Source: Syntrophobacteraceae bacterium
GTDB lineage: Bacteria; Desulfobacterota; Syntrophobacteria; Syntrophobacterales; Syntrophobacteraceae
Length of the DNA: 64,000 nt
Direction of reading: 5' to 3'
Assembly (NCBI GenBank): GCA_018053185.1
Contig: JAGPLX010000005.1
Coordinates: forward strand, 1-64,000
Of this stretch, positions 1-64,000 are shown piece after piece. Numbering within the stretch: the first letter of the stretch is position 1; each line of letters begins with the position of its first letter. The translations under genes and the position numbers were made by a program. The notes beneath the pieces are model-generated. The model ran no database searches. It was not told the DNA's origin and saw nothing but the letters and a program-made list of their open reading frames with translations.

Positions 1-2
1 GC

Positions 3-92
3 AAGCGTATTCTCTCTTTCATTGACTACTTCAACAAGACGATGGCAAAGCCTTTTAAGTGGACATACAAAGGCCGCCCTCTCGCCTGCTAA
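3..92 (+). pseudogene. C-terminal end of an IS630-type transposase (cut by window edge)
   Basis: The first 90 bases read as 29 residues ending in a TAA stop. They contain FIDYFNKTMAKPFKWTYKG, which is the usual C-terminal tail of IS630-family DDE transposases. The gene begins outside the window, so it cannot be said whether the copy is intact. The sequence just after the stop, up to about base 125, probably holds the end of the element, but its partner repeat is not visible. It lies next to tRNA-Leu(GAG). Confidence 0.75.
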
Positions 93-356
93 AAAAGTGA
101 GTGAGTACTTGCGCCGTGCTGTACTAGAAGCAACTGGGCCACAGCTCCATCGAAATCACCATCGGAACGTATGGACACTGGATACCGGGAGAAGGACGGA
201 AGGACCTGGATAAGACGCTCGGGAAGGAGTTTGGCTCCAAAAAGCCAACGAGCCAAACGAGCATTTCTCACGCTTCGGAGGCCGAGTAAATGCCGCGTTT
301 GGCTTTTGGTTTGGCTTTTTTGGGTAAAAGCCTCGTAACTTATTGATTTCATTAGA
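93..356. other. Non-coding stretch with nested inverted repeats
   Basis: No gene is seen. An 8-base inverted repeat GTTTGGCT (229-236) pairs with AGCCAAAC (251-258), and an internal AGCCAA at 243-248 offers an alternative pairing. A second imperfect hairpin runs from GCATTTCTC (from 261) to GAGTAAATGC (ending about 293). Both lie downstream of the minus-strand tRNA-Leu and could act in termination, or be remnants of the transposon end. Confidence 0.4.
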
Positions 357-442
357 TGGTGCCGAAGGCCGGACTCGAACCGGCACGGGTCGCCCCGCCA
401 CCCCCTCAAGATGGTGTGTCTACCAGGTTCCACCACTTCGGC
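357..442 (-). tRNA. tRNA-Leu (anticodon GAG)
   Basis: On the minus strand an 86-nt cloverleaf can be folded. The acceptor stem GCCGAAG pairs with CTTCGGC, the anticodon stem CCATC pairs with GGTGG, and the loop TTGAGGG gives anticodon GAG. There is a long variable arm typical of class II leucine tRNAs, a GGTTCGAGTCC T-arm, and an encoded CCA end. It lies downstream of secG on the same strand and may be co-transcribed with it. Confidence 0.95.
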
Positions 443-523
443 ACAATTTCCATTATATTCGAAAGGTTGGCTTTGACAAGACCAAACTGACCTATGCCAG
501 CCCCCTGGAAATCCTTCCTGTTA

Positions 524-1039
524 CTACTTCTTCGATCCCTTGGTGGGAGGTGTTCCGGATTTCTTGGCTGCATTCTGGTCCGCCGGTGGGCCTTTTTGTT
601 CCTTCCCGGCTGCATCCGCACCCGGCACAGTACTCTGTTGTGCTGACTGGGCATCTGGCGCCTGCGGCAATGCCGCCTCCTCGCGGGTGGTCCCGGGAGC
701 TGGTTCCGCAGGTCGGGGCTGTTCCGTTGCCGGGGCAACGGGCTTGGCCTCCGGCACTGCAGGACCCTGAGGTACCTCGACAGGAACGTTCTCCATGATA
801 GACCTGGTCCTGGGGCCGGCGGACAACAATGTCAGCCCCAGGCAAGTGAGCATGAAAACGATGGCCGCAGCTGTGGTGAGCTTGCTCAGAAATGTGGACC
901 CCCCCGAAGCACCAAAAAGCGTGTTGGAAGCCCCTCCGAAGGCTGCTCCCATCTCCGCTCCCCGGCCTGTCTGAAGCAGTACGATGAGGATGAGCGCCAG
1001 GCAGGCCGTAATATGGATGAATACCGTGAATGTATACAT
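524..1039 (-). CDS. secG: Preprotein translocase subunit SecG
   Basis: SecG is the small membrane subunit of the SecYEG protein-export channel. The 171-residue product has a first membrane helix (about residues 3-22). Next comes the family hallmark LLQTGRGAEMGAAFGG and the phrase LFGASGGSTFLSKLT, then a second helix (about 55-75). After residue 80 there is a long low-complexity tail rich in Pro, Ala and Glu that ends in a basic GSKK. SecG proteins are often near 75-130 residues, so the extra length is this disordered tail. The gene starts 8 bases after the tpiA stop, the classical pgk-tpiA-secG arrangement, followed by a tRNA-Leu gene. Confidence 0.95.
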   Translation of the reverse strand: MYTFTVFIHITACLALILIVLLQTGRGAEMGAAFGGASNTLFGASGGSTFLSKLTTAAAIVFMLTCLGLTLLSAGPRTRSIMENVPVEVPQGPAVPEAKPVAPATEQPRPAEPAPGTTREEAALPQAPDAQSAQQSTVPGADAAGKEQKGPPADQNAAKKSGTPPTKGSKK

Positions 1040-1047
1040 CTCGCCTT

Positions 1048-1818
1048 CTATTCTCCAGGATTCCGATACTGGACAATCCGTTGAAACGAAACGACTTCCA
1101 GACTTGCACCGCCCACAAGGAGGCCGTCCACATCGGGCTGTGCCATGAGGGCGTCCACATTGTCCGGCTTGACGGAGCCTCCATATAATATTCTGACAAG
1201 CTTTGCAACGGTTTTGTCGAAAAGGGAAGAGAGCCTTTCCCGGATGAATGCATGCACCTCCTGGGCCTGATCCGGGGTCGCGGTCTTGCCCGTTCCAATG
1301 GCCCAGACCGGTTCATAGGCAAGGACGAGCTCAGGGAGAAGCTGGCGGCTCAATCCATCCAGGGCGCATTCCACCTGGCGGTTCACCACTTCGAAGGTTC
1401 TCTCTCCTTCACGCTCTTCCAAAACCTCTCCCACACACAAAATCGGCACCATGCCGTGCTCGAAGACCGCTGCCACCTTCTTTTGGACCATGTCGTCCGT
1501 TTCCGAGAAAAGATGTCTTCGTTCCGAGTGTCCTACAATCACATACCGGCATCCCAGATCCTGGAGCATGAGGGGGGATATCTCCCCTGTATAGGCTCCC
1601 TTGGCTTCCCAATGGCAATTCTGAGCCGCCAATCTGACGCTCTGGTGTTGCAGTGCACATCTTGCCGCCGCCAGGGCAGTGAAGGGTGGGGCCACCACCA
1701 CTTCACGATCTTCGCAGGGTCCGATCCGCTTCTGCAAAGCATCCAAGAAGGAGATAGCCTCATCCACGGTCTTGTGCATTTTCCAATTGGCTGCGATGAT
1801 CGATCGTCTGTAGCTCAT
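1048..1818 (-). CDS. tpiA: Triosephosphate isomerase
   Basis: This enzyme interconverts dihydroxyacetone phosphate and glyceraldehyde 3-phosphate in glycolysis and gluconeogenesis. The 256-residue product carries the N-terminal AANWKMHK motif with the substrate-binding Lys, the VGHSERR motif with the catalytic His, and AYEPVWAIGTGKTA with the catalytic Glu. A phosphate-binding GGSVKPDN segment follows near the C-terminus. The ATG at 1818 was chosen because it overlaps the pgk stop as ATGA (4 bases), which implies translational coupling. A longer reading frame starts upstream but runs inside pgk. It belongs to the gap-gap-pgk-tpiA-secG run. Confidence 0.96.
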   Translation of the reverse strand: MSYRRSIIAANWKMHKTVDEAISFLDALQKRIGPCEDREVVVAPPFTALAAARCALQHQSVRLAAQNCHWEAKGAYTGEISPLMLQDLGCRYVIVGHSERRHLFSETDDMVQKKVAAVFEHGMVPILCVGEVLEEREGERTFEVVNRQVECALDGLSRQLLPELVLAYEPVWAIGTGKTATPDQAQEVHAFIRERLSSLFDKTVAKLVRILYGGSVKPDNVDALMAQPDVDGLLVGGASLEVVSFQRIVQYRNPGE

Positions 1819-3023
1819 AGATTGCCTTTCCCCGAACGCTTTTGGCATTCCTCCAGAGCGGCGATGCCTGGGAGAGTTTTCCCCTCGAGCATTTCAAGGA
1901 ACGCCCCTCCTCCCGTGGAGACATAGCTCACCTTGTCTTCGAGTCCTGCCTGTCGGATGGCCGCGGCCGAATCACCTCCCCCCACCACGGTGAGAGCATT
2001 GAGGTCGGAGAGGAATTCCGCCAGGGCGAAGGTCCCCTGGTGAAAGGGACTGGTCTCAAAGGCTCCCAGGGGTCCGTTCCAGACAATAGTTCGGCAGTTT
2101 CCGAGCACGGATTGAAAGACCTCGAGAGTTCTGGGCCCAACATCGAGTATCGATAGGTCGGGAGGGACTTGATCCACGGGCACCTGTCGAACCGTCCCGC
2201 AAACTTCCAGGGACGGCGCCACCACGGCGTCCACCGGCAGGAACACCTTGACCCCCATTGCCTGTGCCTTCTTGAGGAGACGAGCCGCCGTTTCCAGGTA
2301 ATCATCCTCTACCAGGGATTTTCCCACACCTTTTCCCTGCGCTTTCAGGAAGGTGTTGGCCATGGCCCCCGCGATGAGAAGAAAATCGGTCTTGGTGACG
2401 AGATTCTCGATCAGGTCGATCTTGGTGGAAACCTTGGCCCCTCCGAGGATCATGGCCACAGGCCTTTTGGGGTTTTCCAGGACCTCCTGCAAATAACTCA
2501 CTTCCTTTTCCAGCTGATAGCCGGCGGCGCATACGGGAACAAACCGCGTGATCCCGTGGACCGACGCATGGGCCCGATGGGAAACGGAGAAGGCGTCATT
2601 TACATAAACTTCGGCCAGTGATGCCAATTGGCGGGAAAACTCCGGATCGTTTTTTTCCTCTTCTGGATGAAAACGGAGGTTTTCCAACAGGAGGATTTGC
2701 CCGGGTGCCATCCCCTCCACCTGCTTTCGGACTTCCTCGCCCACACAATCCGATGCCACGGCAACGGGTAGTTTAAGGAGATCTGCGAGGTACACACCTA
2801 CGGGCTTAAGAGAAAATTCCTCCGCCGGTTTTCCTTTGGGCCTCCCCAGATGGGAGGCTAGAATGATTTTACCTTTCTCGTCGAGGATTTTCCGTATCGT
2901 CGGCAAAACAGCCCGTATCCGCAGGTCGTCTTTCACCCGACGGTTTGCGTCCAGGGGGACGTTGAAATCTACGCGGACGAATGCTCTCTTGAGCGCAAGA
3001 TCGATGTCATCCGGGGTTTTCAT
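1815..3023 (-). CDS. pgk: Phosphoglycerate kinase
   Basis: Phosphoglycerate kinase transfers phosphate between 1,3-bisphosphoglycerate and ADP. The 402-residue length is normal for the monomeric bacterial enzyme. Visible motifs are RVDFNVPLD near the N-terminus, ASHLGRPKG, a LLENLRFHPEE block, NDAFSVSHRAHAS, GGAKVSTKI with the nucleotide-contacting Lys, and the C-terminal GGGDSAAAI glycine loop with STGGGAFLE. It lies 46 bases downstream of gap and overlaps tpiA by 4 bases, so the lower-glycolysis enzymes form one transcription unit. Confidence 0.97.
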   Translation of the reverse strand: MKTPDDIDLALKRAFVRVDFNVPLDANRRVKDDLRIRAVLPTIRKILDEKGKIILASHLGRPKGKPAEEFSLKPVGVYLADLLKLPVAVASDCVGEEVRKQVEGMAPGQILLLENLRFHPEEEKNDPEFSRQLASLAEVYVNDAFSVSHRAHASVHGITRFVPVCAAGYQLEKEVSYLQEVLENPKRPVAMILGGAKVSTKIDLIENLVTKTDFLLIAGAMANTFLKAQGKGVGKSLVEDDYLETAARLLKKAQAMGVKVFLPVDAVVAPSLEVCGTVRQVPVDQVPPDLSILDVGPRTLEVFQSVLGNCRTIVWNGPLGAFETSPFHQGTFALAEFLSDLNALTVVGGGDSAAAIRQAGLEDKVSYVSTGGGAFLEMLEGKTLPGIAALEECQKRSGKGNL

Positions 3024-3069
3024 GAAACCTACTCCTCTCTTGGAAATCCGTTGATTTCCCGCGAAGCGT

Positions 3070-4083
3070 CTACTCGAGCATTTCCCCCATCATGGCAGCC
3101 AGCTCGGTCACTCGTGAGGAGTACCCGTATTCGTTGTCGTACCAACTGCACACTTTAACCATCCGGTTCCCGATCACACTGGTGAGTTGAGCGTCCACAT
3201 TGGAAGAGAAGGAGGTGTGATTGAAATCCACGGATACCAGTGAGTCGGTGACATACTGGAGAATACCCTTGAGCGGACCCTTGGCGGCTTCCTCCATCAC
3301 TTTGTTCACCTCTTCCCTGGTAACATCCTGTCCCACCCGGCACACAAAATCCACCAAAGAGACATTAGGAGTCGGTACTCGTACGGCGAAGCCGTCCAGC
3401 TTCCCCTTCATTTCCGGAATGACCTCTGCCACGGCCCTGGCGGCCCCCGTGGTGGTGGGAATCATCGAGAGGGCGGCTGCGCGAGTTCTTCGACGGTCTT
3501 TGTGAAGTGCATCCAGGAGCCTTTGATCCATGGTGTACGAGTGAATGGTGGTCATGAGCCCATGTTCGATCACAAACCGGTCATGAAGCTGGGACACGAT
3601 GGGAGCCAGGCAGTTGGTGGTGCAGGAAGCGTTGGAAACGATATGGTGAACCCTCGGGTCGTAGGTTCCCTCGTTCACTCCGATGACAAAAGTGGCATCC
3701 ATGCCTTTTCCCGGAGCGGTAACAATGACCTTTTTGGCTCCCGCAGTGATATGTTTCTGGCAACTCTCACGGTCGACGAACCTTCCGCTGCACTCGAGGA
3801 TGACGAACGCTTTGAGCTCGTGCCATGGGGATTGGGCAGGGTCGGAGATTTTCGTGCACTTGAAGGACTTTCCATCCACGATGAGCTCGTTTCCAGCGAT
3901 CGAGGAGACCTCATGGGGCCATACTCCATGAACCGAGTCGTATTTCAGCAAATGAGCGAGCTCCTCGGTCTCCCCCAGGTCATTGATGGCGACAACTTCA
4001 AGGGGAATCTTTCGATCAATGAGCGACTTGAAAATGGTACGGCCGATCCGCCCGAAACCATTGATTGCCACACGGGTAGCCAT
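3070..4083 (-). CDS. gap: Glyceraldehyde-3-phosphate dehydrogenase, type I
   Basis: This phosphorylating GAPDH converts glyceraldehyde 3-phosphate plus NAD and phosphate to 1,3-bisphosphoglycerate. The 337-residue product opens with the Rossmann motif INGFGRIGR. It has AINDL at the second strand, where the Asp usually favours NAD, and the catalytic SNASCTTNC with Cys154, followed by TIHSYT with the catalytic His. The C-terminus has SWYDNEYGYSSR. It immediately precedes pgk. A second, divergent GAPDH gene lies directly upstream on the same strand. Confidence 0.96.
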   Translation of the reverse strand: MATRVAINGFGRIGRTIFKSLIDRKIPLEVVAINDLGETEELAHLLKYDSVHGVWPHEVSSIAGNELIVDGKSFKCTKISDPAQSPWHELKAFVILECSGRFVDRESCQKHITAGAKKVIVTAPGKGMDATFVIGVNEGTYDPRVHHIVSNASCTTNCLAPIVSQLHDRFVIEHGLMTTIHSYTMDQRLLDALHKDRRRTRAAALSMIPTTTGAARAVAEVIPEMKGKLDGFAVRVPTPNVSLVDFVCRVGQDVTREEVNKVMEEAAKGPLKGILQYVTDSLVSVDFNHTSFSSNVDAQLTSVIGNRMVKVCSWYDNEYGYSSRVTELAAMMGEMLE

Positions 4084-4299
4084 GGATTTTCCTCCTTTCG
4101 TTTGAGCCTGAATTGTCGTCCCGGCTCCATCCGCATCAAAACCCGGTCAGCCTGAAGCACCACCGGCGTTAACGGCTTCATGCTTCCCGGTGACCTTCCG
4201 GGTCTTGTCGGTTTCATGGCAAATCCCACCTCGGGGATTTGTCCGGAACTCCTTTCTCCCGAAGATCCCGGTATCCAGCAACAGGGTCGAGTGCCGGTC

Positions 4300-5607
4300 C
4301 TACATCTGCTGAGCGACACTCACCGTTCGATCACCGAGCATATTGGTATAGCTTCCCAGTTCGTTATCATACCAACCATAGATCACCGCCTGGGTCACCG
4401 GGACTTCCAGGGTTTTCTCTTCCTGGAGAAGTTCGTGGGTGTTTTTTCCTTCCCAATCGGTCCGGGTGATTTCCAGGGAACCCGGGGCCGAGGTTTTTCC
4501 CGGGGAATTCACATAGGTATACGCATCCAGGAGATGTGCCATATCGATGCGAACCGCTGCGGTTCTGGTGTGGTTTTCGTGGCCTTCGATGACAGCAGCC
4601 GCCCGCGGCGATCCGATGATGTCCGAAGAGACGTTCTGCTCGTCGGAATATACCAGATACCCCTCCGGGTAATGTTTCACGGCATCCCTGTAAATCTGGT
4701 TGATCTTTTCCCGGTTGATGGGGTTCCTCATGCTTTCGTCCTGGATCATCACTACGAGGATGATGAGGGAACCCGTGCTGATCGGCACCCTCACCGATTC
4801 CGCGATGAAACCGATGCGTTTCATCTCTGGAATCACCAACCCGAGAGCCTGGGCCGCGCCTGTGGTGGTGAGAATGATGTTGTTCAGAATGGAGCGGGTT
4901 TTTCGCAAATCCGTAGCTTTTGCTTTGGGAGCCCTGTCCAGGACCTGCTGAGAACTCGTGGCCGCATGCACCGTGGTCATGGATGCGGACAGGATTTTCT
5001 TGTGCCCAAAATAATCCATCAGGGGCTTCATCATGTAAGCCAGGCAGGTGGTCGTGCAGGAGGCGTTTGACACAAGGAGATGCCGTTTGGGATCGTAGTC
5101 GGCATCATTGATTCCCATGACGGTAGTGATGGCATCGGCGGGCATCTCTCGGCTCTTGTCCTTGATTTTGAAGGGGGCCGAAAGGATGACCTTCTGGGCG
5201 CCGGACACCATGTGCCCCCGCAAGGAACCCTTGGGATCGTCCGGAGACGGGGTAGGATCCAGGAAGGCACCCGTGGCGTCGACCACGAGTTGGACTCCGT
5301 GGTCTCGCCAGCCGATGGCAGCGGGATTTCTGCTCTTGCGAAGAAACGAGGTTTTCACTCCATTGATCCGCATGGTTCCGTCCCGGTCGTTAATTTCCTC
5401 GATGACCCTCTGGGCCCGACAACCATGTAGATAGTTGTGGAGTGCTCCGTAGGTAGAATCTTTTTCAATGAAGTGAGCGATGTCTTCGAGGCGTGTTCCC
5501 ACCTCTCTACCGATGTTGACGACAAGCTCCGAGAAATTCTGCCGTTCTACATGGTGCCAGATGCTCAACTTGGCGATTCTTCCAAGACCATTGATTCCAA
5601 GCCTCAT
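4300..5607 (-). CDS. Divergent, long glyceraldehyde-3-phosphate dehydrogenase paralogue
   Basis: This is clearly a member of the GAPDH superfamily but differs from the gene next to it. With an ATG at 5607 (AAAGGG eight bases upstream) it is 435 residues, about 100 longer than type I GAPDH; an ATG at 5634 is also possible. Kept features are INGLGRIAK, the catalytic SNASCTTTC (Cys184), TVHAAT with the His, LTTTGAAQA and YGWYDNELGSY. The segment after the second Rossmann strand reads NIGREVG instead of an IND-type sequence, so coenzyme choice may differ. Extra length lies in insertions around residues 60-130 and 330-400. It probably acts on a phosphorylated aldehyde, possibly in the gluconeogenic direction. 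The exact role is inference. Confidence 0.85.
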   Translation of the reverse strand: MRLGINGLGRIAKLSIWHHVERQNFSELVVNIGREVGTRLEDIAHFIEKDSTYGALHNYLHGCRAQRVIEEINDRDGTMRINGVKTSFLRKSRNPAAIGWRDHGVQLVVDATGAFLDPTPSPDDPKGSLRGHMVSGAQKVILSAPFKIKDKSREMPADAITTVMGINDADYDPKRHLLVSNASCTTTCLAYMMKPLMDYFGHKKILSASMTTVHAATSSQQVLDRAPKAKATDLRKTRSILNNIILTTTGAAQALGLVIPEMKRIGFIAESVRVPISTGSLIILVVMIQDESMRNPINREKINQIYRDAVKHYPEGYLVYSDEQNVSSDIIGSPRAAAVIEGHENHTRTAAVRIDMAHLLDAYTYVNSPGKTSAPGSLEITRTDWEGKNTHELLQEEKTLEVPVTQAVIYGWYDNELGSYTNMLGDRTVSVAQQM

Positions 5608-5721
5608 TGGCAGCACCCTTTCTTCTCCCGTCATGTCCTTCCCCCCGATTCTCAACGAGGTTTCGAAAATTCGGCACTCTAATGGGACGTCTGTTTTCCC
5701 CAGGTCCGGCACAGCCCTTTA

Positions 5722-5763
5722 TGCTGTTTGCAGAGATCGGATGAGCACTTCTGCCAGGCTGTA
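5722..5763. repeat. Dispersed 42-nt intergenic repeat, copy A
   Basis: This 42-base segment matches 33 of 42 positions, without gaps, to 42467-42508. Both contain GTTTGCAG and CTTCTGCCA and both are preceded by a nearby AGGTCCGG(C/T)ACAGC. Copy A ends at the stop codon of the large PPDK-like gene. Its nature is unknown. Confidence 0.45.
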
Positions 5764-8700
5764 CTAGTTTACGATCTCCACGTGTTCGATCTCGTGGTAG
5801 CCGATGTAGACGGCGCCGCTGCGCCCGTCGATCCCGATGGTGTCTCCCGTATGGATCACGTGTCCGTTAATCGTGCATTTTTTGTCGAGCTCCCAAAGGC
5901 GCATCCTGCTGAAGCCCACCACACAGGTCTTGCCCAGTCGGTGGGCTACGATGGCGGCATGGGATGTCGCCCCTCCCTTTCCTGTGAGAATTCCGTCTGC
6001 AATGGATATCTCCCGGATATCATCGGGGACAGTGTCCGATCGGAGGAGAATCACCGGTTTTTCGACATGTTCCTTTCGCAGCCTGGAAATGGATTCCAGG
6101 TCAAAAGCCGCCAGTCCCGACAAGGCCCCCCCACTGACTCCGATCCCACTGCCCACATAGGCGCTGTGCAGTCTTTCGGTAGTTCGAAAGACGGGATAAC
6201 GCCGACGGATACGGGGAGACATGTCGCGAGACTGCAGAATGTAGACGTTCTCCTCGCAGTCTCCCTGAAAGGTAAACTCGATTTCCTGGGGTGCCCAGTT
6301 CTGACCGTAAATTAGGTCCTTGGCGATCTTGACCAGATGTTGGTAAACTTTGGGAAAAAGGGTCTCGAGGGAGTGCTCCTTTCGTTCCCCCTGACTAAGG
6401 CGTTGAACTTCGGACAGGGGCAGGGTCTTCACCAATCCCCCCACGACATCCTCTCCCTGATTGCCCAGGGTGAAATCTCCCACCACCGAGACTTTGTCCT
6501 CGGAGGTCCAGGGGTCGTGGGTGAACATCACACCAGCCCCCGAACGTGTGTCCAGGTTTCCATACACCATGGCCTGGATGGTCACCGCCGTTCCCCAGTT
6601 TTCGGAAAGCCCCATGATCTCCCGGTAAGTGATGGCCTTGGGCGCATGCCAGGAAGCCATCACCTGCCGGATGGCCGTGAAGAGCTGCTCCCTGGGGTCC
6701 TCGGAAAAATCGATGTGGCGATCCAGGATTGCCTGCCGGTAGGCAAGGGCGAGTTCACGAATCTCTTCGGGCAGGAACTCTCGCTTCACTTGCCTGCGGT
6801 ATCGCTTTTTGTAATGGTTCATGATGGCATCGAACTCATTTCTTTGCATCCCGAAGGACATACCCCACGACTGCAGAAAACGGCGGTAATTGTCCCAGGC
6901 AAACCACCCTTCCCCCGTCTGGGCGATGAGCCCTTCCACGATCTGTTCATTGATTCCCACGTTGAGGAAAGTGTTCATCATTCCCGGCATGGAAACTGCA
7001 GATCCACTGCGAACGGAGAGGAGGAGAGAGTTTTGTGGGCACGCGAATCGACGTCCCATCTCGCATTCCAGCCTTCCAATGTAATCCATCACCCGCTGTT
7101 CGAAATCTTCCCTGGGCGGATTAAGGCTCTCGATAACGCTTCGACACCGGAAATACTCGGTTGTGATCACAAAAGCCGGTGGGACTCTGAACCCAAGATT
7201 ATGAAGCTTGGCAAGAGTGTATGCCTTGTTACCCATGTGGATCAGGTCGTAACACATGGGATAGGGATCATACACCATGGAGATGGTTTTCTCCGGATCG
7301 TAGCTCAGCAGAAGGTCCAACAACTCAATGCTGAGCTCCTCCTTTTGGGTCGCCAGGGTGGTCAAAATGCTGCTGATGAAATGATCGAAATACTGGAGGC
7401 CGAAGGTTTCCGCGATCAAATCCCTCAGGAAGCTTTCAGACAACCGCTGAGTCCTTTCCGTGGCGGACTCCCCGTGCCCCTCCCTGCGATATCGGGGAAT
7501 CAGGCTGTCATCGTTCAGCTGCTTTAGAATGAGGTCGAGATTTCCTTCGTGAACCGCGTGGTAGTTCGTCTGGATGATCTGCTTGATGGCCTCGGAGAAT
7601 CCCCGGAAGATGTCCATGTACTGAGAGTGAGAAAAACGCCGGATCTCGATGGCTTTTTGGAAGAGCTCCTCCTGGCGCTCGAGCCGGTTGGAGGTGATTC
7701 CATCGATCTCCAGTGCCCGGATGAACAAAGGCAAGACACGAGCGATACGGAAAAAGGTGGCGTGGGTGATGAAACTGAGATTGAAGGAATAGATGATTTC
7801 TTCAAAGAGAATATTGGCAAGGTTTTCCAACCGAAAGGTCAACCCCAGCGCATCAAACTTGCGCTCGTTGTACGAGCCGTACATGGACGGTATGTCCACC
7901 GCGATGTGCCTTTTATAGTAGATGTTTTCCTGGATTTTCAATTCCGAGGGGTTGAGAACGACGTCCTTGAGTTCCTCCAGGTAATCCAGGGTGGCCCCCA
8001 GTTTCACGATAGGGTCCGGATGGTTCATGGCATCCATGAGGGCGGCAGGGTTGGGAAGCCCGATGATCGCAGCCCGTTGCAGATGAACCTGGAGATCTTT
8101 GAAACTCAAGGCATACTTTTCGTGGAGAAGCTGGTAGAGCTGGATGAGCAGAAATGCCCTTTGCCGTTCCCGCTCGGAAACGTCCGGCACAGACCAAATC
8201 AGGGTACGGATTTGTGATTCGGTCAGGTCCAGCAGGTCCGTCGCATGATGGATGGTTCGAGAAGCGAAGATCGCTGTGAAGATGCGATGAACTTCCTCCA
8301 CCAGGGGGCCTGCTGTGGGAACAGCCTCGAAGATCTCGGGCGGTACGCGATCCCGAATTCGATTCCTGTCCAGGGTCCTCCAGAATGCCATGATGTCTTC
8401 GATGAAACCCACAATGACATTGTTGCTCTCCACATGGCTCTGCTTCCGTAGAAAATGGATCAAACGGTCTGCTCTGCCCGTGATTTCGTCAATATCCGTG
8501 GATACGTCTCGCAGCTGCCCCTCGGCACCGATCTGATTGAAATAGACCGGAAAAAGCTTGGCAAGTTGCTTGACCAGGTTGTAGACGGGTCGGATGGGTG
8601 CGTGCAATAGTTCGCTCACGTCCTTTTGAAACAGGTCCGTGTCGCGAATGTAGATCCCTCCCAGGGACAGGTTCACGATCAAAGCCGACAGGAGAGTCCG

Positions 8701-10032
8701 TGTCCGGGCGGGGTTTTTCCGGATGATATCCAGCCAGATGCGCACATTGAGCAGGTGGGCGGGATTTACCTGCATTTGCCAGTGCTGGCTGACGCCCCCC
8801 AGGTTGGGGGTCTGAAACCCCATTTGGATGACTTGGCGCACAAAATGATCGATCAGGGCACGATCATTGGTATCGAGAATCTCCATGGCCACGGTCCGGA
8901 CAATCTGGAGAGCGGCTTGGGGATGTTTCTGAAGACAGCTGTTCAGGACCTCGAAAAGTCTTTCCAGGAGGTCTCGGAGCTTTTCGACGGATTCCCGGCG
9001 CACCCACTTCTCGATTTCAAAATTGATTTCCCGCAGGGTTTCCTCGTGGATTCCCTCCAGGCCCTTGGTTTCCATGATCCTCAACCGCATGAGCATGCTG
9101 GGATGAGTGTCGGACGCGGGGTCGTCGAAGGGTTTCAAAGCCTCTGGAAGGGTGCGGTATGCGCGTACAATGTCGTGGAAATCAGGGAAATCCAACATCG
9201 TGCCCACAGCTTCCCGGTCATCCTTGAGGGAAGCGATTTCTTCCTCGATGCGCCGCAGCAGGACCTTCCATCGATCGTGCCCCAGGGGGGAAACCAGATC
9301 GAACCAGGGAGCATCCTGCAGGGAGTGGCCGGTTTGCCGGGCGAGCCACACACCGGGGTCCTGTCTCTGGAGCCAAAACCGGTAACTTTCCGTCAACAAG
9401 CGATCCAAAAGTTTGCGCAATTCGAGGAAGGACGAGGGGATTTCCCACAGCCGGTAGAGCTTGCCCGCGAGGCGCTTCAAGGGATAATAGCTACCCATGA
9501 TGTGTTCGAAAAGGTTCGGGGGGAGCTCGTGAAGTCTGCCGAGATACCACCTCAGGATCCCTTGATGCATGGCGGTAATGCTCTCAAGCTGGATCGAAGC
9601 CCCCCCAATCCATTCCTCCTCGGCGGGTTGAGCCACCGTCTGCGGCATTTCCTCAACCACCTTGATCCACAGGGCAAGCAGGTGATCCGCGGCCAGGTTA
9701 CGGTTGGCGGCGCTTTCCGATTGTGTGAGGGCTTCCAGGAGAATGTGAGACAGGAGGGCCAGGATTCGTCCATTATTGGGATGGTGTTGAAACAGGCGCA
9801 AATTGGATACGCTGTAACGCCACGTCTCCTGGATGACAAACTTCCAGTTGCGAAAGCGGTGGTGATATTCCAGCAACAACTCATGGGCCTGCTGTTCCTT
9901 GCCAGCATATCCTTTCACCGCTTCCCGAAGGACTTCAAACACTTCAGGAATGACAACCTTGACATTTGTCAGATCCATGTTCCGGTTCAAGGCATCCGAC
10001 TGAATCTGATCCAAAGGCAGAACCTGGTTCAT
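5764..10032 (-). CDS. Giant PPDK-like protein: ATP-grasp and phosphohistidine domains, no PEP barrel
   Basis: The 1422-residue product has a recognisable C-terminal third. From about residue 933 there is a pyruvate-phosphate-dikinase N-domain (MGNKAYTLAKL, then SVRSGSAVSMPGMMNTFLN, the PPDK nucleotide-binding signature). Near residue 1355 comes the swivelling domain with GGATSHAAIVAHRLGK, whose His is the phosphocarrier. The protein ends about 50 residues later, so the C-terminal TIM barrel that binds PEP/pyruvate in true PPDK and PEP synthase is missing. The first 930 residues are predicted mostly helical and show no motif I recognise. The start is the ATG at 10032, with AAAGG seven bases upstream and an ATGA overlap with rimI; the more upstream TTG lies inside that ribosome-binding site. 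It may phosphorylate an unknown acceptor or act with a separate barrel protein; this is inference. Confidence 0.85.
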   Translation of the reverse strand: MNQVLPLDQIQSDALNRNMDLTNVKVVIPEVFEVLREAVKGYAGKEQQAHELLLEYHHRFRNWKFVIQETWRYSVSNLRLFQHHPNNGRILALLSHILLEALTQSESAANRNLAADHLLALWIKVVEEMPQTVAQPAEEEWIGGASIQLESITAMHQGILRWYLGRLHELPPNLFEHIMGSYYPLKRLAGKLYRLWEIPSSFLELRKLLDRLLTESYRFWLQRQDPGVWLARQTGHSLQDAPWFDLVSPLGHDRWKVLLRRIEEEIASLKDDREAVGTMLDFPDFHDIVRAYRTLPEALKPFDDPASDTHPSMLMRLRIMETKGLEGIHEETLREINFEIEKWVRRESVEKLRDLLERLFEVLNSCLQKHPQAALQIVRTVAMEILDTNDRALIDHFVRQVIQMGFQTPNLGGVSQHWQMQVNPAHLLNVRIWLDIIRKNPARTRTLLSALIVNLSLGGIYIRDTDLFQKDVSELLHAPIRPVYNLVKQLAKLFPVYFNQIGAEGQLRDVSTDIDEITGRADRLIHFLRKQSHVESNNVIVGFIEDIMAFWRTLDRNRIRDRVPPEIFEAVPTAGPLVEEVHRIFTAIFASRTIHHATDLLDLTESQIRTLIWSVPDVSERERQRAFLLIQLYQLLHEKYALSFKDLQVHLQRAAIIGLPNPAALMDAMNHPDPIVKLGATLDYLEELKDVVLNPSELKIQENIYYKRHIAVDIPSMYGSYNERKFDALGLTFRLENLANILFEEIIYSFNLSFITHATFFRIARVLPLFIRALEIDGITSNRLERQEELFQKAIEIRRFSHSQYMDIFRGFSEAIKQIIQTNYHAVHEGNLDLILKQLNDDSLIPRYRREGHGESATERTQRLSESFLRDLIAETFGLQYFDHFISSILTTLATQKEELSIELLDLLLSYDPEKTISMVYDPYPMCYDLIHMGNKAYTLAKLHNLGFRVPPAFVITTEYFRCRSVIESLNPPREDFEQRVMDYIGRLECEMGRRFACPQNSLLLSVRSGSAVSMPGMMNTFLNVGINEQIVEGLIAQTGEGWFAWDNYRRFLQSWGMSFGMQRNEFDAIMNHYKKRYRRQVKREFLPEEIRELALAYRQAILDRHIDFSEDPREQLFTAIRQVMASWHAPKAITYREIMGLSENWGTAVTIQAMVYGNLDTRSGAGVMFTHDPWTSEDKVSVVGDFTLGNQGEDVVGGLVKTLPLSEVQRLSQGERKEHSLETLFPKVYQHLVKIAKDLIYGQNWAPQEIEFTFQGDCEENVYILQSRDMSPRIRRRYPVFRTTERLHSAYVGSGIGVSGGALSGLAAFDLESISRLRKEHVEKPVILLRSDTVPDDIREISIADGILTGKGGATSHAAIVAHRLGKTCVVGFSRMRLWELDKKCTINGHVIHTGDTIGIDGRSGAVYIGYHEIEHVEIVN

Positions 10033-10598
10033 GTGCTTACCTTTGCGCAAGACGTGGGGGGCGGATTCAGGGATGCCGGTCTTCTCTCATCCCTGAGTTC
10101 GAGTTCCATGAGGATGGCCGATTCGGAAATTCCTCCGTAATAATTGGGGCGCACCCCCATCGTCCGAAAACCTAGCCGCCCATAGAGACCATGGGCGAAG
10201 GTATTGCTCTGTCGCACTTCCAGGACGGCGACCCGGGCGTCACGTTCGATGCCCGTATCCAAAGCGTGGGACAGGAGCTTCCTGCCGATCCCCTTGTGCC
10301 GATAGTCCCTATGCACAGCGACATTCAAGATTTGGACTTCGTCCACAATGAGCCAATAACAGATATACCCGACGGCACCCGGGGGTCGGTACCCGTCTCG
10401 GGCAACAACCACGTACGCGTAGTTCCTCCCCATTTCTTCCAGGAAACAGCGGGAAGACCACGGCTCGATGTTGCTTTCCATTTCGATTTCCATGACGGAA
10501 GCTATGTCTAGGGGAGTCATTTTCTCAAGATAGATCGGCCGGAAATCGGTTCCCACCCGTCGACCGGATCCTCGGAGCGTTTGAGCCTGTAATTTCAT
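10029..10598 (-). CDS. rimI: GNAT acetyltransferase, probable ribosomal-protein-alanine N-acetyltransferase
   Basis: This is a GNAT-fold acetyl-CoA-dependent acetyltransferase. The core matches RimI: EIEMESNIEPWSSRCFLEEM at the N-terminus, then VAVHRDYRHKGIGRKLL with the acetyl-CoA-binding loop R-x-x-G-x-G, and EVRQSNTFAHGLYGRLGF with the asparagine-tyrosine pair typical of RimI. RimI acetylates the N-terminal Ala of ribosomal protein S18. The frame is 189 residues; an ATG at 10520 gives a more usual 163, and neither start has a strong ribosome-binding site. Its stop overlaps the ATG of the next gene as ATGA. Confidence 0.85.
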   Translation of the reverse strand: MKLQAQTLRGSGRRVGTDFRPIYLEKMTPLDIASVMEIEMESNIEPWSSRCFLEEMGRNYAYVVVARDGYRPPGAVGYICYWLIVDEVQILNVAVHRDYRHKGIGRKLLSHALDTGIERDARVAVLEVRQSNTFAHGLYGRLGFRTMGVRPNYYGGISESAILMELELRDERRPASLNPPPTSCAKVST

Positions 10599-10668
10599 GG
10601 TTTGTCCAATTCATGTCCGGACACCCGGGTATCCACGGGAGACGCGCGCGGGCACATTTCAGAGCCGC

Positions 10669-11100
10669 CTACCTTTTGACGGGCCGGGACAAGACCTCGC
10701 TTGCCAGGGATATGTGTCGCCGACCGTACTCCTTGGCCAGTGTCGCCGCTTCCTGAAGCGGAAAGCCATTGCGGCAGGAAGCGAGTTTGATCAACATGGG
10801 AAGATTCATGCCGCAGATCACCTCGACTTTTGGTCCCAGCAACGACAGGCTGATGTTGGTAGGGGTCCCTCCGAAAAGATCGGTGAGGACCAATACTCCC
10901 TTGCCCTGATCCACTTCCCGGATGGCGTCCCTAAGTTGCCGGGTCATGGTCTCCACCGGTTGGTCGGGAAGAAAAGCAAGAGCTTTGCACGCCTCGAGAC
11001 GTCCGGCGATCAACTCGGCCACTCGAATCATTTCTTCGGCCAACCGGCAGTGGGACACTGCTACGATTCCTATGAGCTCTTTGGAGTGCTCCTCGTGCAT
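10669..11100 (-). CDS. PTS mannose-type EIIA component
   Basis: The 143-residue protein is an EIIA domain of the mannose (fructose/sorbose) PTS family. It shows the phosphorylatable His in GIVAVSHCRLAEE (His17), VLVLTDLFGGTPTN and the EVICGMNLPML segment. No EIIB, EIIC or EIID gene is nearby, and it sits 10 bases after rapZ. This is the usual Desulfobacterota arrangement of a stand-alone EIIA in a regulatory cluster with ptsN and rapZ rather than a sugar importer. It probably relays PEP-dependent phosphorylation as a regulatory signal; the partner is not visible. Confidence 0.9.
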   Translation of the reverse strand: MHEEHSKELIGIVAVSHCRLAEEMIRVAELIAGRLEACKALAFLPDQPVETMTRQLRDAIREVDQGKGVLVLTDLFGGTPTNISLSLLGPKVEVICGMNLPMLIKLASCRNGFPLQEAATLAKEYGRRHISLASEVLSRPVKR

Positions 11101-11110
11101 TCAGCTTCTC

Positions 11111-11983
11111 TTATTCCAGGTCCTTGTCGCGATGGAAGATTTTCACGTAATACTGTTTTTCCTTGAGTGCCGCGGCGATCTCTTGGGCAATGACCACTGA
11201 TCGGTGCTTTCCACCGGTGCATCCGACGGCGATGGTCAAGTATCGCTTTCCTTCTTGGAGATACTGAGGAATGAGCCTCAGGAGCAGGGTCGTGTAATCC
11301 TGGATGAACTCCCGGGATGCAGACCATTGGAGGACCCACGAGCTTACCTCGGGGGAACACCCGTTCAGGTTCCGGAGCTCCTCGACGAAGTGAGGGTTGG
11401 GAAGAAAGCGCACGTCCATGACCAAGTCCGCCTCGAAGGGAAGCCCGTATTTGAAGCCGAAGGAAAGGACCTGGATGCTCAGTCTCTCCTTTTCGCTCAC
11501 CACCCCGTAGGTTCGGGTGATGAGGGCCTTCAACTGGTGGACTGAAATACTACCCGTGTCCAGGATCCGACTGGCACGATTTCGAAGTGCCTGCAGCTGT
11601 GCTCGCTCATGGCTGATGGCATCGAGAAGAAGGGAATCGGAGGTTGCAACCGGATGTACCCTCCGAGTCTGACTATATCTCCTCTGGAGGATGTCCGCGG
11701 CCGCTTCCAGAAAAATGATTTCAAAACGGTACCCTGCCTCTTCGAGACTGTTGAAAATCTCGGGATAATCCTTGAGAAAGGCTCGTTCTCGGATATCGAT
11801 GCCCAAAGCAATCTTCCGAACATCGGGCATGTCCCGTTCGCACAGGCTCAGGAAACCTGGAAGCAGGGGAACCGGAAGGTTGTCGATGCAGAAGTAATCC
11901 AGATCCTCGAAGGCCTTGATGGCCGTGCTTTTTCCCGACCCCGACAAACCGGTCACCACCACGATGTGGACCCTTCTCTCCAT
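11111..11983 (-). CDS. rapZ: RNase adapter protein RapZ (P-loop nucleotide-binding)
   Basis: RapZ (YvcJ family) is a nucleotide-binding protein. In Escherichia coli it binds a small RNA and presents it to RNase E to control amino-sugar synthesis; in other phyla its role is less clear. The 290-residue product starts with the Walker A motif VTGLSGSGKST at residues 9-19, followed by AFEDLDYFCIDNLP. The C-terminal domain has the family signature GCTGGKHRSV. It lies between ptsN and the EIIA gene, as in many proteobacterial rpoN-hpf-ptsN-rapZ clusters. Confidence 0.96.
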   Translation of the reverse strand: MERRVHIVVVTGLSGSGKSTAIKAFEDLDYFCIDNLPVPLLPGFLSLCERDMPDVRKIALGIDIRERAFLKDYPEIFNSLEEAGYRFEIIFLEAAADILQRRYSQTRRVHPVATSDSLLLDAISHERAQLQALRNRASRILDTGSISVHQLKALITRTYGVVSEKERLSIQVLSFGFKYGLPFEADLVMDVRFLPNPHFVEELRNLNGCSPEVSSWVLQWSASREFIQDYTTLLLRLIPQYLQEGKRYLTIAVGCTGGKHRSVVIAQEIAAALKEKQYYVKIFHRDKDLE

Positions 11984-12219
11984 CCCGCCGCAAACTCCGC
12001 CCTTATGAATCCAATTCGTTCCAATCCCGGTGAATGCTACGGAGAAGCTTTTCCCGATGGCCTTTTGGGCAAGAGATCCAAAACCAAGGTAGTCCCTGGA
12101 AGAACCATTCCCCCCGTGCCGAAGGAGGACGGAGATGGACGCGGCACACCACCAACATGACCAGGAGCTCGGCAGCAGTTGAATTTCTCCCTTTGTACGG
12201 GAGACCGACCCTAGGAAAA
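11984..12219. other. Gap between rapZ and ptsN without a gene
   Basis: No reading frame here resembles a protein. In related clusters this position can hold hprK or npr (HPr), and neither is present. An 80-codon stretch on the minus strand continues from inside ptsN but has no family features. Confidence 0.5.
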
Positions 12220-12681
12220 TTAGAAATCCTCGTCTTCCTGCTGAATGACGGTGTAAATTTCATCCGGGCTGGACACACTTCCCAGTTTCTTCCGCACATT
12301 ACCGTTTTTCAACAGTCGTGCGATTTTCGCCAGAGCTCTCAGGTGGATCCCCGCGGAGGTTTCGGGAGCAACGAGAAGGAAAAAGAGGTGCACAGGTTTG
12401 CCGTCCATGGATTCGAAGTCCACTCCTCTCGTGGATCTTCCAAAAGAGAGGGTGAGTTGGTCCAAATCCTTGAGCTTCCCATGGGGAATGGCGATGCCGT
12501 CTCCGATCCCCGTGCTTCCCAAACGCTCCCGTTCGAGCAAAACCGCCATGAGCCTCTCCCGGTCCAGTTGGGGCTTATGTCTCACCAGCGCCTCGATGAG
12601 TTCTTCCAGTACCTGCCGTTTCGTGCTTCCATGGAGTTCGGGAATGATCGCTTGCTTGGCCAAGATGTCCAGAATCTTCAT
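12220..12681 (-). CDS. ptsN: Nitrogen-PTS EIIA protein
   Basis: This EIIA-Ntr-type protein has 153 residues. It starts with MKILDILAK and has the phosphorylation site GIAIPHGK (His67), a GVDFESMDGKPVHLFFLLVAPE stretch and LRALAKIARLL. EIIA-Ntr receives phosphate from PEP through EI-Ntr and NPr and regulates potassium, nitrogen and sigma-54-linked processes. The ATG at 12681 was preferred over the upstream start at 12777 because family members begin with this short helix. It follows hpf in the rpoN-hpf-ptsN-rapZ order. Confidence 0.93.
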   Translation of the reverse strand: MKILDILAKQAIIPELHGSTKRQVLEELIEALVRHKPQLDRERLMAVLLERERLGSTGIGDGIAIPHGKLKDLDQLTLSFGRSTRGVDFESMDGKPVHLFFLLVAPETSAGIHLRALAKIARLLKNGNVRKKLGSVSSPDEIYTVIQQEDEDF

Positions 12682-12760
12682 CAATGCTTCTTGCCCCTTT
12701 GGACGGGTTGATTCGGAAGCCCCGAGGTTTGCCTCTTTAGGCATCCATCCCGTCGCAATT

Positions 12761-13294
12761 CTATTTGAACGTTTCAATCAGTCCGTAATGACCGTCCTTG
12801 CGCCGGTACAAAACGTTGATGTGATTGCTGTGACGGTTGATGAAAACCATGAACTCCCCATTCGAGAGGTTCAACTGCATTACGGCCTCGTCCAGGTCCA
12901 TGGGTTTGGCATAGACCTGCTCCCTTCGAATGATTCGGGTCTCCTCCTCGTCCATCCCCCCCGTGACATCGGGCATGGTAGTAAGCTCTTTGTTGGTATT
13001 GGTGGGTTTTCGCCGACGAATCTTCTCCTTGCTTTTCTTGACCTGACTCTCGATGGTATCCGACAATTTGTCAATGGCGGAGTACATGTCGTCTGTTTCT
13101 TCGGTGCCGTTGAATCGTTGGCCGTTGGCGTCGATGGTGACCTCGGCAATGTGACGGAATTTTTCCACCTTGAGCACAATATGAGCCTCGATGGGTTCCT
13201 CCAGGTATTTCTTCACTCGAGAGATTTTTTCCTCGGCATATTCACGAAGAGACGGCGATGGTTCGATCTGGCGAAATGTCACACTGATTTGCAT
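12761..13294 (-). CDS. hpf: Ribosome hibernation promoting factor, long form
   Basis: Long HPF binds the 30S decoding centre and drives 100S ribosome dimer formation in stationary phase. The 177-residue product has the N-terminal S30AE domain (VTFRQIEPSPSLREYAEEKI, residues 1-100), a charged linker, and a C-terminal dimerisation domain (residues 120-177) with VMQLNLSNGEFMVFINRHS and GHYGLIE. The ATG at 13294 starts at MQISVTFRQ, the conserved N-terminus. The reading frame extends upstream, but that part overlaps rpoN and does not look like HPF. Confidence 0.95.
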   Translation of the reverse strand: MQISVTFRQIEPSPSLREYAEEKISRVKKYLEEPIEAHIVLKVEKFRHIAEVTIDANGQRFNGTEETDDMYSAIDKLSDTIESQVKKSKEKIRRRKPTNTNKELTTMPDVTGGMDEEETRIIRREQVYAKPMDLDEAVMQLNLSNGEFMVFINRHSNHINVLYRRKDGHYGLIETFK

Positions 13295-13361
13295 GGGCAA
13301 AAACCTCCACTGATAATTTAACCCCATTCCAATAATAGGGGAACCCGGACCGTTCGGTCCT

Positions 13362-14813
13362 TCACTTACCGGTCCAGAAAGTTTTTTTTCTTTTACTGGA
13401 AGGCAATATGCCCAATACCTCACGGTATTTCGCCACCGTGCGCCGGGCAATCCGAATGTTTTCCCGTTTGAGGATTTGGACAATGTCCTGGTCGCTGTAA
13501 GGCTTCGTCTCGTCCTCCTCGCGGACAAGCTGCCGAATGCGCTCCTTCACGCTTTCGGAGGCGACAGCCTCTCCAAAAACGCTATTTATGGAGCTGTTGA
13601 AGAAATATTTCAACTCAAAAATCCCGTGCGCCGTGTGCATGTACTTGCTGGCAGTCACGCGACTGATGGTAGATTCGTGCATCCCCACATCTTCGGCCAC
13701 ATCCCGGAGGACCATCGGCTTTAAATAGGCAATACCCCTCTCGAAGAAATCCCGCTGGAGCTTGACAATGCTCCGGGCTACCTTGTAGAGGGTCCTTTGA
13801 CGCTGGTGAATGCTTTTGATGAGCCAAGCCGCGGATCTCAACTTGTTCTGGATATAGTCCCTGGCATCCGTCGGCAGCACCGCCTCCTGGCTGAGGGCCT
13901 CCTTGTAATAGGAACTCACCCGCAGTTTCGGCAAGCCGTCTTCGTTCAGAAGAATCACCAGTTCCCCGTCGACGTTGAGGACGTAGATATCCGGGCTGAT
14001 GTATTCGATGGACTCTTCATTGAAGGCTCGCCCGGGTCGAGGGTTCAGGCTCAGGATGAGATCGATGGCTGTCTTGATTTCCTCGGGACTCCGCTTCATC
14101 GCCCGCACGAGGCCCTGATAGTTCTTGGTTTCGAGGTAGTGGAGATGATGTTCCACAATGGTGGCGGCAAGCTCGTTTTCTGGATGAAGGGTCTTTACCT
14201 GAATGAGAAGGCACTCCCGCAAATCGCGCGCGCAAACCCCCACAGGATCGAACAGTTGGACTTTCCTCAGAACCTCCTCCACGCGATCCTGGCTGGTTTC
14301 CGCCATTTGTGCGATTTCATCCACCGTAGCATCAAGATACCCATCCGTGTTCAGGTTTCCCAGGATGAGCAACCCGATGAGCTTTTCTTCCTCGGACATC
14401 TCGGAGAGGCGTAGCTGCCAGCCGAGATGCTCATCCAGAGAAGCCGGAGCCGTCAAACGGTGATCGTACGAAGGCCATTCACGGTTGGGGTCCGTTTCCA
14501 TGGCCACCGGAGTGCCGGTGTTGTACTCATCCAGGTACGATTCCCAATCAAAATCCTCGCGTATCTTTTCCGCTACTTCCACCTCGGAATAGGGCTCGTC
14601 CACTTTGGTTTCCGCCACATCCAGGTTTTCGACATCGAGGTTTTCTTCCTGGACTTCCTCAAGGAGAGGATTCGTCTCCATTTCCTGGTGGATGGTCTCC
14701 AACAGCTCTAAACGAGAGAGCTGCAACAACTTGATCGCCTGCTGAAGCTGAGGCGTCATGATGAGCTGCTGGCTGAGTTTCAATTGCTGTTTCAGTTCAA
14801 ACGCCGCCGCCAT
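13362..14813 (-). CDS. rpoN: RNA polymerase sigma-54 factor
   Basis: Sigma-54 directs RNA polymerase to -24/-12 promoters that require AAA+ activators. The 483-residue product shows the N-terminal activator-interacting region with LKQQLKLSQQLIMTPQLQQA at residues 6-25. An acidic region II follows (about 50-100), then the core-binding domain, a helix-turn-helix (RDVAEDVGMHESTISRV), and the C-terminal RpoN box ARRTVAKYRE. The gene is 12 bases downstream of lptB, so envelope assembly and sigma-54 are co-transcribed, as is common in Proteobacteria and Desulfobacterota. Confidence 0.97.
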   Translation of the reverse strand: MAAAFELKQQLKLSQQLIMTPQLQQAIKLLQLSRLELLETIHQEMETNPLLEEVQEENLDVENLDVAETKVDEPYSEVEVAEKIREDFDWESYLDEYNTGTPVAMETDPNREWPSYDHRLTAPASLDEHLGWQLRLSEMSEEEKLIGLLILGNLNTDGYLDATVDEIAQMAETSQDRVEEVLRKVQLFDPVGVCARDLRECLLIQVKTLHPENELAATIVEHHLHYLETKNYQGLVRAMKRSPEEIKTAIDLILSLNPRPGRAFNEESIEYISPDIYVLNVDGELVILLNEDGLPKLRVSSYYKEALSQEAVLPTDARDYIQNKLRSAAWLIKSIHQRQRTLYKVARSIVKLQRDFFERGIAYLKPMVLRDVAEDVGMHESTISRVTASKYMHTAHGIFELKYFFNSSINSVFGEAVASESVKERIRQLVREEDETKPYSDQDIVQILKRENIRIARRTVAKYREVLGILPSSKRKKTFWTGK

Positions 14814-14825
14814 TCCTCTTTCCCG

Positions 14826-15566
14826 TCAAGACAGGCTGAATTGATCTCCCAGATAAGTTCGTCGGGCAAGGTCGCTCTGAGCGATACTCATCGGTTCCCC
14901 GGCCTCGAGAATCTTTCCTTCGTGCATGATGTAGGCCCAATCACACACCTTGAGGGTCTCACGAACATTGTGATCCGAGATGAGAACCCCGATCCCCTTG
15001 TCCTTGAGAGATCGAACCAGCCCCTGAATCTCCATGACAGCTATGGGGTCAATCCCCGCAAAGGGCTCATCCAACAGAATAAAATCGGGACGGATTACCA
15101 GCGCACGGGTGATCTCCACTCGACGGCGTTCCCCCCCAGAAAGCCGGTCTGCCCGATGTTTTGCGAGATGAGCGATCTTCAAATCATCCAACAAGATCCG
15201 AAGACGCTCCCCCCGCTGTTCCCTGGTGAGGTCCATGGTTTCCAGGATCGCCAGGATGTTCTCCTCTACCGTCAGCTTACGAAACACCGAGGGTTCCTGG
15301 GGCAGGTAGGTAACCCCCTTCCTTGCCCTCCTGTACATGGGCATGGGGAGAATGTCCTCTCCGTTCAGCAGGACCCGGCCCTCGTCCGGCCGGATGATTC
15401 CCACAATCATGTAGAACGTCGTGGACTTGCCGGCCCCGTTGGGTCCCAGCAATCCCACGATCTGTCCCCGATGAACCTCCATGCTGACTTCGTCCACCAC
15501 ACGCCGCTTCTGGTAAGTCTTGGTGAGACCCTGGACAGCCAGGTGCTTGTCGGATTCCGGCAACAA
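14826..15566 (-). CDS. lptB: LPS export ABC transporter ATP-binding protein LptB
   Basis: LptB powers extraction of lipopolysaccharide from the inner membrane with LptF/G, which are not in the window. The 246-residue product has Walker A GLLGPNGAGKST, the Q-loop YLPQEPSVF, the ABC signature LSGGERRRVEITRAL, Walker B FILLDEPFAGIDP and the H-loop ISDHNVRE. It follows lptA after 3 bases, the standard lptC-lptA-lptB-rpoN order. Confidence 0.97.
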   Translation of the reverse strand: MLPESDKHLAVQGLTKTYQKRRVVDEVSMEVHRGQIVGLLGPNGAGKSTTFYMIVGIIRPDEGRVLLNGEDILPMPMYRRARKGVTYLPQEPSVFRKLTVEENILAILETMDLTREQRGERLRILLDDLKIAHLAKHRADRLSGGERRRVEITRALVIRPDFILLDEPFAGIDPIAVMEIQGLVRSLKDKGIGVLISDHNVRETLKVCDWAYIMHEGKILEAGEPMSIAQSDLARRTYLGDQFSLS

Positions 15567-15569
15567 GGC

Positions 15570-16148
15570 TCACTCCTTGCGGGAAGGATGAAGAACCGCC
15601 TGAACCGGTGTCGTTTCTCCGCCTTCCACCACACTACGCCCATCTGCCAGATACAGGGTGATCATTCGTCCCTGAAGCGTGTCCTGTCCCTGAGAAACCT
15701 TCGGTTGACCCAAAAGGACGATCTTGTCCTCCCGATGATAGTACACGGCCTTCTCCGCGGTGGCTATCTTCTCTCTCTGGGTGATCTTTACAGACCCTTG
15801 CACTTCAATCCGGTCGATCTGATCCACCATGGGAGTCTCCGAAGTCTTCGTCTTGCTCTTCTCCTTCTCCTGCACCCCGTAAACGGTCATCTGATCTCCC
15901 GTAATCACCAGATCGTCCTGTCGAACCGTCACGTGACCCACGAAATAGATGGTTTTTTCCTTTTGACTCACTTCCATGCGATCACTGGCAATGTGTAAAG
16001 GGGACTCGCTCTTGAGGGCTGTCTGGGAGGGGAGGGCCGGTTTCCTGTCCGCAGACCATCCAACGGAAGCCGGCACCAGGCAGCATGCTGCGGCGCAAAC
16101 CATCAAAAGACGGCATCGATGGAAGAAAAAAGTTCTGAGCTGGGTCAT
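15570..16148 (-). CDS. lptA: Periplasmic LPS-bridge protein LptA
   Basis: LptA forms the periplasmic beta-jellyroll bridge that carries LPS to the outer membrane. The 192-residue product has an N-terminal signal peptide (about residues 1-30, LLMVCAAACCLVPASVGWS). The mature OstA/LptA fold follows, with SPLHIASDRMEVSQKEKTIYFVGHV and repeated short strands (VRQDDLVITGDQMTVYG). Its start overlaps the lptC stop as ATGA. Confidence 0.9.
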   Translation of the reverse strand: MTQLRTFFFHRCRLLMVCAAACCLVPASVGWSADRKPALPSQTALKSESPLHIASDRMEVSQKEKTIYFVGHVTVRQDDLVITGDQMTVYGVQEKEKSKTKTSETPMVDQIDRIEVQGSVKITQREKIATAEKAVYYHREDKIVLLGQPKVSQGQDTLQGRMITLYLADGRSVVEGGETTPVQAVLHPSRKE

Positions 16149-16741
16149 GGGAGCCTCTTGGATTTGGTTGGGGGTTTTTTAGGCCCGAGAATCAGGGTCG
16201 CCCGGACACCGTTATTCACAACAGCCCGACTCTGAGGAATTCTGTACTCCCAACTGCTTCCCTCCAGTTCCACATCGGGTCCGGTAAGCCGAATGGGAGT
16301 CTCCGAATACACCGCCTGGCGCTCATGTTCATAGAAAGCACGATCCGTCATCATCTCATAAGAGCGAGGCAACCGGGCGTGTACCGAATTCCAGAGTTCG
16401 ATGTTCTTCGTTCCGGCATACAAGATTCCCTCTCGACTCTCCAGCCGGATCTCATCGCCTTCCTCGAGAAACAAGGTGAGATGAACGGATGTGAGCAGGG
16501 TCTTTTGCTGATCCTGATAGTATTTGGCTTCGGAAGCCTTCAAGGTCCAAAGCCTCTTACCGTCCTGCATCTCGGTGTATTCCATATCCGAAAGCCTCAT
16601 CTCAGCTTCCGAAGCATCACTGACCGGGACGATGCGATGATCCTTCTGCGTCTTGCCCTTCCAGATGCCCGCAAGAAGCATGGCGCTCAGACCCAACGCC
16701 ACGAGGAGAACCACTCCCTGGGTGAATTTGCGCACGAACAT
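16145..16741 (-). CDS. lptC: LPS export protein LptC
   Basis: LptC is the single-pass inner-membrane protein that receives LPS from LptB2FG and hands it to LptA. The 198-residue product has one membrane helix near the N-terminus (about residues 10-26, VVLLVALGLSAMLLAGI) and a periplasmic LptC-type domain with ASEAKYYQDQQKTLL and LFLEEGDEIRLESREGIL. It is weakly conserved, as usual for this family, but its position directly before lptA and lptB makes the call firm. Confidence 0.9.
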   Translation of the reverse strand: MFVRKFTQGVVLLVALGLSAMLLAGIWKGKTQKDHRIVPVSDASEAEMRLSDMEYTEMQDGKRLWTLKASEAKYYQDQQKTLLTSVHLTLFLEEGDEIRLESREGILYAGTKNIELWNSVHARLPRSYEMMTDRAFYEHERQAVYSETPIRLTGPDVELEGSSWEYRIPQSRAVVNNGVRATLILGPKKPPTKSKRLP

Positions 16742-16989
16742 CGTTGGACTCCTGCTGCCGGCTCAACGGGCATCTCCCGAAACACGTAGAAAGAGTGAAT
16801 CCCAGAGAATTCAACCAGTTGTCCGACCAACTAAGGTGGAGTCATCCATTTCTGATTTTTCCAGTCAAATTAACAAATTATATTTCCACTTACTCTAACA
16901 CGCGGAAGGAAACCTGTAAAGGCATATTCTGTGCCAGGAGAAAAGCTCGTAGGAGGGATTTTCAGCCTTCCGGCGACAAAAAACAAGAA
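16742..16989. other. AT-rich intergenic region upstream of lptC
   Basis: No gene is seen. The AT-rich core (about 16860-16910) has a minus-strand TATAAT that could be a -10 element for a secondary promoter ahead of lptC; no convincing -35 accompanies it. Confidence 0.35.
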
Positions 16990-17547
16990 TTACGAGGGAG
17001 ACCCGAAGTAACGCCGCGTGACCTGCTCCCATCGATGCTGGGCTTTCAGGATGAGTTCACAGACTTCCCGGCACGCTCCACGTCCGCCCGCAGCCTTCGT
17101 CACGTAGTGGGCGTAGGGAAAGAGGTGGGTAACGGCACCGGCAACGGCCACCGAAAACCCCACCCGGCGCATCACGGGGATGTCGATGAGATCGTCGCCC
17201 ATGAAACCCACCTCCTCGTCTCTCAAGTTTACATCGGACAAAAGCTTCTCATAAACGTCCATCTTGACCCTGGCATCCTGGTACAGCCTCGTAATCCCAA
17301 GACACTCGGCCCGGTGTTCCACCGCCCGGCACGACCGCCCACTGATCCAGGCCACCTCGATTCCCGCCCTTTGGAGCAATTTGATCCCATGACCGTCCTG
17401 AACATCGAAAGCCTTGATTTCCAATCCGGTGTCCAGGTAAATGATCCGACCGTCGGTAAGGACGCCGTCTACGTCGAAAATCATCATGCGTAGGGGAAGA
17501 ATCCGCGCCCGGAGGCTCTCATCCACGTCCAAAGCCAACTGAACCAT
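16990..17547 (-). CDS. kdsC: 3-deoxy-D-manno-octulosonate 8-phosphate phosphatase
   Basis: KdsC dephosphorylates Kdo-8-phosphate to Kdo, the inner-core sugar of LPS. It is a C0-type HAD phosphatase of 185 residues with motif I MMIFDVDGVLTDG (residues 21-33), AWISGRSCRAVEHR for motif II, and the motif III/IV region EEVGFMGDDLIDIPVMRRVG. Tetrameric KdsC enzymes lack a cap domain, which fits the short length. The start at 17547 has AAGGA six bases upstream. It lies downstream of kdsA. Confidence 0.94.
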   Translation of the reverse strand: MVQLALDVDESLRARILPLRMMIFDVDGVLTDGRIIYLDTGLEIKAFDVQDGHGIKLLQRAGIEVAWISGRSCRAVEHRAECLGITRLYQDARVKMDVYEKLLSDVNLRDEEVGFMGDDLIDIPVMRRVGFSVAVAGAVTHLFPYAHYVTKAAGGRGACREVCELILKAQHRWEQVTRRYFGSPS

Positions 17548-17868
17548 ATCTTTTCCTTATTTGGCACGAACACACCGCAAAATCCCCAGGATCGCGAGGA
17601 CGGCTCCCGGGGTCCATACCCCCAATCGCGCAGCCCATCACTCGTTTTGGACCGGCTTCACAGGCCCGTGCGAATGAAAATTCATTCTGTCGCGGGTCCA
17701 GCCGAGTGCGGCTCCGTGGACGGAGGGAGCTCCCAGTCCAAACCCCATCCCCCCCGAAAGATTTCCCCTGACCATTGCCTGTGGGGTTGCACTCCTTGCT
17801 CCAAGCAGTGGGTTTCGCTCCGCCCGTCCCCGGGGCCTTCCGCGCATCCGGCGCTACCGGTTTGCTTT
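17548..17868. other. Gap between kdsA and kdsC without a recognisable gene
   Basis: This GC-rich interval of about 320 bases lies between kdsC and kdsA. A minus-strand frame crosses it but starts inside kdsA and has no family features, so it is not called. No terminator or RNA structure is evident. Confidence 0.4.
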
Positions 17869-18696
17869 CTAGGACCGCACTGCGTGATGAATACGCAACA
17901 AGCGCTCCAGCAAACGCGGTAAATCCGACAAGGGAAGACAATTGGGGCCGTCACAAAGTGCCTGATCCGGGGATTGGTGCAACTCGAGGAAGATCCCATG
18001 AGCCCCGGCGGCCACGGCAGCCTGCGCAAGCGGTGCCACAAACCGGCGTTGCCCGCCCGAACAGTTGCCTTGGCCGCCCGGCAGCTGAACGCTGTGAGTG
18101 GCGTCCATCACCACGGGAAAATCCCACTGGCTGAGGAAAGCAATGGAACGCATGTCCACCACCAGGTTGTTGTAGCCGAACGTTGCCCCTCGCTCGGTGA
18201 TCAAAATCCGCTCGTTTCCTGTTTGAAGGATCTTTTCGACTACCGATTTCATATCCCAGGGAGCCAGGAACTGGGCTTTCTTCACGTTCACCGGCTTTCC
18301 CGTTCTTCCGGCGGCAAGAAGTAGATCCGTTTGTCTGGCCAGAAAGGCCGGGATTTGAATGACGTCCACCATCTCGGCGACGGGTTCCACTTCTTCCACC
18401 GAATGGACATCCGTCAAAACGGGGATCCCGGTCTGCTCTCGAACCAGGGAGAGGATCCGGGTCCCCTTTTTCAGTCCGGGTCCACGGTAAGAATGGACGG
18501 AAGTCCGGTTGGCCTTATCGTAGGAAGCCTTGAATATGCAAGGAATCTGCAGTTGTTGACAGGAATCCTTGAGAAAATTCGCAATGTGAAGAGCCATGCT
18601 TTCCGATTCGATGACACAAGGCCCACCGATGATGAAGAGCCGCTCTTTTCCTATGGTTTGTCCCAATAGTTGAAATTCCGGCACGGTATCTCCCAT
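17869..18696 (-). CDS. kdsA: 3-deoxy-8-phosphooctulonate synthase
   Basis: KdsA condenses PEP with arabinose 5-phosphate to give Kdo-8-phosphate for LPS. The 275-residue product has FIIGGPCVIES at the N-terminus, IFKASYDKANRTS with active-site Lys and Asn, TDVHS, IQIPAFLARQTDLL and the later ATHSVQLPGG. The ATG at 18696 fits the usual N-terminus; an in-frame start lies 12 codons upstream. It is downstream of pyrG and upstream of kdsC. Confidence 0.96.
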   Translation of the reverse strand: MGDTVPEFQLLGQTIGKERLFIIGGPCVIESESMALHIANFLKDSCQQLQIPCIFKASYDKANRTSVHSYRGPGLKKGTRILSLVREQTGIPVLTDVHSVEEVEPVAEMVDVIQIPAFLARQTDLLLAAGRTGKPVNVKKAQFLAPWDMKSVVEKILQTGNERILITERGATFGYNNLVVDMRSIAFLSQWDFPVVMDATHSVQLPGGQGNCSGGQRRFVAPLAQAAVAAGAHGIFLELHQSPDQALCDGPNCLPLSDLPRLLERLLRIHHAVRS

Positions 18697-18872
18697 ATGC
18701 GCTAAAGAGTTCGTGTGTATCAACGGGGCCACGAGCGCAAACCGCCTTCTCTAAAAAGATTCCCCTCCTCGACACGCCCATCAGGAGACTCAAACAGGAT
18801 GATCCTCCGTAGCGCAACATAAAGAAAGGGCTATACCCACCACAAGCGGAGGCTGAATTGCTTTGTAGTGTT

Positions 18873-20570
<1,698 letters not shown>

Positions 20571-20602
20571 CTAAGAAAACGCCATACTTCGGAACGTGTT
20601 GC

Positions 20603-20630
20603 AGTATAGCAAAGGGAAGACCAAAGTCAA
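20603..20630 (-). promoter_or_regulatory. Sigma-70-type promoter of the pyrG-kds-lpt-rpoN block
   Basis: On the minus strand, TTGACT (20625-20630) and TATACT (20603-20608) are separated by 16 bases. They match the -35/-10 consensus at 5 of 6 and 5 of 6 positions. Transcription would start near 20596, about 50 bases before pyrG. Confidence 0.65.
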
Positions 20631-21054
20631 TCTTGGCCCAGGATTCGATTTCTGCCTCCGATCAAGGGGAAGGGCCCGCAAAGTCGCGCCCTGGGGGATG
20701 GACCACACGAGAGGGTTTCTCCCCGGCACACTGGGTGAAAATCCTGCGTGCATTCATGAACCGCTCTCACATCTTTCGGGGGACGGTGCCCCAGCCGGGG
20801 GCCCCGTCGGTCGGGATTTGCAGGGCACGCCCAGGTTTCCGAGGAGCGGGCCGCAAAAGTCCGTTCACTCATTTGGCCGGGCGGTACTTGGGCATACACA
20901 ACCCCACAGGATCATGCTTGTGGCAATTTTCCCTTGCAATTTGTCCTGGGATGACGTAGTTATCACAGGGCAGTCGTACCAATTTCTTGCAATCTCTCCG
21001 CAATTCGTGTTGTTGCCTGTACGTGGCCAGGGTTCGAGATCAAGGATTTGCAAG
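20631..21054. other. Divergent intergenic region between pyrG and the CBS-domain gene
   Basis: Apart from the pyrG promoter, this GC-rich stretch shows no gene. A plus-strand frame continuous with the downstream CBS gene starts at 20596, but its translation before 21055 is low-complexity and does not resemble the family. Confidence 0.4.
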
Positions 21055-21663
21055 GTGAATGTCGGCCAGTGGATGACCACCAAAGTTGTTACCATCAGGA
21101 AAGAATCTTCCATCCAGGAAGCCCTGGCGGTGATGAAGCGGGATTCCATCCGTCACCTCCCCGTAGTGGACAGGGACGGGACTTTGCTGGGCTGGGTGAC
21201 GGATGCCGACCTGCGTGGAGTGCTCATCGCCTCCATGCTGGAAGAGCTGACCCTGGAAGATGTCATGGTACGCAAGCCTCACGTGGCTTTCCCCGACATG
21301 CCACTGGAGGAAGCCGCACGACTCATCCTGGAGAAAAGAATCGGTGGATTGCCTGTGGTGATGAACGGCAAACTGGTGGGCGTCATTACGGTGGTGGACA
21401 TCCTGACGGCTTTCATCACCATGATCGGGATGTTGAGCCAGTCGTCCCGCCTGGATGTAAAAATCACAAAGCCGGGCACTCCTCTGGATGAGATCACTCG
21501 ATTGATTCGGCATCATGATGCGGAAGTGATCAGCATCTGCCACCTACCGGGTCAGCAGCACCAGGATCAAATCTACTCGGTTCGTTTGAAGAAATGCAAT
21601 CTCCAACCCATTGTGACCGACCTCCAGGACAACGGGATTGAAGTAGTTTCCTCGATTCCTTAA
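21055..21663 (+). CDS. CBS-domain protein with C-terminal ACT-like region
   Basis: The 202-residue product has two CBS motifs. The first covers about residues 5-60 (WMTTKVVTIRKESSIQEAL, then SIRHLPVVDRDGTLLGWVTD). The second covers about 75-125 (VMVRKPHVAFPDMPLEEAARL, then GGLPVVMNGKLVGVITVVDIL). The last 65 residues look ACT-like. CBS pairs bind adenine nucleotides and act as energy sensors. The GTG at 21055 was chosen because AAGGA lies eight bases upstream and family members begin with a short strand before W-M-T. It is monocistronic; the partner is unknown. Confidence 0.85.
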   Translation: MNVGQWMTTKVVTIRKESSIQEALAVMKRDSIRHLPVVDRDGTLLGWVTDADLRGVLIASMLEELTLEDVMVRKPHVAFPDMPLEEAARLILEKRIGGLPVVMNGKLVGVITVVDILTAFITMIGMLSQSSRLDVKITKPGTPLDEITRLIRHHDAEVISICHLPGQQHQDQIYSVRLKKCNLQPIVTDLQDNGIEVVSSIP

Positions 21664-22266
21664 CAGACCCACCACATGGCAACAGCCTGCAGTCGGGATC
21701 GTTCCGGCTGTCGTCCCCTCTGATTCCATTTGGCTCCCCTCTGCTGGGCATCGGCTTCTCGGTACTCCTCGGGGAGCTTGCGTCGGTTTCATACGGCATT
21801 CGCCCCCGATGCAGGCGGAGAATTCGCTCGTCGCGTGAGGATCTTAATTCCCTCTTCTCACCACGCCTCGGGGGCTCATCGTTCTGCCGGGGTGCGCTCA
21901 CGCGGGCCTGATCCACATTCTGAACCATGCCATCGAACGGACGGGGGGGAGGAGCGAATCCTCGCCGTTCCGGGCGGAACCCACCTTGGATCCCCAACCG
22001 GAAGGCACCCCTCGAACTCTGCGACACCACAAGGTGGAGTCGCCGGCCGGCCGTCGAGTTTCGAGACCACTTCTCCTCCGGTCATGTAGAGTTTGTGTTG
22101 ACCGTGCTTTCCGAATATGCTTCGACCATATGCATTGCAATAATTACGCTGGTGTTATATGTGGAGACCAAAGGCAGTGTTTCGACGCATCCAGGTTCTT
22201 CGGGGAAGGCGGGTACGAATTCAAGGCCGAACAGGATCGGAAACGGGAGGGATCGACGGATGCTTT
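21664..22266. other. Intergenic region ahead of the liv operon
   Basis: No protein-like frame or RNA is recognised in these 600 bases. A weak promoter candidate (TTGCAA at 22135-22140, TATATG at 22156-22161, 15-base spacing) lies about 100 bases before the liv operon. Confidence 0.35.
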
Positions 22267-23460
22267 ATGCTGCGACTCCGAGCTGGATTGGGGATTTTTC
22301 TTTGCCTGGTGTTCTACGGGTTTCCCACCGCCGGATCTGCTGTTCGGATCGGCGAGATCAACCCCCTGACCGGAAAACTGGCGGAGCACGGCGGGGACAT
22401 CCACCAGGGGATCCTGTACGCAGTGGAAGAGGTCAATGCCCGTGGAGGAATTTCCGGAGAGCCGGTAGAGTTGGTGAGCCGGGACGACCAGAGCCTGCCC
22501 GAAGTGGCTGTCAACCAGGCGGAGGAGCTTTTATACAGGGCTGGTGTGATCGGTCTGGTGGGAGGGTATGTTGACTCCCTGGTTGGCCCCATCAGTGAGC
22601 TTGCGGCCAAACACCGGGTCCCCTATGTAGCGGCCGCCAGCCTCCAGCGCTCCCTGACCCAGAGACGAAGGAACCCGTTTTTCTTCCGAGTATCTCAACT
22701 AGGGGGCATAGTCCAGCCACTGTGTGATTTCGTCCTCGAGAGCGTTCGCCCAAAGCAGGTGGCCATTCTTTATGCCGCAACCCCCGGCTCCTCCGAATTT
22801 GGGGAAGACGTGAAAAGCCGTCTCGAGAAGAAAGGGGTCCAGGTTTCTCTCTACGAGAAATTCCGCCCGGGCTCTCCGGATTTTTCCTCCCTTCTCCTGA
22901 AGATCCAGGAATATCAACCCGACCTTCTCATCTCGGGGGGCTTCTTCCCCGACCACATTGTTTTGATCCGTCAGGCCAGGGAACGGCATGTCCCCCTGCG
23001 ATCCTACCTCGGCCCTTGGGGGATCGCCCATCCCACGCTCATCCGTGAGATGGGGAACATGAGCGAGAATTTGCTGGGGATGTGCGCCTGGAATCCCGGC
23101 ATCACTCTTCCGGGCACGGAGAGGGAATCCACGGCATTTGTGGAGAGTTTCGTCCATCGCTTTCGGAAAGTCCCCAATTCCACCGTCATGCACGGTTACA
23201 CATCGGCCAGAGCATTGCTGGCGGCCATCCAAAGAGCTTCCGAGAAGGGGGTGACATTGACGGGCGGTGCCGTTTCCGAGGAGCTCAGGACTCTGGAGTT
23301 GATGCTTCCCATGGAACGCCTTGCCTTCGACGAGAACGGGGACCCCAAGTATTATCAGCAGGTGATTGTTCAAATCCAGGAGGGTCAAATGGTATCGGTT
23401 TTCCCCCCGGGCCGGGCTGTCGCATCGATTCGTTTCCCCGGCATTACCGGCATTAAATGA
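22267..23460 (+). CDS. livK: Branched-chain amino acid ABC transporter, substrate-binding protein
   Basis: This is the periplasmic receptor of a Leu/Ile/Val-type (HAAT) ABC importer. The 397-residue product has a signal peptide (LRAGLGIFLCLVFYGFPTAG) followed by the mature start VRIGEINPLTGKLAEHGGDI. It then shows the periplasmic-binding type-I fold: PVELVSRDDQSLPEVAVNQA, VIGLVGGYVDS and a YTSARALLAAIQRA hinge region near the C-terminus. The ATG at 22267 places the signal peptide at the very N-terminus; the frame continues upstream without sense. The four transporter components follow on the same strand. Confidence 0.92.
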   Translation: MLRLRAGLGIFLCLVFYGFPTAGSAVRIGEINPLTGKLAEHGGDIHQGILYAVEEVNARGGISGEPVELVSRDDQSLPEVAVNQAEELLYRAGVIGLVGGYVDSLVGPISELAAKHRVPYVAAASLQRSLTQRRRNPFFFRVSQLGGIVQPLCDFVLESVRPKQVAILYAATPGSSEFGEDVKSRLEKKGVQVSLYEKFRPGSPDFSSLLLKIQEYQPDLLISGGFFPDHIVLIRQARERHVPLRSYLGPWGIAHPTLIREMGNMSENLLGMCAWNPGITLPGTERESTAFVESFVHRFRKVPNSTVMHGYTSARALLAAIQRASEKGVTLTGGAVSEELRTLELMLPMERLAFDENGDPKYYQQVIVQIQEGQMVSVFPPGRAVASIRFPGITGIK

Positions 23461-23544
23461 GACCGAAGGCTGTCCCGACATGAGCATTTCGCGTGTCGGA
23501 CGGAAGAATCTTTTGCAAGCTCGACGCGAGGCGGGACCATTCCC

Positions 23545-24414
23545 ATGTGGTTGCAGCTGGCGCTCAATGCCTTTTCCCTGGGTTCCTTTTACGCACTCAT
23601 CGCCCTGGGTTTTTCCATTATCTTCGGGGTCACTCGTGCCTTAAATCTGGCGCATGGGGAGATGATGCTGGTGGCCGGATACCTGGCCTATGTCCTGGGG
23701 AATTACTGGGAGATCCCTTTCTTCTGGACACTTCCCGCATGCATGCTTGGTCTCCTCTTTCTGGCCGTGTTACTCCGGGCTCTGCTTCAGTACCTCGGGG
23801 AGCCGTATGAACTGAATTCACTGGTCGTGACCTTTGGGTTGGCCCTCGTCCTTCAAAATGGCATGCTGTTCTTGTTTTCGGCCGACTATCGCATGATCCG
23901 GACGGCGGAAACACCCTGGACCTTTCCTTCGGCGCATATAACCTTGACCCAGCTCCAGGCATGGCTCATTTCACTGTCACTGCTGGCAACCTTTTTCGTG
24001 TTTCTGCTTCTGCAAAAAACCCTCCTGGGGAAAGCACTGCGGGCCACCATCCAGGATCGGGAGGCAGCGAGTCTGGCTGGAATTCCCGTCGAACGCATGA
24101 GCGTGATCGCTTTCGCCCTGGGAGGACTCCTGATCGGGCTGGCCGGACCTCTCTACGGTTGCACCGCCTATCTGCATCCCTGGGGTGGGATGGAGGCCAC
24201 CCTGATAGCCATCGTGATTACCATTTTTGCGGGAGTCGGACGTATCCGTGCGATATTGCTGGGCGGGTGGGCACTGGGTCTCGTCGAGTCCCTGACGGTG
24301 ATCTTTCTGGGAACTAATTGGCGTGAGCTCGTGAGCACCCTGGTACTCATCTCCCTCCTCATTTTGCGACCCGGGGGTCTCCCGCGGGTGAGCTCCAGGC
24401 TATCGAGACCATGA
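23545..24414 (+). CDS. livH: Branched-chain amino acid ABC transporter permease LivH
   Basis: The 289-residue membrane protein has about eight helices. It starts with LALNAFSLGSFYALIALGFSIIFGVTRALNLAHGEMMLVAGYLAY, the LivH N-terminal signature. The EAA-like loop lies near residue 175 (REAASLAGIPVERMSVIAF). It forms the heteromeric channel with LivM. Its TGA stop overlaps the livM ATG as ATGA. Confidence 0.95.
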   Translation: MWLQLALNAFSLGSFYALIALGFSIIFGVTRALNLAHGEMMLVAGYLAYVLGNYWEIPFFWTLPACMLGLLFLAVLLRALLQYLGEPYELNSLVVTFGLALVLQNGMLFLFSADYRMIRTAETPWTFPSAHITLTQLQAWLISLSLLATFFVFLLLQKTLLGKALRATIQDREAASLAGIPVERMSVIAFALGGLLIGLAGPLYGCTAYLHPWGGMEATLIAIVITIFAGVGRIRAILLGGWALGLVESLTVIFLGTNWRELVSTLVLISLLILRPGGLPRVSSRLSRP

Positions 24415-25385
24415 AGAAGCCTCTCAGATCCCAAGATTTGTTTATATTCGCCTTGGTGGTGTTCTTTCTCCTGTGGCCCTTGGCGAAGATGGGAACGGCT
24501 CTCCATTACCGCGTGTTGGGATTCGCCTTCTACTACGGCACCCTGGCTTTCGCATGGAACCTTCTGGCTCTAACGGGCGTGGTATCCCTGGGACACGCAG
24601 CTTTTTTTGGTTTGGGAGCCTACGGATCGGCACTTTTGGACCATTATTGGAGGCTTTCTCCGTGTGTCACCATTTTGGCCGGAGGTCTTCTGGGTGCGAG
24701 CTACGGCATCCTTTGGCACCTCGCATTCAGAAAGCTGCGGGGAGCTCCCTTCGCCCTTGCAACCCTGGCGTCGGTGGAGATTCCGAAAATCCTCATCGAC
24801 AACTGGGATCGTGTCACGCTTGGATCTCAGGGCATCACCGGCATCGCGGATATTCCTTCCCTGCGATGGGGAGGAACGGTGATCCGGTTCAGCCAAGATC
24901 CCGAAGCCCTGTACTACCTGCTCTTCACGTGGATGCTCGTGACAGGCTGGGTCCACTGGAAGGCAATTCGATCCCGCTGGGGCTGGGCCATCCGGGCCAT
25001 TCGCGAGGACGAAATCGCCGCCGCCGGCCTCGGGGTAAACGTCCATCGCACCCGTTTTCACGCCCTGCTGTTGAGTGCCCTTTTCACGGCTCTATGCGGA
25101 GCCCTCTATCCTCACATGATCGGTCTGGTGGAACCCTCCCTGGTGTTCAGCCTTCATATGTCCGCGTTGCCGCTGATTTTTAGCATCTTTGGAGGTACGT
25201 ATCAGCCCCATGGTCCGATCCTGGGGGCACTGATTCTCTATCCTCTGGATCAACTTTTGTTCCATTCCCTGTTGCCCGTGGGACATGCCGCGGTTTATGG
25301 TCTGGTGGTGATCCTTGCTCTTCTGTTCTTCCCCCGCGGAGTGGGAGCATGGCTGCAGTCAAGACTCAGGTCTGCCTGGAATTGA
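24411..25385 (+). CDS. livM: Branched-chain amino acid ABC transporter permease LivM
   Basis: The 324-residue second permease contains the family motif ALTGVVSLGHAAFFGLGAYG (near residue 45) and the cytoplasmic EAA-like loop WGWAIRAIREDEIAAAGLGVNVHRT. A GGTYQPHGPILGALIL segment precedes the last helix. It overlaps livH by 4 bases and livG by 37 bases. Confidence 0.95.
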   Translation: MKKPLRSQDLFIFALVVFFLLWPLAKMGTALHYRVLGFAFYYGTLAFAWNLLALTGVVSLGHAAFFGLGAYGSALLDHYWRLSPCVTILAGGLLGASYGILWHLAFRKLRGAPFALATLASVEIPKILIDNWDRVTLGSQGITGIADIPSLRWGGTVIRFSQDPEALYYLLFTWMLVTGWVHWKAIRSRWGWAIRAIREDEIAAAGLGVNVHRTRFHALLLSALFTALCGALYPHMIGLVEPSLVFSLHMSALPLIFSIFGGTYQPHGPILGALILYPLDQLLFHSLLPVGHAAVYGLVVILALLFFPRGVGAWLQSRLRSAWN

Positions 25386-26140
25386 CACACATCGGGATCG
25401 GGTTTCATGGGATTCCCGTGCTGAGGGATATCGGGTTCAGGGTCGAAGAGCAGGAGATCGTGAGCATCATCGGCCCCAACGGCGCAGGGAAGACCACCCT
25501 GTTCAACATTATCGGAGGACACCTGCAGCCGGACCGGGGGACGGTCCTCTATCGCGGAGAGGACATCACCCGTTGGCCTCCTCATCGCATTTGCCACAAG
25601 GGGATCGGACGGACCTTCCAAATCGCACGGCCTTTTCCGGAAATGACGTCCCTGGAAAACGTCATGGTGGGCGTCGTTTTCGGGAAAAGTGGCCGTACCG
25701 CGGCAACTTCTCCCAGAGACGAGGCGATGGGAATCCTGGAAACCGTCCAGCTGGAACACAAGGCTCTGCTCCCAGCCATGGAGCTGACTCTCTCCGAGTT
25801 GCGGAGACTGGAGCTGGCACGGGCCCTGGCCACCAGGCCGAAACTGCTTTTGTTGGACGAAATCGCGGCGGGGTTGAGTCCTCAAGCCGTGAAACAGGCC
25901 GTGGAGCTCGTCAGGCAGCTCCGCGACCGAGGTCTCACCCTTCTCATCATAGATCACTTTCTGAATCTCACAGCGAAGGTGTCGGATCGCCTGGTGGCTC
26001 TGGACCAGGGAGAAAAGATCATGGAAGGGACCCCTTCGGAGGTCCTTCAGTGTCCGGAGGTCATATCGACCTACCTGGGGGAACACAGGCAAAGAACCGC
26101 GAGGAATGAAAACAGCGAGGTCGTTTCCAAACCCAGGTGA
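25349..26140 (+). CDS. livG: Branched-chain amino acid ABC transporter ATPase LivG
   Basis: The 263-residue ATPase has Walker A GPNGAGKTTLFN, GIGRTFQIARPF at the Q-loop, Walker B LLLLDEIAAGLSP and an H-loop in LLIIDHFLNL. The usual ABC signature LSGGQ is replaced by LTLSELRRLELARAL, which is seen in many LivG proteins (LSYGxQR-type variation) but here lacks the double glycine. The start overlaps the end of livM by 37 bases. Confidence 0.93.
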   Translation: MAAVKTQVCLELTHIGIGFHGIPVLRDIGFRVEEQEIVSIIGPNGAGKTTLFNIIGGHLQPDRGTVLYRGEDITRWPPHRICHKGIGRTFQIARPFPEMTSLENVMVGVVFGKSGRTAATSPRDEAMGILETVQLEHKALLPAMELTLSELRRLELARALATRPKLLLLDEIAAGLSPQAVKQAVELVRQLRDRGLTLLIIDHFLNLTAKVSDRLVALDQGEKIMEGTPSEVLQCPEVISTYLGEHRQRTARNENSEVVSKPR

Positions 26141-26897
26141 TTTGGAGCCTGTCTGCGGTCCCATCCTGAAGGTGGAGAACCTCTCGGCTTCCTATCCGGG
26201 ATTTCCCGTCCTGGAAAACATCCATCTGAGTATCCGTCCCGCCCGGATCGCGGCCCTGGTGGGACCCAACGGGGCTGGGAAAACCACGCTGCTCAAGGTC
26301 CTCGGGGGATTGTTGCCGCCAAAATCCGGACGAATCCTGTTTTGCGGGCAACCCATTGAATCCCTTCCAGCTCACCAGGTAGCAAGAAGGGGCATGATCT
26401 ACGTACCGGAAGGCATGAGAGTCTTCCCCGAGATGAGTGTCCTGGAAAACCTTGAGGTCGGGGCGTACCTCCATCGCAAGACCTTATCCGATCAGCTCGA
26501 ACTGGTGTTTCGTCTCTTTCCGGAGCTTCATGAAAAACGAAACTCCCCCTCGGGTAATTTGAGTGGCGGGGAGCAGCATATGCTCACCTTGGCCCGTGGT
26601 CTTGTGGGGAAAGCTCGTCTCTTGCTGCTGGACGATCCCTTCATGAACCTCAGTCCCAAGATCATCCGGAGATTTTGTGAGGCTTTCCGGCTCTTGAGCC
26701 AGAAGGGGGTAACCCTCTTCATCGCCAGCCAGCACGTGCGCAGGATCCTCCACGCCGCAGACCCGGCCTTCCTCATCGAGGACGGCCGTATCACCTTGTC
26801 GGGACCGGGTCCCGAAATACTGGGGGATGCTCACCTCCAGGACGTTTTGTTGGGTTCCCTCCCCGAACAGGTCCGGGAACCAGATCCTTCCCTTTAA
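26106..26897 (+). CDS. livF: Branched-chain amino acid ABC transporter ATPase LivF
   Basis: The 263-residue second ATPase has LSASYPGFPVLENIHLSI, Walker A GPNGAGKTTLLK, YVPEGMRVFPEMSVLENLEVGA (a LivF hallmark), a canonical signature LSGGEQHMLTLARGL and Walker B LLLLDDPFMNLSP. In Walker B the catalytic Glu position reads Asp-Asp-Pro instead of the usual Asp-Glu-Pro, which would be expected to lower hydrolysis at that site. It overlaps livG by 35 bases and ends the operon. Confidence 0.93.
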   Translation: MKTARSFPNPGDLEPVCGPILKVENLSASYPGFPVLENIHLSIRPARIAALVGPNGAGKTTLLKVLGGLLPPKSGRILFCGQPIESLPAHQVARRGMIYVPEGMRVFPEMSVLENLEVGAYLHRKTLSDQLELVFRLFPELHEKRNSPSGNLSGGEQHMLTLARGLVGKARLLLLDDPFMNLSPKIIRRFCEAFRLLSQKGVTLFIASQHVRRILHAADPAFLIEDGRITLSGPGPEILGDAHLQDVLLGSLPEQVREPDPSL

Positions 26898-26927
26898 AGG
26901 ATTTCATTCATGCATGAACGAAGGACG

Positions 26928-27929
26928 TCATGTAATTTGGAGAATGAGGTCCGTCAAGGCCGAGGGCGGGTCCGAAGGGATCGTGGTCTCGCTCCAATCC
27001 AGAACTTCCTCCTCTTTCCAGTAGTCCTGGAAGATCCGGACATGGGGACCTCGGGGGGCCCACACTTCCGGGTTGGTCGGTCCGAAGATCACAATGGATG
27101 GCGCGCCCACGACGGCCGCCAAGTGGCTTGCTCCGGAATCATTTCCGCAATAGAAGCGGGATTCCCCGAGAAAAGCCGCCAGGCTCACAAGAGAGGGCTG
27201 CTCGAGGTGGTGACATCCCCAGCGCCGTGCCGCCTGGGGAAATTCCCTCAATGCAGCGTCTGCGGGCCCCGTGATCACAATCACCGGTCCGGCCTTGATC
27301 CGGAAAAGCCACCCCAGAAGAGACCACCAGCGCTTCAGGGGCCAAACCTTTTTCAGACCACCGCTCCCCGGATGAATGAAGATGGGTTTCCCGCCGTTTT
27401 CTCCACCATGCGTCTTGATCCACCTTCGCACCGTTTGCTTCTCCGGTTGTGGAGGATCGATGCGAGGGATTCCGACACAAAAGGGCCAACCCAAAGGACG
27501 TAACTGGTCTGCAAGGAACTCTACCACGGATTGGTGAACATCGGGTCCGGGGAAGGACTGAATCCAGTGAACCGAGCCCCGGCATCTCCGGGCCAGGCGA
27601 TCAGCCAGAACCTTGCTGCTCGCTTGCCCGAAAAGAAATAGGGTGTCCGCCTCGGAGAGGGAAGCTGGAAGTACTGCCTTCTCCCAAAGTTGATCGTGAT
27701 AAAAAGGAGTAAGAGCTGAACCATCACTGGAATGAACGGATCTCAGGTAAGGTTTTCCGGCAAGGAGCGAGCCGAACTCGCTTCTGCACCACAAGTCAAT
27801 GCAAACTTCCGGGTCCGTCTCGTGGAATCCTTCGAGTACGGGGAGAGTCAACAGAAAGTCTCCCAGCGCTCCCTGGTGAATGACCGCCAGTCTGCGCCCG
27901 ATACCGGAACGTCGGGATGCGCCTTTCAT
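26928..27929 (-). CDS. Glycosyltransferase family 9 (LPS heptosyltransferase-like)
   Basis: The 333-residue product is a GT-B enzyme of family 9, the ADP-heptose:LPS heptosyltransferases of the LPS core. Visible features are the N-terminal LAVIHQGALGDFLLTLPVLEGF, the mid-protein IFIHPGSGGLKKVWPLKRWW that begins the donor-binding domain, and YCGNDSGASHLAAVVGAPSIVIFGPTNP near the C-terminus. The usual D-x-x-G pattern is preserved as NDSGASH. The gene stands alone on the minus strand beside the liv operon. Confidence 0.88.
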   Translation of the reverse strand: MKGASRRSGIGRRLAVIHQGALGDFLLTLPVLEGFHETDPEVCIDLWCRSEFGSLLAGKPYLRSVHSSDGSALTPFYHDQLWEKAVLPASLSEADTLFLFGQASSKVLADRLARRCRGSVHWIQSFPGPDVHQSVVEFLADQLRPLGWPFCVGIPRIDPPQPEKQTVRRWIKTHGGENGGKPIFIHPGSGGLKKVWPLKRWWSLLGWLFRIKAGPVIVITGPADAALREFPQAARRWGCHHLEQPSLVSLAAFLGESRFYCGNDSGASHLAAVVGAPSIVIFGPTNPEVWAPRGPHVRIFQDYWKEEEVLDWSETTIPSDPPSALTDLILQIT

Positions 27930-28076
27930 GCAACATCACTCCCTTCGGTTCGAGCCCGGTGTCCCCCGGACTCGATACCGCCCGGAACCCGTCCCGCCTT
28001 AGCAAGAGCATATTCACAAACGCAGAAGGAGCGGGACAAGTCGGCTCGGTCCTCGGCGAAACTCGCCGCTCCGAAG

Positions 28077-28352
28077 CTATTCTTTGCCCAGTTTTTGATC
28101 GGACCATCGCTTGAGGAAGCGGGAAATCCTGGACACCACAGGAGCTGGAGCAAGGGGTTTAGGCAGGACTCCCTGTTGCTCGAGGGCCTGCCGTAGGCAG
28201 TGTTTCACATGTTCGCAAGACAGACAGCGGGCTTGAGGCTGGATGATCCCGGTTTCGTCCCTGGGACACACTTGGCTGGGGTCTCCGAAGCAGGCAGGAA
28301 GATCCTTGGGGGAAGAAAGGAACTGGCTGTTGTCTTTCGAAAGATCGCTCAT
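28077..28352 (-). CDS. Small Cys-rich protein, function unknown
   Basis: A 91-residue product starts at the ATG 28352. It carries four closely spaced cysteines in a zinc- or cluster-type pattern: VCPRDETGIIQPQARC followed by LSCEHVKHCL, with one more Cys upstream (PACFGD). The C-terminus is basic and proline-rich. I recognise no named family. It lies 40 bases downstream of khpA on the same strand, so the two are probably co-transcribed. The metal-site idea is inference. Confidence 0.6.
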   Translation of the reverse strand: MSDLSKDNSQFLSSPKDLPACFGDPSQVCPRDETGIIQPQARCLSCEHVKHCLRQALEQQGVLPKPLAPAPVVSRISRFLKRWSDQKLGKE

Positions 28353-28392
28353 GACCCCCGGAGCAGGAGACAAGCCCCCTTCCCTTTTGATA

Positions 28393-28638
28393 TCATTCCA
28401 GTATTTCAAGAACTGCACGCTTGCGCAGCTTGGTTGCCGCCGCGTTGAGGATGGTCCGCAACGCATGGGCATTTCGACCTTCCTTGCCGATGATTTTTCC
28501 CAGGTCATCCTTTGCCGCCTGGAGCTCGATCACCGAAATCTGGTGGCCAACGATTTCCTTCACCACGATCTCGTCCGGATATTCCGCCAACGCCTTTGCA
28601 ATCACCTCGACGAGCTTCCGCACTCCGTCATCGTTCAT
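28393..28638 (-). CDS. khpA: KH-domain RNA-binding protein KhpA
   Basis: The 81-residue product is a single KH domain (YlqC/KhpA family). The signature [15 protein letters not shown] carries the RNA-binding GxxG loop. KhpA pairs with KhpB/Jag in several bacteria and binds many RNAs. In most genomes it lies between rpsP and rimM; here it is detached from them. The ATG at 28638 follows GAGAGG; an upstream in-frame start adds 18 residues that look unrelated. Confidence 0.93.
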
Positions 28639-28895
28639 AGCCCCTCTCTGCCCTGTAGCAATCCTTGGTTCAACCATGGTGAGACTCCACAAACAGCTTT
28701 TCTTTTCCTATTCCCTTGGCTAACCTGTGGCTAACCTGCAAACGTGGAGAGATATTCTATTCAACTTGAAGACAACTTGCAACAGGTTGGCGGCAATTGA
28801 AGAGCACCATCCCTGACGATTTTCCCGGCAAAAGCCGTGGGCCCCTTGCCTGAACGTCGGGAGGGCCCGAACTGGATCGGAGAAGGTGAGGAGCC

Positions 28896-29690
28896 ATGAG
28901 ATTCGAATCCAGGGAGGTAGTTCCGGAGTCGGTCGCGGCATGGTTCCAGAACATGCCGGAGCCGGTTTCGGAAAACCTTTCCCGATACCAAAGGAAGATT
29001 ACCGATTACTTGCTTGAGATATGCCGTCTCGACGGACTCCGGAGCTTGCCCGGAACCGGATCTCTTCCCTGGATGGTCATGAAATACTATCAGAAGGCTG
29101 TGAACCTGTACGATGAGGCGATTTACTTCTTCCTGGGGTCTCTTCGACGCTCGGGGATGAGTGTCCAATGCCGGGAAGGCTGTTCCCTTTGCTGTTACCA
29201 GATGCCAACGGGCCTGACATCCATGGAACTGGTCTACCTGTACCACGGCATGCACCAAACCGGAAGTCCCTCCCGCCTTCTCCGGCGATGCCTGGAGGCG
29301 GAAGAGGTGTTGTGCGATATCTATGGGCAGATCCGCACGGGATCCTTCCTCGAACCGGAAAATGTGGACCCTCGAACCGTCCTTCTCACCCAATACCATC
29401 AGAAGCAGCGGCCTTGTCCATTCCTGCAGGAGGATCGCTGTCTGGTTTACCCATATCGCCCCTTTGCCTGCCGCATGCACTTCAGCTTGTCTCCCCGGTA
29501 CCTGTGTCACCCGTCCCGACTTGGCAATTCCGGAGCCATCCAGTTCAACATGGAACTCGGGCAATCCGTTCTGGATGCACTGGACAAGCTCCAGTGCCGT
29601 ATGCGACTCGATACTTCGGACGTTCTGGTGTGCGGCATACTGGAACTGGCGGTGAACGTGTTGCGTTTCGAACCTCTGACCTGGTCGTGA
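28896..29690 (+). CDS. YkgJ-family cysteine-cluster protein
   Basis: The 264-residue product belongs to the YkgJ (zinc- or iron-chelating, CxxxCxxCC) family. It has CREGCSLCCYQMP near residue 92 and CPFLQEDRCLVYPYRPFACR near residue 170, together giving the eight-cysteine pattern expected for a bound metal or cluster. The N-terminal 90 residues are helical and not typical of the short members. A GAGGAG ribosome-binding site precedes the ATG. Biochemical function in this family is largely unknown. Confidence 0.8.
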   Translation: MRFESREVVPESVAAWFQNMPEPVSENLSRYQRKITDYLLEICRLDGLRSLPGTGSLPWMVMKYYQKAVNLYDEAIYFFLGSLRRSGMSVQCREGCSLCCYQMPTGLTSMELVYLYHGMHQTGSPSRLLRRCLEAEEVLCDIYGQIRTGSFLEPENVDPRTVLLTQYHQKQRPCPFLQEDRCLVYPYRPFACRMHFSLSPRYLCHPSRLGNSGAIQFNMELGQSVLDALDKLQCRMRLDTSDVLVCGILELAVNVLRFEPLTWS

Positions 29691-30245
29691 ACAGGAGGCG
29701 AAAAAGAGTGTCCCATGACTTTCGGGTTGTCCGGCCGGATCGAGCAATTGCCGTGAATGGAAATGGTTTCCGTGGACCTTCTCCCACCAGGGCTGAATGA
29801 GAACACGGCGGATCGGGATCCCATCGAAAAACTCCCCTGGAGCACTCTGTCCAGGGAAAAATGAATGTACAGGTCCAATCCTATCGTGTTATTTTTCAGG
29901 AACGACGGACATGGTAACTCCAGGCTTTTGGGGGTGAAACCGCCAACGGCCAAGATCTGAAGGTCACGGAACCGGACCCGAGGGCACCCCTCAAATCCGG
30001 AGCTGCTGGGCACACGATCCTTATCATGATTACCCGAAAAGGGGGAGGTACCTCTCAGAATATCGAGCGTTTCCTGGTCGCCTGAATTCTTGGAAGGCGG
30101 ATGGAGCAGGATGTCGGTACCGAATCGATGAACAGGTCCCGAGGGGCGTGTTCCCGCCCCATGTCGATCCAGGGCTTTTCCCTTTGGCTCTCATCCCGGG
30201 GGGTCTGCAGACAAAAAAATCGGAGATTCTTTATAGGGCCTATCC
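29691..30245. other. 555-base intergenic region, no gene seen
   Basis: No frame resembles a protein and no tRNA or known riboswitch was recognised. The far end, just before the FtsB-like gene, has an AT-rich TTTATAGG that may be a -10 element. Confidence 0.35.
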
Positions 30246-30605
30246 ATGAGATGGAACCGTCACCTGCAAATCAGGACGAGGGACGACGACCGGTCGTTTT
30301 TGAGCGGTAAGCAGGTCCTTTTGTGCCTTTCGGGGATCCTCCTGGCACTTAATCTTGTTCTCTTATATGGAATTCTCTTCTCTTCCCGGGGAATCCCAGG
30401 GTTTCACCAGCAATATCAGCAGATTGCCGCCATGGAATCCAAAATTTTGCACTTGAGGAGCGAAAATCAGAGATTATTCCAAAAGATCCAGAGCCTCAAG
30501 TCAGATCCTCAGGCCCAGGAACGCTTGATTCGAGATCAGTTGGGGTGGGTGAAACCCAACGAGATCATGGTGGAATTCCCCTCCTCCGGGAAAGACCAGC
30601 GCTGA
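30246..30605 (+). CDS. FtsB/DivIC-like septum formation initiator
   Basis: The 119-residue product has a short basic N-terminus, one membrane helix (about residues 24-46, VLLCLSGILLALNLVLLYGILF) and a coiled coil (about 55-90, QQIAAMESKILHLRSENQRLFQKI). It ends in the conserved family segment ERLIRDQLGWVKPNEIMV. FtsB bridges FtsL and FtsQ at the division site. The assignment rests on topology and the C-terminal motif. Confidence 0.8.
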   Translation: MRWNRHLQIRTRDDDRSFLSGKQVLLCLSGILLALNLVLLYGILFSSRGIPGFHQQYQQIAAMESKILHLRSENQRLFQKIQSLKSDPQAQERLIRDQLGWVKPNEIMVEFPSSGKDQR

Positions 30606-30701
30606 CGCATCGAGTGTTTCCCACGATTCCTTTTGCCGTGTTCCCCAAGTGCCCCTCCTCCCCACGGAGATGATGGGCGGGAACATTTGTCCAGAAAACC
30701 C

Positions 30702-30807
30702 TTGACGCTCAAAAAACCAATATGTTAGCAAGAGTCCTTTACAGAACAAGGCTCCTTGCTCCACCCCGGCATTGGGGGGGGCTATCAACCCACAAGGAGG
30801 ATTTGGA
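30702..30807 (+). promoter_or_regulatory. Leader and candidate promoter of the rpsF operon
   Basis: A TTGACG (30702-30707) with a poor -10 about 17 bases later could start the operon. The leader then holds two small hairpins: CAAG (30747-30750) with CTTG (30755-30758), and CCCC (30764-30767) with GGGG (from 30774). A strong AAGGAGG precedes rpsF. The position fits an S6:S18 autoregulatory leader, but the conserved core was not proven. Confidence 0.35.
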
Positions 30808-31248
30808 ATGCGAAAGTACGAGACTTTTTTCATTGTCGACCCTGATCTGCCCGACGAAGTCAATTCCGCCATCGACGAAAAACTCCAATCCATTATCCAA
30901 TCCAATGGTGGTTCCGTCCTGTCCTATGTCCCCTGGGGGAAAAGGAAACTTGCTTACCCTATCAAGAAGCGTACCCGGGGACATTATGTTCTCATGGAAT
31001 ACGCCGGTGGATCCAGCCTTGTGGCTGAACTCGAAAGAAACCTTCGGTTGGATGAACGAATCATCAAGTTCCTTACCGTGAAGCTGGACCACAGATTCGA
31101 CGCGGCTGGGACGGAGACTTCCGAGGCTTCCGCCCAAGAGGTTCTCGGGGAGGAGGATGAACAACCTTCTGCGTGGAAGCCGGCAGAGGAGGATATCGCT
31201 CAAAGTCTGGAAGATGTGGAAGAAGAGGCTCCGGAAGAACAGGAATAG
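30808..31248 (+). CDS. rpsF: 30S ribosomal protein S6
   Basis: S6 binds S18 and 16S rRNA in the 30S platform. The 146-residue product begins [17 protein letters not shown] and contains [22 protein letters not shown] and the [16 protein letters not shown] strand. Beyond residue 100 it has a long acidic Glu-rich tail, as in several Desulfobacterota. The ATG at 30808 follows AAGGAGG. It starts the rpsF-rpsR-DUF2232-rplI-dnaB string. Confidence 0.96.
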
Positions 31249-31292
31249 GGCCCTTGGAAGTTGGGATTTCCCAGCTGAAATGGAGACAGTAC

Positions 31293-31538
31293 ATGGCGAT
31301 TCGACCGAAAAGACGAACATTTCACCGGCGGAAGGTGTGCCGGTTTTGCATGGATAGCGAACTCAAGATCGATTATAAGGATTCCAAGACCTTGCGCTAC
31401 TTTGTGACCGAACGTGGCAAGATTGTCCCGAGAAGGATATCGGGCAACTGCGCCAAGCACCAGAGAGAATTGACTTTGGCCATCAAGAGGGCGCGACAGA
31501 TCGCTCTGCTTCCCTATACGACGATTCATACCATTTGA
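31293..31538 (+). CDS. rpsR: 30S ribosomal protein S18
   Basis: The 81-residue product shows [37 protein letters not shown] and [11 protein letters not shown], all typical of S18. The C-x-x-C pair (CRFC) and a later Cys-x-x-His (CAKH) indicate a zinc-binding form of the protein. It is 44 bases downstream of rpsF. Confidence 0.96.
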
Positions 31539-31688
31539 CGAGAGTGCCTGGTTGCGTTTTCTTCTCGGCTGACCCTCGCGAATGGGCATGCGGTTACACC
31601 CCTCGAGGACGAAAATCCATGCCTCTTCCGGCAAAAGGGGTGTCGGGGTGTTTCTTGCCTGTTCGTGATGCTGTCACGGTAAAGTGGA

Positions 31689-32663
31689 ATGGCTACTGAA
31701 AATGGGGCATCTCCGGGATTGGGAGGGCAGAGGGGGAAAGAGCTCTTCCTCGGGATTGGGGGCACGCTGGTCTTCTTTTTTTCAGCACTGCTCATCCCCA
31801 TGGTGGGGCTTTTTGCGGGGATATTTACCCCGCTTCCCACCTTGCTTTTTTTTTATCGATGGGGACCTCCATGGGGCTACGTCATCCCCGGGGGAGCAGC
31901 CTTACTTGGCATCCCGCTTCTGATGCTGCTGGACCTCGGATACGGTGCTCCCTATTTGTTGGAAATGCTGGTATTTGGCCTTTTTTTGGGATTCGGCATG
32001 AGACGCCACTGGTCGGTCGAGAGGGTGGTGGGAAGTGCCAGCGCTCTGGTTACCGTCATGGGGCTCCTGTTCCTGTGGATTTCACTGCAGGGGACCGAGG
32101 GAGGGTTTTTCAAGGCGATGGAGGACGATCTCCAGAGCTCCATTACGGCTACATTGCAGCAATACGGGGATCTTTCCCGGGATCAGAAGGCAGTGAGCAG
32201 TGCCATCCAGAAGGTGGTTCCCCTCATCGTTCGACTCTTCCCGGCTATAGCCGTTTCATCGGCCATTCTGATCTCCTGGATGAACCTTCTGGTGACACGA
32301 CGATATTGTCGAAACCACCGCGTTTTGTTGCCTCCCTGGCGGGAATGGTCCCACTGGAAGGCAAACGATCTGCTGGTTTGGGTGGTCATCGGAGCAGGCT
32401 TCTCCCAGCTGCTTCCGATGGGGATCTTTCGGTTGGTGGGGCTCAACGTGCTCTTGGTGGTGGGAACAATTTATTTGCTCCAGGGGTTTTCCATCATGGC
32501 CTTTTACTTTGATCGATGGAACCTGCCCAAGCCGCTCCGAGCTTTTTTGTACGCCCTGTTGCTCCTGCAACAGTATCTAGCCTTGGGAGCAGTTCTATTC
32601 GGCCTTTTTGATGTTTGGGTCGATTTTCGGCGCCTGTCCGGAAAGCCGGCCGAGCCCACATAA
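31689..32663 (+). CDS. DUF2232 (YybS-like) membrane protein
   Basis: The 324-residue protein has about eight membrane helices, beginning with ELFLGIGGTLVFFFSALLIPMVGLFAG. A soluble loop around residues 130-180 is followed by helices near the C-terminus. It matches the DUF2232 family, whose members commonly lie between rpsR and rplI as here. The function is unknown; a link to the ribosomal neighbours is only positional. Confidence 0.85.
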   Translation: MATENGASPGLGGQRGKELFLGIGGTLVFFFSALLIPMVGLFAGIFTPLPTLLFFYRWGPPWGYVIPGGAALLGIPLLMLLDLGYGAPYLLEMLVFGLFLGFGMRRHWSVERVVGSASALVTVMGLLFLWISLQGTEGGFFKAMEDDLQSSITATLQQYGDLSRDQKAVSSAIQKVVPLIVRLFPAIAVSSAILISWMNLLVTRRYCRNHRVLLPPWREWSHWKANDLLVWVVIGAGFSQLLPMGIFRLVGLNVLLVVGTIYLLQGFSIMAFYFDRWNLPKPLRAFLYALLLLQQYLALGAVLFGLFDVWVDFRRLSGKPAEPT

Positions 32664-32801
32664 GCTCGATCCATCTCCCCGTACCACCTGGGATCTCGAT
32701 GATCTGCAGGGATGGATGTTTGGGAGAGGGGGAACATTGACCTTCCGGACGGCATGGCGCATCATAGCCGGAGCCTTTTGGAAGGATGGAAGGAGAAAAG
32801 C

Positions 32802-33248
32802 ATGGAAGTCATTTTGACCGAGAACATTGCGTCTCTCGGGGAAATCGGAGATGTAGTCCACGTGGCTCCCGGATACGCACGCAATTATTTGCTTCCCCGG
32901 AAGCTTGCCCTGGAGGCCACGGGGAAGAATGTCCGTGAGCTCGATCACAGGAAGCGGATGCTGGCCCGAAAACGGGAAAAGATCCGCCAGGAAATGATGT
33001 CTCTGGCCGAAAAGCTGAACCGGGTGAAGATCACCCTTCGGCGCAAGGTTTCGGAAGAAGACAAGCTATACGGTTCCGTGAGTCTTTCCGACATTTCGGG
33101 TGCTCTCCAGGAACAGGGGTTTGAACTTCCCCGCAAGAATATCCAGATGGAACATCCTATCAAGGAACTCGGAGAGTACTCGGTACCCGTTCGTGTGGAC
33201 GCCGGTATCACGGCCACCATCTCCGTTGTTGTGGAGAAGGAAGAATAG
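32802..33248 (+). CDS. rplI: 50S ribosomal protein L9
   Basis: The 148-residue product has the N-terminal L9 domain (MEVILTENIASLGEIGDVVHV, then GYARNYLLPRKLAL). A long connecting helix rich in Lys and Arg (about 42-75) follows, then a C-terminal domain with KLYGSVSLSDISGAL. The ATG at 32802 follows AAGGAG; the frame runs 30 codons further upstream without L9 similarity. Confidence 0.96.
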   Translation: MEVILTENIASLGEIGDVVHVAPGYARNYLLPRKLALEATGKNVRELDHRKRMLARKREKIRQEMMSLAEKLNRVKITLRRKVSEEDKLYGSVSLSDISGALQEQGFELPRKNIQMEHPIKELGEYSVPVRVDAGITATISVVVEKEE

Positions 33249-33253
33249 GGACC

Positions 33254-34594
33254 GTGGAAACCATCGCCGAAGAGCTCAAGAAGGTTCCCCCCCACCAGAT
33301 CGAGGCCGAGCAGTCTCTTTTGGGCGGAATCCTCATCGACAACGATGGGTTGTCTGCAGCCTTCGAGGTGCTCCGAGGCGATGAGTTCTATCGGGACAGC
33401 CATCGACTGATCTTCCGTGCCATCCAGGAGCTCTTCGACCGGAACCAGCCCATCGATCTCGTGACCTTGGCGGATCATCTCGGCGAGAAACAACAGCTCG
33501 AAGAGGTGGGCGGGACGTCCTATCTTGCTTCCCTTATCGAGGCAGTGCCCTCGGCGGCCAATGTCTCGGTCTACGCCCGTATCATCAATGAAAAGGCTCT
33601 CTTGCGTCGTCTGATCCAGGTATCGAACGAGATCATCTCTCACTGTTACGGGAGTGGGAAAAGTGTCGAGGAGATCCTGGACCAGGCCGAGTCGGCCATT
33701 TTTTCCGTCACCGAGAACCGGATCCGCAGCAGCTATTTTCTCATCAAGGATATTGTCAAGAAGAACATCGAGGCCATCGAACAGTTTCAGGAACACCGGG
33801 AAATGGTTTCGGGGGTTCCCTCCAATTTCAAGGACCTGGACAAACTCACAGCCGGATTCCAGCCATCCGACTTGATCATCATCGCGGGCCGTCCCAGCAT
33901 GGGGAAGACTGCTCTGGCCCTGAACATTGCAAGAAACGTCAGTCTGCAGAGCAAGATCCCCGTGGGGTTCTTTTCCCTGGAGATGAGCAAAGAGCAGTTG
34001 GCCATGCGGTTGCTGTGCATGGAAGGCATGGTCGATTCCCACAAGATCCGAACCGGGTTTCTCAGCAGACAAGAGTGCGCCAAGTTGCTCACGGCGGCGG
34101 GGGCTTACATGGATGTACCCCTTTTCATCGACGATACACCGGCCATCACCAGCCTCGAACTTCGGGCCAAGGCACGGCGCATGATGGCGGACAGGGGCCT
34201 CGGGATGATCGTGGTGGACTATCTTCAGTTGATGAGGAGTCGGGAAGGGGCCGAAAGAAGGGAACAGGAGATTTCCGAAATCTCACGATCCTTGAAAGCA
34301 CTGGCCAAGGAACTCAACATCCCGGTCATCGCCTTATCCCAGCTCAACCGGAAGGTAGAGGAACGGACCAACAAGAGGCCCATCTTGAGCGACCTGCGGG
34401 AGTCTGGAGCTATCGAACAGGATGCCGACGTCATTGCCTTCATCTACAGGGACGAGGTGTATAACGCGGACTCCCCGGACAAAAACATTGCAGAGATCAG
34501 CATCGGCAAGCAGCGCAATGGTCCCATCGGTACCGTAAAACTGCATTTCATCAATTCCTACACCCGTTTTGAAAATCTGGCCTACGGGATGTAG
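33254..34594 (+). CDS. dnaB: Replicative DNA helicase
   Basis: DnaB is the hexameric 5'-3' helicase of the replication fork. The 446-residue product has the N-terminal helical domain (PHQIEAEQSLLGGILIDN). The RecA-like domain has Walker A IIAGRPSMGKTALALN, GFFSLEMSKEQLAMRLLC, Walker B MIVVDYLQLM, and the C-terminal motif LSDLRESGAIEQDADVI. The start is a GTG at 33254, five bases after the rplI stop. No intein is present. Confidence 0.97.
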   Translation: METIAEELKKVPPHQIEAEQSLLGGILIDNDGLSAAFEVLRGDEFYRDSHRLIFRAIQELFDRNQPIDLVTLADHLGEKQQLEEVGGTSYLASLIEAVPSAANVSVYARIINEKALLRRLIQVSNEIISHCYGSGKSVEEILDQAESAIFSVTENRIRSSYFLIKDIVKKNIEAIEQFQEHREMVSGVPSNFKDLDKLTAGFQPSDLIIIAGRPSMGKTALALNIARNVSLQSKIPVGFFSLEMSKEQLAMRLLCMEGMVDSHKIRTGFLSRQECAKLLTAAGAYMDVPLFIDDTPAITSLELRAKARRMMADRGLGMIVVDYLQLMRSREGAERREQEISEISRSLKALAKELNIPVIALSQLNRKVEERTNKRPILSDLRESGAIEQDADVIAFIYRDEVYNADSPDKNIAEISIGKQRNGPIGTVKLHFINSYTRFENLAYGM

Positions 34595-34615
34595 GGATTC
34601 CCGGAAGAGTCATCC

Positions 34616-35941
34616 ATGGCGAAAACCGACCAGTACTGGGATGTGGTCGCTGAAACCATCCCACGCTTCCAACTCGATCAGTTGCAACTTCGGAAACTGA
34701 AACAGACTCTGAAAAGGGCGGTCTCTTCGGAATTTTATGGGATGAGACTGAGAGAGGCAGGAGTATCTCCCTCCGAACTTTCCACCATCGAGGATATCCG
34801 ACGCATCCCGTTCACTACCAAAACGGACTTGCGGAGTCAGTATCCCTTCGGGATGGTGTGCGTCCCCAAGGACCGGCTCGTACGCCTTCATGTGTCTTCG
34901 GGAACCACCGGACAGGCTACGGCGGTCCTCTATACCCGGGCCGACCTGGATCATTGGGCGAACCTCCTGGCTCGGTGCATGTACATGACCGGTGCCCGTC
35001 CCGGTCATACCTTTCAAAACCTGACCGGCTACGGCATGTTCACCGGGGGACTCGGTTTCCACTACGGGTCCGAGCGAATCGGGTTGCTGACCATCCCATC
35101 GGGGGCGGGAAACAGCAAACGGCAGATCCAGCTCATGCGGGATTTCGGGACCAACATCCTTCACATCATTCCTAGCTACGCCCTCCGCCTCATGGATGTC
35201 CTGGCCGAAATGGGGGTGGATCCCAAGACGGATCTTGAATTGAAGATCGCCTATCTTGGGGCGGAACCCTATTCGGAAGAAGTTCGACGGCGGGTGGAGG
35301 ACTTCTACGGCATAAAGATTTACAATAGTTATGGTCTTTCTGAGATGAACGGTCCCGGTGTCGCATTCGAATGTCCCTTTCAGTCAGGGATGCATGTCTG
35401 GGAAGACGCCTATGTGGTGGAAATCGTGGACCCGACTACCTTGGAACCGGTGGAGGAGGGGGCTTACGGAGAACTGGTCCTGACAAGTCTCGACCGGGAA
35501 GCCATGCCAATCCTTCGATACCGCACCGGGGATGTCACGCGGATCTTGCCGGGCGAATGCCCCTGCGGGCGGGTACATCACAGGCTGGACCGCATCCGGG
35601 GGCGATCGGACGACATGTTCATCATTAAGGGGGTGAACATCTTTCCCATCCAGGTGGAACATGTGCTCATGAATATTCCTGAAGTGAGAAACAACTATGT
35701 GATCGTATTGCGGCGGGAAAACGATATCGACGAGATGGTGGTCCGCGTTGAGGTGACCCAGGAGCTTTTCGTCGAGGACATGCGCCATTTGCACAGGGTT
35801 CGGGATACCATTGTCCGAGACCTGAGAAGCGAGCTCCTGATCACACCTGTTGTGGAACTCGTGGAACCCAACAGTCTTCCCAAAAACGAAGGAAAGGCCG
35901 TCAGGTTGTTGGACCAGCGCACGGTAAAGAAAGGAGGTTGA
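34616..35941 (+). CDS. paaK: Phenylacetate-CoA ligase family AMP-forming enzyme
   Basis: This 441-residue adenylate-forming enzyme is typical of PaaK. It has the P-loop LHVSSGTTGQATAVLYT, IAYLGAEPYSEEVRRRVED, YNSYGLSEMNGPG, LRYRTGDVTRILPGECPCGR and a C-terminal DDMFIIKGVNIFPIQVE block with the adenylation-domain Lys region. It activates an aryl acid such as phenylacetate with CoA and ATP. Anaerobes carry several paralogues, so the substrate is not certain. It is the gene before hflX on the same strand. Confidence 0.88.
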   Translation: MAKTDQYWDVVAETIPRFQLDQLQLRKLKQTLKRAVSSEFYGMRLREAGVSPSELSTIEDIRRIPFTTKTDLRSQYPFGMVCVPKDRLVRLHVSSGTTGQATAVLYTRADLDHWANLLARCMYMTGARPGHTFQNLTGYGMFTGGLGFHYGSERIGLLTIPSGAGNSKRQIQLMRDFGTNILHIIPSYALRLMDVLAEMGVDPKTDLELKIAYLGAEPYSEEVRRRVEDFYGIKIYNSYGLSEMNGPGVAFECPFQSGMHVWEDAYVVEIVDPTTLEPVEEGAYGELVLTSLDREAMPILRYRTGDVTRILPGECPCGRVHHRLDRIRGRSDDMFIIKGVNIFPIQVEHVLMNIPEVRNNYVIVLRRENDIDEMVVRVEVTQELFVEDMRHLHRVRDTIVRDLRSELLITPVVELVEPNSLPKNEGKAVRLLDQRTVKKGG

Positions 35942-36035
35942 GTCCATCAGAATTTTTGGTGACACTTCCGGTCTCAAGGCGACCCTTCGCCAGAGAATCG
36001 AAAAACTCTACCGACGCAATATTCCTGCTCAGTGT

Positions 36036-37649
36036 GTGATCTCTCCCGATGTTGCACGGGACATTGCCCGGCTCTCCTATGAGTGCGGTCGCCAAATCGG
36101 CCTTCTGGTATCCCGAAGCGGCGCCGTTGAAATGGTGTTGCTGGGCGGTCCCAAGTCCTTATACATCCCCGACCTGCCCAAAAGCCGCGGTGGCCGCTGG
36201 CATCTTCGAGGGCTCCGCCTGGTACACACCCATCTCGGGGAAGAGCCTCTCTCCCAGGATGATTTCATGGACCTGGTGTTCCTGAGATTGGACTGTGTAG
36301 CAGCCGTCCGAGTGGACCGCCAGGGAGGAGCGACACAGCTCGAGGTGGCCCATCTTCTCCCGGGCAACCGGCCACAGGAACCCGCGTGGCAGGTTCTACC
36401 TCTCCTTCCATGCCATGATCCGGACCTGGATGCCCGGCAACTGGTTCAGTCCCTGGAGGAAGAGCTGGAGAGAAACCGGATGGCTAGGGAGGCAACCCAT
36501 GCCCGGGACCGCGCCATTCTGGTGAGTGTGACCACGGCGGACAAAGAGACGGCCGGCGCCTCCATGACGGAACTCGAGGAGCTGGCACGGAGCGGAGGAA
36601 TCGCTGCAGCCGACACCATAATCCAGCGGCAGAGGGAGATCAATCCCAAGTACCTGATCGGAAAAGGAAAACTTAGTGAAATTGTGCTGAGGGCCCTCCA
36701 GTGTGGTGTGGATCTCCTCATCTTCGACCAAGAGCTCAATCCCTCTCAGGTGAAGGCCTTGACCGACACTACCGAGCTCCGGGTTATCGACCGCACTCAG
36801 CTCATCCTGGACATCTTCGCCCAAAGAGCTCACAGCCGGGAAGGCAAAATCCAGGTCGAGATGGCCCAGCTCAAGTATCTGCTTCCCCGCCTGGGGATGA
36901 AGGACGATGCATTGTCCAGGCTTACCGGTGGCATCGGGGCTCGAGGACCGGGGGAAACGACCCTCGAGATCAATCGGCGGAGGACCAAGGATCGCATCGC
37001 TCATCTGGAAACCGAGCTGGCCGCCGTCCGCAAAAGTCGGGGACAGCGCAGGGCCAGGCGAAATCGAAAGGATGTACCCGTCATCTCCATTGTGGGTTAC
37101 ACCAATGCCGGTAAATCTACATTGCTCAACACACTCACCCACAGCGGGGTGTTTGTGGAAGACAAGCTCTTTGCCACCCTGGACCCCGCCAGCCGCCGGC
37201 TGCGCTTCCCGCGTGACATCGAGGTCATCATCACGGACACGGTGGGGTTCATTCGGGACCTGCCCAAGGACCTGCTGGATGCCTTCGCAGCCACGTTGGA
37301 GGAATTGGAAGATGCGGATCTCCTTCTCCATGTGGTGGACGTGAGCAATCCCCAGTTCGAGGTCCAGATCCGTGCGGTGGAAAAGATCCTCATGGGCTTG
37401 AATCTTCAACGAAAGCCGACTCTTCTCGTTTTCAACAAGATGGACCGGGTGGAGCCGTCCTTTCTGGACCTGGTGTTGCAGCGGCACAGGGGTGTGGCCA
37501 TCTCGGCCCTCTCCACCAGGACGGTGGAGCCCCTGATCCTGGCTATGGAAGACAAGATCATGGCTCAGCTCTATGAGGGATTGTCACCGAGGATTCCAAT
37601 GGGAGGGGGCGAACCAAAGGAGGAATTCGGAGCATCGCGGATCGGGTAA
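36036..37649 (+). CDS. hflX: GTPase HflX
   Basis: HflX is a ribosome-associated GTPase that splits stalled 70S ribosomes. The product has the HflX N-terminal domain, then GGIGARGPGETTLEINRRR before the G domain. The GTPase motifs follow: GYTNAGKSTLLNTL (G1), DTVGFI (G3) and NKMD (G4). The first canonical start is the GTG at 36036 (537 residues). However, the 30 codons before it read IRIFGDTSGLKATLRQRIEK and RRNIP, which look like the usual HflX N-terminus, and no ATG, GTG or TTG exists there. An ATC at 35946 sits eight bases after a perfect AGGAGG (see findings). Confidence 0.94.
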   Translation: MISPDVARDIARLSYECGRQIGLLVSRSGAVEMVLLGGPKSLYIPDLPKSRGGRWHLRGLRLVHTHLGEEPLSQDDFMDLVFLRLDCVAAVRVDRQGGATQLEVAHLLPGNRPQEPAWQVLPLLPCHDPDLDARQLVQSLEEELERNRMAREATHARDRAILVSVTTADKETAGASMTELEELARSGGIAAADTIIQRQREINPKYLIGKGKLSEIVLRALQCGVDLLIFDQELNPSQVKALTDTTELRVIDRTQLILDIFAQRAHSREGKIQVEMAQLKYLLPRLGMKDDALSRLTGGIGARGPGETTLEINRRRTKDRIAHLETELAAVRKSRGQRRARRNRKDVPVISIVGYTNAGKSTLLNTLTHSGVFVEDKLFATLDPASRRLRFPRDIEVIITDTVGFIRDLPKDLLDAFAATLEELEDADLLLHVVDVSNPQFEVQIRAVEKILMGLNLQRKPTLLVFNKMDRVEPSFLDLVLQRHRGVAISALSTRTVEPLILAMEDKIMAQLYEGLSPRIPMGGGEPKEEFGASRIG

Positions 37650-37802
37650 GCGCGGCGATCCGCTCTGTTTCATTCCGTTTTACCAGGAAGCCGGGCAGAA
37701 AATCTCGGCCCTGCTGGTACGGGGGGTGTGCACCAGGACCAACCCAAACCAGCTCCCGGCTAATGCCAAAAAAATAGGTTTCCATCCGAAGGATTTCGGA
37801 TT

Positions 37803-38741
37803 TCATAAGTGTTTGCGGCTGTCCAGGATCTGCCTGGTGCGTTCGATGTCCTTGCGGATCTGGATGGCCAGTTCCTCGGGGCTGGAAAAGCGTCGTTCCT
37901 CCCGAAGCCTGTCCACGAAGTGCACCGTGATGGGTTTGTGGTAGATGATCTCGTTGAAATCGAAAATATAGACTTCCAGGGAAAGCTCCCGATCATTGAA
38001 GGTAGGATTGTAACCGAGGTTAGCAGCCCCCCCGTAGCATTTTCCGTCGATCACGACCTGTACGGCATAGGTGCCGGGTTTGGGAGTCACCTGCCAGGCT
38101 TCGGCTTTGATGTTGGCCGTGGGAAACCCCAGGAGTTTGGCACCCCTCCGACGTCCGTGGATGACGGTCCCGGAGATTTCATAGCACCTTCCGAGGAAGG
38201 CGTTGGCCATCCGCACATTTCCCTGCCTCACCAGGCGCCGGATGACGGTACTGCTCACCACGGTTCCCTCCAGCCGAATGCCTTCCACTGTCTCAACCTC
38301 GAAGCCGTATTTTTCTCCCAGCTCCCGGAGGAGGCGAATGTTTCCCTTTCTTCCGTAGCCGAACCGATAATCGTAGCCCACCACGAGAGCCTTGACCCCA
38401 ATGCGGTCGACCAGGATTTCCTTGACGAAGTCCGTGGCGGAAATGAGAGCGAATTCCCGGCTGAAGGGGATAACGATGGCCACATCGATGGAGGACCTGG
38501 CCATGAGTTCGATCTTTTTTTGATGGGAGGTGATGAAGGCCGGACCTTCACTGGGGTTCAGTACCTGGAGTGGATGGGGATGAAAAGTGAGAACTACGGA
38601 CTCGCCGCCGATCCGGCCAGCCCATCCCTTGACTCGGTTGAAGATGGCCTGGTGTCCTAGGTGTACTCCGTCAAAATTACCAATGGTGAGAACAGGGTTT
38701 TTGAGAGACCTTGGGATGGGATCGATTCCCTCAAACACTTC
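37803..38741 (-). CDS. ribF: Bifunctional riboflavin kinase / FAD synthetase
   Basis: RibF phosphorylates riboflavin to FMN and then adenylates it to FAD. The 312-residue product has the N-terminal FAD synthetase nucleotidyl-transferase site TIGNFDGVHLGHQ and VGYDYRFGYGRKG. The C-terminal riboflavin-kinase part has HGRRRGAKLLGFPTANI and LEVYIFDF with a metal-binding Asn/Asp region. The ATG at 38741 is preferred over a GTG at 38759; the spacing from GAGAGG is long (14), so the start is uncertain. It converges on hflX. Confidence 0.94.
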   Translation of the reverse strand, partial: EVFEGIDPIPRSLKNPVLTIGNFDGVHLGHQAIFNRVKGWAGRIGGESVVLTFHPHPLQVLNPSEGPAFITSHQKKIELMARSSIDVAIVIPFSREFALISATDFVKEILVDRIGVKALVVGYDYRFGYGRKGNIRLLRELGEKYGFEVETVEGIRLEGTVVSSTVIRRLVRQGNVRMANAFLGRCYEISGTVIHGRRRGAKLLGFPTANIKAEAWQVTPKPGTYAVQVVIDGKCYGGAANLGYNPTFNDRELSLEVYIFDFNEIIYHKPITVHFVDRLREERRFSSPEELAIQIRKDIERTRQILDSRKHL

Positions 38742-38841
38742 CATAATAAGCGTTGGCACCTCTCAACGAAGAAAATAGACCTTGACAGGATAAGGTTCTT
38801 AGGATACGAAACCTCCTATTGTATTGCAATGCTTTTTTCGT

Positions 38842-38928
38842 GCCGAAGTGGCGGAATTGGTAGACGCGCTAGGTTCAGGGTCTAGTGGGCGTACGCCTGT
38901 CGGGGTTCGAGTCCCCGCTTCGGCACCA
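38842..38928 (+). tRNA. tRNA-Leu (anticodon CAG)
   Basis: An 87-nt class II leucine tRNA has acceptor GCCGAAG/CTTCGGC and anticodon stem CTAGG/TCTAG. The loop TTCAGGG gives anticodon CAG; there is a long variable arm, a GGTTCGAGTCCC T-arm, and an encoded CCA. A short hairpin follows. Confidence 0.95.
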
Positions 38929-38937
38929 GAAATCAAC

Positions 38938-38952
38938 AAACCTTCGGGTTTT
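38938..38952 (+). terminator. Weak hairpin terminator after tRNA-Leu(CAG)
   Basis: AAACC-TTCG-GGTTTT forms a short stem with a UUCG tetraloop nine bases after the tRNA. It is followed by only one or two extra T residues, so termination strength is doubtful. Confidence 0.4.
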
Positions 38953-38966
38953 CAAATGCTTGGTTA

Positions 38967-39015
38967 TCGGTGCTCCTCGTTGTACACCGTCAGGGTACAC
39001 TTCGGAGGACACCGA
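38967..39015. repeat. Long imperfect hairpin downstream of tRNA-Leu
   Basis: TCGGTG and TCCTC (38967-38978) pair with GAGGA and CACCGA (39005-39015), with one bulged base. An inner GTAC-A-CC pairs with GG-GTAC, giving a hairpin of about 49 nt. It may belong to a mobile-element end. Confidence 0.4.
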
Positions 39016-39199
39016 GGGCAACTTATCCTGGCATCAGGAATCCTTCCTCGTAAAAACCCACTACGGCTTTCTTTTCCGCATCAGGGTTCCAACTGAAATA
39101 TTACCGATCCTGCACAAGGAGGAAATCCGTGCCTCGCTTTTGACTGGCAGGGTTCGTGAAGCGAAATGCCGAGTAATGAGGCTTGCAGCGTGCACCATT

Positions 39200-40700
39200 T
39201 CATGCTGCACAGGCAAAACCGCTGCCTGAGCAGTGATTTCGTTGGTGCTCCCGGCTTTGATGGAACGCCCGGTAGGCGTCCAGGCCGCCGCTTGACCGCA
39301 GGGAGCGAATCCTGAGTACGGCTTCTGCTCTTTTCAACCGCCACCGTGCCCCGGTCCGGTCCATTCGGTCCTTGATCAGGTGCCTGCAGGCACCCTCAAT
39401 GACTCCGGTGGCGATGGGGAGTCCTTCCGACAGGTATTGGTCGTATTCCAAGATGGGTCGGTATTTTTCAAGATAATCGGCATACTTGTCGACAACCCTG
39501 CGTCTGTCGGAGCTCAACTGATGCTACCTGGCGCTTTGGCGCAATCCGTAGACGATTTCCTCCGCCTTTCCCTGCAGGATCTTAAGCGCCTGCTCGGCCA
39601 CCCAGTCTTCGGGATCCACGCTCTCCACAGGATGGAAGCCATAGGCTGCCTTCCACAGATATTCCAGAACATGGATGAAATCCAGGATAAGAGTCATATC
39701 CGGTCGATGCTGACGAATCAAGCCAAGGACAAGATCGAGCTGTTCCCCGCCTCCGTCAACCAAGATCGCCCCAGGGGCGCTTCTTTTCCGGATCCCGCCC
39801 CAAGGCTTCGTCAAACATGTCCTGGATCACATCTTTTGGGTCCTGTTCTACACTGGCCCAAACCCGTTTATGCGTGGCTCGGGGACGGGCGGATTTCTCC
39901 TCGGTCGCGCACAGTCCCATGACCTCCTCGGGGTTGCGCTCGTCAGCCTTGATGTCATAGACGGCAGCAACGGTTGCCATGCGTTTGCGGTGGAGCTTCT
40001 CTCCCGGATGGAACCTTGCGCCCGGACGGCGCACAGACTCTTCGGCTGCTTTGCGTGTGGCATCTCGAAGGTCCTCCTTGCGCATGACAATCCCTTTTTG
40101 ATCGACGCTCATCACCGGAATATCCGATGTCGGCCCGGCTTCCTCCGTCTTTCCCGTCGAATAGAACTCTTCAAAATCCCGGGCAGCGACAACCGCTATC
40201 TCCTCCAGTTGTCGTTTGGGGACCTTTGCGCCCGTTGTTTTCTCAATATTGGCCACCGCTTCATCGAACGAGTTCACAGCCGCTTCTTCCGCCGCTCGAT
40301 ATCCGAGTCCGTGGGAGCAGCAACCCTTGGGCGGATTGAGCTCTCCATCCAACGGAAACATACTGGGCACTCCGGGGCAACTGTACCCTTTCCGTCTGCT
40401 CGTCACCTCTCCAAACAAGGTCATCAATTGCCGCTCACAGTTCGGTCTGCAATGAGTGAGGCGATCGCCGGCGGAGTTGGTCACCTCATGTCTTCACGGC
40501 TCCCGGGCGGCACGAAGATCCAGGTAGGCCTGCATGAGGCGCCTCGGCGGTTCGGTTCCCTCCCTGAAAATCAGAGCTTCAATGGGTCCATGCTCCATCT
40601 GCCCGGCTGTCTCACCGATAAGCCGGGAGACAAGGGATTCGAACTGCTCACAAGCCGGGCCGAACACCTCGCTTTCCATCGGGTACACCAGGATCATCAA
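39200..40700 (-). pseudogene. ISKra4-family transposase, broken
   Basis: The pieces together give one ISKra4-type transposase, read from 40700 down to 39200. The N-terminal part is followed by CERQLMTLFGEVTSRRKGY, then VMSVDQKGIVMR, DFIHVLEYLWKAAYGFHP, and finally GLPIATGVIEGACRHLIKDR with GARWRLKRAEAVLRIR. It is interrupted three times: an in-frame TGA at 40494-40496, a frameshift between about 39760 and 39810, and an in-frame TAG at 39524-39526. It is therefore inactive unless recoded. Confidence 0.85.
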
Positions 40701-40784
40701 AGGGCCTCTTTGGGTTATGGGTTTTCAAGGTACATTCCCACAATGGAGGCCGGATATCCACAGGCTTGATGTTTCAACAATACT

Positions 40785-40943
40785 TCATGCGCAACGTGCC
40801 GCTCCTTGACCTTCGTTCCAAAAGAGCCGCACCCGATTGACGGCCCGGGTGTAGGCATCAATGGTCATTCGACTCTTACCCTGTAGTTTGAGCAAGTGCC
40901 GCTGATAAAGCTCGTCAAATCGCTTCGTTTCAGGCTGGTCCAT
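40785..40943 (-). pseudogene. Truncated tyrosine-recombinase/integrase N-terminus
   Basis: About 43 residues from the ATG at 40943 ([17 protein letters not shown], then GKSRMTIDAYTRAVNRVRLFW) resemble the SAM-like N-terminal arm of IS91-associated phage-type integrases. After that the similarity stops and the frame ends a few codons later. The catalytic domain is missing. It sits 85 bases from the ISKra4 remnant, whose insertion or deletion probably truncated it. Confidence 0.65.
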
Positions 40944-41151
40944 CGTGTATCTCCCCTTGGCTTTGATCGTGCCCGGAATTGGGCAACGATGGGAGTTATA
41001 CACTGATTTGAGATTTCTTCCGCCGAGTAGCGGCTTCGTCCAACAAAACCCATCGCCGGTTTGTTGCCGCCGGCCGATTTTCCTTGACGCCTCCCGTGGC
41101 TGCTTGCTACCGTTCGCTCTTCTCTCGCACCGAAAAGAAAGGGTCGTGTGT

Positions 41152-42378
41152 ATGACTCAGACTGCGATCATTCTGGCCCGAGACAGCTTGGGTACGGAGA
41201 TGGTGTTCGGCGTTCCCGCTGTTCGAAGGCTGGTTCTTATTCTCAGGCAACTGGCCTTTCAGAAGATCCATGTAGTCGGGCGTGTCGACCTGGTGGAGAA
41301 GGTCGTTGCGGATCTTTTGTCTCCAGCCTTTCTGCACAGCTTTGGGGAAAAGGAATCTCCGGATGCGGCCTTGGAGCGAATCGAACTTTCCCCGGATGAG
41401 CGGGTCCTGGTTTTGATGGCCAATCACGTGGTCGACAGACATACCCTCGAATCCTTCCGGGAAATCGGCCAGGTTGATGTCCCTGCATGCCTAGTCGGGG
41501 CGGGCTGTGATGGGCTTGATGAAGGGGTTTTTCTTGTCGGCCGATCCGAGCTCCTGCCCATCGTCCGCTTCCTGTGGCTGGGAGAAAAGCTCGACGACGC
41601 CCTATCCCGGCGGATAAGGTACATTGAAGCTGCAGGTCGGTTACCCCACACTCTGGACGGCAAGAAAAATACCCCTGCCACCTCCGAAGATGCCCTGGCG
41701 GCTGCGCTGGGCATGCAAACCCATGCGGACGACGGCTTCATCGCCCGTCATTTCGATCGACACATCTCGCGGAGGATCAGCAGTCGAGTTGCTCGAACCC
41801 GCATGACCCCCAACGGCGTAACCCTCGTGGGCATGACCATCGGACTGACGGCCGCCTTTCTGCTGTCGCTTCCGGGTTACTGGGCCCACCTGCTGGGTTC
41901 GCTGCTATTTGTGTTCTGCGTGATCGTGGACGGGGTCGACGGGGAGCTTGCCCGCCTGAAACTCCAGGAGAGCCGATTTGGCCATTACCTGGATATCATC
42001 ACGGACAACATCGTTCATTTCGCCATATTCGTGGGAATCGCTTTCGGCCTCTATCACGATACCGGCAATGCCTGGTACCTGCGGATTCTATGGGTCATGC
42101 TCGGGGGATTCGGCCTGTGTTCTCTTGCCGTGTATCTATGTATCCTCCGATTGAGTGAAGACCGGCTCAAAGCTTCTCCCACTGCAATTCGATTCATGGC
42201 CTTGCTGAGCAACCGGGATTTCGCTTACCTCATAGCACTTCTAGCCGTGGCGGACCGACTCAACTGGTTCCTCATCGGCAGTGCGCTGGGATCCTATGTG
42301 TTTGCCGCAGCCCTCTGGACCATCAGCTATCGAGAAAGACGGAAGGCGCCCGGCGCAGCACAACCCTGCATCGAATAG
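41152..42378 (+). CDS. CDP-alcohol phosphatidyltransferase with degenerate nucleotidyltransferase-like N-terminus
   Basis: The 408-residue product has two parts. The C-terminal part (about 200-400) is a membrane CDP-alcohol phosphatidyltransferase with the diagnostic [27 protein letters not shown] pattern (DGxxxAR...G...D...D) and about six helices. The N-terminal 190 residues look like a nucleotidyltransferase fold in strand order ([10 protein letters not shown], then FQKIHVVG) but lack the GxGxR(L/M) and PKPLLP signatures. It resembles archaeal inositol-phosphate cytidylyltransferase/phosphotransferase fusions in layout. I infer that it joins a CDP-activated alcohol to another molecule, using CDP-substrate made by the separate nucleotidyltransferase at 47326-48033. 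Confidence 0.82.
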
Positions 42379-42466
42379 TCAACGCCGGTTTCCTGCCACC
42401 TGCCTGTTTCCCGACAGGTCCGGTACAGCGCGATTCAGGATCCACTTCTTGTGAGCACGGCCCTAA

Positions 42467-42508
42467 TGTTGTTTGCAGGGACCGGATACCCCCTTCTGCC
42501 AAGCCGTA
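42467..42508. repeat. Dispersed 42-nt intergenic repeat, copy B
   Basis: Ungapped match of 33 in 42 bases to 5722-5763, with the same upstream AGGTCCGG(T/C)ACAGC box. In copy B that box is about 50 bases upstream rather than adjacent. It lies between two convergent genes. Confidence 0.45.
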
Positions 42509-42594
42509 GCGGCGAGGCTTTGTCTCAAAGACAACTTGGATGGTTTCCGCCTGAAACAAGGCTCAAAATTTAACGTTTGCCTTTATGAAGACGG

Positions 42595-43605
42595 CTAGTT
42601 CGGCCCCTTGGCCTGGTGGGCCACTTCCACTTCCGAGTCGGATCTTTCCGACAGCAAGGTCGCGTAACACACCAGGCCCAAGCCTGACCGCAGAATCTGC
42701 TCCAGCCTCAGTGTCACTCCGTATGCCAGGCCCATGGCGGCGTCGAAACCGACCGCCTTCAAGGTAAACACACGCGTGGCCTCCTGGATCCCGATTCCCA
42801 GCGGCACGGCGAAGGTCATCAAATCAAACCAGCCCCCGAGGCACCAGATCCCGGCAGCCAGGCGCATCGATGCGTGGTCGGTCAGCAGGTACAAGAAATA
42901 CCAGGCCTGCAGGATGCCGCAAGCCATTCCCGCCATGTGCCACAGGAGGGCAATGGGTACCTCCAGGGGATGACTTCGGTAAAAGATCCGAAGCTCATCA
43001 TCCACTTCGGTAGCTTTCGTGGCGACAGCAGAGAGGTGCTTGCCCAGCAGCCTTCGGCCGGACAGCCAACGAAGAACGGCACCCAGCTTGCCGAATTTCT
43101 GAGCGATGAGGAACCCAAAGACCCCGGCTGCCAGAAGAGCACTGCCAGAGAGCAAAGCAGGCCACACACCGCGGGGCAGATCCACCCCCCAGAGTGTGAT
43201 GATGGATCCCAGGGAAACAAACAGCAGTTGTGCGATGGAGTAAGCAAGCTTTCCCACGACCACACCCTGGAAGGCTCCCTTGGCTGCGTGGTTCAAGGAG
43301 AGAAGTGTTCCCTTGGTGACTTCTCCGCCCAGGGTCGCAGTAGGTGTCAGATAATTGATGGCGTAGCCGGCCAGGCGGATGCGAAAGAGGCGGGAAAAGG
43401 AAAGGGACCTGAGCGTCCCCGGGAGGCAATGTTTCCATCCGATGGTGTGCAGAGCGTCTGCGACGATCTCGATGAGGACCAGCGGAACCAGGCCCCAGCC
43501 CAGCAAGCTCATCTGACTCCACAGTTCCCCAAAGCCGATCTGCAGGACCAAAAAGGTCAACAGGCCGAAGCCCAGAAGGACACACACCGTGTGGAATTTT
43601 ATCAT
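42595..43605 (-). CDS. Flippase-like / lysylphosphatidylglycerol-synthase TM-region protein
   Basis: The 336-residue protein has about eight membrane helices and belongs to the UPF0104/AglD-type family (membrane part of MprF). The N-terminus is VCVLLGFGLLTFLVLQIGFGELW; conserved polar segments include NYLTPTATLGGEVTKGTLL and FAVPLGIGIQEATRVFTLKAVGFD. Members move or transfer lipid-linked molecules across the membrane. The gene converges with the phosphatidyltransferase and closes the presumed lipid cluster. Its cargo is unknown. Confidence 0.8.
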   Translation of the reverse strand: MIKFHTVCVLLGFGLLTFLVLQIGFGELWSQMSLLGWGLVPLVLIEIVADALHTIGWKHCLPGTLRSLSFSRLFRIRLAGYAINYLTPTATLGGEVTKGTLLSLNHAAKGAFQGVVVGKLAYSIAQLLFVSLGSIITLWGVDLPRGVWPALLSGSALLAAGVFGFLIAQKFGKLGAVLRWLSGRRLLGKHLSAVATKATEVDDELRIFYRSHPLEVPIALLWHMAGMACGILQAWYFLYLLTDHASMRLAAGIWCLGGWFDLMTFAVPLGIGIQEATRVFTLKAVGFDAAMGLAYGVTLRLEQILRSGLGLVCYATLLSERSDSEVEVAHQAKGPN

Positions 43606-43931
43606 TCGAAGTTCGTCCCAGCCTTATCGGCACGGAAGCCCCCATGCCATTTGCCTATCCGTCGTCCAGGGGCTTACCCACAACGGAAATCGGGAAGATG
43701 CAATCCAACCGCGAACCGGTATCACGGATCCACGTTCCACCACGAAGGTCACGAAGAAAAACGCATACATTCTTCTCCGGGTGACCTTTGTGGTAATGTC
43801 TCTCTTCCGCTATCCCCCGTCATAATGAAGGCCGCACTGTATGTGGCCCGAAATCAGGAACCGATCTCCTGCGCACCATGCGGCCGGACTCATGTTCGAA
43901 GGATGACCTTGTCGCATCCACCCTGCCGCCG
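43606..43931. other. Intergenic region with a palindromic repeat
   Basis: No gene is seen. CACCACGAAGGTCAC (from 43738) pairs imperfectly with GTGACCTTTGTGG (43781-43793). This is the common accACGAAGGxCACGAAG-type intergenic palindrome of many bacterial genomes, and it would fold as a hairpin of about 55 nt between the dehydrogenase and flippase-like genes. Confidence 0.5.
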
Positions 43932-44981
43932 TCATGCCGCAGAGCCGAGGAGTCCTACGGGGGATGAGCCCTCCCGGCTGGACCGGTAGGCCGACTCGAT
44001 GAGCTGAATACATCGGCGGGCCTCCCTGAGATTGGTGCCTCGCCGCCGGCCGTCCTCAATCTCTCGAGCGAAGTCCTCGACCACGCAATCCATCCATTCC
44101 GGATGATGGGACCCTGCGGAAAGAGCTTCCGGGAAGCTGTGACGAACGGGAGCAGAACCGTTCGAGACCACCACGATATGGTCGTCGTTGATGAACAAGG
44201 TACCCTGATCCCCCACAACCATCCCGAAATTTCGCCGACATGGCCCACGCCAGGTAAAGTGAAGGTGCGCCTCAGCCTGCGGGAACCGGATCACCACGTC
44301 CACGGCCTCCTCGACTCCTGACTTGCCGCCGCAGGGAGGTTCCATCCGGGCCGAAACGGAAAGAGGGGATTCCTGGATCATGTCGAAGATCAGGTATAGA
44401 TTGTGCCAGCCGTGGTCAATCATGATCCCCCCACAGGCCAGCTCGGGGTCGCTCCGCCAGTTGGATGCGCCGCCTCCGGAGCTGGAAACGCGGAGGACAT
44501 TCATAAAGACGGATCGCACCCTCCCGATTCGATTCTCCCGGATCAACTCGAGGGTTTTGACCCAGAGAGGAGCATATTTCCAGTTGTTTACCGTAAACAC
44601 CACCTTGTGCGTCCTCGACGCTGCTTCCCGGATGCGTTCGAAGCTGCCCATCGAGGTCGTCAGGGGCTTCTCGCAGAAGACATGGAGGCCGGCCTGGCAG
44701 GACGCTATCACCAGGTCGTCATGGAAACGGGGAGGAGTACATATGTCCACAAAATCCAGCCCGTTTTCGCACAACATCTCATCCACCCTGAGATACACTC
44801 GAACCCCCGTCAGCATCTCCTGGGCCTTGCGGGCCCTTTCGGCATTGGGTTCCACCACCGCATCGATTCGAAAATGAGGACTCTTGCGCCATACGGGCAA
44901 GTGAGCATTCTCCGCCACATTCCCAAAGCCGATGATGGCTCCTCGCAGCAAATTCCCGTCTTCCGGTGACTTCAAAACCAT
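43932..44981 (-). CDS. Gfo/Idh/MocA-family oxidoreductase
   Basis: This NAD(P)-dependent dehydrogenase acts on sugars or cyclitols by family. With the ATG at 44981 it has 349 residues (a TTG at 45056 would add 25). It shows the Rossmann start RGAIIGFGNVAENAHLP, VDICTPPRFHDDLVIASCQAG, and the family hallmark HVFCEKPLTTS with the catalytic Lys. Further on are GGIMIDHGWHNLYLIFDM with the His pair and a C-terminal sheet. In this cluster it may oxidise a hydroxyl to a ketone for the neighbouring aminotransferase; this is inference. Confidence 0.85.
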   Translation of the reverse strand: MVLKSPEDGNLLRGAIIGFGNVAENAHLPVWRKSPHFRIDAVVEPNAERARKAQEMLTGVRVYLRVDEMLCENGLDFVDICTPPRFHDDLVIASCQAGLHVFCEKPLTTSMGSFERIREAASRTHKVVFTVNNWKYAPLWVKTLELIRENRIGRVRSVFMNVLRVSSSGGGASNWRSDPELACGGIMIDHGWHNLYLIFDMIQESPLSVSARMEPPCGGKSGVEEAVDVVIRFPQAEAHLHFTWRGPCRRNFGMVVGDQGTLFINDDHIVVVSNGSAPVRHSFPEALSAGSHHPEWMDCVVEDFAREIEDGRRRGTNLREARRCIQLIESAYRSSREGSSPVGLLGSAA

Positions 44982-45092
44982 TTCAAACCGTTCTTCCAGG
45001 GCCTTGTTTCGGCGAGAGCCGCCGTCCTCGGTCCCCCGCAAGCCCAAGTCCCGCAATTTCCCATGCGGATACCCGGATCATTCCTCCGAAGT

Positions 45093-46433
45093 TTACTTGT
45101 ATGGTATGTGATCGGCCACGAACCGGAAAACCTCATCGAGGATTGCCAACCCCTCATCAGCTTCCTCACGGGTGAGGACCAGGGGAGGATTGATGCGAAA
45201 ATTGGGCTTGTAGTTCATGGACACCATCCCCCGCTTGAGGGTCTCGAGAAATATTTGCCTCGTAACGGACCTCTCCAGGGGTTCCCGGCTTCTGCGGTCC
45301 CTGACCAACTCAACTCCGATGAGCAGACCCACGCCGCGTACGTCGCCGATGAATTCGTATTTTTCCTGGAGCCCCCGCAGGCCGTTCAGCAGGTGTTCCC
45401 CCACCTTCCGGGAATTCTCCACCAGAGACTCATCGATAATGGTTCGTACCGTGGCGAGGGCGGCCGTACATGCCAGGGGATTGCCTCCGTAACTGCTGGA
45501 CGAAGAGCTGGGTTTCGAGAAAGGCTTGCTGGCGGTGATCTCGTCGGTCGAAATGAGCCCCGAAACAGGAAATCCGCTTCCCAGCCCTTTCCCTATGGTC
45601 ATAATGTCCGGGACGAGGCCGGTGTGATTGGAGCCGAACATCATCCCGGTACGGCCGAAGCCGGTGATCATTTCGTCGGCAATGAGAAGAGCATCGTTTT
45701 CTCGAGCGATCTGGAGCAGGCCGGGCAAAAACTCGGGAGGAGGAATGACGTTCCCGGCCGTTCCCTGCATGGGTTCCACGATGATGGCGGCCAGGCTCCC
45801 GGCGGTGTTGTTTTCGATGATCTTGCGGACAAATTCGAGGCAGAACAGGCCGCATTCCGGATAGGTCATCCGGAACGGGCATCGGTAGCAGTCCGCATAG
45901 GGGGCCAGGTGCAGACCCGGATACAAGGTGCCCCAGTTTTTCTTGAAGGCATCGCCGATGAGGCCCAGGACTCCTCCCGTCTTCCCGTGAAAGCCGCCCC
46001 AGAAACTGAGCACCTCGAACTTTTTCGTATAGGACTTGGCCAGCCGAATGGCGGCTTCCACCGCTTCGGCACCCCCGCTGTAGAGCTGGGTCCGACGCAG
46101 CCCCGGAGGGGTGAGGGAGGCGATAAGCCGTAGCAGCTCCACCCGGTTTTCCGTGGTGAAGCTTCCCACGGTGACCTTGTCCAGCTGTTCCTTGAGGGCT
46201 GTAACATACCGGGGATGCACATGGCCGAGACTGCACACGGCGACACCCGCCATGAAATCGAGGTAGGATTTCCCTTCCATGTCCAGGAGACGGCATCCCC
46301 TGGCCTCCTTGATCACCAGTCGCGAAAGCTGGCTCACCTCCTGAAGGCCGGGAGACACGAATTCTTGTTCTTCCTCGTACAGCCGGGAGGAAAGGGTCTG
46401 GGTCGGTATGAAATAGGAACCTTCAAAATGCAC
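45093..46433 (-). CDS. Class-III PLP-dependent aminotransferase
   Basis: The 446-residue product begins at a GTG (46433) with AAAGGAG ten bases upstream. It has the class-III signature with MTIGKGLGSGFPVSG (PLP-binding Lys), SGGAEAVEAAIRLAKSYT, and an Asp in LLIADEMITGFGRTG. It also carries CYRCPFRMTYPECGLFC, a Cys-rich loop seen in GABA-type aminotransferases. By family it transfers an amino group from an amino acid to an aldehyde or ketone. The neighbouring dehydrogenase could supply the ketone. HpnO of hopanoid synthesis is also a class-III enzyme, but that identity is not shown here. Confidence 0.88.
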   Translation of the reverse strand: MHFEGSYFIPTQTLSSRLYEEEQEFVSPGLQEVSQLSRLVIKEARGCRLLDMEGKSYLDFMAGVAVCSLGHVHPRYVTALKEQLDKVTVGSFTTENRVELLRLIASLTPPGLRRTQLYSGGAEAVEAAIRLAKSYTKKFEVLSFWGGFHGKTGGVLGLIGDAFKKNWGTLYPGLHLAPYADCYRCPFRMTYPECGLFCLEFVRKIIENNTAGSLAAIIVEPMQGTAGNVIPPPEFLPGLLQIARENDALLIADEMITGFGRTGMMFGSNHTGLVPDIMTIGKGLGSGFPVSGLISTDEITASKPFSKPSSSSSSYGGNPLACTAALATVRTIIDESLVENSRKVGEHLLNGLRGLQEKYEFIGDVRGVGLLIGVELVRDRRSREPLERSVTRQIFLETLKRGMVSMNYKPNFRINPPLVLTREEADEGLAILDEVFRFVADHIPYK

Positions 46434-46516
46434 GAGGATATCGCTCCTTTGCAGTATCGCCCACGGCTCGTTCCGCCAGTGGGGGCGCCTCTACTTCGAC
46501 GCGGTTCGAGTGAAAT

Positions 46517-47329
46517 TCATAGTGCCCTGTTTTGCAGATAGAGGGCAATGTTCCTGGCGGCCGGTCGACGACAGCGGGAAAAACTGGGCCAATCGTTCAA
46601 GTCGATGAGGGTGACGCTGCCGTTGCCCGTCATGACGGCGTCCCCTCCGTACACTTCGAGCCCCACCACTCCTGCCGCTCGTTGTGCTACCGGTCCCAGC
46701 ACCTCAGCCACCTCCGTCGTGATGTCCACGTCGGTGGAAGCCAGAAAGGCCTTGAAGTAATCGCCCCGGCCGACACCGTAGAACTTGACCACGGGACCCG
46801 CCACATGGCCCTGGACAAGGATTTCGTTAACGTTGTGACGGCGAAAATGTTGCAGGGCACGGGAAAGCTCTTCCCTCGAGGCAATCGACACCACATCGCC
46901 CTTCCGAACGGCGTGAACATCCCCCCGTTTCAGCCACACGGGAACGGATGAGGGCAGGGTGATTTTCTCCAGGGCCGCACCCACGGGTACGATCTCGCTC
47001 GGAGGGACCGGCAGCCCGGCCCTCTCGAGAGCCAGGCTCAGGGGCTTGCGATAACACTTTCGAATCGAATCCAATGAGTTAACCACCCGGGTTCCCAGTC
47101 GTGCCCAGTCTTCGATCACGGCAAGGACGCTCGGAGACTGGGCCATGGTGAGCACCCAGGAAGGCCGGGGTATGGACCCGTCCAGGTCTTCAGCCCGGAC
47201 GGCATCCACTCGAAACCCCATGGAGGAGAGCTCTTCAAGGGTATCGTCGAGGATGGCCGCATCGTCTCGGACTTTTCCCGGTGAAAAGACACGCTCTCTG
47301 TAGATGCCCAGAATGCTTTCAGGTTTCAT
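46517..47329 (-). CDS. ATP-grasp-like protein
   Basis: The 270-residue protein looks like a compact ATP-grasp enzyme: an N-terminal pre-ATP domain (GIYRERVFSPGKVRDD), a central lobe with VPVWLKRGDVHAVRKGDVV, and a second lobe with EILVQGHVAGPVVKFYGVG. Near the C-terminus TLIDLNDWPSFSRCR holds a Glu/Asp-Asn pair that could bind magnesium. Such enzymes join an acid to an amine or thiol through an acyl phosphate. Its start overlaps the nucleotidyltransferase stop as ATGA, so it is co-translated. The substrate is unknown. Confidence 0.7.
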   Translation of the reverse strand: MKPESILGIYRERVFSPGKVRDDAAILDDTLEELSSMGFRVDAVRAEDLDGSIPRPSWVLTMAQSPSVLAVIEDWARLGTRVVNSLDSIRKCYRKPLSLALERAGLPVPPSEIVPVGAALEKITLPSSVPVWLKRGDVHAVRKGDVVSIASREELSRALQHFRRHNVNEILVQGHVAGPVVKFYGVGRGDYFKAFLASTDVDITTEVAEVLGPVAQRAAGVVGLEVYGGDAVMTGNGSVTLIDLNDWPSFSRCRRPAARNIALYLQNRAL

Positions 47330-48033
47330 CTCCCGCCGATCTCCTCCAGAAAAGCCTCTGCCTTTCGGATGTCCTCGGGATAGTCCACGTCGACCGTCTT
47401 CGACACGGGAACACCGTAAACACGGTAGCCGCTTTCGACCAGCAGTCCCAGGAACTGGCGAAAGGCCGTCAATCTCCTGGCCCTGGCTTCCTCGATCAAC
47501 GAAAAGATCTCGGGGCGGAACGCATAGAAACCCGCCGTGATGAACTCGCTCCTCGAGGCATCCTCTCCAAGGGTCGTCACTCTTCCCTTCCCGTCCACGG
47601 CCGCGTGGAGGGGTTTTTCGTCATCGATAAACCTGGTGAGGGCAAGGATTCCCGAGGCATCCGTCAACTCGGGCACGCGTCGGTAAAAAGACGCCAGGGT
47701 GTCCAGCCCGAAAACTACATCCACGGTCGAAAGCAGGAAAGGTCCCTTCTCGAGAAAAGGTCGCAGGGCAAACAGGCTCTCCATGGAGCTGGGCGTTGTT
47801 TTTACCAGAACATCCACCGGCACGGGCCATGGCCTTGAGCGCAGATACCCGGCGGTCGCCGGGGTTAGGTCGTTGACGATGCACGCGACGGAACTCAACC
47901 CGATTCGAGCGGCGGACTCGATGATCCTGGCGATGAGAGGCTTTCCTCCGATGGGAAGCAGGGGCTTGGGAATCGAAACGCCCCCCCGGGCAAGGCGTTC
48001 TCCGGTGCCGGCGGCAAGAATGCCCATTCTCAT
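47326..48033 (-). CDS. NTP-transferase (MobA/GlmU-type nucleotidyltransferase)
   Basis: The 235-residue product starts MRMGILAAGTGERL, the classical nucleotide-binding G-x-G-x-R loop, and continues with SIPKPLLPIGGKPLIARI. It then shows FLLSTVDVVFG with a metal-binding Asp and EFITAGFYAFRPE. It activates a phosphorylated sugar, cyclitol or alcohol by attaching CMP or another NMP. The ATG at 48033 overlaps the upstream HAD stop as ATGA. It is the best candidate to make the CDP-alcohol used by the phosphatidyltransferase of this locus. Confidence 0.88.
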   Translation of the reverse strand: MRMGILAAGTGERLARGGVSIPKPLLPIGGKPLIARIIESAARIGLSSVACIVNDLTPATAGYLRSRPWPVPVDVLVKTTPSSMESLFALRPFLEKGPFLLSTVDVVFGLDTLASFYRRVPELTDASGILALTRFIDDEKPLHAAVDGKGRVTTLGEDASRSEFITAGFYAFRPEIFSLIEEARARRLTAFRQFLGLLVESGYRVYGVPVSKTVDVDYPEDIRKAEAFLEEIGGR

Positions 48034-48740
48034 GTCAGCAGCAGCTCCAGTTCGGTGAGGTTGGAGATACAACCGTCCACCGGTTCCGCCTCTCGAGGAA
48101 TGCGCGGCTTGGGTCCCTTCAACCAGATGGTTTTCATTCCCATCCTCCGAGCAGGCATCATATCGCGCTCGTAGGAGTCTCCCACGAAGATGGTTTCGCC
48201 GGCTTCAAGCCCGAGTTCCTCCAGAGCCATCCGAAAGATCCCGGGGTCCGGCTTGCCGACCCCGACCTGCGTCGAGTCCATGATCACGTCCAACCATCGC
48301 GCGAGGCCGGCTTCTTCGCAGAGAACTCCTACGTTGCCGTAAAAGTTCGACACCACTCCCAAATGAAATCGCTCCCTGAGCTGGGCCAGCAGGGAAGCGT
48401 TGCGACGGAGAAACGACTCCGCCCGAGAGCAGAAGCCCTCGACCAGCACATCTTCCCATCCGGCCCCCGAATGTCCCAGCTCCTCCAACTGAAGGCGCAC
48501 GTGATAGCGCAAAAGGGGCCTGAGGCCCAGTCCCAGAACGTGAGGGTCTCCACAGCACAAGGCATCGGCACGGTAGAAGGCCCGCTTGATTTCCTGCTGG
48601 GGCACGTCGATGCCTTCCTTTTCATAGAGCTCGTAGAACCGGTCGAGCCAGTGCTCACCGTCGGAATCGAGCGTCCCCCCGAAATCGAGCAGAATGCCTT
48701 TGCATTCCTTGAATTCGTCGTAGGATGGCGGTCCGTACAT
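48030..48740 (-). CDS. HAD-superfamily hydrolase-like protein, altered motif I
   Basis: The 236-residue HAD protein has GILLDFGGTLDSDG (motif I), VVSNFYG (motif II), GVGKPDPGIF (motif III Lys) and IFVGDSYERDM (motif IV). It has a C1-type helical cap. In motif I the Asp at position +2 after the nucleophile, the general acid in phosphatases, is Gly. Such substitution occurs in HAD enzymes other than simple phosphatases, so a phosphatase role is not certain. It starts 3 bases after the radical-SAM gene ends and overlaps the next gene by 4. Confidence 0.85.
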   Translation of the reverse strand: MYGPPSYDEFKECKGILLDFGGTLDSDGEHWLDRFYELYEKEGIDVPQQEIKRAFYRADALCCGDPHVLGLGLRPLLRYHVRLQLEELGHSGAGWEDVLVEGFCSRAESFLRRNASLLAQLRERFHLGVVSNFYGNVGVLCEEAGLARWLDVIMDSTQVGVGKPDPGIFRMALEELGLEAGETIFVGDSYERDMMPARRMGMKTIWLKGPKPRIPREAEPVDGCISNLTELELLLT

Positions 48741-48743
48741 GGG

Positions 48744-50213
48744 CTACCTGGGAAGATTGTCCACGCAAGTTCCGGGCGTGGCGGACAAATGTCCTCCGAC
48801 TCTTTTTCGAGCACGGAGGTAGTTGAGGAACTCCCTGCCCTCACGCAGCCGACGCACCAGCATGTGCCGCTCGGTGGCCATTTCTCGAAACATCCGAAGA
48901 ATTGGCTTCCAGCGAAAGTAAAATCGTCGGTACATACGTTCGACGGCTTCCTCGATCTCGTCGACATCCAGGTCGGGATAGCGGAGCGTCGGGATCTGGA
49001 TCCCGTTCTCTGCCACCAGGGTGCCGTTGTCGATCCACCCGTTTTTTACCGCTTCGGCATGGAGTTCCGTGCCCTCGAAGGGAGCCGCGATGGAGACCTG
49101 GATGGTGTATGGGTCCAGCTCCTGGGCGAAGCGAATGGTCTTTTCGATGGTCTCCCGTGTCTCGATGGGAAGGCCGATGATGAAAGTGCCGTGCACTTTG
49201 ATGCCCAGCTCACGGCAATGGTGCATGAACCGCCTCGACGTATCGAGCGAGACACCTTTCCGAATCCGGTTCAGGATCTGTTGGTTTCCGGATTCGAACC
49301 CGACGACCAAAAGTCGCAAACCGTTGTTCTTGAGGCTTCGCAGAGTTTCATAGTCGAGATTCGCCCGGGCATTGCACGACCAGGTGAGACCCAGTCTCTT
49401 CATTCCTTTACTGATTTCCACCGCGCGGGCCGGATCGGCGGTAAAGGTGTCGTCGTCAAAGAACCATTCCCGTGCCTGGGGAAACAGGGCTTTCCCCTCC
49501 TCCACTTCGCGTACAACCGCTTTCGGACTCTTCGTGCGGTACCGGTGGCCGCCCAGAGTCTGGGGCCAGAGGCAAAAAGTGCACCGCGCCGCGCAGCCTC
49601 GGCCCGTATAGAACGAGATGAACGGGTGCAGCAGGTAGCCCACGAAGTAATTCTCGATGGCAAGATCCCGATGGTAGACCGGTAACACGCTGGGCAGTCC
49701 ATCGAGGTTCTCGAGGAAGTCGCGGTCGGGTGTATGGCGGATGGAACCGTTCCCGGTCCTGTAACTCAAGCCCTTGACGCGTTCGTAAGGCCACCCCTGT
49801 GCCAGCTCGAGACAAGCGTAATCGAATTCGCGTCGGCATACAAAATCCAGGTTCGGGGCCTGTTGCAAGGTCTCTTCGGGCAGGACGGTGACGTGGGCGC
49901 CGACGAAACCGACCTCCATCGAGGGTTTCCTGGCTTTCAAGGCATCCACGAACAGGATGTCGCTCCTCAAGGTTGGAGAACTCGTGCTGATGACGACGAG
50001 CTCAAATTCCTCCGCCGATCGAAGGACATTGTCGAAGGAAAGGCCGTGGGGGGGAGCGTCGATGAGCCTGCTCCCCGGTATCAGAGCTACGGGCTGTGCC
50101 AGCCAGGTGGGATACCAGTAGGAAGTAATTTCTCGCCGGGCAGGGTAGCGTGCCCCCGCTGCTCCGTCGAAGCCCTTGAAGGATGGAGGGCTGAGAAAAA
50201 GGGCTTTCTTCAA
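48744..50213 (-). CDS. HpnJ-like B12-binding radical SAM protein
   Basis: The product (489 residues from the TTG at 50213, where the translation reads MKKALFLSPPS like HpnJ family members) closely follows the layout of HpnJ. HpnJ is the hopanoid-modifying radical SAM enzyme that turns a glucosaminyl hopanoid into the cyclitol ether. Seen here are SFKGFDGAAGARYPARREI, a B12-binding-like domain (to about residue 170), and the radical SAM motif FYTGRGCAARCTFCLWPQTLGGH with CxxxCxxC. REWFFDDDTF, LLVVGFESGNQQIL and HGTFIIGLPIETRETI follow. A TTG at 50255 would add 14 residues. No squalene-hopene cyclase is in the window, so hopanoid action is inference. It starts the cluster. Confidence 0.82.
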   Translation of the reverse strand: MKKALFLSPPSFKGFDGAAGARYPARREITSYWYPTWLAQPVALIPGSRLIDAPPHGLSFDNVLRSAEEFELVVISTSSPTLRSDILFVDALKARKPSMEVGFVGAHVTVLPEETLQQAPNLDFVCRREFDYACLELAQGWPYERVKGLSYRTGNGSIRHTPDRDFLENLDGLPSVLPVYHRDLAIENYFVGYLLHPFISFYTGRGCAARCTFCLWPQTLGGHRYRTKSPKAVVREVEEGKALFPQAREWFFDDDTFTADPARAVEISKGMKRLGLTWSCNARANLDYETLRSLKNNGLRLLVVGFESGNQQILNRIRKGVSLDTSRRFMHHCRELGIKVHGTFIIGLPIETRETIEKTIRFAQELDPYTIQVSIAAPFEGTELHAEAVKNGWIDNGTLVAENGIQIPTLRYPDLDVDEIEEAVERMYRRFYFRWKPILRMFREMATERHMLVRRLREGREFLNYLRARKRVGGHLSATPGTCVDNLPR

Positions 50214-50281
50214 GGCAGTCAATTTCCTTTTCGTTTCCTTTCCGTCGCGACGCAAGCTTCGTCTTGGGCAGTCTGCTGTTC

Positions 50282-50354
50282 GGACCCATCACCGGCTTCC
50301 CAGGAGCCTCAAGTTGCTGCGACCCACTGCTCCCCCATTCCGCCCCGGTGATCC
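50282..50354 (-). ncRNA. Candidate structured leader RNA upstream of the HpnJ-like gene
   Basis: On the minus strand GGA and TCACCGG (50345-50354) pair with CCGGTGA and TCC (50282-50295), leaving a TGGG bulge. Inside, GGAGC pairs with GCTCC (50329-50333 with 50303-50307). Together this is a nested fold of about 73 nt between the promoter and the start codon. It does not match a riboswitch class I could confirm. Confidence 0.3.
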
Positions 50355-50449
50355 GTACGCCTCCTCTAAACCCGTAATCACGTGAGCGGTGGGCTTGGTT
50401 AAGCATTGGAGGATGGCTGATTATTATAACTTTATAGCTCAACATAATA

Positions 50450-50479
50450 ATTCTACTATTATACGAAACCCGAGGTCAA
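50450..50479 (-). promoter_or_regulatory. Probable sigma-70 promoter of the HpnJ-like gene cluster
   Basis: Within an AT-rich patch, the minus strand has TTGACC (50474-50479), 18 bases of spacer, and TAGAAT (50450-50455). The start point would be near 50443, giving a leader of about 230 bases before the gene. Confidence 0.5.
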
Positions 50480-50737
50480 TTAAGACTTCATCCCAAACCG
50501 GTCCTTTGGCGTTCGGGCTCGGGATTCGCCGACCGGCTGGGAACAACCAAGAGTTGCTCTGAAAAGCCCTCTACCCCGCAAATCCATGTTCTGCACTTCC
50601 TCAAATTGTCGAGGTTACCGGGATCCTCAACCGGCAGTCAGGGCTCTTCGTTCAATTCGAACTCATAAATCCCATCAGCCACTTATGCTATTCATGGATG
50701 GCGGGGAATGGGACAGTGGAAATCCTGGTCCGTGGAA

Positions 50738-51862
50738 TCAGGAAACCAGCCCGATGACCTTGCCGGTACAGGATGATTCATATCCGGGAAGAGAACGCAG
50801 TTCTTCGCGCAAGGCGCGCATCTGCAAGACGTCCTGCAAGATTTTTACCGCCGGTAAGTCCAAGAAATCACACGGGATGACCAGATCACACCGCACGGCC
50901 TCGATGGGGACGAGATCCAGGCCGTACGCAGCGGCAACGGCTCGAAGCCCCAAAGCGGCGTCCACTATGTTGAGAGCGACCATCTGGGCGCATTGATCAT
51001 GGGTCCATGCGAGATGGTTGTACCCACGGATGCTCTCACCCGAAAGCCCAGCTTGAGCCAAATGGTCATCCAGCAGTATACGCAGAGCGGCACCGGGTTC
51101 ACGGTTGACAAACCGGATATTCTCCCTGGCCAGGTCAGCAACACACTGGATCTTATGGGGATTTCCCGCAGCAACCATCAAGCCTTCCTCGAAGAACGAG
51201 AAGGCTACCACCATGGCTTTGATGCCCTCGAGATTCTTCTCCGCCAGCGCGAGATTGGATTCCCCCCTTCCCGGATTGTGCAGATGAGTTCCCGCCACGT
51301 GGGCGTGACCAGCGGCGAGCCTTTCCATCGCCAACTGGCTCGAGGCGAATCGGCACTGGATTTCCGCGTCAGCCGGCCATCGGGATGCATGAGCGCTCAA
51401 GATGGCAAAGGCAGGGTCACAGCCGAACAGTAGTATTCTCTTATCCAGGATTTCCCTTTGTCGAAAAAGCCGGACACAGGCTCCATCATTCAGCAACAAC
51501 CCGTCAGCGGCGCAAAAACCGTCACGGAGCATCCGTTTGCCCTCAAGAGGATAGGCGATGAGGGATTCACCTACTCTGACCATGGTGACTCGGGTATTCT
51601 TCGTGTCCGCCTTCTCCACCAGGGTTACCGGCAGTTCCTCTTGAGACTGCTCCAGCACAAAGAGATCTTCGACCTTACATCCGAGGCGCTGGGCCATCTG
51701 AAGCGCCAAGGTGGTGTTGGGCACATATCGTCCCGTCTCTATGTCATAGATCGCCTGCCGCTTGACTCCAACGCTTTCCGCCAGTTGACTCTGAGAGAGC
51801 CCTTTGGCTTTGCGCACCGACCTGAGGTTGCATGTCACCCGGTTTTTGCCCGATCCCATCAC
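50738..51862 (-). CDS. HTH / periplasmic-binding-like regulator, probably of molybdate or tungstate genes
   Basis: The 374-residue product has an N-terminal XRE helix-turn-helix (about 10-65; LRSVRKAKGLSQSQLAESVGV, then AIYDIETGRYVPNTTLALQMA). The C-terminal domain (about 130-350) resembles the PBP-like domain found next to molybdate/tungstate genes, with RILLFGCDPAFAILSAHASR, FVNREPGAALRILLDDHL and MVALNIVDAALGLRAVA. Effector binding there would control DNA binding. It is the last gene of the uptake cluster, on the same strand but behind its own promoter and palindrome. The metal assignment is inference. Confidence 0.82.
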   Translation of the reverse strand: MMGSGKNRVTCNLRSVRKAKGLSQSQLAESVGVKRQAIYDIETGRYVPNTTLALQMAQRLGCKVEDLFVLEQSQEELPVTLVEKADTKNTRVTMVRVGESLIAYPLEGKRMLRDGFCAADGLLLNDGACVRLFRQREILDKRILLFGCDPAFAILSAHASRWPADAEIQCRFASSQLAMERLAAGHAHVAGTHLHNPGRGESNLALAEKNLEGIKAMVVAFSFFEEGLMVAAGNPHKIQCVADLARENIRFVNREPGAALRILLDDHLAQAGLSGESIRGYNHLAWTHDQCAQMVALNIVDAALGLRAVAAAYGLDLVPIEAVRCDLVIPCDFLDLPAVKILQDVLQMRALREELRSLPGYESSCTGKVIGLVS

Positions 51863-52413
51863 CGTAGCTCCCTTGGCAGCACTGATGGTTCACAGGGGAA
51901 AGAATCCAACATAGTAAGTATAGTATACTACAGAAGGATGTTATGGGGATCTCGAAGAAATGCAAAGAATATCCTCGATGCACGGGGTTCCAGCTATGGT
52001 TGCCCGTCCTAAATAGGCGGCCTCATACTTCCGGAGATGGGAAGAACCCATGGGAGGGTAAGTGCGTGAGGCCTCTACCTGCGGCAGGTCGATCGAGTGT
52101 GACAGGGAACCATCGTGGATGGAAAGATGTCGCACGACACACATTCCTGAACGGCGTGGCCCTTCAGGAACCGCTATTTTTGCAGGCTTCCCCCAGGGGC
52201 AGGAGGGGTAAAACCGGGACTCTTCTTTGGTACTTTGGGAGAAAACAGGCAGGAGCCGTCGAGCGTCCCGTTCAGGGGTATTGTTTTGATCGTGGCGGTT
52301 GTCTCGCCTTGGCTCCGAGGCAGGGGAGACATCCGGGAACTCATGGATGGATCCGGCCGGCCTCTTGGTCTGTGGGGTTCTTCCAGGATGCCGACCACTT
52401 GTGGTGCTTTCCG
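51863..52413. other. Intergenic region between the molybdopterin-oxidoreductase-like gene and the regulator
   Basis: About 550 bases without a supported gene. It contains the palindrome at 51921-51930. Frames that cross it on either strand have no family features. Confidence 0.45.
51918..51930 (-). promoter_or_regulatory. Palindromic operator overlapping the regulator promoter
   Basis: TAGTATACTA (51921-51930) is a perfect 10-base palindrome, overlapped by GTATAGTATAC (51918-51928). On the minus strand it contains TATACT, which could be the -10 box of the regulator gene that starts 55 bases further on. This suggests autoregulation. Confidence 0.45.
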
Positions 52414-52908
52414 TCACAGGGCCAGGGCGACCTCGATGGAGCTCAGCTCCCTCACATAGCGTGAACCTGTGTAATAGTCTTCGGCGGAGATGAGCTCGAA
52501 CTGGTTCCGGTCCCCATCCAGAGACCTGCCGTCTTTCTCGGTCAGGATCATGACCCCGCCTCCAATGGAGGTGTTGAATATCTCCTGCCAGGAAAAGACC
52601 ACCTTGAAGCCATCCCTGGCGGAGGCTATGAAAAACATCCTTTTGGTGTCGTCGTCCCCCTCCTTGACCACATCGACCTTCCTGATCACCGTTTCCAGCA
52701 GGACCCCCCGGCAACTCCGGATGCGTCCCTTGGGGGTTCCGCTGCCGCATATGATGGGAAGATCGGTCACCTCTTCCATGTCCATCTCAAGGAGCTCCTC
52801 CATTCCGAACAGGACGGGGTTCGCAACTCTTCCGGTCACCCGGAACACGGTGTCTTTTCCAGTACTCTCCACTTCCTGTCCCTTGTCTTTTTGATCCTTC
52901 ATGTCCAT
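52414..52908 (-). CDS. Small molybdopterin-dependent oxidoreductase-like protein
   Basis: The 164-residue protein has FRVTGRVANPVLFGMEELLEMD, then SGTPKGRIRSCRGVLLETVI, FFIASARDGFKVVFSWQEIFN and RYVRELSSIEVALAL. This is the sulfite-oxidase-type molybdopterin fold in a reduced form known from Desulfobacterota and archaea. A Cys (CRG) sits where a molybdenum ligand could be. No signal peptide is seen, so it is probably cytoplasmic. It sits 9 bases after tonB, which ties the transporter to molybdopterin metabolism. Confidence 0.7.
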   Translation of the reverse strand: MDMKDQKDKGQEVESTGKDTVFRVTGRVANPVLFGMEELLEMDMEEVTDLPIICGSGTPKGRIRSCRGVLLETVIRKVDVVKEGDDDTKRMFFIASARDGFKVVFSWQEIFNTSIGGGVMILTEKDGRSLDGDRNQFELISAEDYYTGSRYVRELSSIEVALAL

Positions 52909-52917
52909 CTCCTTATT

Positions 52918-53949
52918 CTACCTTGACAGTCTGAACTGAATTGACAGGATAACCCACGTTGGCACGGGCTCTCCACGGCGATAGCCGGGCTTGAAGCACC
53001 ACTTGCTGACGGCTTCGAGCGCACTCCGATCAAAAACCCCCTGGGGCTCCGCCCGGATAATGGAAGCTTTGGCAACACTCCCATCGGCCATGACCAGGAA
53101 CTTCACCGAAACACTGCCGCTGATGCCCATCCTGCGTGCCGCCGGGGGAAAATCGGGTTCGACCTTTCGGATAACCGAGGGGGCTCGATCCACGTCCTTG
53201 AGGTCAAATCCGCCGAAGCCCTTACCTCCTCGGCCGGGCAGTCCTCGATGAGAAAGGTCGTCGGTATTGGTTCCCGTGACCTGGGCGCTGCCTATGCCGG
53301 TGCCATCGGCCTCGCTGGAGGATGCAGTGCCTGAGGATGGCGACGGAATCTGGGAGGAGGGAGGAACAGAGGTCCCGGCCATGGACTGTATGGGCTCGGA
53401 TGGTTTCTTGGAGGCGATCTTTCTCTTTCCTCGTTCGGTTTTGCTCTTGTGCGCAGGTCGGGTGGGGGCATCCTCCTGTTTTGGATTCACCGACCTGGTC
53501 GAGTCAGGGGAGTCGCTTTCCGCTCTATTCGTTTCCCCATGGTCCAGGGTGCAGGGGGGTGGAGATGGAGATGCAGAGGTTGGTATTCCATCGCCGGGCC
53601 GGTCCCGCTCGCTTTGAGAAGGGCTTGCCGAGCCAGCCCATTGTGAACCACTCCCCCCATCCGCCGTGCCCCAAAGGTGGACCCGAATACAGGGTACCTC
53701 CCGGGGCACGGACGGCACTGCCCTCAGGGGAAACAGCACAGCCAGGACCAATACGGCGGTGTGGGTCGCCAACGAAAACCCCATCGCCTGGAAAAAGTTG
53801 CCTTTTTCCAACCGGACGGAATCAAAGGAGGACAAATGCTTTTCGGTTTCGTCCTGATCCCCGTCTCGGCAGATCGCCAAGAGCCATTCTTCGTTTGCCG
53901 AGAGGGAAAGTCCCTCCGAAGTTGTTTCCAACACTGCCGCACCTATCAT
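52918..53949 (-). CDS. TonB-family energy transducer
   Basis: TonB couples the proton motive force to outer-membrane receptors. The 343-residue protein has an unusual acidic N-terminal 50 residues, then one membrane helix (about 56-76, MGFSLATHTAVLVLAVLFPL). A long Pro/Ser-rich periplasmic spacer (about 90-250) follows, then a TonB C-terminal domain with VEPDFPPAARRMGISGSVSVKFLVMADGSV and SALEAVSKWCFKPGYRRGEPV. Its start overlaps the ATPase stop by ATGA, so it serves this receptor. ExbB and ExbD are not in the window. Confidence 0.9.
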   Translation of the reverse strand: MIGAAVLETTSEGLSLSANEEWLLAICRDGDQDETEKHLSSFDSVRLEKGNFFQAMGFSLATHTAVLVLAVLFPLRAVPSVPREVPCIRVHLWGTADGGSGSQWAGSASPSQSERDRPGDGIPTSASPSPPPCTLDHGETNRAESDSPDSTRSVNPKQEDAPTRPAHKSKTERGKRKIASKKPSEPIQSMAGTSVPPSSQIPSPSSGTASSSEADGTGIGSAQVTGTNTDDLSHRGLPGRGGKGFGGFDLKDVDRAPSVIRKVEPDFPPAARRMGISGSVSVKFLVMADGSVAKASIIRAEPQGVFDRSALEAVSKWCFKPGYRRGEPVPTWVILSIQFRLSR

Positions 53950-54773
53950 GACCTGTCACATCCGGAAGCCGCCAAGGGGTCGTGACACGGTCCTTCCTTT
54001 ACCAAAGACCGTGGCATGCAGGTTCTCAGATTCCCATTCACAGCGAGAATGCGGATTTCTGTGTTGTAAAGTCGACAAACGGTTTCCTCGTCCATCACCT
54101 CACGGGGTTTTCCGTCGGCAAGCACCGAGCCTTCTTTGAGCATGACCACCCGGTCGGCGATCCACAGAGCATGGTTTGGAAAGTGAGTGGATTTGATGAA
54201 GGTGTAGCCGTCTTCGGCCAGCGACACGATCTGATCCAGCAGCCGGATCTGGTTTCCATAATCGAGGCCGTTAGCCGGCTCGTCCATGACCAGGGTGTCG
54301 GCTCCCTGAGCCAGAGCACGGGCAATGAGAGTCAACTGCCGCTCTCCGCCGCTGATTTCGGTGTAGATCTTTTCCCTGAGGTGACTTATGGAGAGCCTCT
54401 CAAGGGCTTGGAGAGCAATATCCTTGTCCTGTCTGGAATAGGGGGCAAAGAAGGATTTGTGGGAAGTCCTCCCCATGAGCACCACATCCTGGACGTTGTA
54501 GGCAAAGACCGTTCTGTGAAACTGGGGAACATAGGCGATCCGCCTGGCCAGGGCCTTGAGCCCCATTTGCAACAACGGTTTCCCCTCGAACAGAACGGTT
54601 CCGCGCCTGGGCCGGTAGATGCCAAGGAGTACTTTGAGCAGGGTGGTTTTTCCACTTCCATTGGGGCCAAGCAGAGAAAGGATCTCTCCCCGTTTCACCG
54701 AAAGGGAAACGTCGCGAAGCACCGGCATGGGTGTGTAACCGAACGTGACATTCTCAGCCCGGATCAGCTCCAT
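53946..54773 (-). CDS. FecE/BtuD-type metal-complex ABC ATPase
   Basis: The 275-residue ATPase shows ENVTFGYTPMPVLRDVSLSV, Walker A LGPNGSGKTTLLKV, YVPQFHRTVFAYNVQDVVLMGR (the FecCD-partner pattern), signature ISGGERQLTLIARAL, Walker B TLVMDEPANGLDYG, and an H-loop in TFIKSTHFPNHAL where the usual T-H-D is T-H-F. The ATG at 54773 is chosen with AAAGG nine bases upstream; the TTG at 54782 would sit directly on that site. It overlaps the permease end by 10 bases. Confidence 0.9.
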   Translation of the reverse strand: MELIRAENVTFGYTPMPVLRDVSLSVKRGEILSLLGPNGSGKTTLLKVLLGIYRPRRGTVLFEGKPLLQMGLKALARRIAYVPQFHRTVFAYNVQDVVLMGRTSHKSFFAPYSRQDKDIALQALERLSISHLREKIYTEISGGERQLTLIARALAQGADTLVMDEPANGLDYGNQIRLLDQIVSLAEDGYTFIKSTHFPNHALWIADRVVMLKEGSVLADGKPREVMDEETVCRLYNTEIRILAVNGNLRTCMPRSLVKEGPCHDPLAASGCDRS

Positions 54774-55789
54774 CGGCCCCAACCTTTCCTGGTGTTGCCG
54801 AGAATCCCTGCAAAAACCGGAATACCAAGCAGGGATGTGAGAATACCAATGGGGATTTCCACCTCGAAGAGCAGCCTCGAAACATCATCAACCACAAGGA
54901 GAAAGGTAGCGCCTATGACAGCCGAAACGGGCAGGAGGATGCGGTTGTCAGGTCCCACCAGCATCCGGCCCATGTGGGGGACCAGCAGCCCAACCCAGCC
55001 GATGGTTCCGCACAAAGCCACCGTCAGGCTGCTGATGAGGGTGGAAGTGAAGATGAAGAGCAGCCGAAGGCTCCCCGCATTGACGCCGAGGGACCTAGCC
55101 TCTTCTTCTCCCATGGTGAGAATGTTGAGGTAAGGAGAAAGGAGCAACAGGAGGAGGATTCCTGCGAGGATGGGAAAGGACAGGGTAAAGGTCGTCCTCG
55201 AATCCGCCAGCGAAAAGCCTCCCATCAGCCAGTAGATGATGGCCGGGAGCTGGCTGTAGGGGTTTGCCAAGTATTTCATCATCAGATAGAGGGAGTTGAA
55301 AAGTGAGCTGCTGATGATGCCGCCAAGGACCAGCAGAAGGATTCTGTCTCCCCGGTAGAGGGCGGCAAGGCCTACAGCGAACGCAACCGCCACCATGCCG
55401 AACAGAACGGCACTCGCCTGGACGGTCATCCAGGTCGACGAGAAGAACATCCCCAAGGCCGCTCCAAAGGATGCACCTGCAAGGATGCCCAGTAGTCCGG
55501 GAGAAACCAGGGGATTGACGAAAATCGACTGGAGAGTAGCTCCCGAGACGGAAAGTGCGGCGCCCACAAGCACGGCACCCACGACCCTCGGCATTCTGAT
55601 ATGCACGAGAACGGTCTTCAATGTTTCCAGGCTCCGGGCATCCATTCCGCTCACGCCCAGGGCTTCGTGGGCAAGGAAACGTCCGATCTCGAGGGGACTG
55701 ATGAAGTACCTGCCCAATGCCAGGGAGATGAGCACCGTCGTGGCCAGTATGCCAAAAAGGAGAGGAATGAGGACCCGATGATCCATCAT
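54764..55789 (-). CDS. FecCD-type metal-complex ABC permease
   Basis: The 341-residue protein has about ten helices. Conserved FecCD segments are RMPRVVGAVLVGAALSVSGATLQSIFVNPLVSPGLLGI and TIGWVGLLVPHMGRMLVGPDNR, with GDRILLLVLGGIISSSLFNSL between. It is the inner-membrane channel for vitamin B12, siderophores, or, in the MolBCA group, molybdate and tungstate. Its start overlaps the binding-protein stop by ATGA. Confidence 0.92.
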   Translation of the reverse strand: MMDHRVLIPLLFGILATTVLISLALGRYFISPLEIGRFLAHEALGVSGMDARSLETLKTVLVHIRMPRVVGAVLVGAALSVSGATLQSIFVNPLVSPGLLGILAGASFGAALGMFFSSTWMTVQASAVLFGMVAVAFAVGLAALYRGDRILLLVLGGIISSSLFNSLYLMMKYLANPYSQLPAIIYWLMGGFSLADSRTTFTLSFPILAGILLLLLLSPYLNILTMGEEEARSLGVNAGSLRLLFIFTSTLISSLTVALCGTIGWVGLLVPHMGRMLVGPDNRILLPVSAVIGATFLLVVDDVSRLLFEVEIPIGILTSLLGIPVFAGILGNTRKGWGRWS

Positions 55790-56841
55790 TGGTACAGAAT
55801 ATCCTCCAGGGCCTTGTCGTCGAGGTGCACGCCGAGGAAGAGGGTATAAAATTCACGGGTCTCCCGCGGCAGGTCCAGAGGAAAGAGATCGGGGTGAAGA
55901 AGGTTTGCAAGCCATTTTACCCCGAGAAGCCGCATAAACGAAGGAGGCCGGTCGAACCAGTTGAAAGGTGCCTTGGGAATGAGATGGACTCTCCGGGTTT
56001 TGACTGCACGGAGGGATCGCCATCGGGGGTCACCCATTATCCCTTCTACAAAAGTCTTCTCCTGGGCTACGATTACCTCCGGGTCATACAGCATCACTTG
56101 TTCCAGGGAAATCCTCTCCATGCCATAAGTGTCTCTGGAGTCGCACTGATAGACATTCCTCCCTCCGGCAAGGTGGATGACCTCCGTGTGAGTGGACTGA
56201 TCACAATCGGTGCTCAGCCCGTCCAGTCCTTCGGCATAGTAGACAGGTATCCGGCCTTCTTCGGGAATTGCCTCTCTCAGGCGCTCAATGGCATTCAGGG
56301 TGCGTTCGGCGTAATCACTGAGATCGCTCGCTCGTTCCTCCCGGTTCAGGAGGCTCCCCATGAAACGGAACGCTGCCGGATAGTCACTCAGATCATCCAA
56401 CTTCACGTAAACCAGAGGCAGGTGGAGTTGCCTTGCCGTCTGTTCGATCTTCTCGTTCATGGCCGTTCCTCTCCACATCCAGGCGACCATGACGTCAGGC
56501 TTGACTCTCAGGAGGATTTCTTGGTTGGGGGTCCTTCCCTGACCAAACCATCCACCGATGACGGGCAGGCTGCCCATGGCCGGGGTGAGATAGGCTCGTT
56601 CTTTGGGGGTGAAAGGATAGTTGAGGCCGGCGATGAGTGTCGGGTCCACGGAATAGAGCAGGTAGACGGCCGGAGGCGAAGCGCCGTACACCTTGGTGAC
56701 AGTGTCCGGGACGACAACCCTGCGCCCAGCCATGTCCACGACCTCTCTTCCGTCGGCCTGCCTCCACACAAGGAGAGACAGGATCAGGGCGAAGACAATC
56801 CTTGGGACTCCTTTGAAAGAGGATCCTTCCCGAAGCCTCAC
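55786..56841 (-). CDS. FepB/MolA-type periplasmic substrate-binding protein
   Basis: The 351-residue class-III (helical backbone) binding protein has a signal peptide (IVFALILSLLVWRQADG) and a mature start REVVDMAGRRVVVPDTVTKVYGASPPAVYLLY. Mid-protein has PDVMVAWMWRGTAMNEK and SLEQVMLYDPEVIVAQEKTF, and the C-terminus has RRVHLIPKAPFNWFDRPPSF. The GTG at 56841 is preferred because AGGAGG lies seven bases upstream and it overlaps the FmdE-fusion stop as GTGA. The ligand is probably molybdate, tungstate or another metal complex; this is inferred from context. Confidence 0.85.
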   Translation of the reverse strand: MRLREGSSFKGVPRIVFALILSLLVWRQADGREVVDMAGRRVVVPDTVTKVYGASPPAVYLLYSVDPTLIAGLNYPFTPKERAYLTPAMGSLPVIGGWFGQGRTPNQEILLRVKPDVMVAWMWRGTAMNEKIEQTARQLHLPLVYVKLDDLSDYPAAFRFMGSLLNREERASDLSDYAERTLNAIERLREAIPEEGRIPVYYAEGLDGLSTDCDQSTHTEVIHLAGGRNVYQCDSRDTYGMERISLEQVMLYDPEVIVAQEKTFVEGIMGDPRWRSLRAVKTRRVHLIPKAPFNWFDRPPSFMRLLGVKWLANLLHPDLFPLDLPRETREFYTLFLGVHLDDKALEDILYQ

Positions 56842-58364
56842 TGTCTCCCCTCCTGTTCCATCTTCTCCCACCAGAGCACCGCCCATCGGACGATCCGCTG
56901 GTACGGCAGCTTCCACCTGCCGTTGTGCTCCACAAGATGCTGCCGAAGGTAGCGTCGGAGCCTGTCTTCCTCTTCAGGGGTCATTCCGTGAATCATCCAG
57001 CTCATGGCACTCAAGGCATCTTCGACATCGCTGTAAGTCTTTTCTTCCCGGTGGACAGTGAAGGCGACGTTGGCGTAGATTCCCATACTTCGAAGGAGGT
57101 TGTAGACAAGGATGTAGTCCGGTCCCTCCTGGAACCTGCGGCCTGTGGCCTCCACGATCCTGCGGTCGTGGGGACCGTCGTCCACCAGGGTCGAAAGATA
57201 TACTCGATTTCTTGCGCAGTTCTCGAGCTTCCGGATTGCCCCACGAAGATCCTCGACAATCAGGGAGCGAGACGCGATCGCCACATCGTGAATGCCCACA
57301 TCAAGCGCATCCCAGTCGTCTTCCCAACCGCCCTCGAGGATGCGGATATTGGTAATGCCGTGCTCACGACAGCGGTCTTCCAACAGGGAAAGCATCCGGG
57401 TGGACGGATCTATGGCGGTAATGGATTTGACCAGTGGAGCCAGCGGTACAGCGAGGGTTCCCGCCGCACACCCGATGTCCAGGACAGTCCAGTCAGGCAC
57501 CGGTTTTATGATGTCCAGGAATTGCCCGATGTAATCACTCCCGAGCACGTTCCTGGCAAAGGAGGGCGCCCGCCGGTTCCAAAATTCCGGATCCCGCTTC
57601 GGTATGTCCTTTTTACCCTGAGCCACCCTCCAGCACTCGTTCCAGTCAATTTCCGGAAGGCCCATCTCATCCTTTTCGCAAGACAATCCTCCTTCGGGGT
57701 TTGCCTCGCTCATGCCCAGCCGGGGTGGTTCTGTGCGCACGGTGTAATAGGCGCGCATTTCGGCGCACGGTTTACATAGAACCTTCCCGTTACTGTGGAC
57801 TGCCCTCATGTCCCACACCGTTTCGCCGCAGGTTTCACAACACACGCCATCCTGCGGTTTTCCCGGTAGATCTTGCGGTCTGAGCACCACATGTACGTTC
57901 TGAATTCTGAGAAGCTCCTCTTCTGGGATGGAAGCCAAAGCGGAAAGAAAGGCGGTCTTTTCGTCGACCTCGGCCGCACAAGTTTGAGCAATACGCAGAG
58001 CCTTTTCATGGGCATCCGGCCTGACGCTGATCCTCACCGCTTTGCCGGTTCCGGCGTAGACGAAGGTGGCAGCCATCTTTCCATAGTCCACCCATTTGAC
58101 GCTGCGCTTCCCCGGAGTTCGGCCGGTTACGGAGATGACGGCGTCGGTAACACACCGATCGGTCTCAACGAAAATAATCAGATCCTTGCCCTCCTCTCCC
58201 CTGGGATTGTCGATGCCCAACTCCCTCAATCCGGCCATGGCCATCCTCACGCCTATGCTTTGCCCCCCGCAGAGATGTCCGTGGAATTTCACCGCGTCCT
58301 CGAGAAGCCTCTGATAATCAGGCATGGTGGCATTCTTCGCATCTTTTCCGGTTTCGAATCTCAT
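56838..58364 (-). CDS. FmdE-domain protein fused to a class-I SAM methyltransferase
   Basis: The 508-residue product joins two proteins. Residues 15-205 are FmdE-like: KFHGHLCGGQSIGVRMAM with the metal-binding HxHxC, VDYGKMAATFVYAGTGKAVRI, and a zinc finger with two Cys pairs (CETC and CKPC). Residues 245-500 are a methyltransferase: RVAQGKKDIPKRDPEFWNRRAPSFA and the SAM-binding VLDIGCAAGTLAVPLAPL, with AIDPSTRML. In many relatives these are two adjacent genes beside an ABC transporter. FmdE was named from molybdenum formylmethanofuran dehydrogenase operons. The methylated substrate is unknown. Confidence 0.85.
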   Translation of the reverse strand: MRFETGKDAKNATMPDYQRLLEDAVKFHGHLCGGQSIGVRMAMAGLRELGIDNPRGEEGKDLIIFVETDRCVTDAVISVTGRTPGKRSVKWVDYGKMAATFVYAGTGKAVRISVRPDAHEKALRIAQTCAAEVDEKTAFLSALASIPEEELLRIQNVHVVLRPQDLPGKPQDGVCCETCGETVWDMRAVHSNGKVLCKPCAEMRAYYTVRTEPPRLGMSEANPEGGLSCEKDEMGLPEIDWNECWRVAQGKKDIPKRDPEFWNRRAPSFARNVLGSDYIGQFLDIIKPVPDWTVLDIGCAAGTLAVPLAPLVKSITAIDPSTRMLSLLEDRCREHGITNIRILEGGWEDDWDALDVGIHDVAIASRSLIVEDLRGAIRKLENCARNRVYLSTLVDDGPHDRRIVEATGRRFQEGPDYILVYNLLRSMGIYANVAFTVHREEKTYSDVEDALSAMSWMIHGMTPEEEDRLRRYLRQHLVEHNGRWKLPYQRIVRWAVLWWEKMEQEGRQ

Positions 58365-58536
58365 GTGGTCAACACCCCGTCAATGCTTCTGCAGTCTCGT
58401 GGCGAAAGTCTTCCATTCCCTCTTCCTCGTTTCCGAAAGAGGCTTGGAACGAGGCAATCAGGGGATGAGGGAATGAAAAGACCTTCGCGGCCCCCTTGGA
58501 TCGGTTGTAATGGATATCCGACAACTCTGTTGCGGC

Positions 58537-60597
58537 TTAAAATTTACACCGTAAGTTTATGAAACAGTTTCGGCCCTCGAGGGGATATCCTTCCTCGACG
58601 GCATAGTTCTCGTCCGTGATATTGTAAACTCCTCCCTCAATGGAAAAGCCTTTGTAGAACTCGTAAATGACCTTGGCATTGAGCAGGGTATATTCCCCGG
58701 CCACACGGACCCCGTCCGTCGAGCTGTACCGACTGCCGTTGTACTCGACCGATCCGAGGAGGCTCAGTCCCTTGATGGGAGCGAAGTATTGCAGGTAACC
58801 AAATACCTTATGGTGGGGAAGGTTCGTGATTTTATCGGAGCTGCTGTTGTTTTCGTACTCGAGATAGGTATAGTTGACACCCCCCTTGAGACATGACAGC
58901 AGCTCCCCCGACAGACCCAATTCCACCCCGTAGAGGTTGATGTCCCCGATATTCTGGTTTTGATTGATAACTTTCCCGGGATTGTTGGGGTCAGGAATCA
59001 CTTTGAAAAGAATGAAATCGCTGACGTCGCTATAGAAAAAATTCGTTTCCACGGTGAGTCTCTTAAAGAGGAGATCCTTGTACCCGATCTCGTAGTTAAC
59101 GGATTCTTCCGCTTTCAGATCGGGATTGGGCCAAGAAGTGCCGAACTTGTACGAGTACTTGTCTTTCATGGAAGGGAGTCTGGATTTTTGGGCGATACCG
59201 GCGTGGAGCGTGCCTGTGTCGGTTAGTCGGTAGAAGAGTCCACCCTGAGCATTGAAGGCATCCGCCACGCTGGTGGGAAAATCTTTCAGTTTCTGGGGGC
59301 CTGAATCGAGATCCTGGGCTTCCACGGTTTCCAGCCGGTCGTAGCCAAACCCGATGATGGAGTAGAACCTCTTGGTGATGTCGAAGGTGTCCTCGATACC
59401 CACCGAAATGATCCGGTCCTCGAAACGCTGGATGGGGTTGCCCTGGTTGTGCTCCCGATGAACATCGTCCTTGTAATGGATCGCCATCTTAATGAAGTTT
59501 TTTGGTAGAAGTTGGGTCCCACCTTCGAGGGAACCGCCGTAGGTGTAGTCGTCGTAGTAGCTCTTGAATGCATATTTCATGGTTTGAGTGCGGTAGGTTT
59601 CATCGTCATAGCTAAAAAGGGAGTTTTCAAAAGTATCGTAATAAAGCCGGGTCTTGACGTAGCTCTTGTCGAGGATGGACGTGCGGGAGATGAAATAGAC
59701 GCTTTGCTTATCCCAGCTGGGCCACTGCCACCATCGAACGCTGACCCTCGGATCGGTCCCCGTATAGGGCGGGGCCCCTTTTTCCGCCTGCTGGTTGATG
59801 TAGCTCAGCGCATACTCGTCCGTTTCGTTGGGTGTGAACCCAACCTTCAAATTGATCTTCCAGTCCGTTAGGTAGGAGTTCACCCGTTCACCCCGTCCCT
59901 GTACCTTTGTGGGACTGAAATCATCCGAAAGATCGAAGTGGTCCCTATGAAGGTAGGAAGCTCCCCCTTGAACATACCATTTCCCCTGGTTGCTGCCGAA
60001 GTTGCCAAAGGCATGGTAGGTATCCCCCGAGGCATATCCGGTACCGGCGTTGAGTTCAAATTCCCTGACGGGTCTTCGGGAAACCATGTTGATGGCGCCC
60101 CCCATCGTGTTGGGACCGTAAAGGACCGAGGTGAACCCTTTGGAGACGATCACCTCTGAGAGATCAAAGGTGTTGAAGCGACTGAGATCCGGATAGCCGT
60201 CGTAGGGCACATAGATGGGAATACCGTCGAGGAACACGGGAACATGCTTGATGTCAAAGCCACGAATGAAGATCATTTTCTCGTTTCTCGCACCCGTTTC
60301 GGATAAGGTCACCCCCGGCAAGAGGTTCAACGCACCCGCCAGGTCGTTCCTGTCAAACAGGCGCATCTCGTCGTCATAGACCTTTTCTATGGTAGTGTTC
60401 TTGCTCTCCTCCGCCTTTCGAACCACTTCAATCTCGCCCAGACTGAACACTCGATTCTGCTGTTCTTTCTCCTGCTCGGTCTGTTCCTCCTGCTCGGTTT
60501 GCTCCTGCGCCCTTCCCTCCAGTGCTTCTCCGGTCAATATCAGTAAGAACGTCACAGCCAATGCGGCGAAATTCCTCGACACGAGCCTCCGGTTCAT
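58537..60597 (-). CDS. TonB-dependent outer-membrane receptor
   Basis: The 686-residue receptor begins at the ATG 60597 (GGAG eight bases upstream) with a signal peptide (FAALAVTFLLILTGEALEG). A Gln/Glu-rich linker (QEQTEQEEQTEQEKEQQN) precedes a TonB-box-like SLGEIEVVRK. The plug domain has LAGALNLLPGVTLSETGARNEK, IRGFDIKHVPVFLDGIPI and VSKGFTSVLYGPNTMGGAINMV. The beta-barrel follows and ends in the usual aromatic residue (Phe). It is first in a run that encodes the rest of the import path. The ligand cannot be read from the sequence. Confidence 0.92.
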   Translation of the reverse strand: MNRRLVSRNFAALAVTFLLILTGEALEGRAQEQTEQEEQTEQEKEQQNRVFSLGEIEVVRKAEESKNTTIEKVYDDEMRLFDRNDLAGALNLLPGVTLSETGARNEKMIFIRGFDIKHVPVFLDGIPIYVPYDGYPDLSRFNTFDLSEVIVSKGFTSVLYGPNTMGGAINMVSRRPVREFELNAGTGYASGDTYHAFGNFGSNQGKWYVQGGASYLHRDHFDLSDDFSPTKVQGRGERVNSYLTDWKINLKVGFTPNETDEYALSYINQQAEKGAPPYTGTDPRVSVRWWQWPSWDKQSVYFISRTSILDKSYVKTRLYYDTFENSLFSYDDETYRTQTMKYAFKSYYDDYTYGGSLEGGTQLLPKNFIKMAIHYKDDVHREHNQGNPIQRFEDRIISVGIEDTFDITKRFYSIIGFGYDRLETVEAQDLDSGPQKLKDFPTSVADAFNAQGGLFYRLTDTGTLHAGIAQKSRLPSMKDKYSYKFGTSWPNPDLKAEESVNYEIGYKDLLFKRLTVETNFFYSDVSDFILFKVIPDPNNPGKVINQNQNIGDINLYGVELGLSGELLSCLKGGVNYTYLEYENNSSSDKITNLPHHKVFGYLQYFAPIKGLSLLGSVEYNGSRYSSTDGVRVAGEYTLLNAKVIYEFYKGFSIEGGVYNITDENYAVEEGYPLEGRNCFINLRCKF

Positions 60598-60984
60598 AGA
60601 CACATCTCCGATTCCGTTGTAGTTGCGATCTCCAGTAAACGTGCGGGTGAACATCTCCATGGCACGGAGTGCAGCCTGTAATGACGGTTGCTCCAGGCTT
60701 CCAGGTTCAGCTGGGGGAAGGGAGCGAGATTGACGTGGCTTTGGGAACTGGGTGGAACAATGCATGCGGTTTCCTGACTGAAGAGGCAAGGATAATGTCG
60801 TGTTTGAAAAACATTATGTTCGGTTCAGCATCATACAGATGACGTGTATAACAGTCAAGTGTATTTTATGGCATGCATATCAGAGTGGAGGTGGTTGGGC
60901 AGGGGGGCGGGAAGATGGCTTGTGCATGCCGGAGAGGTCCCGGCAAGGCTCTTCATGAACAACAAAAACGGCCTACGATCAGGC
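60598..60984 (-). promoter_or_regulatory. Upstream region of the TonB-receptor gene, with inverted repeat
   Basis: No gene is supported. The inverted repeat ATAATG (60792-60797) with CATTAT (60812-60817), 14-base spacing, sits in an AT-rich patch (about 60790-60870) that probably holds the promoter about 200 bases before the start codon. Nearer the gene a stem AGCCTG/CAGGCT with a 15-nt loop can form. No known riboswitch core was found. Confidence 0.45.
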
Positions 60985-61653
60985 TCACAAGCCCAAGTCT
61001 CGGTTGATCAACACCACCTTGATCCGGCCTCGGGGAAATGACCGCTCGATGATGGTCCATGCGTTGCATATCCGGTCTGTGCTCTTGCAGTCCGCGCAAA
61101 GGGCCGTCTTGGCGCAGGGGGCCTTGAAACCCGGATGCCGGATGACGTTGACGGGGGCGGAGTAATTCTTGATCCGCCTCATGGCTTCAGTAAGATCGGG
61201 GACGATCTTGTTCCTACCAACGAGGATGATGACGTGCCGGGGTCCAAAGGTGATCCCCGCCACCCGGTTGCCGATCATGTCCAGATTCACCAGGGTTCCG
61301 GTCTCGGTGACGGCATTGGTACCCGTCAGAAAGACATCTACCAGAAGCGCACTTCTGCGACGTTCGATGAGTTCCTCGCGGGAAACCCCGGGATCGAAGG
61401 TCACGAGAACCTCGAAACGGGAATCCCGGCGCAGGGCTTCCAGAATTCTCGTGGCATGCAGCGTCATGGAATCTCCCCACGAAACCGTTTTTCCCCTGGT
61501 ATTCGGGAGAATGTCCTCAAGGACCGTCTTTGAAGCGGAAGCCGCGGAATCGGCCAGAAAGACTTCAAACTGGTTTTTTTCGAGGGCGATTTTGCATTTT
61601 TCCAGCCGCATCTTCCAGAATTGATCAACGAGCACTGCCATACGCGTCTGCAT
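60985..61653 (-). CDS. LUD-domain protein (lactate-utilisation LutC/YkgG family)
   Basis: The 222-residue product fits the LUD family: CKIALEKNQFEVFLADSAASA, VSWGDSMTLHATRI, VFLTGTNAVTETGTLVNLDMIGNRVAGITFGPRHVI and LVGRNKIVPDLTEAMRRI. A C-terminal Cys set (CAKTALCADCKSTDRIC) is typical of this subgroup. LUD proteins occur in lactate-oxidation (LutABC) and related redox proteins. LutA and LutB are not nearby, so a lactate role is not shown. Confidence 0.85.
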   Translation of the reverse strand: MQTRMAVLVDQFWKMRLEKCKIALEKNQFEVFLADSAASASKTVLEDILPNTRGKTVSWGDSMTLHATRILEALRRDSRFEVLVTFDPGVSREELIERRRSALLVDVFLTGTNAVTETGTLVNLDMIGNRVAGITFGPRHVIILVGRNKIVPDLTEAMRRIKNYSAPVNVIRHPGFKAPCAKTALCADCKSTDRICNAWTIIERSFPRGRIKVVLINRDLGL

Positions 61654-62109
61654 GGGAATGTTCTCCGGGTGGCAAAGTTTCCCACAGGGGTTGCTCGTGG
61701 GTGAAAACCCAAAAAGGAATGGGTGCCTTCGGGATAAGCGACCACGTTTTCAGGGAGGCACTCCCGCCTTGCCACGGCGGGAGGAAATCACCGGTCTCGC
61801 CTTCCCCCTCCACACGGATACCAGCTTGGAGCTTTGGGATCAAGGGGTGGAACGGCTCGAAGGATCACCGGCTCAGGATGTCCCGTCCCCTTATTCTTGG
61901 GTTATACAGAGGCACGAAGAATCGTCGCCCTTGACTGTCTCCAGTGCAAACCGGTATGGGATTGCCTGGATGAGAGTTTGGCGGAGGACCTGCGGATGAT
62001 GAGGGCGATCCCGGGTACAAGAGGCATTACATACAGGCAAGGGCAGAGTCAAAAGACTTTTGAAAATGAAAATTTCGCTACGAACGATGGAGGAAGCCAC
62101 AGAATCCGG
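61654..62109. other. Intergenic region ahead of the MFS exporter
   Basis: About 450 bases with no supported gene. The exporter's frame extends upstream to 61834 but carries a stretch without helices or family features. An AT-rich segment (about 62040-62090) could hold its promoter. Confidence 0.35.
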
Positions 62110-63480
62110 ATGAGATCACGGACAACGATTTCACATCTTTGCCGATCGGGAGGCTTGTTTCGTGCCTTCGGGGCGCGTAACTACCGGCTCTTTTTCATGG
62201 GGCAGGCCATCTCGCTCATTGGGACCTGGACACAGCAGGTGGCGATCAGCTGGCTTGTGTACCGACTCACCGGCTCGACACTGTTGCTCGGGGTCGTGGC
62301 CTTTGCCAATCAAATTCCAAGCTTCTTTCTGGGCCCCCTTGCAGGGGTTGTCGCCGATCGATGCGATCGAAAGCGTCTGCTGTTGAGCACCCAGGCCCTG
62401 GCCATGATTCATGCCCTGATTTTGTCTGTTCTGGTTTTGGCTCATTGGATTCAGACGTGGCACATTGTCGCCCTGAGTATTTTCATCGGGGTCGTCAATG
62501 CCTTCGACATGCCGGCAAGGCAGTCGTTCGTCGTTCAGATGATCAACAACAAAGCGGATCTTGGAAACGCAATCGCCTTGAATTCGGCCATGTTCAACAG
62601 CGCGCGCTTTATTGGACCGGCAGTTGCGGGGTTGCTCATCACCACCGTCGGTGAAGGGATTTGCTTCCTCCTGAACGGGATCAGTTATATCGCAGTGCTG
62701 ACGGCCCTTGCCGCCATCGAGGTGGTGCCGAAGGAAAATAGCCGGGGAGGAAACGCACCCGTACTGGATCAATTCATGGAAGGACTCCGCTATGCCCTCA
62801 GTGTTAAACCCATCATCGCTATTTTATGCCTGCTTTCTCTCTACAGCATCGCCGGAGCGCCATATCTCGTGCTGATGCCGGCCTTTGCCAAGGATGTTTT
62901 GCACGGAGGTGCCCACACCTTCGGGTTCCTGATGTCCGCCGCGGGCATAGGCGCTCTTACCGCAACGATTTTTCTCGCATCCCTCAGGAGTGCTGCCGGC
63001 TTGATCAAACTCATTCCCGCGGCGGCTGCCGTGTTCAGTTTGAGTGTTGCCGCCTTCGCAGTCTCCCGGAATTTCATTCTTTCAGTGATCTTCCTTCTTG
63101 TGGCCGGCTTCACCATGATGATCCAGATTGCATCGAGCAACACCATCATCCAAACTATCGTAGATGAGGACAAACGCGGGCGGGTCATGGGCCTTTACGC
63201 TATGTCGTTCTTGGGGGCCATGCCGTTTGGCAGTCTTCTCTCCGGCAGTATCGCCGCAAAGATCGGCGTCCAGAATACCCTCATTCTCGGGGCAGCATGT
63301 TGTTTGATCGGTGCCGCAGTTTTTGCCGTGAAGCTCCCCCTTTTCTGTGAGCTTCTCAGGCCGATTTTTGCGGACACGGCACCTTGTTCCAATTCCCAAC
63401 CTGCTGACGGGGAGAACACTGTCGGTAACCGGAAAAATTCCTACGGGTCCCGCCCACGATCCCGGGAGAGAAAACTATGA
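62110..63480 (+). CDS. MFS transporter, EntS-like
   Basis: The 456-residue protein has about twelve membrane helices. The start FRAFGARNYRLFFMGQAISLIGTWTQQVAISWLVYRLTGS is typical of the EntS/DHA3 branch of the major facilitator superfamily. ADRCDRKRLLLSTQAL is the motif-A loop, and VDEDKRGRVMGLYAMSFLGAMPFGSLLSG is a second conserved loop. EntS exports enterobactin; related proteins export other small molecules. The ATG at 62110 fits the first helix. Its stop overlaps a short downstream frame by ATGA. Confidence 0.85.
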   Translation: MRSRTTISHLCRSGGLFRAFGARNYRLFFMGQAISLIGTWTQQVAISWLVYRLTGSTLLLGVVAFANQIPSFFLGPLAGVVADRCDRKRLLLSTQALAMIHALILSVLVLAHWIQTWHIVALSIFIGVVNAFDMPARQSFVVQMINNKADLGNAIALNSAMFNSARFIGPAVAGLLITTVGEGICFLLNGISYIAVLTALAAIEVVPKENSRGGNAPVLDQFMEGLRYALSVKPIIAILCLLSLYSIAGAPYLVLMPAFAKDVLHGGAHTFGFLMSAAGIGALTATIFLASLRSAAGLIKLIPAAAAVFSLSVAAFAVSRNFILSVIFLLVAGFTMMIQIASSNTIIQTIVDEDKRGRVMGLYAMSFLGAMPFGSLLSGSIAAKIGVQNTLILGAACCLIGAAVFAVKLPLFCELLRPIFADTAPCSNSQPADGENTVGNRKNSYGSRPRSRERKL

Positions 63481-63683
63481 GCCAGGAAATCGATTTCAGC
63501 GGGCGGAAGAAAGTCCGCGATGACGTGAGTACCTCTGCTCTGGGAAAGGTGGAATGGTTTCCAGGAGGCTGGGAGGAGATTTTTGAACCGTGGGCGGCGT
63601 GGGTGGAATCCCTTGCTGCTCCAGGGCTTATCCCTCACGGTGGAAGGTTTCCGTGCTCCCTTCGGGCCTTGTCGTGCCAATGA
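63477..63683 (+). CDS. Possible small protein coupled to the MFS gene
   Basis: A 68-residue frame starts with an ATG overlapping the MFS stop (ATGA). The first 35 residues (MSQEIDFSGRKKVRDDVST) look ordinary, while the rest is Trp-rich and low in typical composition. No family is recognised. The overlap is the only support. Confidence 0.25.
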   Translation: MSQEIDFSGRKKVRDDVSTSALGKVEWFPGGWEEIFEPWAAWVESLAAPGLIPHGGRFPCSLRALSCQ

Positions 63684-64000
63684 CCGTTCCCCTGGGTGAT
63701 GGGCGGTCAAGGTCGGCCGGAGGGGAAGTTTTGCTCCTGGAGAGCGAGAGACCCGGGGCCTTTTTCAACCCGGCACGAACTGATGTGGAAATGATGCGGA
63801 CGATCTCTCGGAGAGGCCGTTTGCTCTTCTTGGTATGCCGGCCCGGTTCTTCAAGGAATTCCGCTTTCATGAGTTCCTCTGAGGAGAATTCCTCTTTGAA
63901 GTCGAGCACTACGGGTTCGTCCATGGGCACTTTAGCATTCCGTGGAAAAGCGAAATCCCGGTCCGGAGCTTCCCTTTCCCGGGGCTGATGTACGAAACCG
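63684..64000. other. Right end of the window, no supported gene
   Basis: No convincing gene or RNA is seen. A minus-strand frame of 100 codons (63628-63930) starts MPMDEPVVLDFKEEFSSEE but lacks a ribosome-binding site and recognisable domain, so it is left uncalled. Confidence 0.35.

Follow-up and report, generated by a model that had tools for sequence, protein, structure and literature searches.

An eight-gene block in Syntrophobacteraceae is a candidate pathway for a phospho-aminoinositol lipid head group

The stretch of DNA analysed here (the window; 64,000 nucleotides from a Syntrophobacteraceae bacterium) contains an eight-gene block that probably builds a phospho-aminoinositol head group and attaches it to a membrane lipid, the individual steps being deduced from protein families and genomic context. 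Inositol lipids have been described as relatively rare in bacteria. The cluster enlarges on an inositol-lipid pathway predicted for gut bacteria, of which it is the amino version, and is found in many phyla. An alternative inositol-lipid cluster predicted earlier for Bacteroidetes (PMC9246714) has the same core; the amination variant is new.

In the proposed pathway, (i) a myo-inositol-phosphate synthase (MIPS) encoded elsewhere in the window's genome would make myo-inositol phosphate, (ii) the HAD protein would dephosphorylate it, (iii) the Gfo/Idh enzyme would oxidise one inositol hydroxyl, (iv) the class-III aminotransferase would convert the ketone to an amine, giving inosamine, (v) the ATP-grasp protein would phosphorylate the inosamine, (vi) the NTP transferase would form CDP-inosamine, (vii) the CDP-alcohol phosphotransferase would pass phospho-inosamine to a lipid alcohol, and (viii) the HpnL-like protein would assist flipping or export of the product. 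The lipid acceptor probably differs by lineage (diacylglycerol, ceramide or hopanoid). If the scheme is correct, environmental bacteria would make amino-inositol lipids, which would resemble phosphatidylinositol but carry a positively charged head. A literature search, with thin coverage of subscription journals, found no aminoinositol phospholipids. HpnJ is without a place in the scheme.

The eight genes form a conserved block

Profile searches of the window's open reading frames (Pfam, NCBIfam) place all eight families named in the first-pass annotation at positions 41152–50480. Seven genes lie on the minus strand, in the order HpnJ, HAD, NTP transferase, ATP-grasp, class-III aminotransferase, Gfo/Idh and HpnL-like; the CDP-alcohol phosphotransferase gene has the opposite orientation (plus strand) and converges on them. 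The junctions read from the sequence are as that annotation had described them, tight among the first four genes and followed by short gaps to the next two: 3 bp separate the HpnJ stop from the HAD start, and ATGA overlaps join HAD to NTP transferase and NTP transferase to ATP-grasp. Gaps of ~83 bp (ATP-grasp to aminotransferase), ~111 bp (aminotransferase to Gfo/Idh, whose ATG is at 44981) and 326 bp (Gfo/Idh to HpnL-like) follow.

The block occurs in near-constant order in seven Syntrophobacteraceae genomes, including the window's, from six genera, with protein identities of 47–82% and one divergent exception. The cluster HpnJ is present in five of the six other genomes; the sixth, G314, carries a divergent radical-SAM gene (29%) instead. 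The named isolate Desulfoferrobacter suflitae DRH4 (locus L085) has the block in full. The opposite-strand placement of the phosphotransferase gene is retained in G301, G307, G315 and G323. Since the same block recurs in six further family members, its arrangement is beyond chance, and the eight-gene block is a real unit. The earlier proposal of a single functional unit thus holds up; rather than being scattered in close relatives, the genes lie together in those that possess them.

The core cluster is accompanied by MIPS in many phyla

The core of the cluster consists of the cytidylyltransferase-like, ATP-grasp, CDP-alcohol phosphotransferase, HpnL-like flippase and HAD genes. This core, together with MIPS, is found in Bacteroidetes, Ignavibacteria, Elusimicrobia, Bacteriovorax and other Deltaproteobacteria. 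Of 69 loci at least 14 kb long, 31 have MIPS adjoining the cluster, and whole-genome searches found it in 34/34 other cluster-bearing genomes checked, versus 6/14 control genomes. In Syntrophobacteraceae, MIPS lies elsewhere in the genome and not in the cluster's vicinity; the copy in the window's genome is truncated at a contig end (G000:C44). Family members that lack the cluster also carry MIPS, so its presence within the family is weak evidence. Several cluster genomes appeared to lack MIPS when searched with PF07994 alone; PF01658 detects it in all, and divergent MIPS proteins that do not match PF07994 explain the apparent absences. Because MIPS stands beside the cluster in so many loci, is present in every other cluster genome checked and survives as a cut copy in the window's genome, the cyclitol is most likely inositol. 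In Verrucomicrobia, the clusters are flanked by serine-palmitoyltransferase-like, GNAT and SDR genes, a ceramide-type set.

The alternative inositol-lipid cluster, a predicted pathway in Bacteroides vulgatus and Prevotella, places NTP transferase, CDP-alcohol phosphotransferase and HAD genes near MIPS (PMC9246714). The window has the same three together, with its phosphotransferase gene convergent, and differs in adding HpnJ and the pair of Gfo/Idh and class-III aminotransferase genes, in having its MIPS away from the cluster, and in a phosphotransferase that is longer by an N-terminal half. The main text of PMC9246714 does not mention an ATP-grasp protein; judging from its gene numbering (BVU_RS13095, 13105, 13115), two gaps would fit the ATP-grasp and HpnL-like genes of Bacteroidetes loci. 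The present comparison connects the predicted Prevotella/Bacteroides core to many phyla and to MIPS.

Predicted functions of the encoded proteins

The CDP-alcohol phosphotransferase (41152–42378, plus strand) matches PF01066 (45.9 bits) in its C-terminal half, while its N-terminal ~200 residues have no family match. The full DxxDGxxAR(x8)GxxxDxxxD motif is present. In the phosphotransferase alignment (A6), the sole row without the motif, with two spacings tried, is a wrong-frame ORF (L058:6540-7802), and the L084 row has a shorter spacing after AR. The top NCBIfam model is a CDP-inositol enzyme, IPCT/DIPPS (NF041135), matched over residues 192–313. At 85.6 bits for the phosphotransferase and 51.9 for the NTP transferase, neither protein reaches that model's cut-off of 580 bits. 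The NTP transferase (47326–48033, minus strand; PF12804/PF00483) yields profile matches to the IPCT structures 2xme (2.5e-13) and 4mnd (1.1e-12), with RmlA-type glucose-1-phosphate thymidylyltransferases scoring slightly higher than these inositol enzymes; the profile showed no particular affinity to heptose or teichoic-acid enzymes, a grouping that would have spoken for an unrelated role. We propose that the NTP transferase is a CTP:(amino)inositol-phosphate cytidylyltransferase and that the phosphotransferase transfers phospho-(amino)inositol, activated as the CDP derivative, to a lipid alcohol. Family and context thus favour the earlier suggestion that such a pair activates and transfers the head group. 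In hyperthermophiles, the IPCT/DIPPS CDP-inositol pathway leads to di-myo-inositol phosphate and archaeal inositol lipids. The window shares with it a putatively CTP-dependent nucleotidyltransferase and a DIPPS-related CDP-alcohol phosphotransferase; it differs in that the NTP transferase has a gene of its own, amination genes are added, and the scores are far under the equivalog cut-offs.

The membrane protein (42595–43605, minus strand) matches PF03706 (LPG_synthase_TM; 70.4 bits) and the HpnL model TIGR03476 (114 bits, cut-off 195.65, thus short of it), and is proposed to be a flippase or a partner in lipid export. The HAD protein (48030–48740, minus strand; PF00702, 65.6 bits) has soluble HAD structures as its best profile matches; the nucleophile Asp is conserved, and the +2 residue is Gly in all 25 relatives. 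A lipid-phosphotransferase-like role has been suggested for the HAD protein of the Bacteroidetes cluster (PMC9246714). Given that the matches are to soluble type-I HAD structures, we prefer to read it as a phosphatase with a soluble substrate, putatively an inositol-phosphate phosphatase.

The Gfo/Idh/MocA oxidoreductase (43932–44981, minus strand; PF01408) has inositol 2-dehydrogenase as its top NCBIfam match, at 70.5 bits far from the TIGR04380 cut-off of 355, and its profile scores highest against glucose-fructose oxidoreductase. Its CEKP and GG(I/V)xxDxGxH motifs are kept in 19/19 relatives. The neighbouring class-III aminotransferase (45093–46433, minus strand; PF00202, 332 bits) is 77–82% identical among Syntrophobacteraceae clusters. 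We propose inositol dehydrogenase and inosose aminotransferase functions, respectively. Of the 69 long loci, 37 contain both genes, 32 neither and none a single one. Because of this strict co-occurrence, the pair reads as a gain/loss module that comes and goes as a single unit and that would convert inositol to inosamine. The first-pass annotation had foreseen an aminocyclitol made by dehydrogenase and transaminase; family and context agree, and the cyclitol can now be specified as, most likely, inositol. A parallel is found in hygromycin A biosynthesis, where a Gfo/Idh enzyme and an aminotransferase form the proposed route from inositol to inosamine, the dehydrogenase step having been demonstrated in vitro (PMC10949010). 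Like ours, the scheme proposed there (Hyg18, Hyg25, Hyg17, Hyg8) has a MIPS, a phosphatase, an inositol dehydrogenase of the Gfo/Idh family and an aminotransferase; however, hygromycin A is a secondary-metabolite antibiotic, and its route names neither CDP activation nor lipid transfer (PMC10949010).

The small ATP-grasp protein (46517–47329, minus strand) has no Pfam match, and its best NCBIfam match, to the RimK family (TIGR00768), is weak (37.1 bits, cut-off 143.4). An AlphaFold2 model (pLDDT 95) has an ATP-grasp fold. We propose, on the resemblance of its motifs to inositol-phosphate kinases, that it is an (amino)inositol kinase, and so may be the inositol kinase missing from the published Bacteroidetes pathway. 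The family profile matches the inositol-phosphate kinase ITPK4 (7pup) at 1.1e-5. A DxN-(D/S)WPS motif is present in 42/42 rows; its D-x-N is shared with the aligned inositol-phosphate kinases, as are PSF and K-F-Y stretches further along in aligned ITPK4, although the E-value is significant over the C-terminal part only. It is possible, if doubtful, that the protein is instead a ligase that couples an amino acid, or something comparable, to the head group or lipid, an alternative that overlaps with our preferred reading and leaves the other inositol steps unchanged. The best sequence match of the profile is a peptide ligase (PsnB, 7drm, 4.6e-6), and the predicted fold is nearest to ligases (ArgX/LysX, D-Ala-D-Ala ligase, RimK and PsnB), a ranking that is not decisive between kinase and ligase. 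However, PsnB is of the E-x-N type, and a ligase would leave the scheme without a kinase from free inosamine to inosamine phosphate. Pfam matches among family members are equally weak for the RimK (PF08443, 7/42 members, best E 0.0021), inositol-kinase (PF05770, ITPK; 7/42, best E 0.0091) and sugar-transfer ATP-grasp families. The ATP-grasp gene also occurs in loci where dehydrogenase and aminotransferase are both absent, so a transaminase-made amine cannot be its general substrate. It is therefore not simply an amide ligase acting on that amine, as had been supposed at first. The RmlA-leaning NTP-transferase profile, the glucose-fructose-oxidoreductase-leaning Gfo/Idh profile and the ligase-like ATP-grasp fold count against the inositol scheme.

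Alternative products and the hopanoid connection

The product could, hypothetically, be something other than an aminoinositol lipid. An ordinary amino sugar, with Gfo/Idh and aminotransferase acting on a nucleotide sugar or sugar phosphate, would suit the many sugars that are Gfo/Idh substrates, the UDP-GlcNAc 3-dehydrogenase model among the weaker NCBIfam matches and the RmlA-like NTP-transferase profile; the constant presence of MIPS in the other cluster genomes, often adjacent, and the inositol-type matches of phosphotransferase and cytidylyltransferase make this quite improbable. A soluble inositol phosphodiester (a solute like di-myo-inositol phosphate) or a glycan precursor appears very unlikely: the best phosphotransferase model does describe an archaeal CDP-inositol:inositol-phosphate transferase responsible for a solute of this type, but many loci encode the HpnL-like flippase, some with HpnN-like, HpnM-like and TolC genes, the Verrucomicrobia clusters adjoin ceramide-type genes, and B. 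vulgatus, a carrier of the core cluster, makes an inositol sphingolipid, phosphoinositol dihydroceramide (PMC9246714).

The block's first gene (48744–50255, minus strand; start codon uncertain) encodes a B12-binding radical SAM enzyme that exceeds the HpnJ equivalog cut-off (TIGR03471; 723.5 bits, cut-off 577.6). It invites the reading that HpnJ forms the cyclitol on a hopanoid acceptor, with the other genes aminating, phosphorylating or decorating it. Outside the cluster (where the first-pass annotation had suggested looking for hpnGHIK), the window's genome encodes hpnH, hpnI and hpnK; HpnI and HpnK are grouped on a different contig, adjoined by TolC, HpnN and HpnM and without an HpnJ, and the cluster copy is the genome's only HpnJ. 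In Alphaproteobacteria, hpnI, hpnK and hpnJ are almost all-or-none (PMC12583986). HpnK follows the cluster in HR30 and Binatia, where HpnJ and HpnB are also nearby, and in related Deltaproteobacteria HpnN-like, HpnM-like and TolC genes lie next to it. Against this, HpnJ is missing from most loci, four Syntrophobacteraceae members have a separate second HpnJ away from the cluster, and squalene-hopene cyclase is absent from many genomes that carry the amino form, among them Ignavibacteria, Gemmatimonadetes, Eisenbacteria and Bacteriovorax genomes and an Elusimicrobia MAG. A hopanoid pathway of this kind is unlikely. Of the earlier idea of a hopanoid acceptor, the HpnJ link stands, in the family and near the Binatia and HR30 clusters, while a hopanoid as the required acceptor is not supported.

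Squalene-hopene cyclase, noted earlier as absent from the window, has no match in the whole assembly (94% complete), but is found in all 25 family-mates tested; as proof that the organism lacks hopanoids, its absence counts for less given that this genome carries hpnH, hpnI and hpnK. A literature search found no paper on squalene synthesis in this bacterial group. That HpnJ might replace MIPS as a general ring-former was also considered and dismissed: all family members tested carry MIPS, including those with an HpnJ cluster.

In a phylogenetic tree, the cluster HpnJ forms a clade apart from the Syntrophobacteraceae hopanoid HpnJ found beside HpnI/HpnK. A recent duplication of the family's hopanoid copy was rejected, with an AU test rejecting a single clade for the two (p 3.7e-64; some branches are long). 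Compared with the hopanoid cyclitol-ether pathway HpnI-HpnK-HpnJ (PMC12583986), the window shares an HpnJ family enzyme and an HpnL-like protein and, in some loci, HpnN-/HpnM-like neighbours; it differs in having no HpnI or HpnK within the cluster, in its separate HpnJ clade and in its remaining genes, which are foreign to the known pathway. HpnJ links the cluster to hopanoid metabolism in Syntrophobacteraceae; it may modify this head group, or its action may be confined to the side chain of the hopanoid. We know of no phosphorylated aminocyclitol hopanoid. That the family's cluster builds a hopanoid with a phospho-aminoinositol head, its own HpnJ lineage shaping the linking sugar or cyclitol, seems rather unlikely. 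The cluster provides a concrete setting for an HpnJ role beyond the usual HpnI-HpnK context.

Organization and conservation of the eight-gene block

Seven of the eight genes run along the minus strand from 50255 to 42595: an HpnJ-type B12/radical-SAM enzyme (first in the block, upstream end 50255), a HAD hydrolase, an NTP transferase, a small protein of the ATP-grasp type, a class-III aminotransferase, a Gfo/Idh dehydrogenase and an HpnL-like membrane protein (last, ending at 42595). The eighth, encoding a CDP-alcohol phosphotransferase (41152–42378), is convergent with these. Gene calls, family matches and the sequence bear out the eight genes and tight junctions described in the first-pass annotation; a 3-bp gap and two ATGA overlaps link genes one to four. 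Immediately upstream of HpnJ, and in the same orientation, is a regulator gene (HTH and PBP-like, MoeA-type C-terminal; 50738–51862). Beyond the cluster is a tRNA-Leu (CAG) gene (38842–38928), followed by several short ORFs with no Pfam match (39200–40484) that may represent a degenerate gene or an insertion element.

A protein search found the ATP-grasp protein in 7 of 39 genomes of the order, all seven of them Syntrophobacteraceae (six genera). Apart from G314, block order is shared by the relatives, which include the isolate Desulfoferrobacter suflitae DRH4 (locus L085), with the phosphotransferase gene on the opposite strand; the proteins share 47–82% identity across carriers, and some carriers' contigs stop within the block. 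Genome G323 has a second phosphotransferase-like gene. G314 has a divergent radical-SAM protein (29%) at the HpnJ position, and its HpnL and phosphotransferase genes are relocated and diverged. G301, G323 and G314 share a conserved MoaA/PqqE-like radical SAM gene close to the cluster (L061:1874–2839, L059:2302–3267 and L063:16059–17027); the window has none.

A predicted inositol-lipid pathway with an added amination pair

A scan of 84,980 species genomes with an alignment of seven ATP-grasp proteins confirmed 211 places, and the best 80 of them were analyzed (a sample ordered by similarity, not a census). In most of these 80 loci, NTP transferase, phosphotransferase and HAD genes adjoin the ATP-grasp gene; such loci come from Bacteroidetes, Verrucomicrobia, Ignavibacteria, Gemmatimonadetes, Elusimicrobia, Acidobacteria, Deltaproteobacteria, Bacteriovorax and Binatia. 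The core of the cluster is a pathway already predicted: an alternative cluster in those Bacteroidetes that produce inositol lipids but lack the B. thetaiotaomicron enzymes, consisting of an NTP transferase, a CDP-alcohol phosphotransferase and a HAD hydrolase near myo-inositol-phosphate synthase (MIPS), and proposed, though unconfirmed in that paper, to act via CDP-inositol (PMC9246714). The word "grasp" is absent from its main text. The Bacteroidetes loci studied here carry an ATP-grasp gene between those three, and several an HpnL-like gene also. The short CDP-alcohol phosphotransferases of Bacteroidetes loci (e.g., L116, L119, L121, L159) have the DxxDGxxAR(x8)GxxxDxxxD motif with Gly for the last Asp.

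A gene family adjoining the cluster in 33 loci is MIPS; among the 69 loci spanning 14 kb or more, 31 have it next to the cluster (12 that carry the dehydrogenase–aminotransferase pair and 19 that lack it). In a PF01658 search of whole genomes, 34 of 34 other genomes with the cluster had MIPS versus 6 of 14 controls, these genomes not being independent. The MIPS gene of the window's genome (190.6 bits to PF07994) gives no PF01658 match because contig C44 ends within it. Other Syntrophobacteraceae have MIPS both with and without the cluster.

The dehydrogenase and aminotransferase are gained and lost together: of the same 69 long loci, 37 have both, 32 neither and none a single one. In an inositol pathway, such pairing points to a route in which the Gfo/Idh dehydrogenase would convert inositol to inosose and the class-III aminotransferase would convert inosose to inosamine. 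An equivalent pair of steps has been proposed for hygromycin A, where the dehydrogenase was shown to act on myo-inositol (PMC10949010). The cluster dehydrogenase falls below the inositol 2-dehydrogenase model's cut-off; its top profile score is with glucose-fructose oxidoreductase, and inositol dehydrogenases 3cea and 4hkt are also matched. The strict co-occurrence favors the amino-cyclitol route of the first-pass annotation, with inositol as the putative substrate. The best reading of the cluster is an aminated version of the CDP-inositol lipid pathway, with HpnJ standing outside the scheme; the chemistry, the lipid and the kinase step are predictions throughout.

That kinase step concerns the ATP-grasp protein, part of a set that the first-pass annotation took to make an amide-modified head group. 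The predicted structure of this protein is confident (pLDDT 95), and two results favor a ligase: ligases rank first in fold comparison, and the profile matches the peptide ligase PsnB (4.6e-6). The profile also matches inositol 1,3,4-trisphosphate 5/6-kinase 4 (1.1e-5) and inositol-tetrakisphosphate 1-kinase (1.3e-3). D-x-N followed by (D/S)WPS is present in all 42 rows of the ATP-grasp alignment and K-F-Y in 39; the aligned inositol-phosphate kinase (7pup) has KFY and DLN, and PsnB has LELN. The gene occurs in loci without the amination pair, where the cluster would make no amine; this counts against a ligase, and a role in amidating the transaminase-made amine is not supported. We consider a kinase reasonably probable and prefer it to a ligase, which is rather unlikely, leaving a slim chance that the protein is neither.

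HpnJ and the lipid acceptor

Among 297 genomes from the phylum, 30 have HpnJ-model matches above cut-off. Squalene-hopene cyclase is present in 28 of the 30, the exceptions being the window's genome and G056, and in all 25 Syntrophobacteraceae family-mates tested. The window's genome (2.63 Mb, 111 contigs, 94% complete) contains hpnH as well as adjacent hpnI and hpnK genes, the latter two near TolC, HpnN-like and HpnM-like genes. The first-pass annotation, which suggested looking for hopanoid genes elsewhere in the genome, had noted no cyclase in the window; the genome likewise gives no match, and in view of hpnH, hpnI, hpnK and the 25 family-mates this is probably an assembly gap. G056 (98% complete) has HpnJ and HpnI above cut-off but lacks a cyclase match and any above-cut-off HpnH. 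SQS_PSY (PF00494) has no match in 11 genomes tested (the window's and 10 others), nine of which have a cyclase match; squalene may be made there by another route or a diverged enzyme.

Four genomes (G307, G315, G323, G305) have a second HpnJ apart from the cluster, adjoining hpnK/hpnI wherever the contig extends far enough; the window's genome has no HpnJ besides the cluster copy, which may act on hopanoids, on this head group or on both. In the tree, cluster copies group as a single clade (SH-aLRT 99), close to the HpnJ of HR30 and of a Binatia MAG; in both of these the HpnJ gene lies on the opposite strand, ~2 kb beyond where the same cluster ends, with HpnK and HpnB nearby. An AU test rejects uniting the cluster copies with the Syntrophobacteraceae hopanoid copies. 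The tree is quick, with some long branches, and supports this separation more surely than the sister relation. In one genus, a diverged MIPS paralogue (~150 bits to PF07994) lies ~3 kb from hopanoid HpnJ (G255:C33:87601–88770; G303:C72:9063–10232), an inositol–hopanoid gene link outside the cluster.

A hopanoid or phospholipid acceptor had been proposed. The former is possible in Syntrophobacteraceae and is not required by the pathway: of 27 amination-pair genomes tested, 15 have squalene-hopene cyclase and 12 do not, the latter including Ignavibacteria, Gemmatimonadetes, Bacteriovorax and an Elusimicrobia MAG. As many of these 12 genomes are MAGs, single absences are weak evidence. The search also took in three Bacteroidetes genomes without the pair, outside the 27. 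Verrucomicrobia clusters (L098, L100, L107, L109, L112, L113) adjoin serine-palmitoyltransferase-like, GNAT and mostly SDR genes, and this neighborhood suggests a ceramide acceptor; these are possible aminoinositol phosphoceramide loci.
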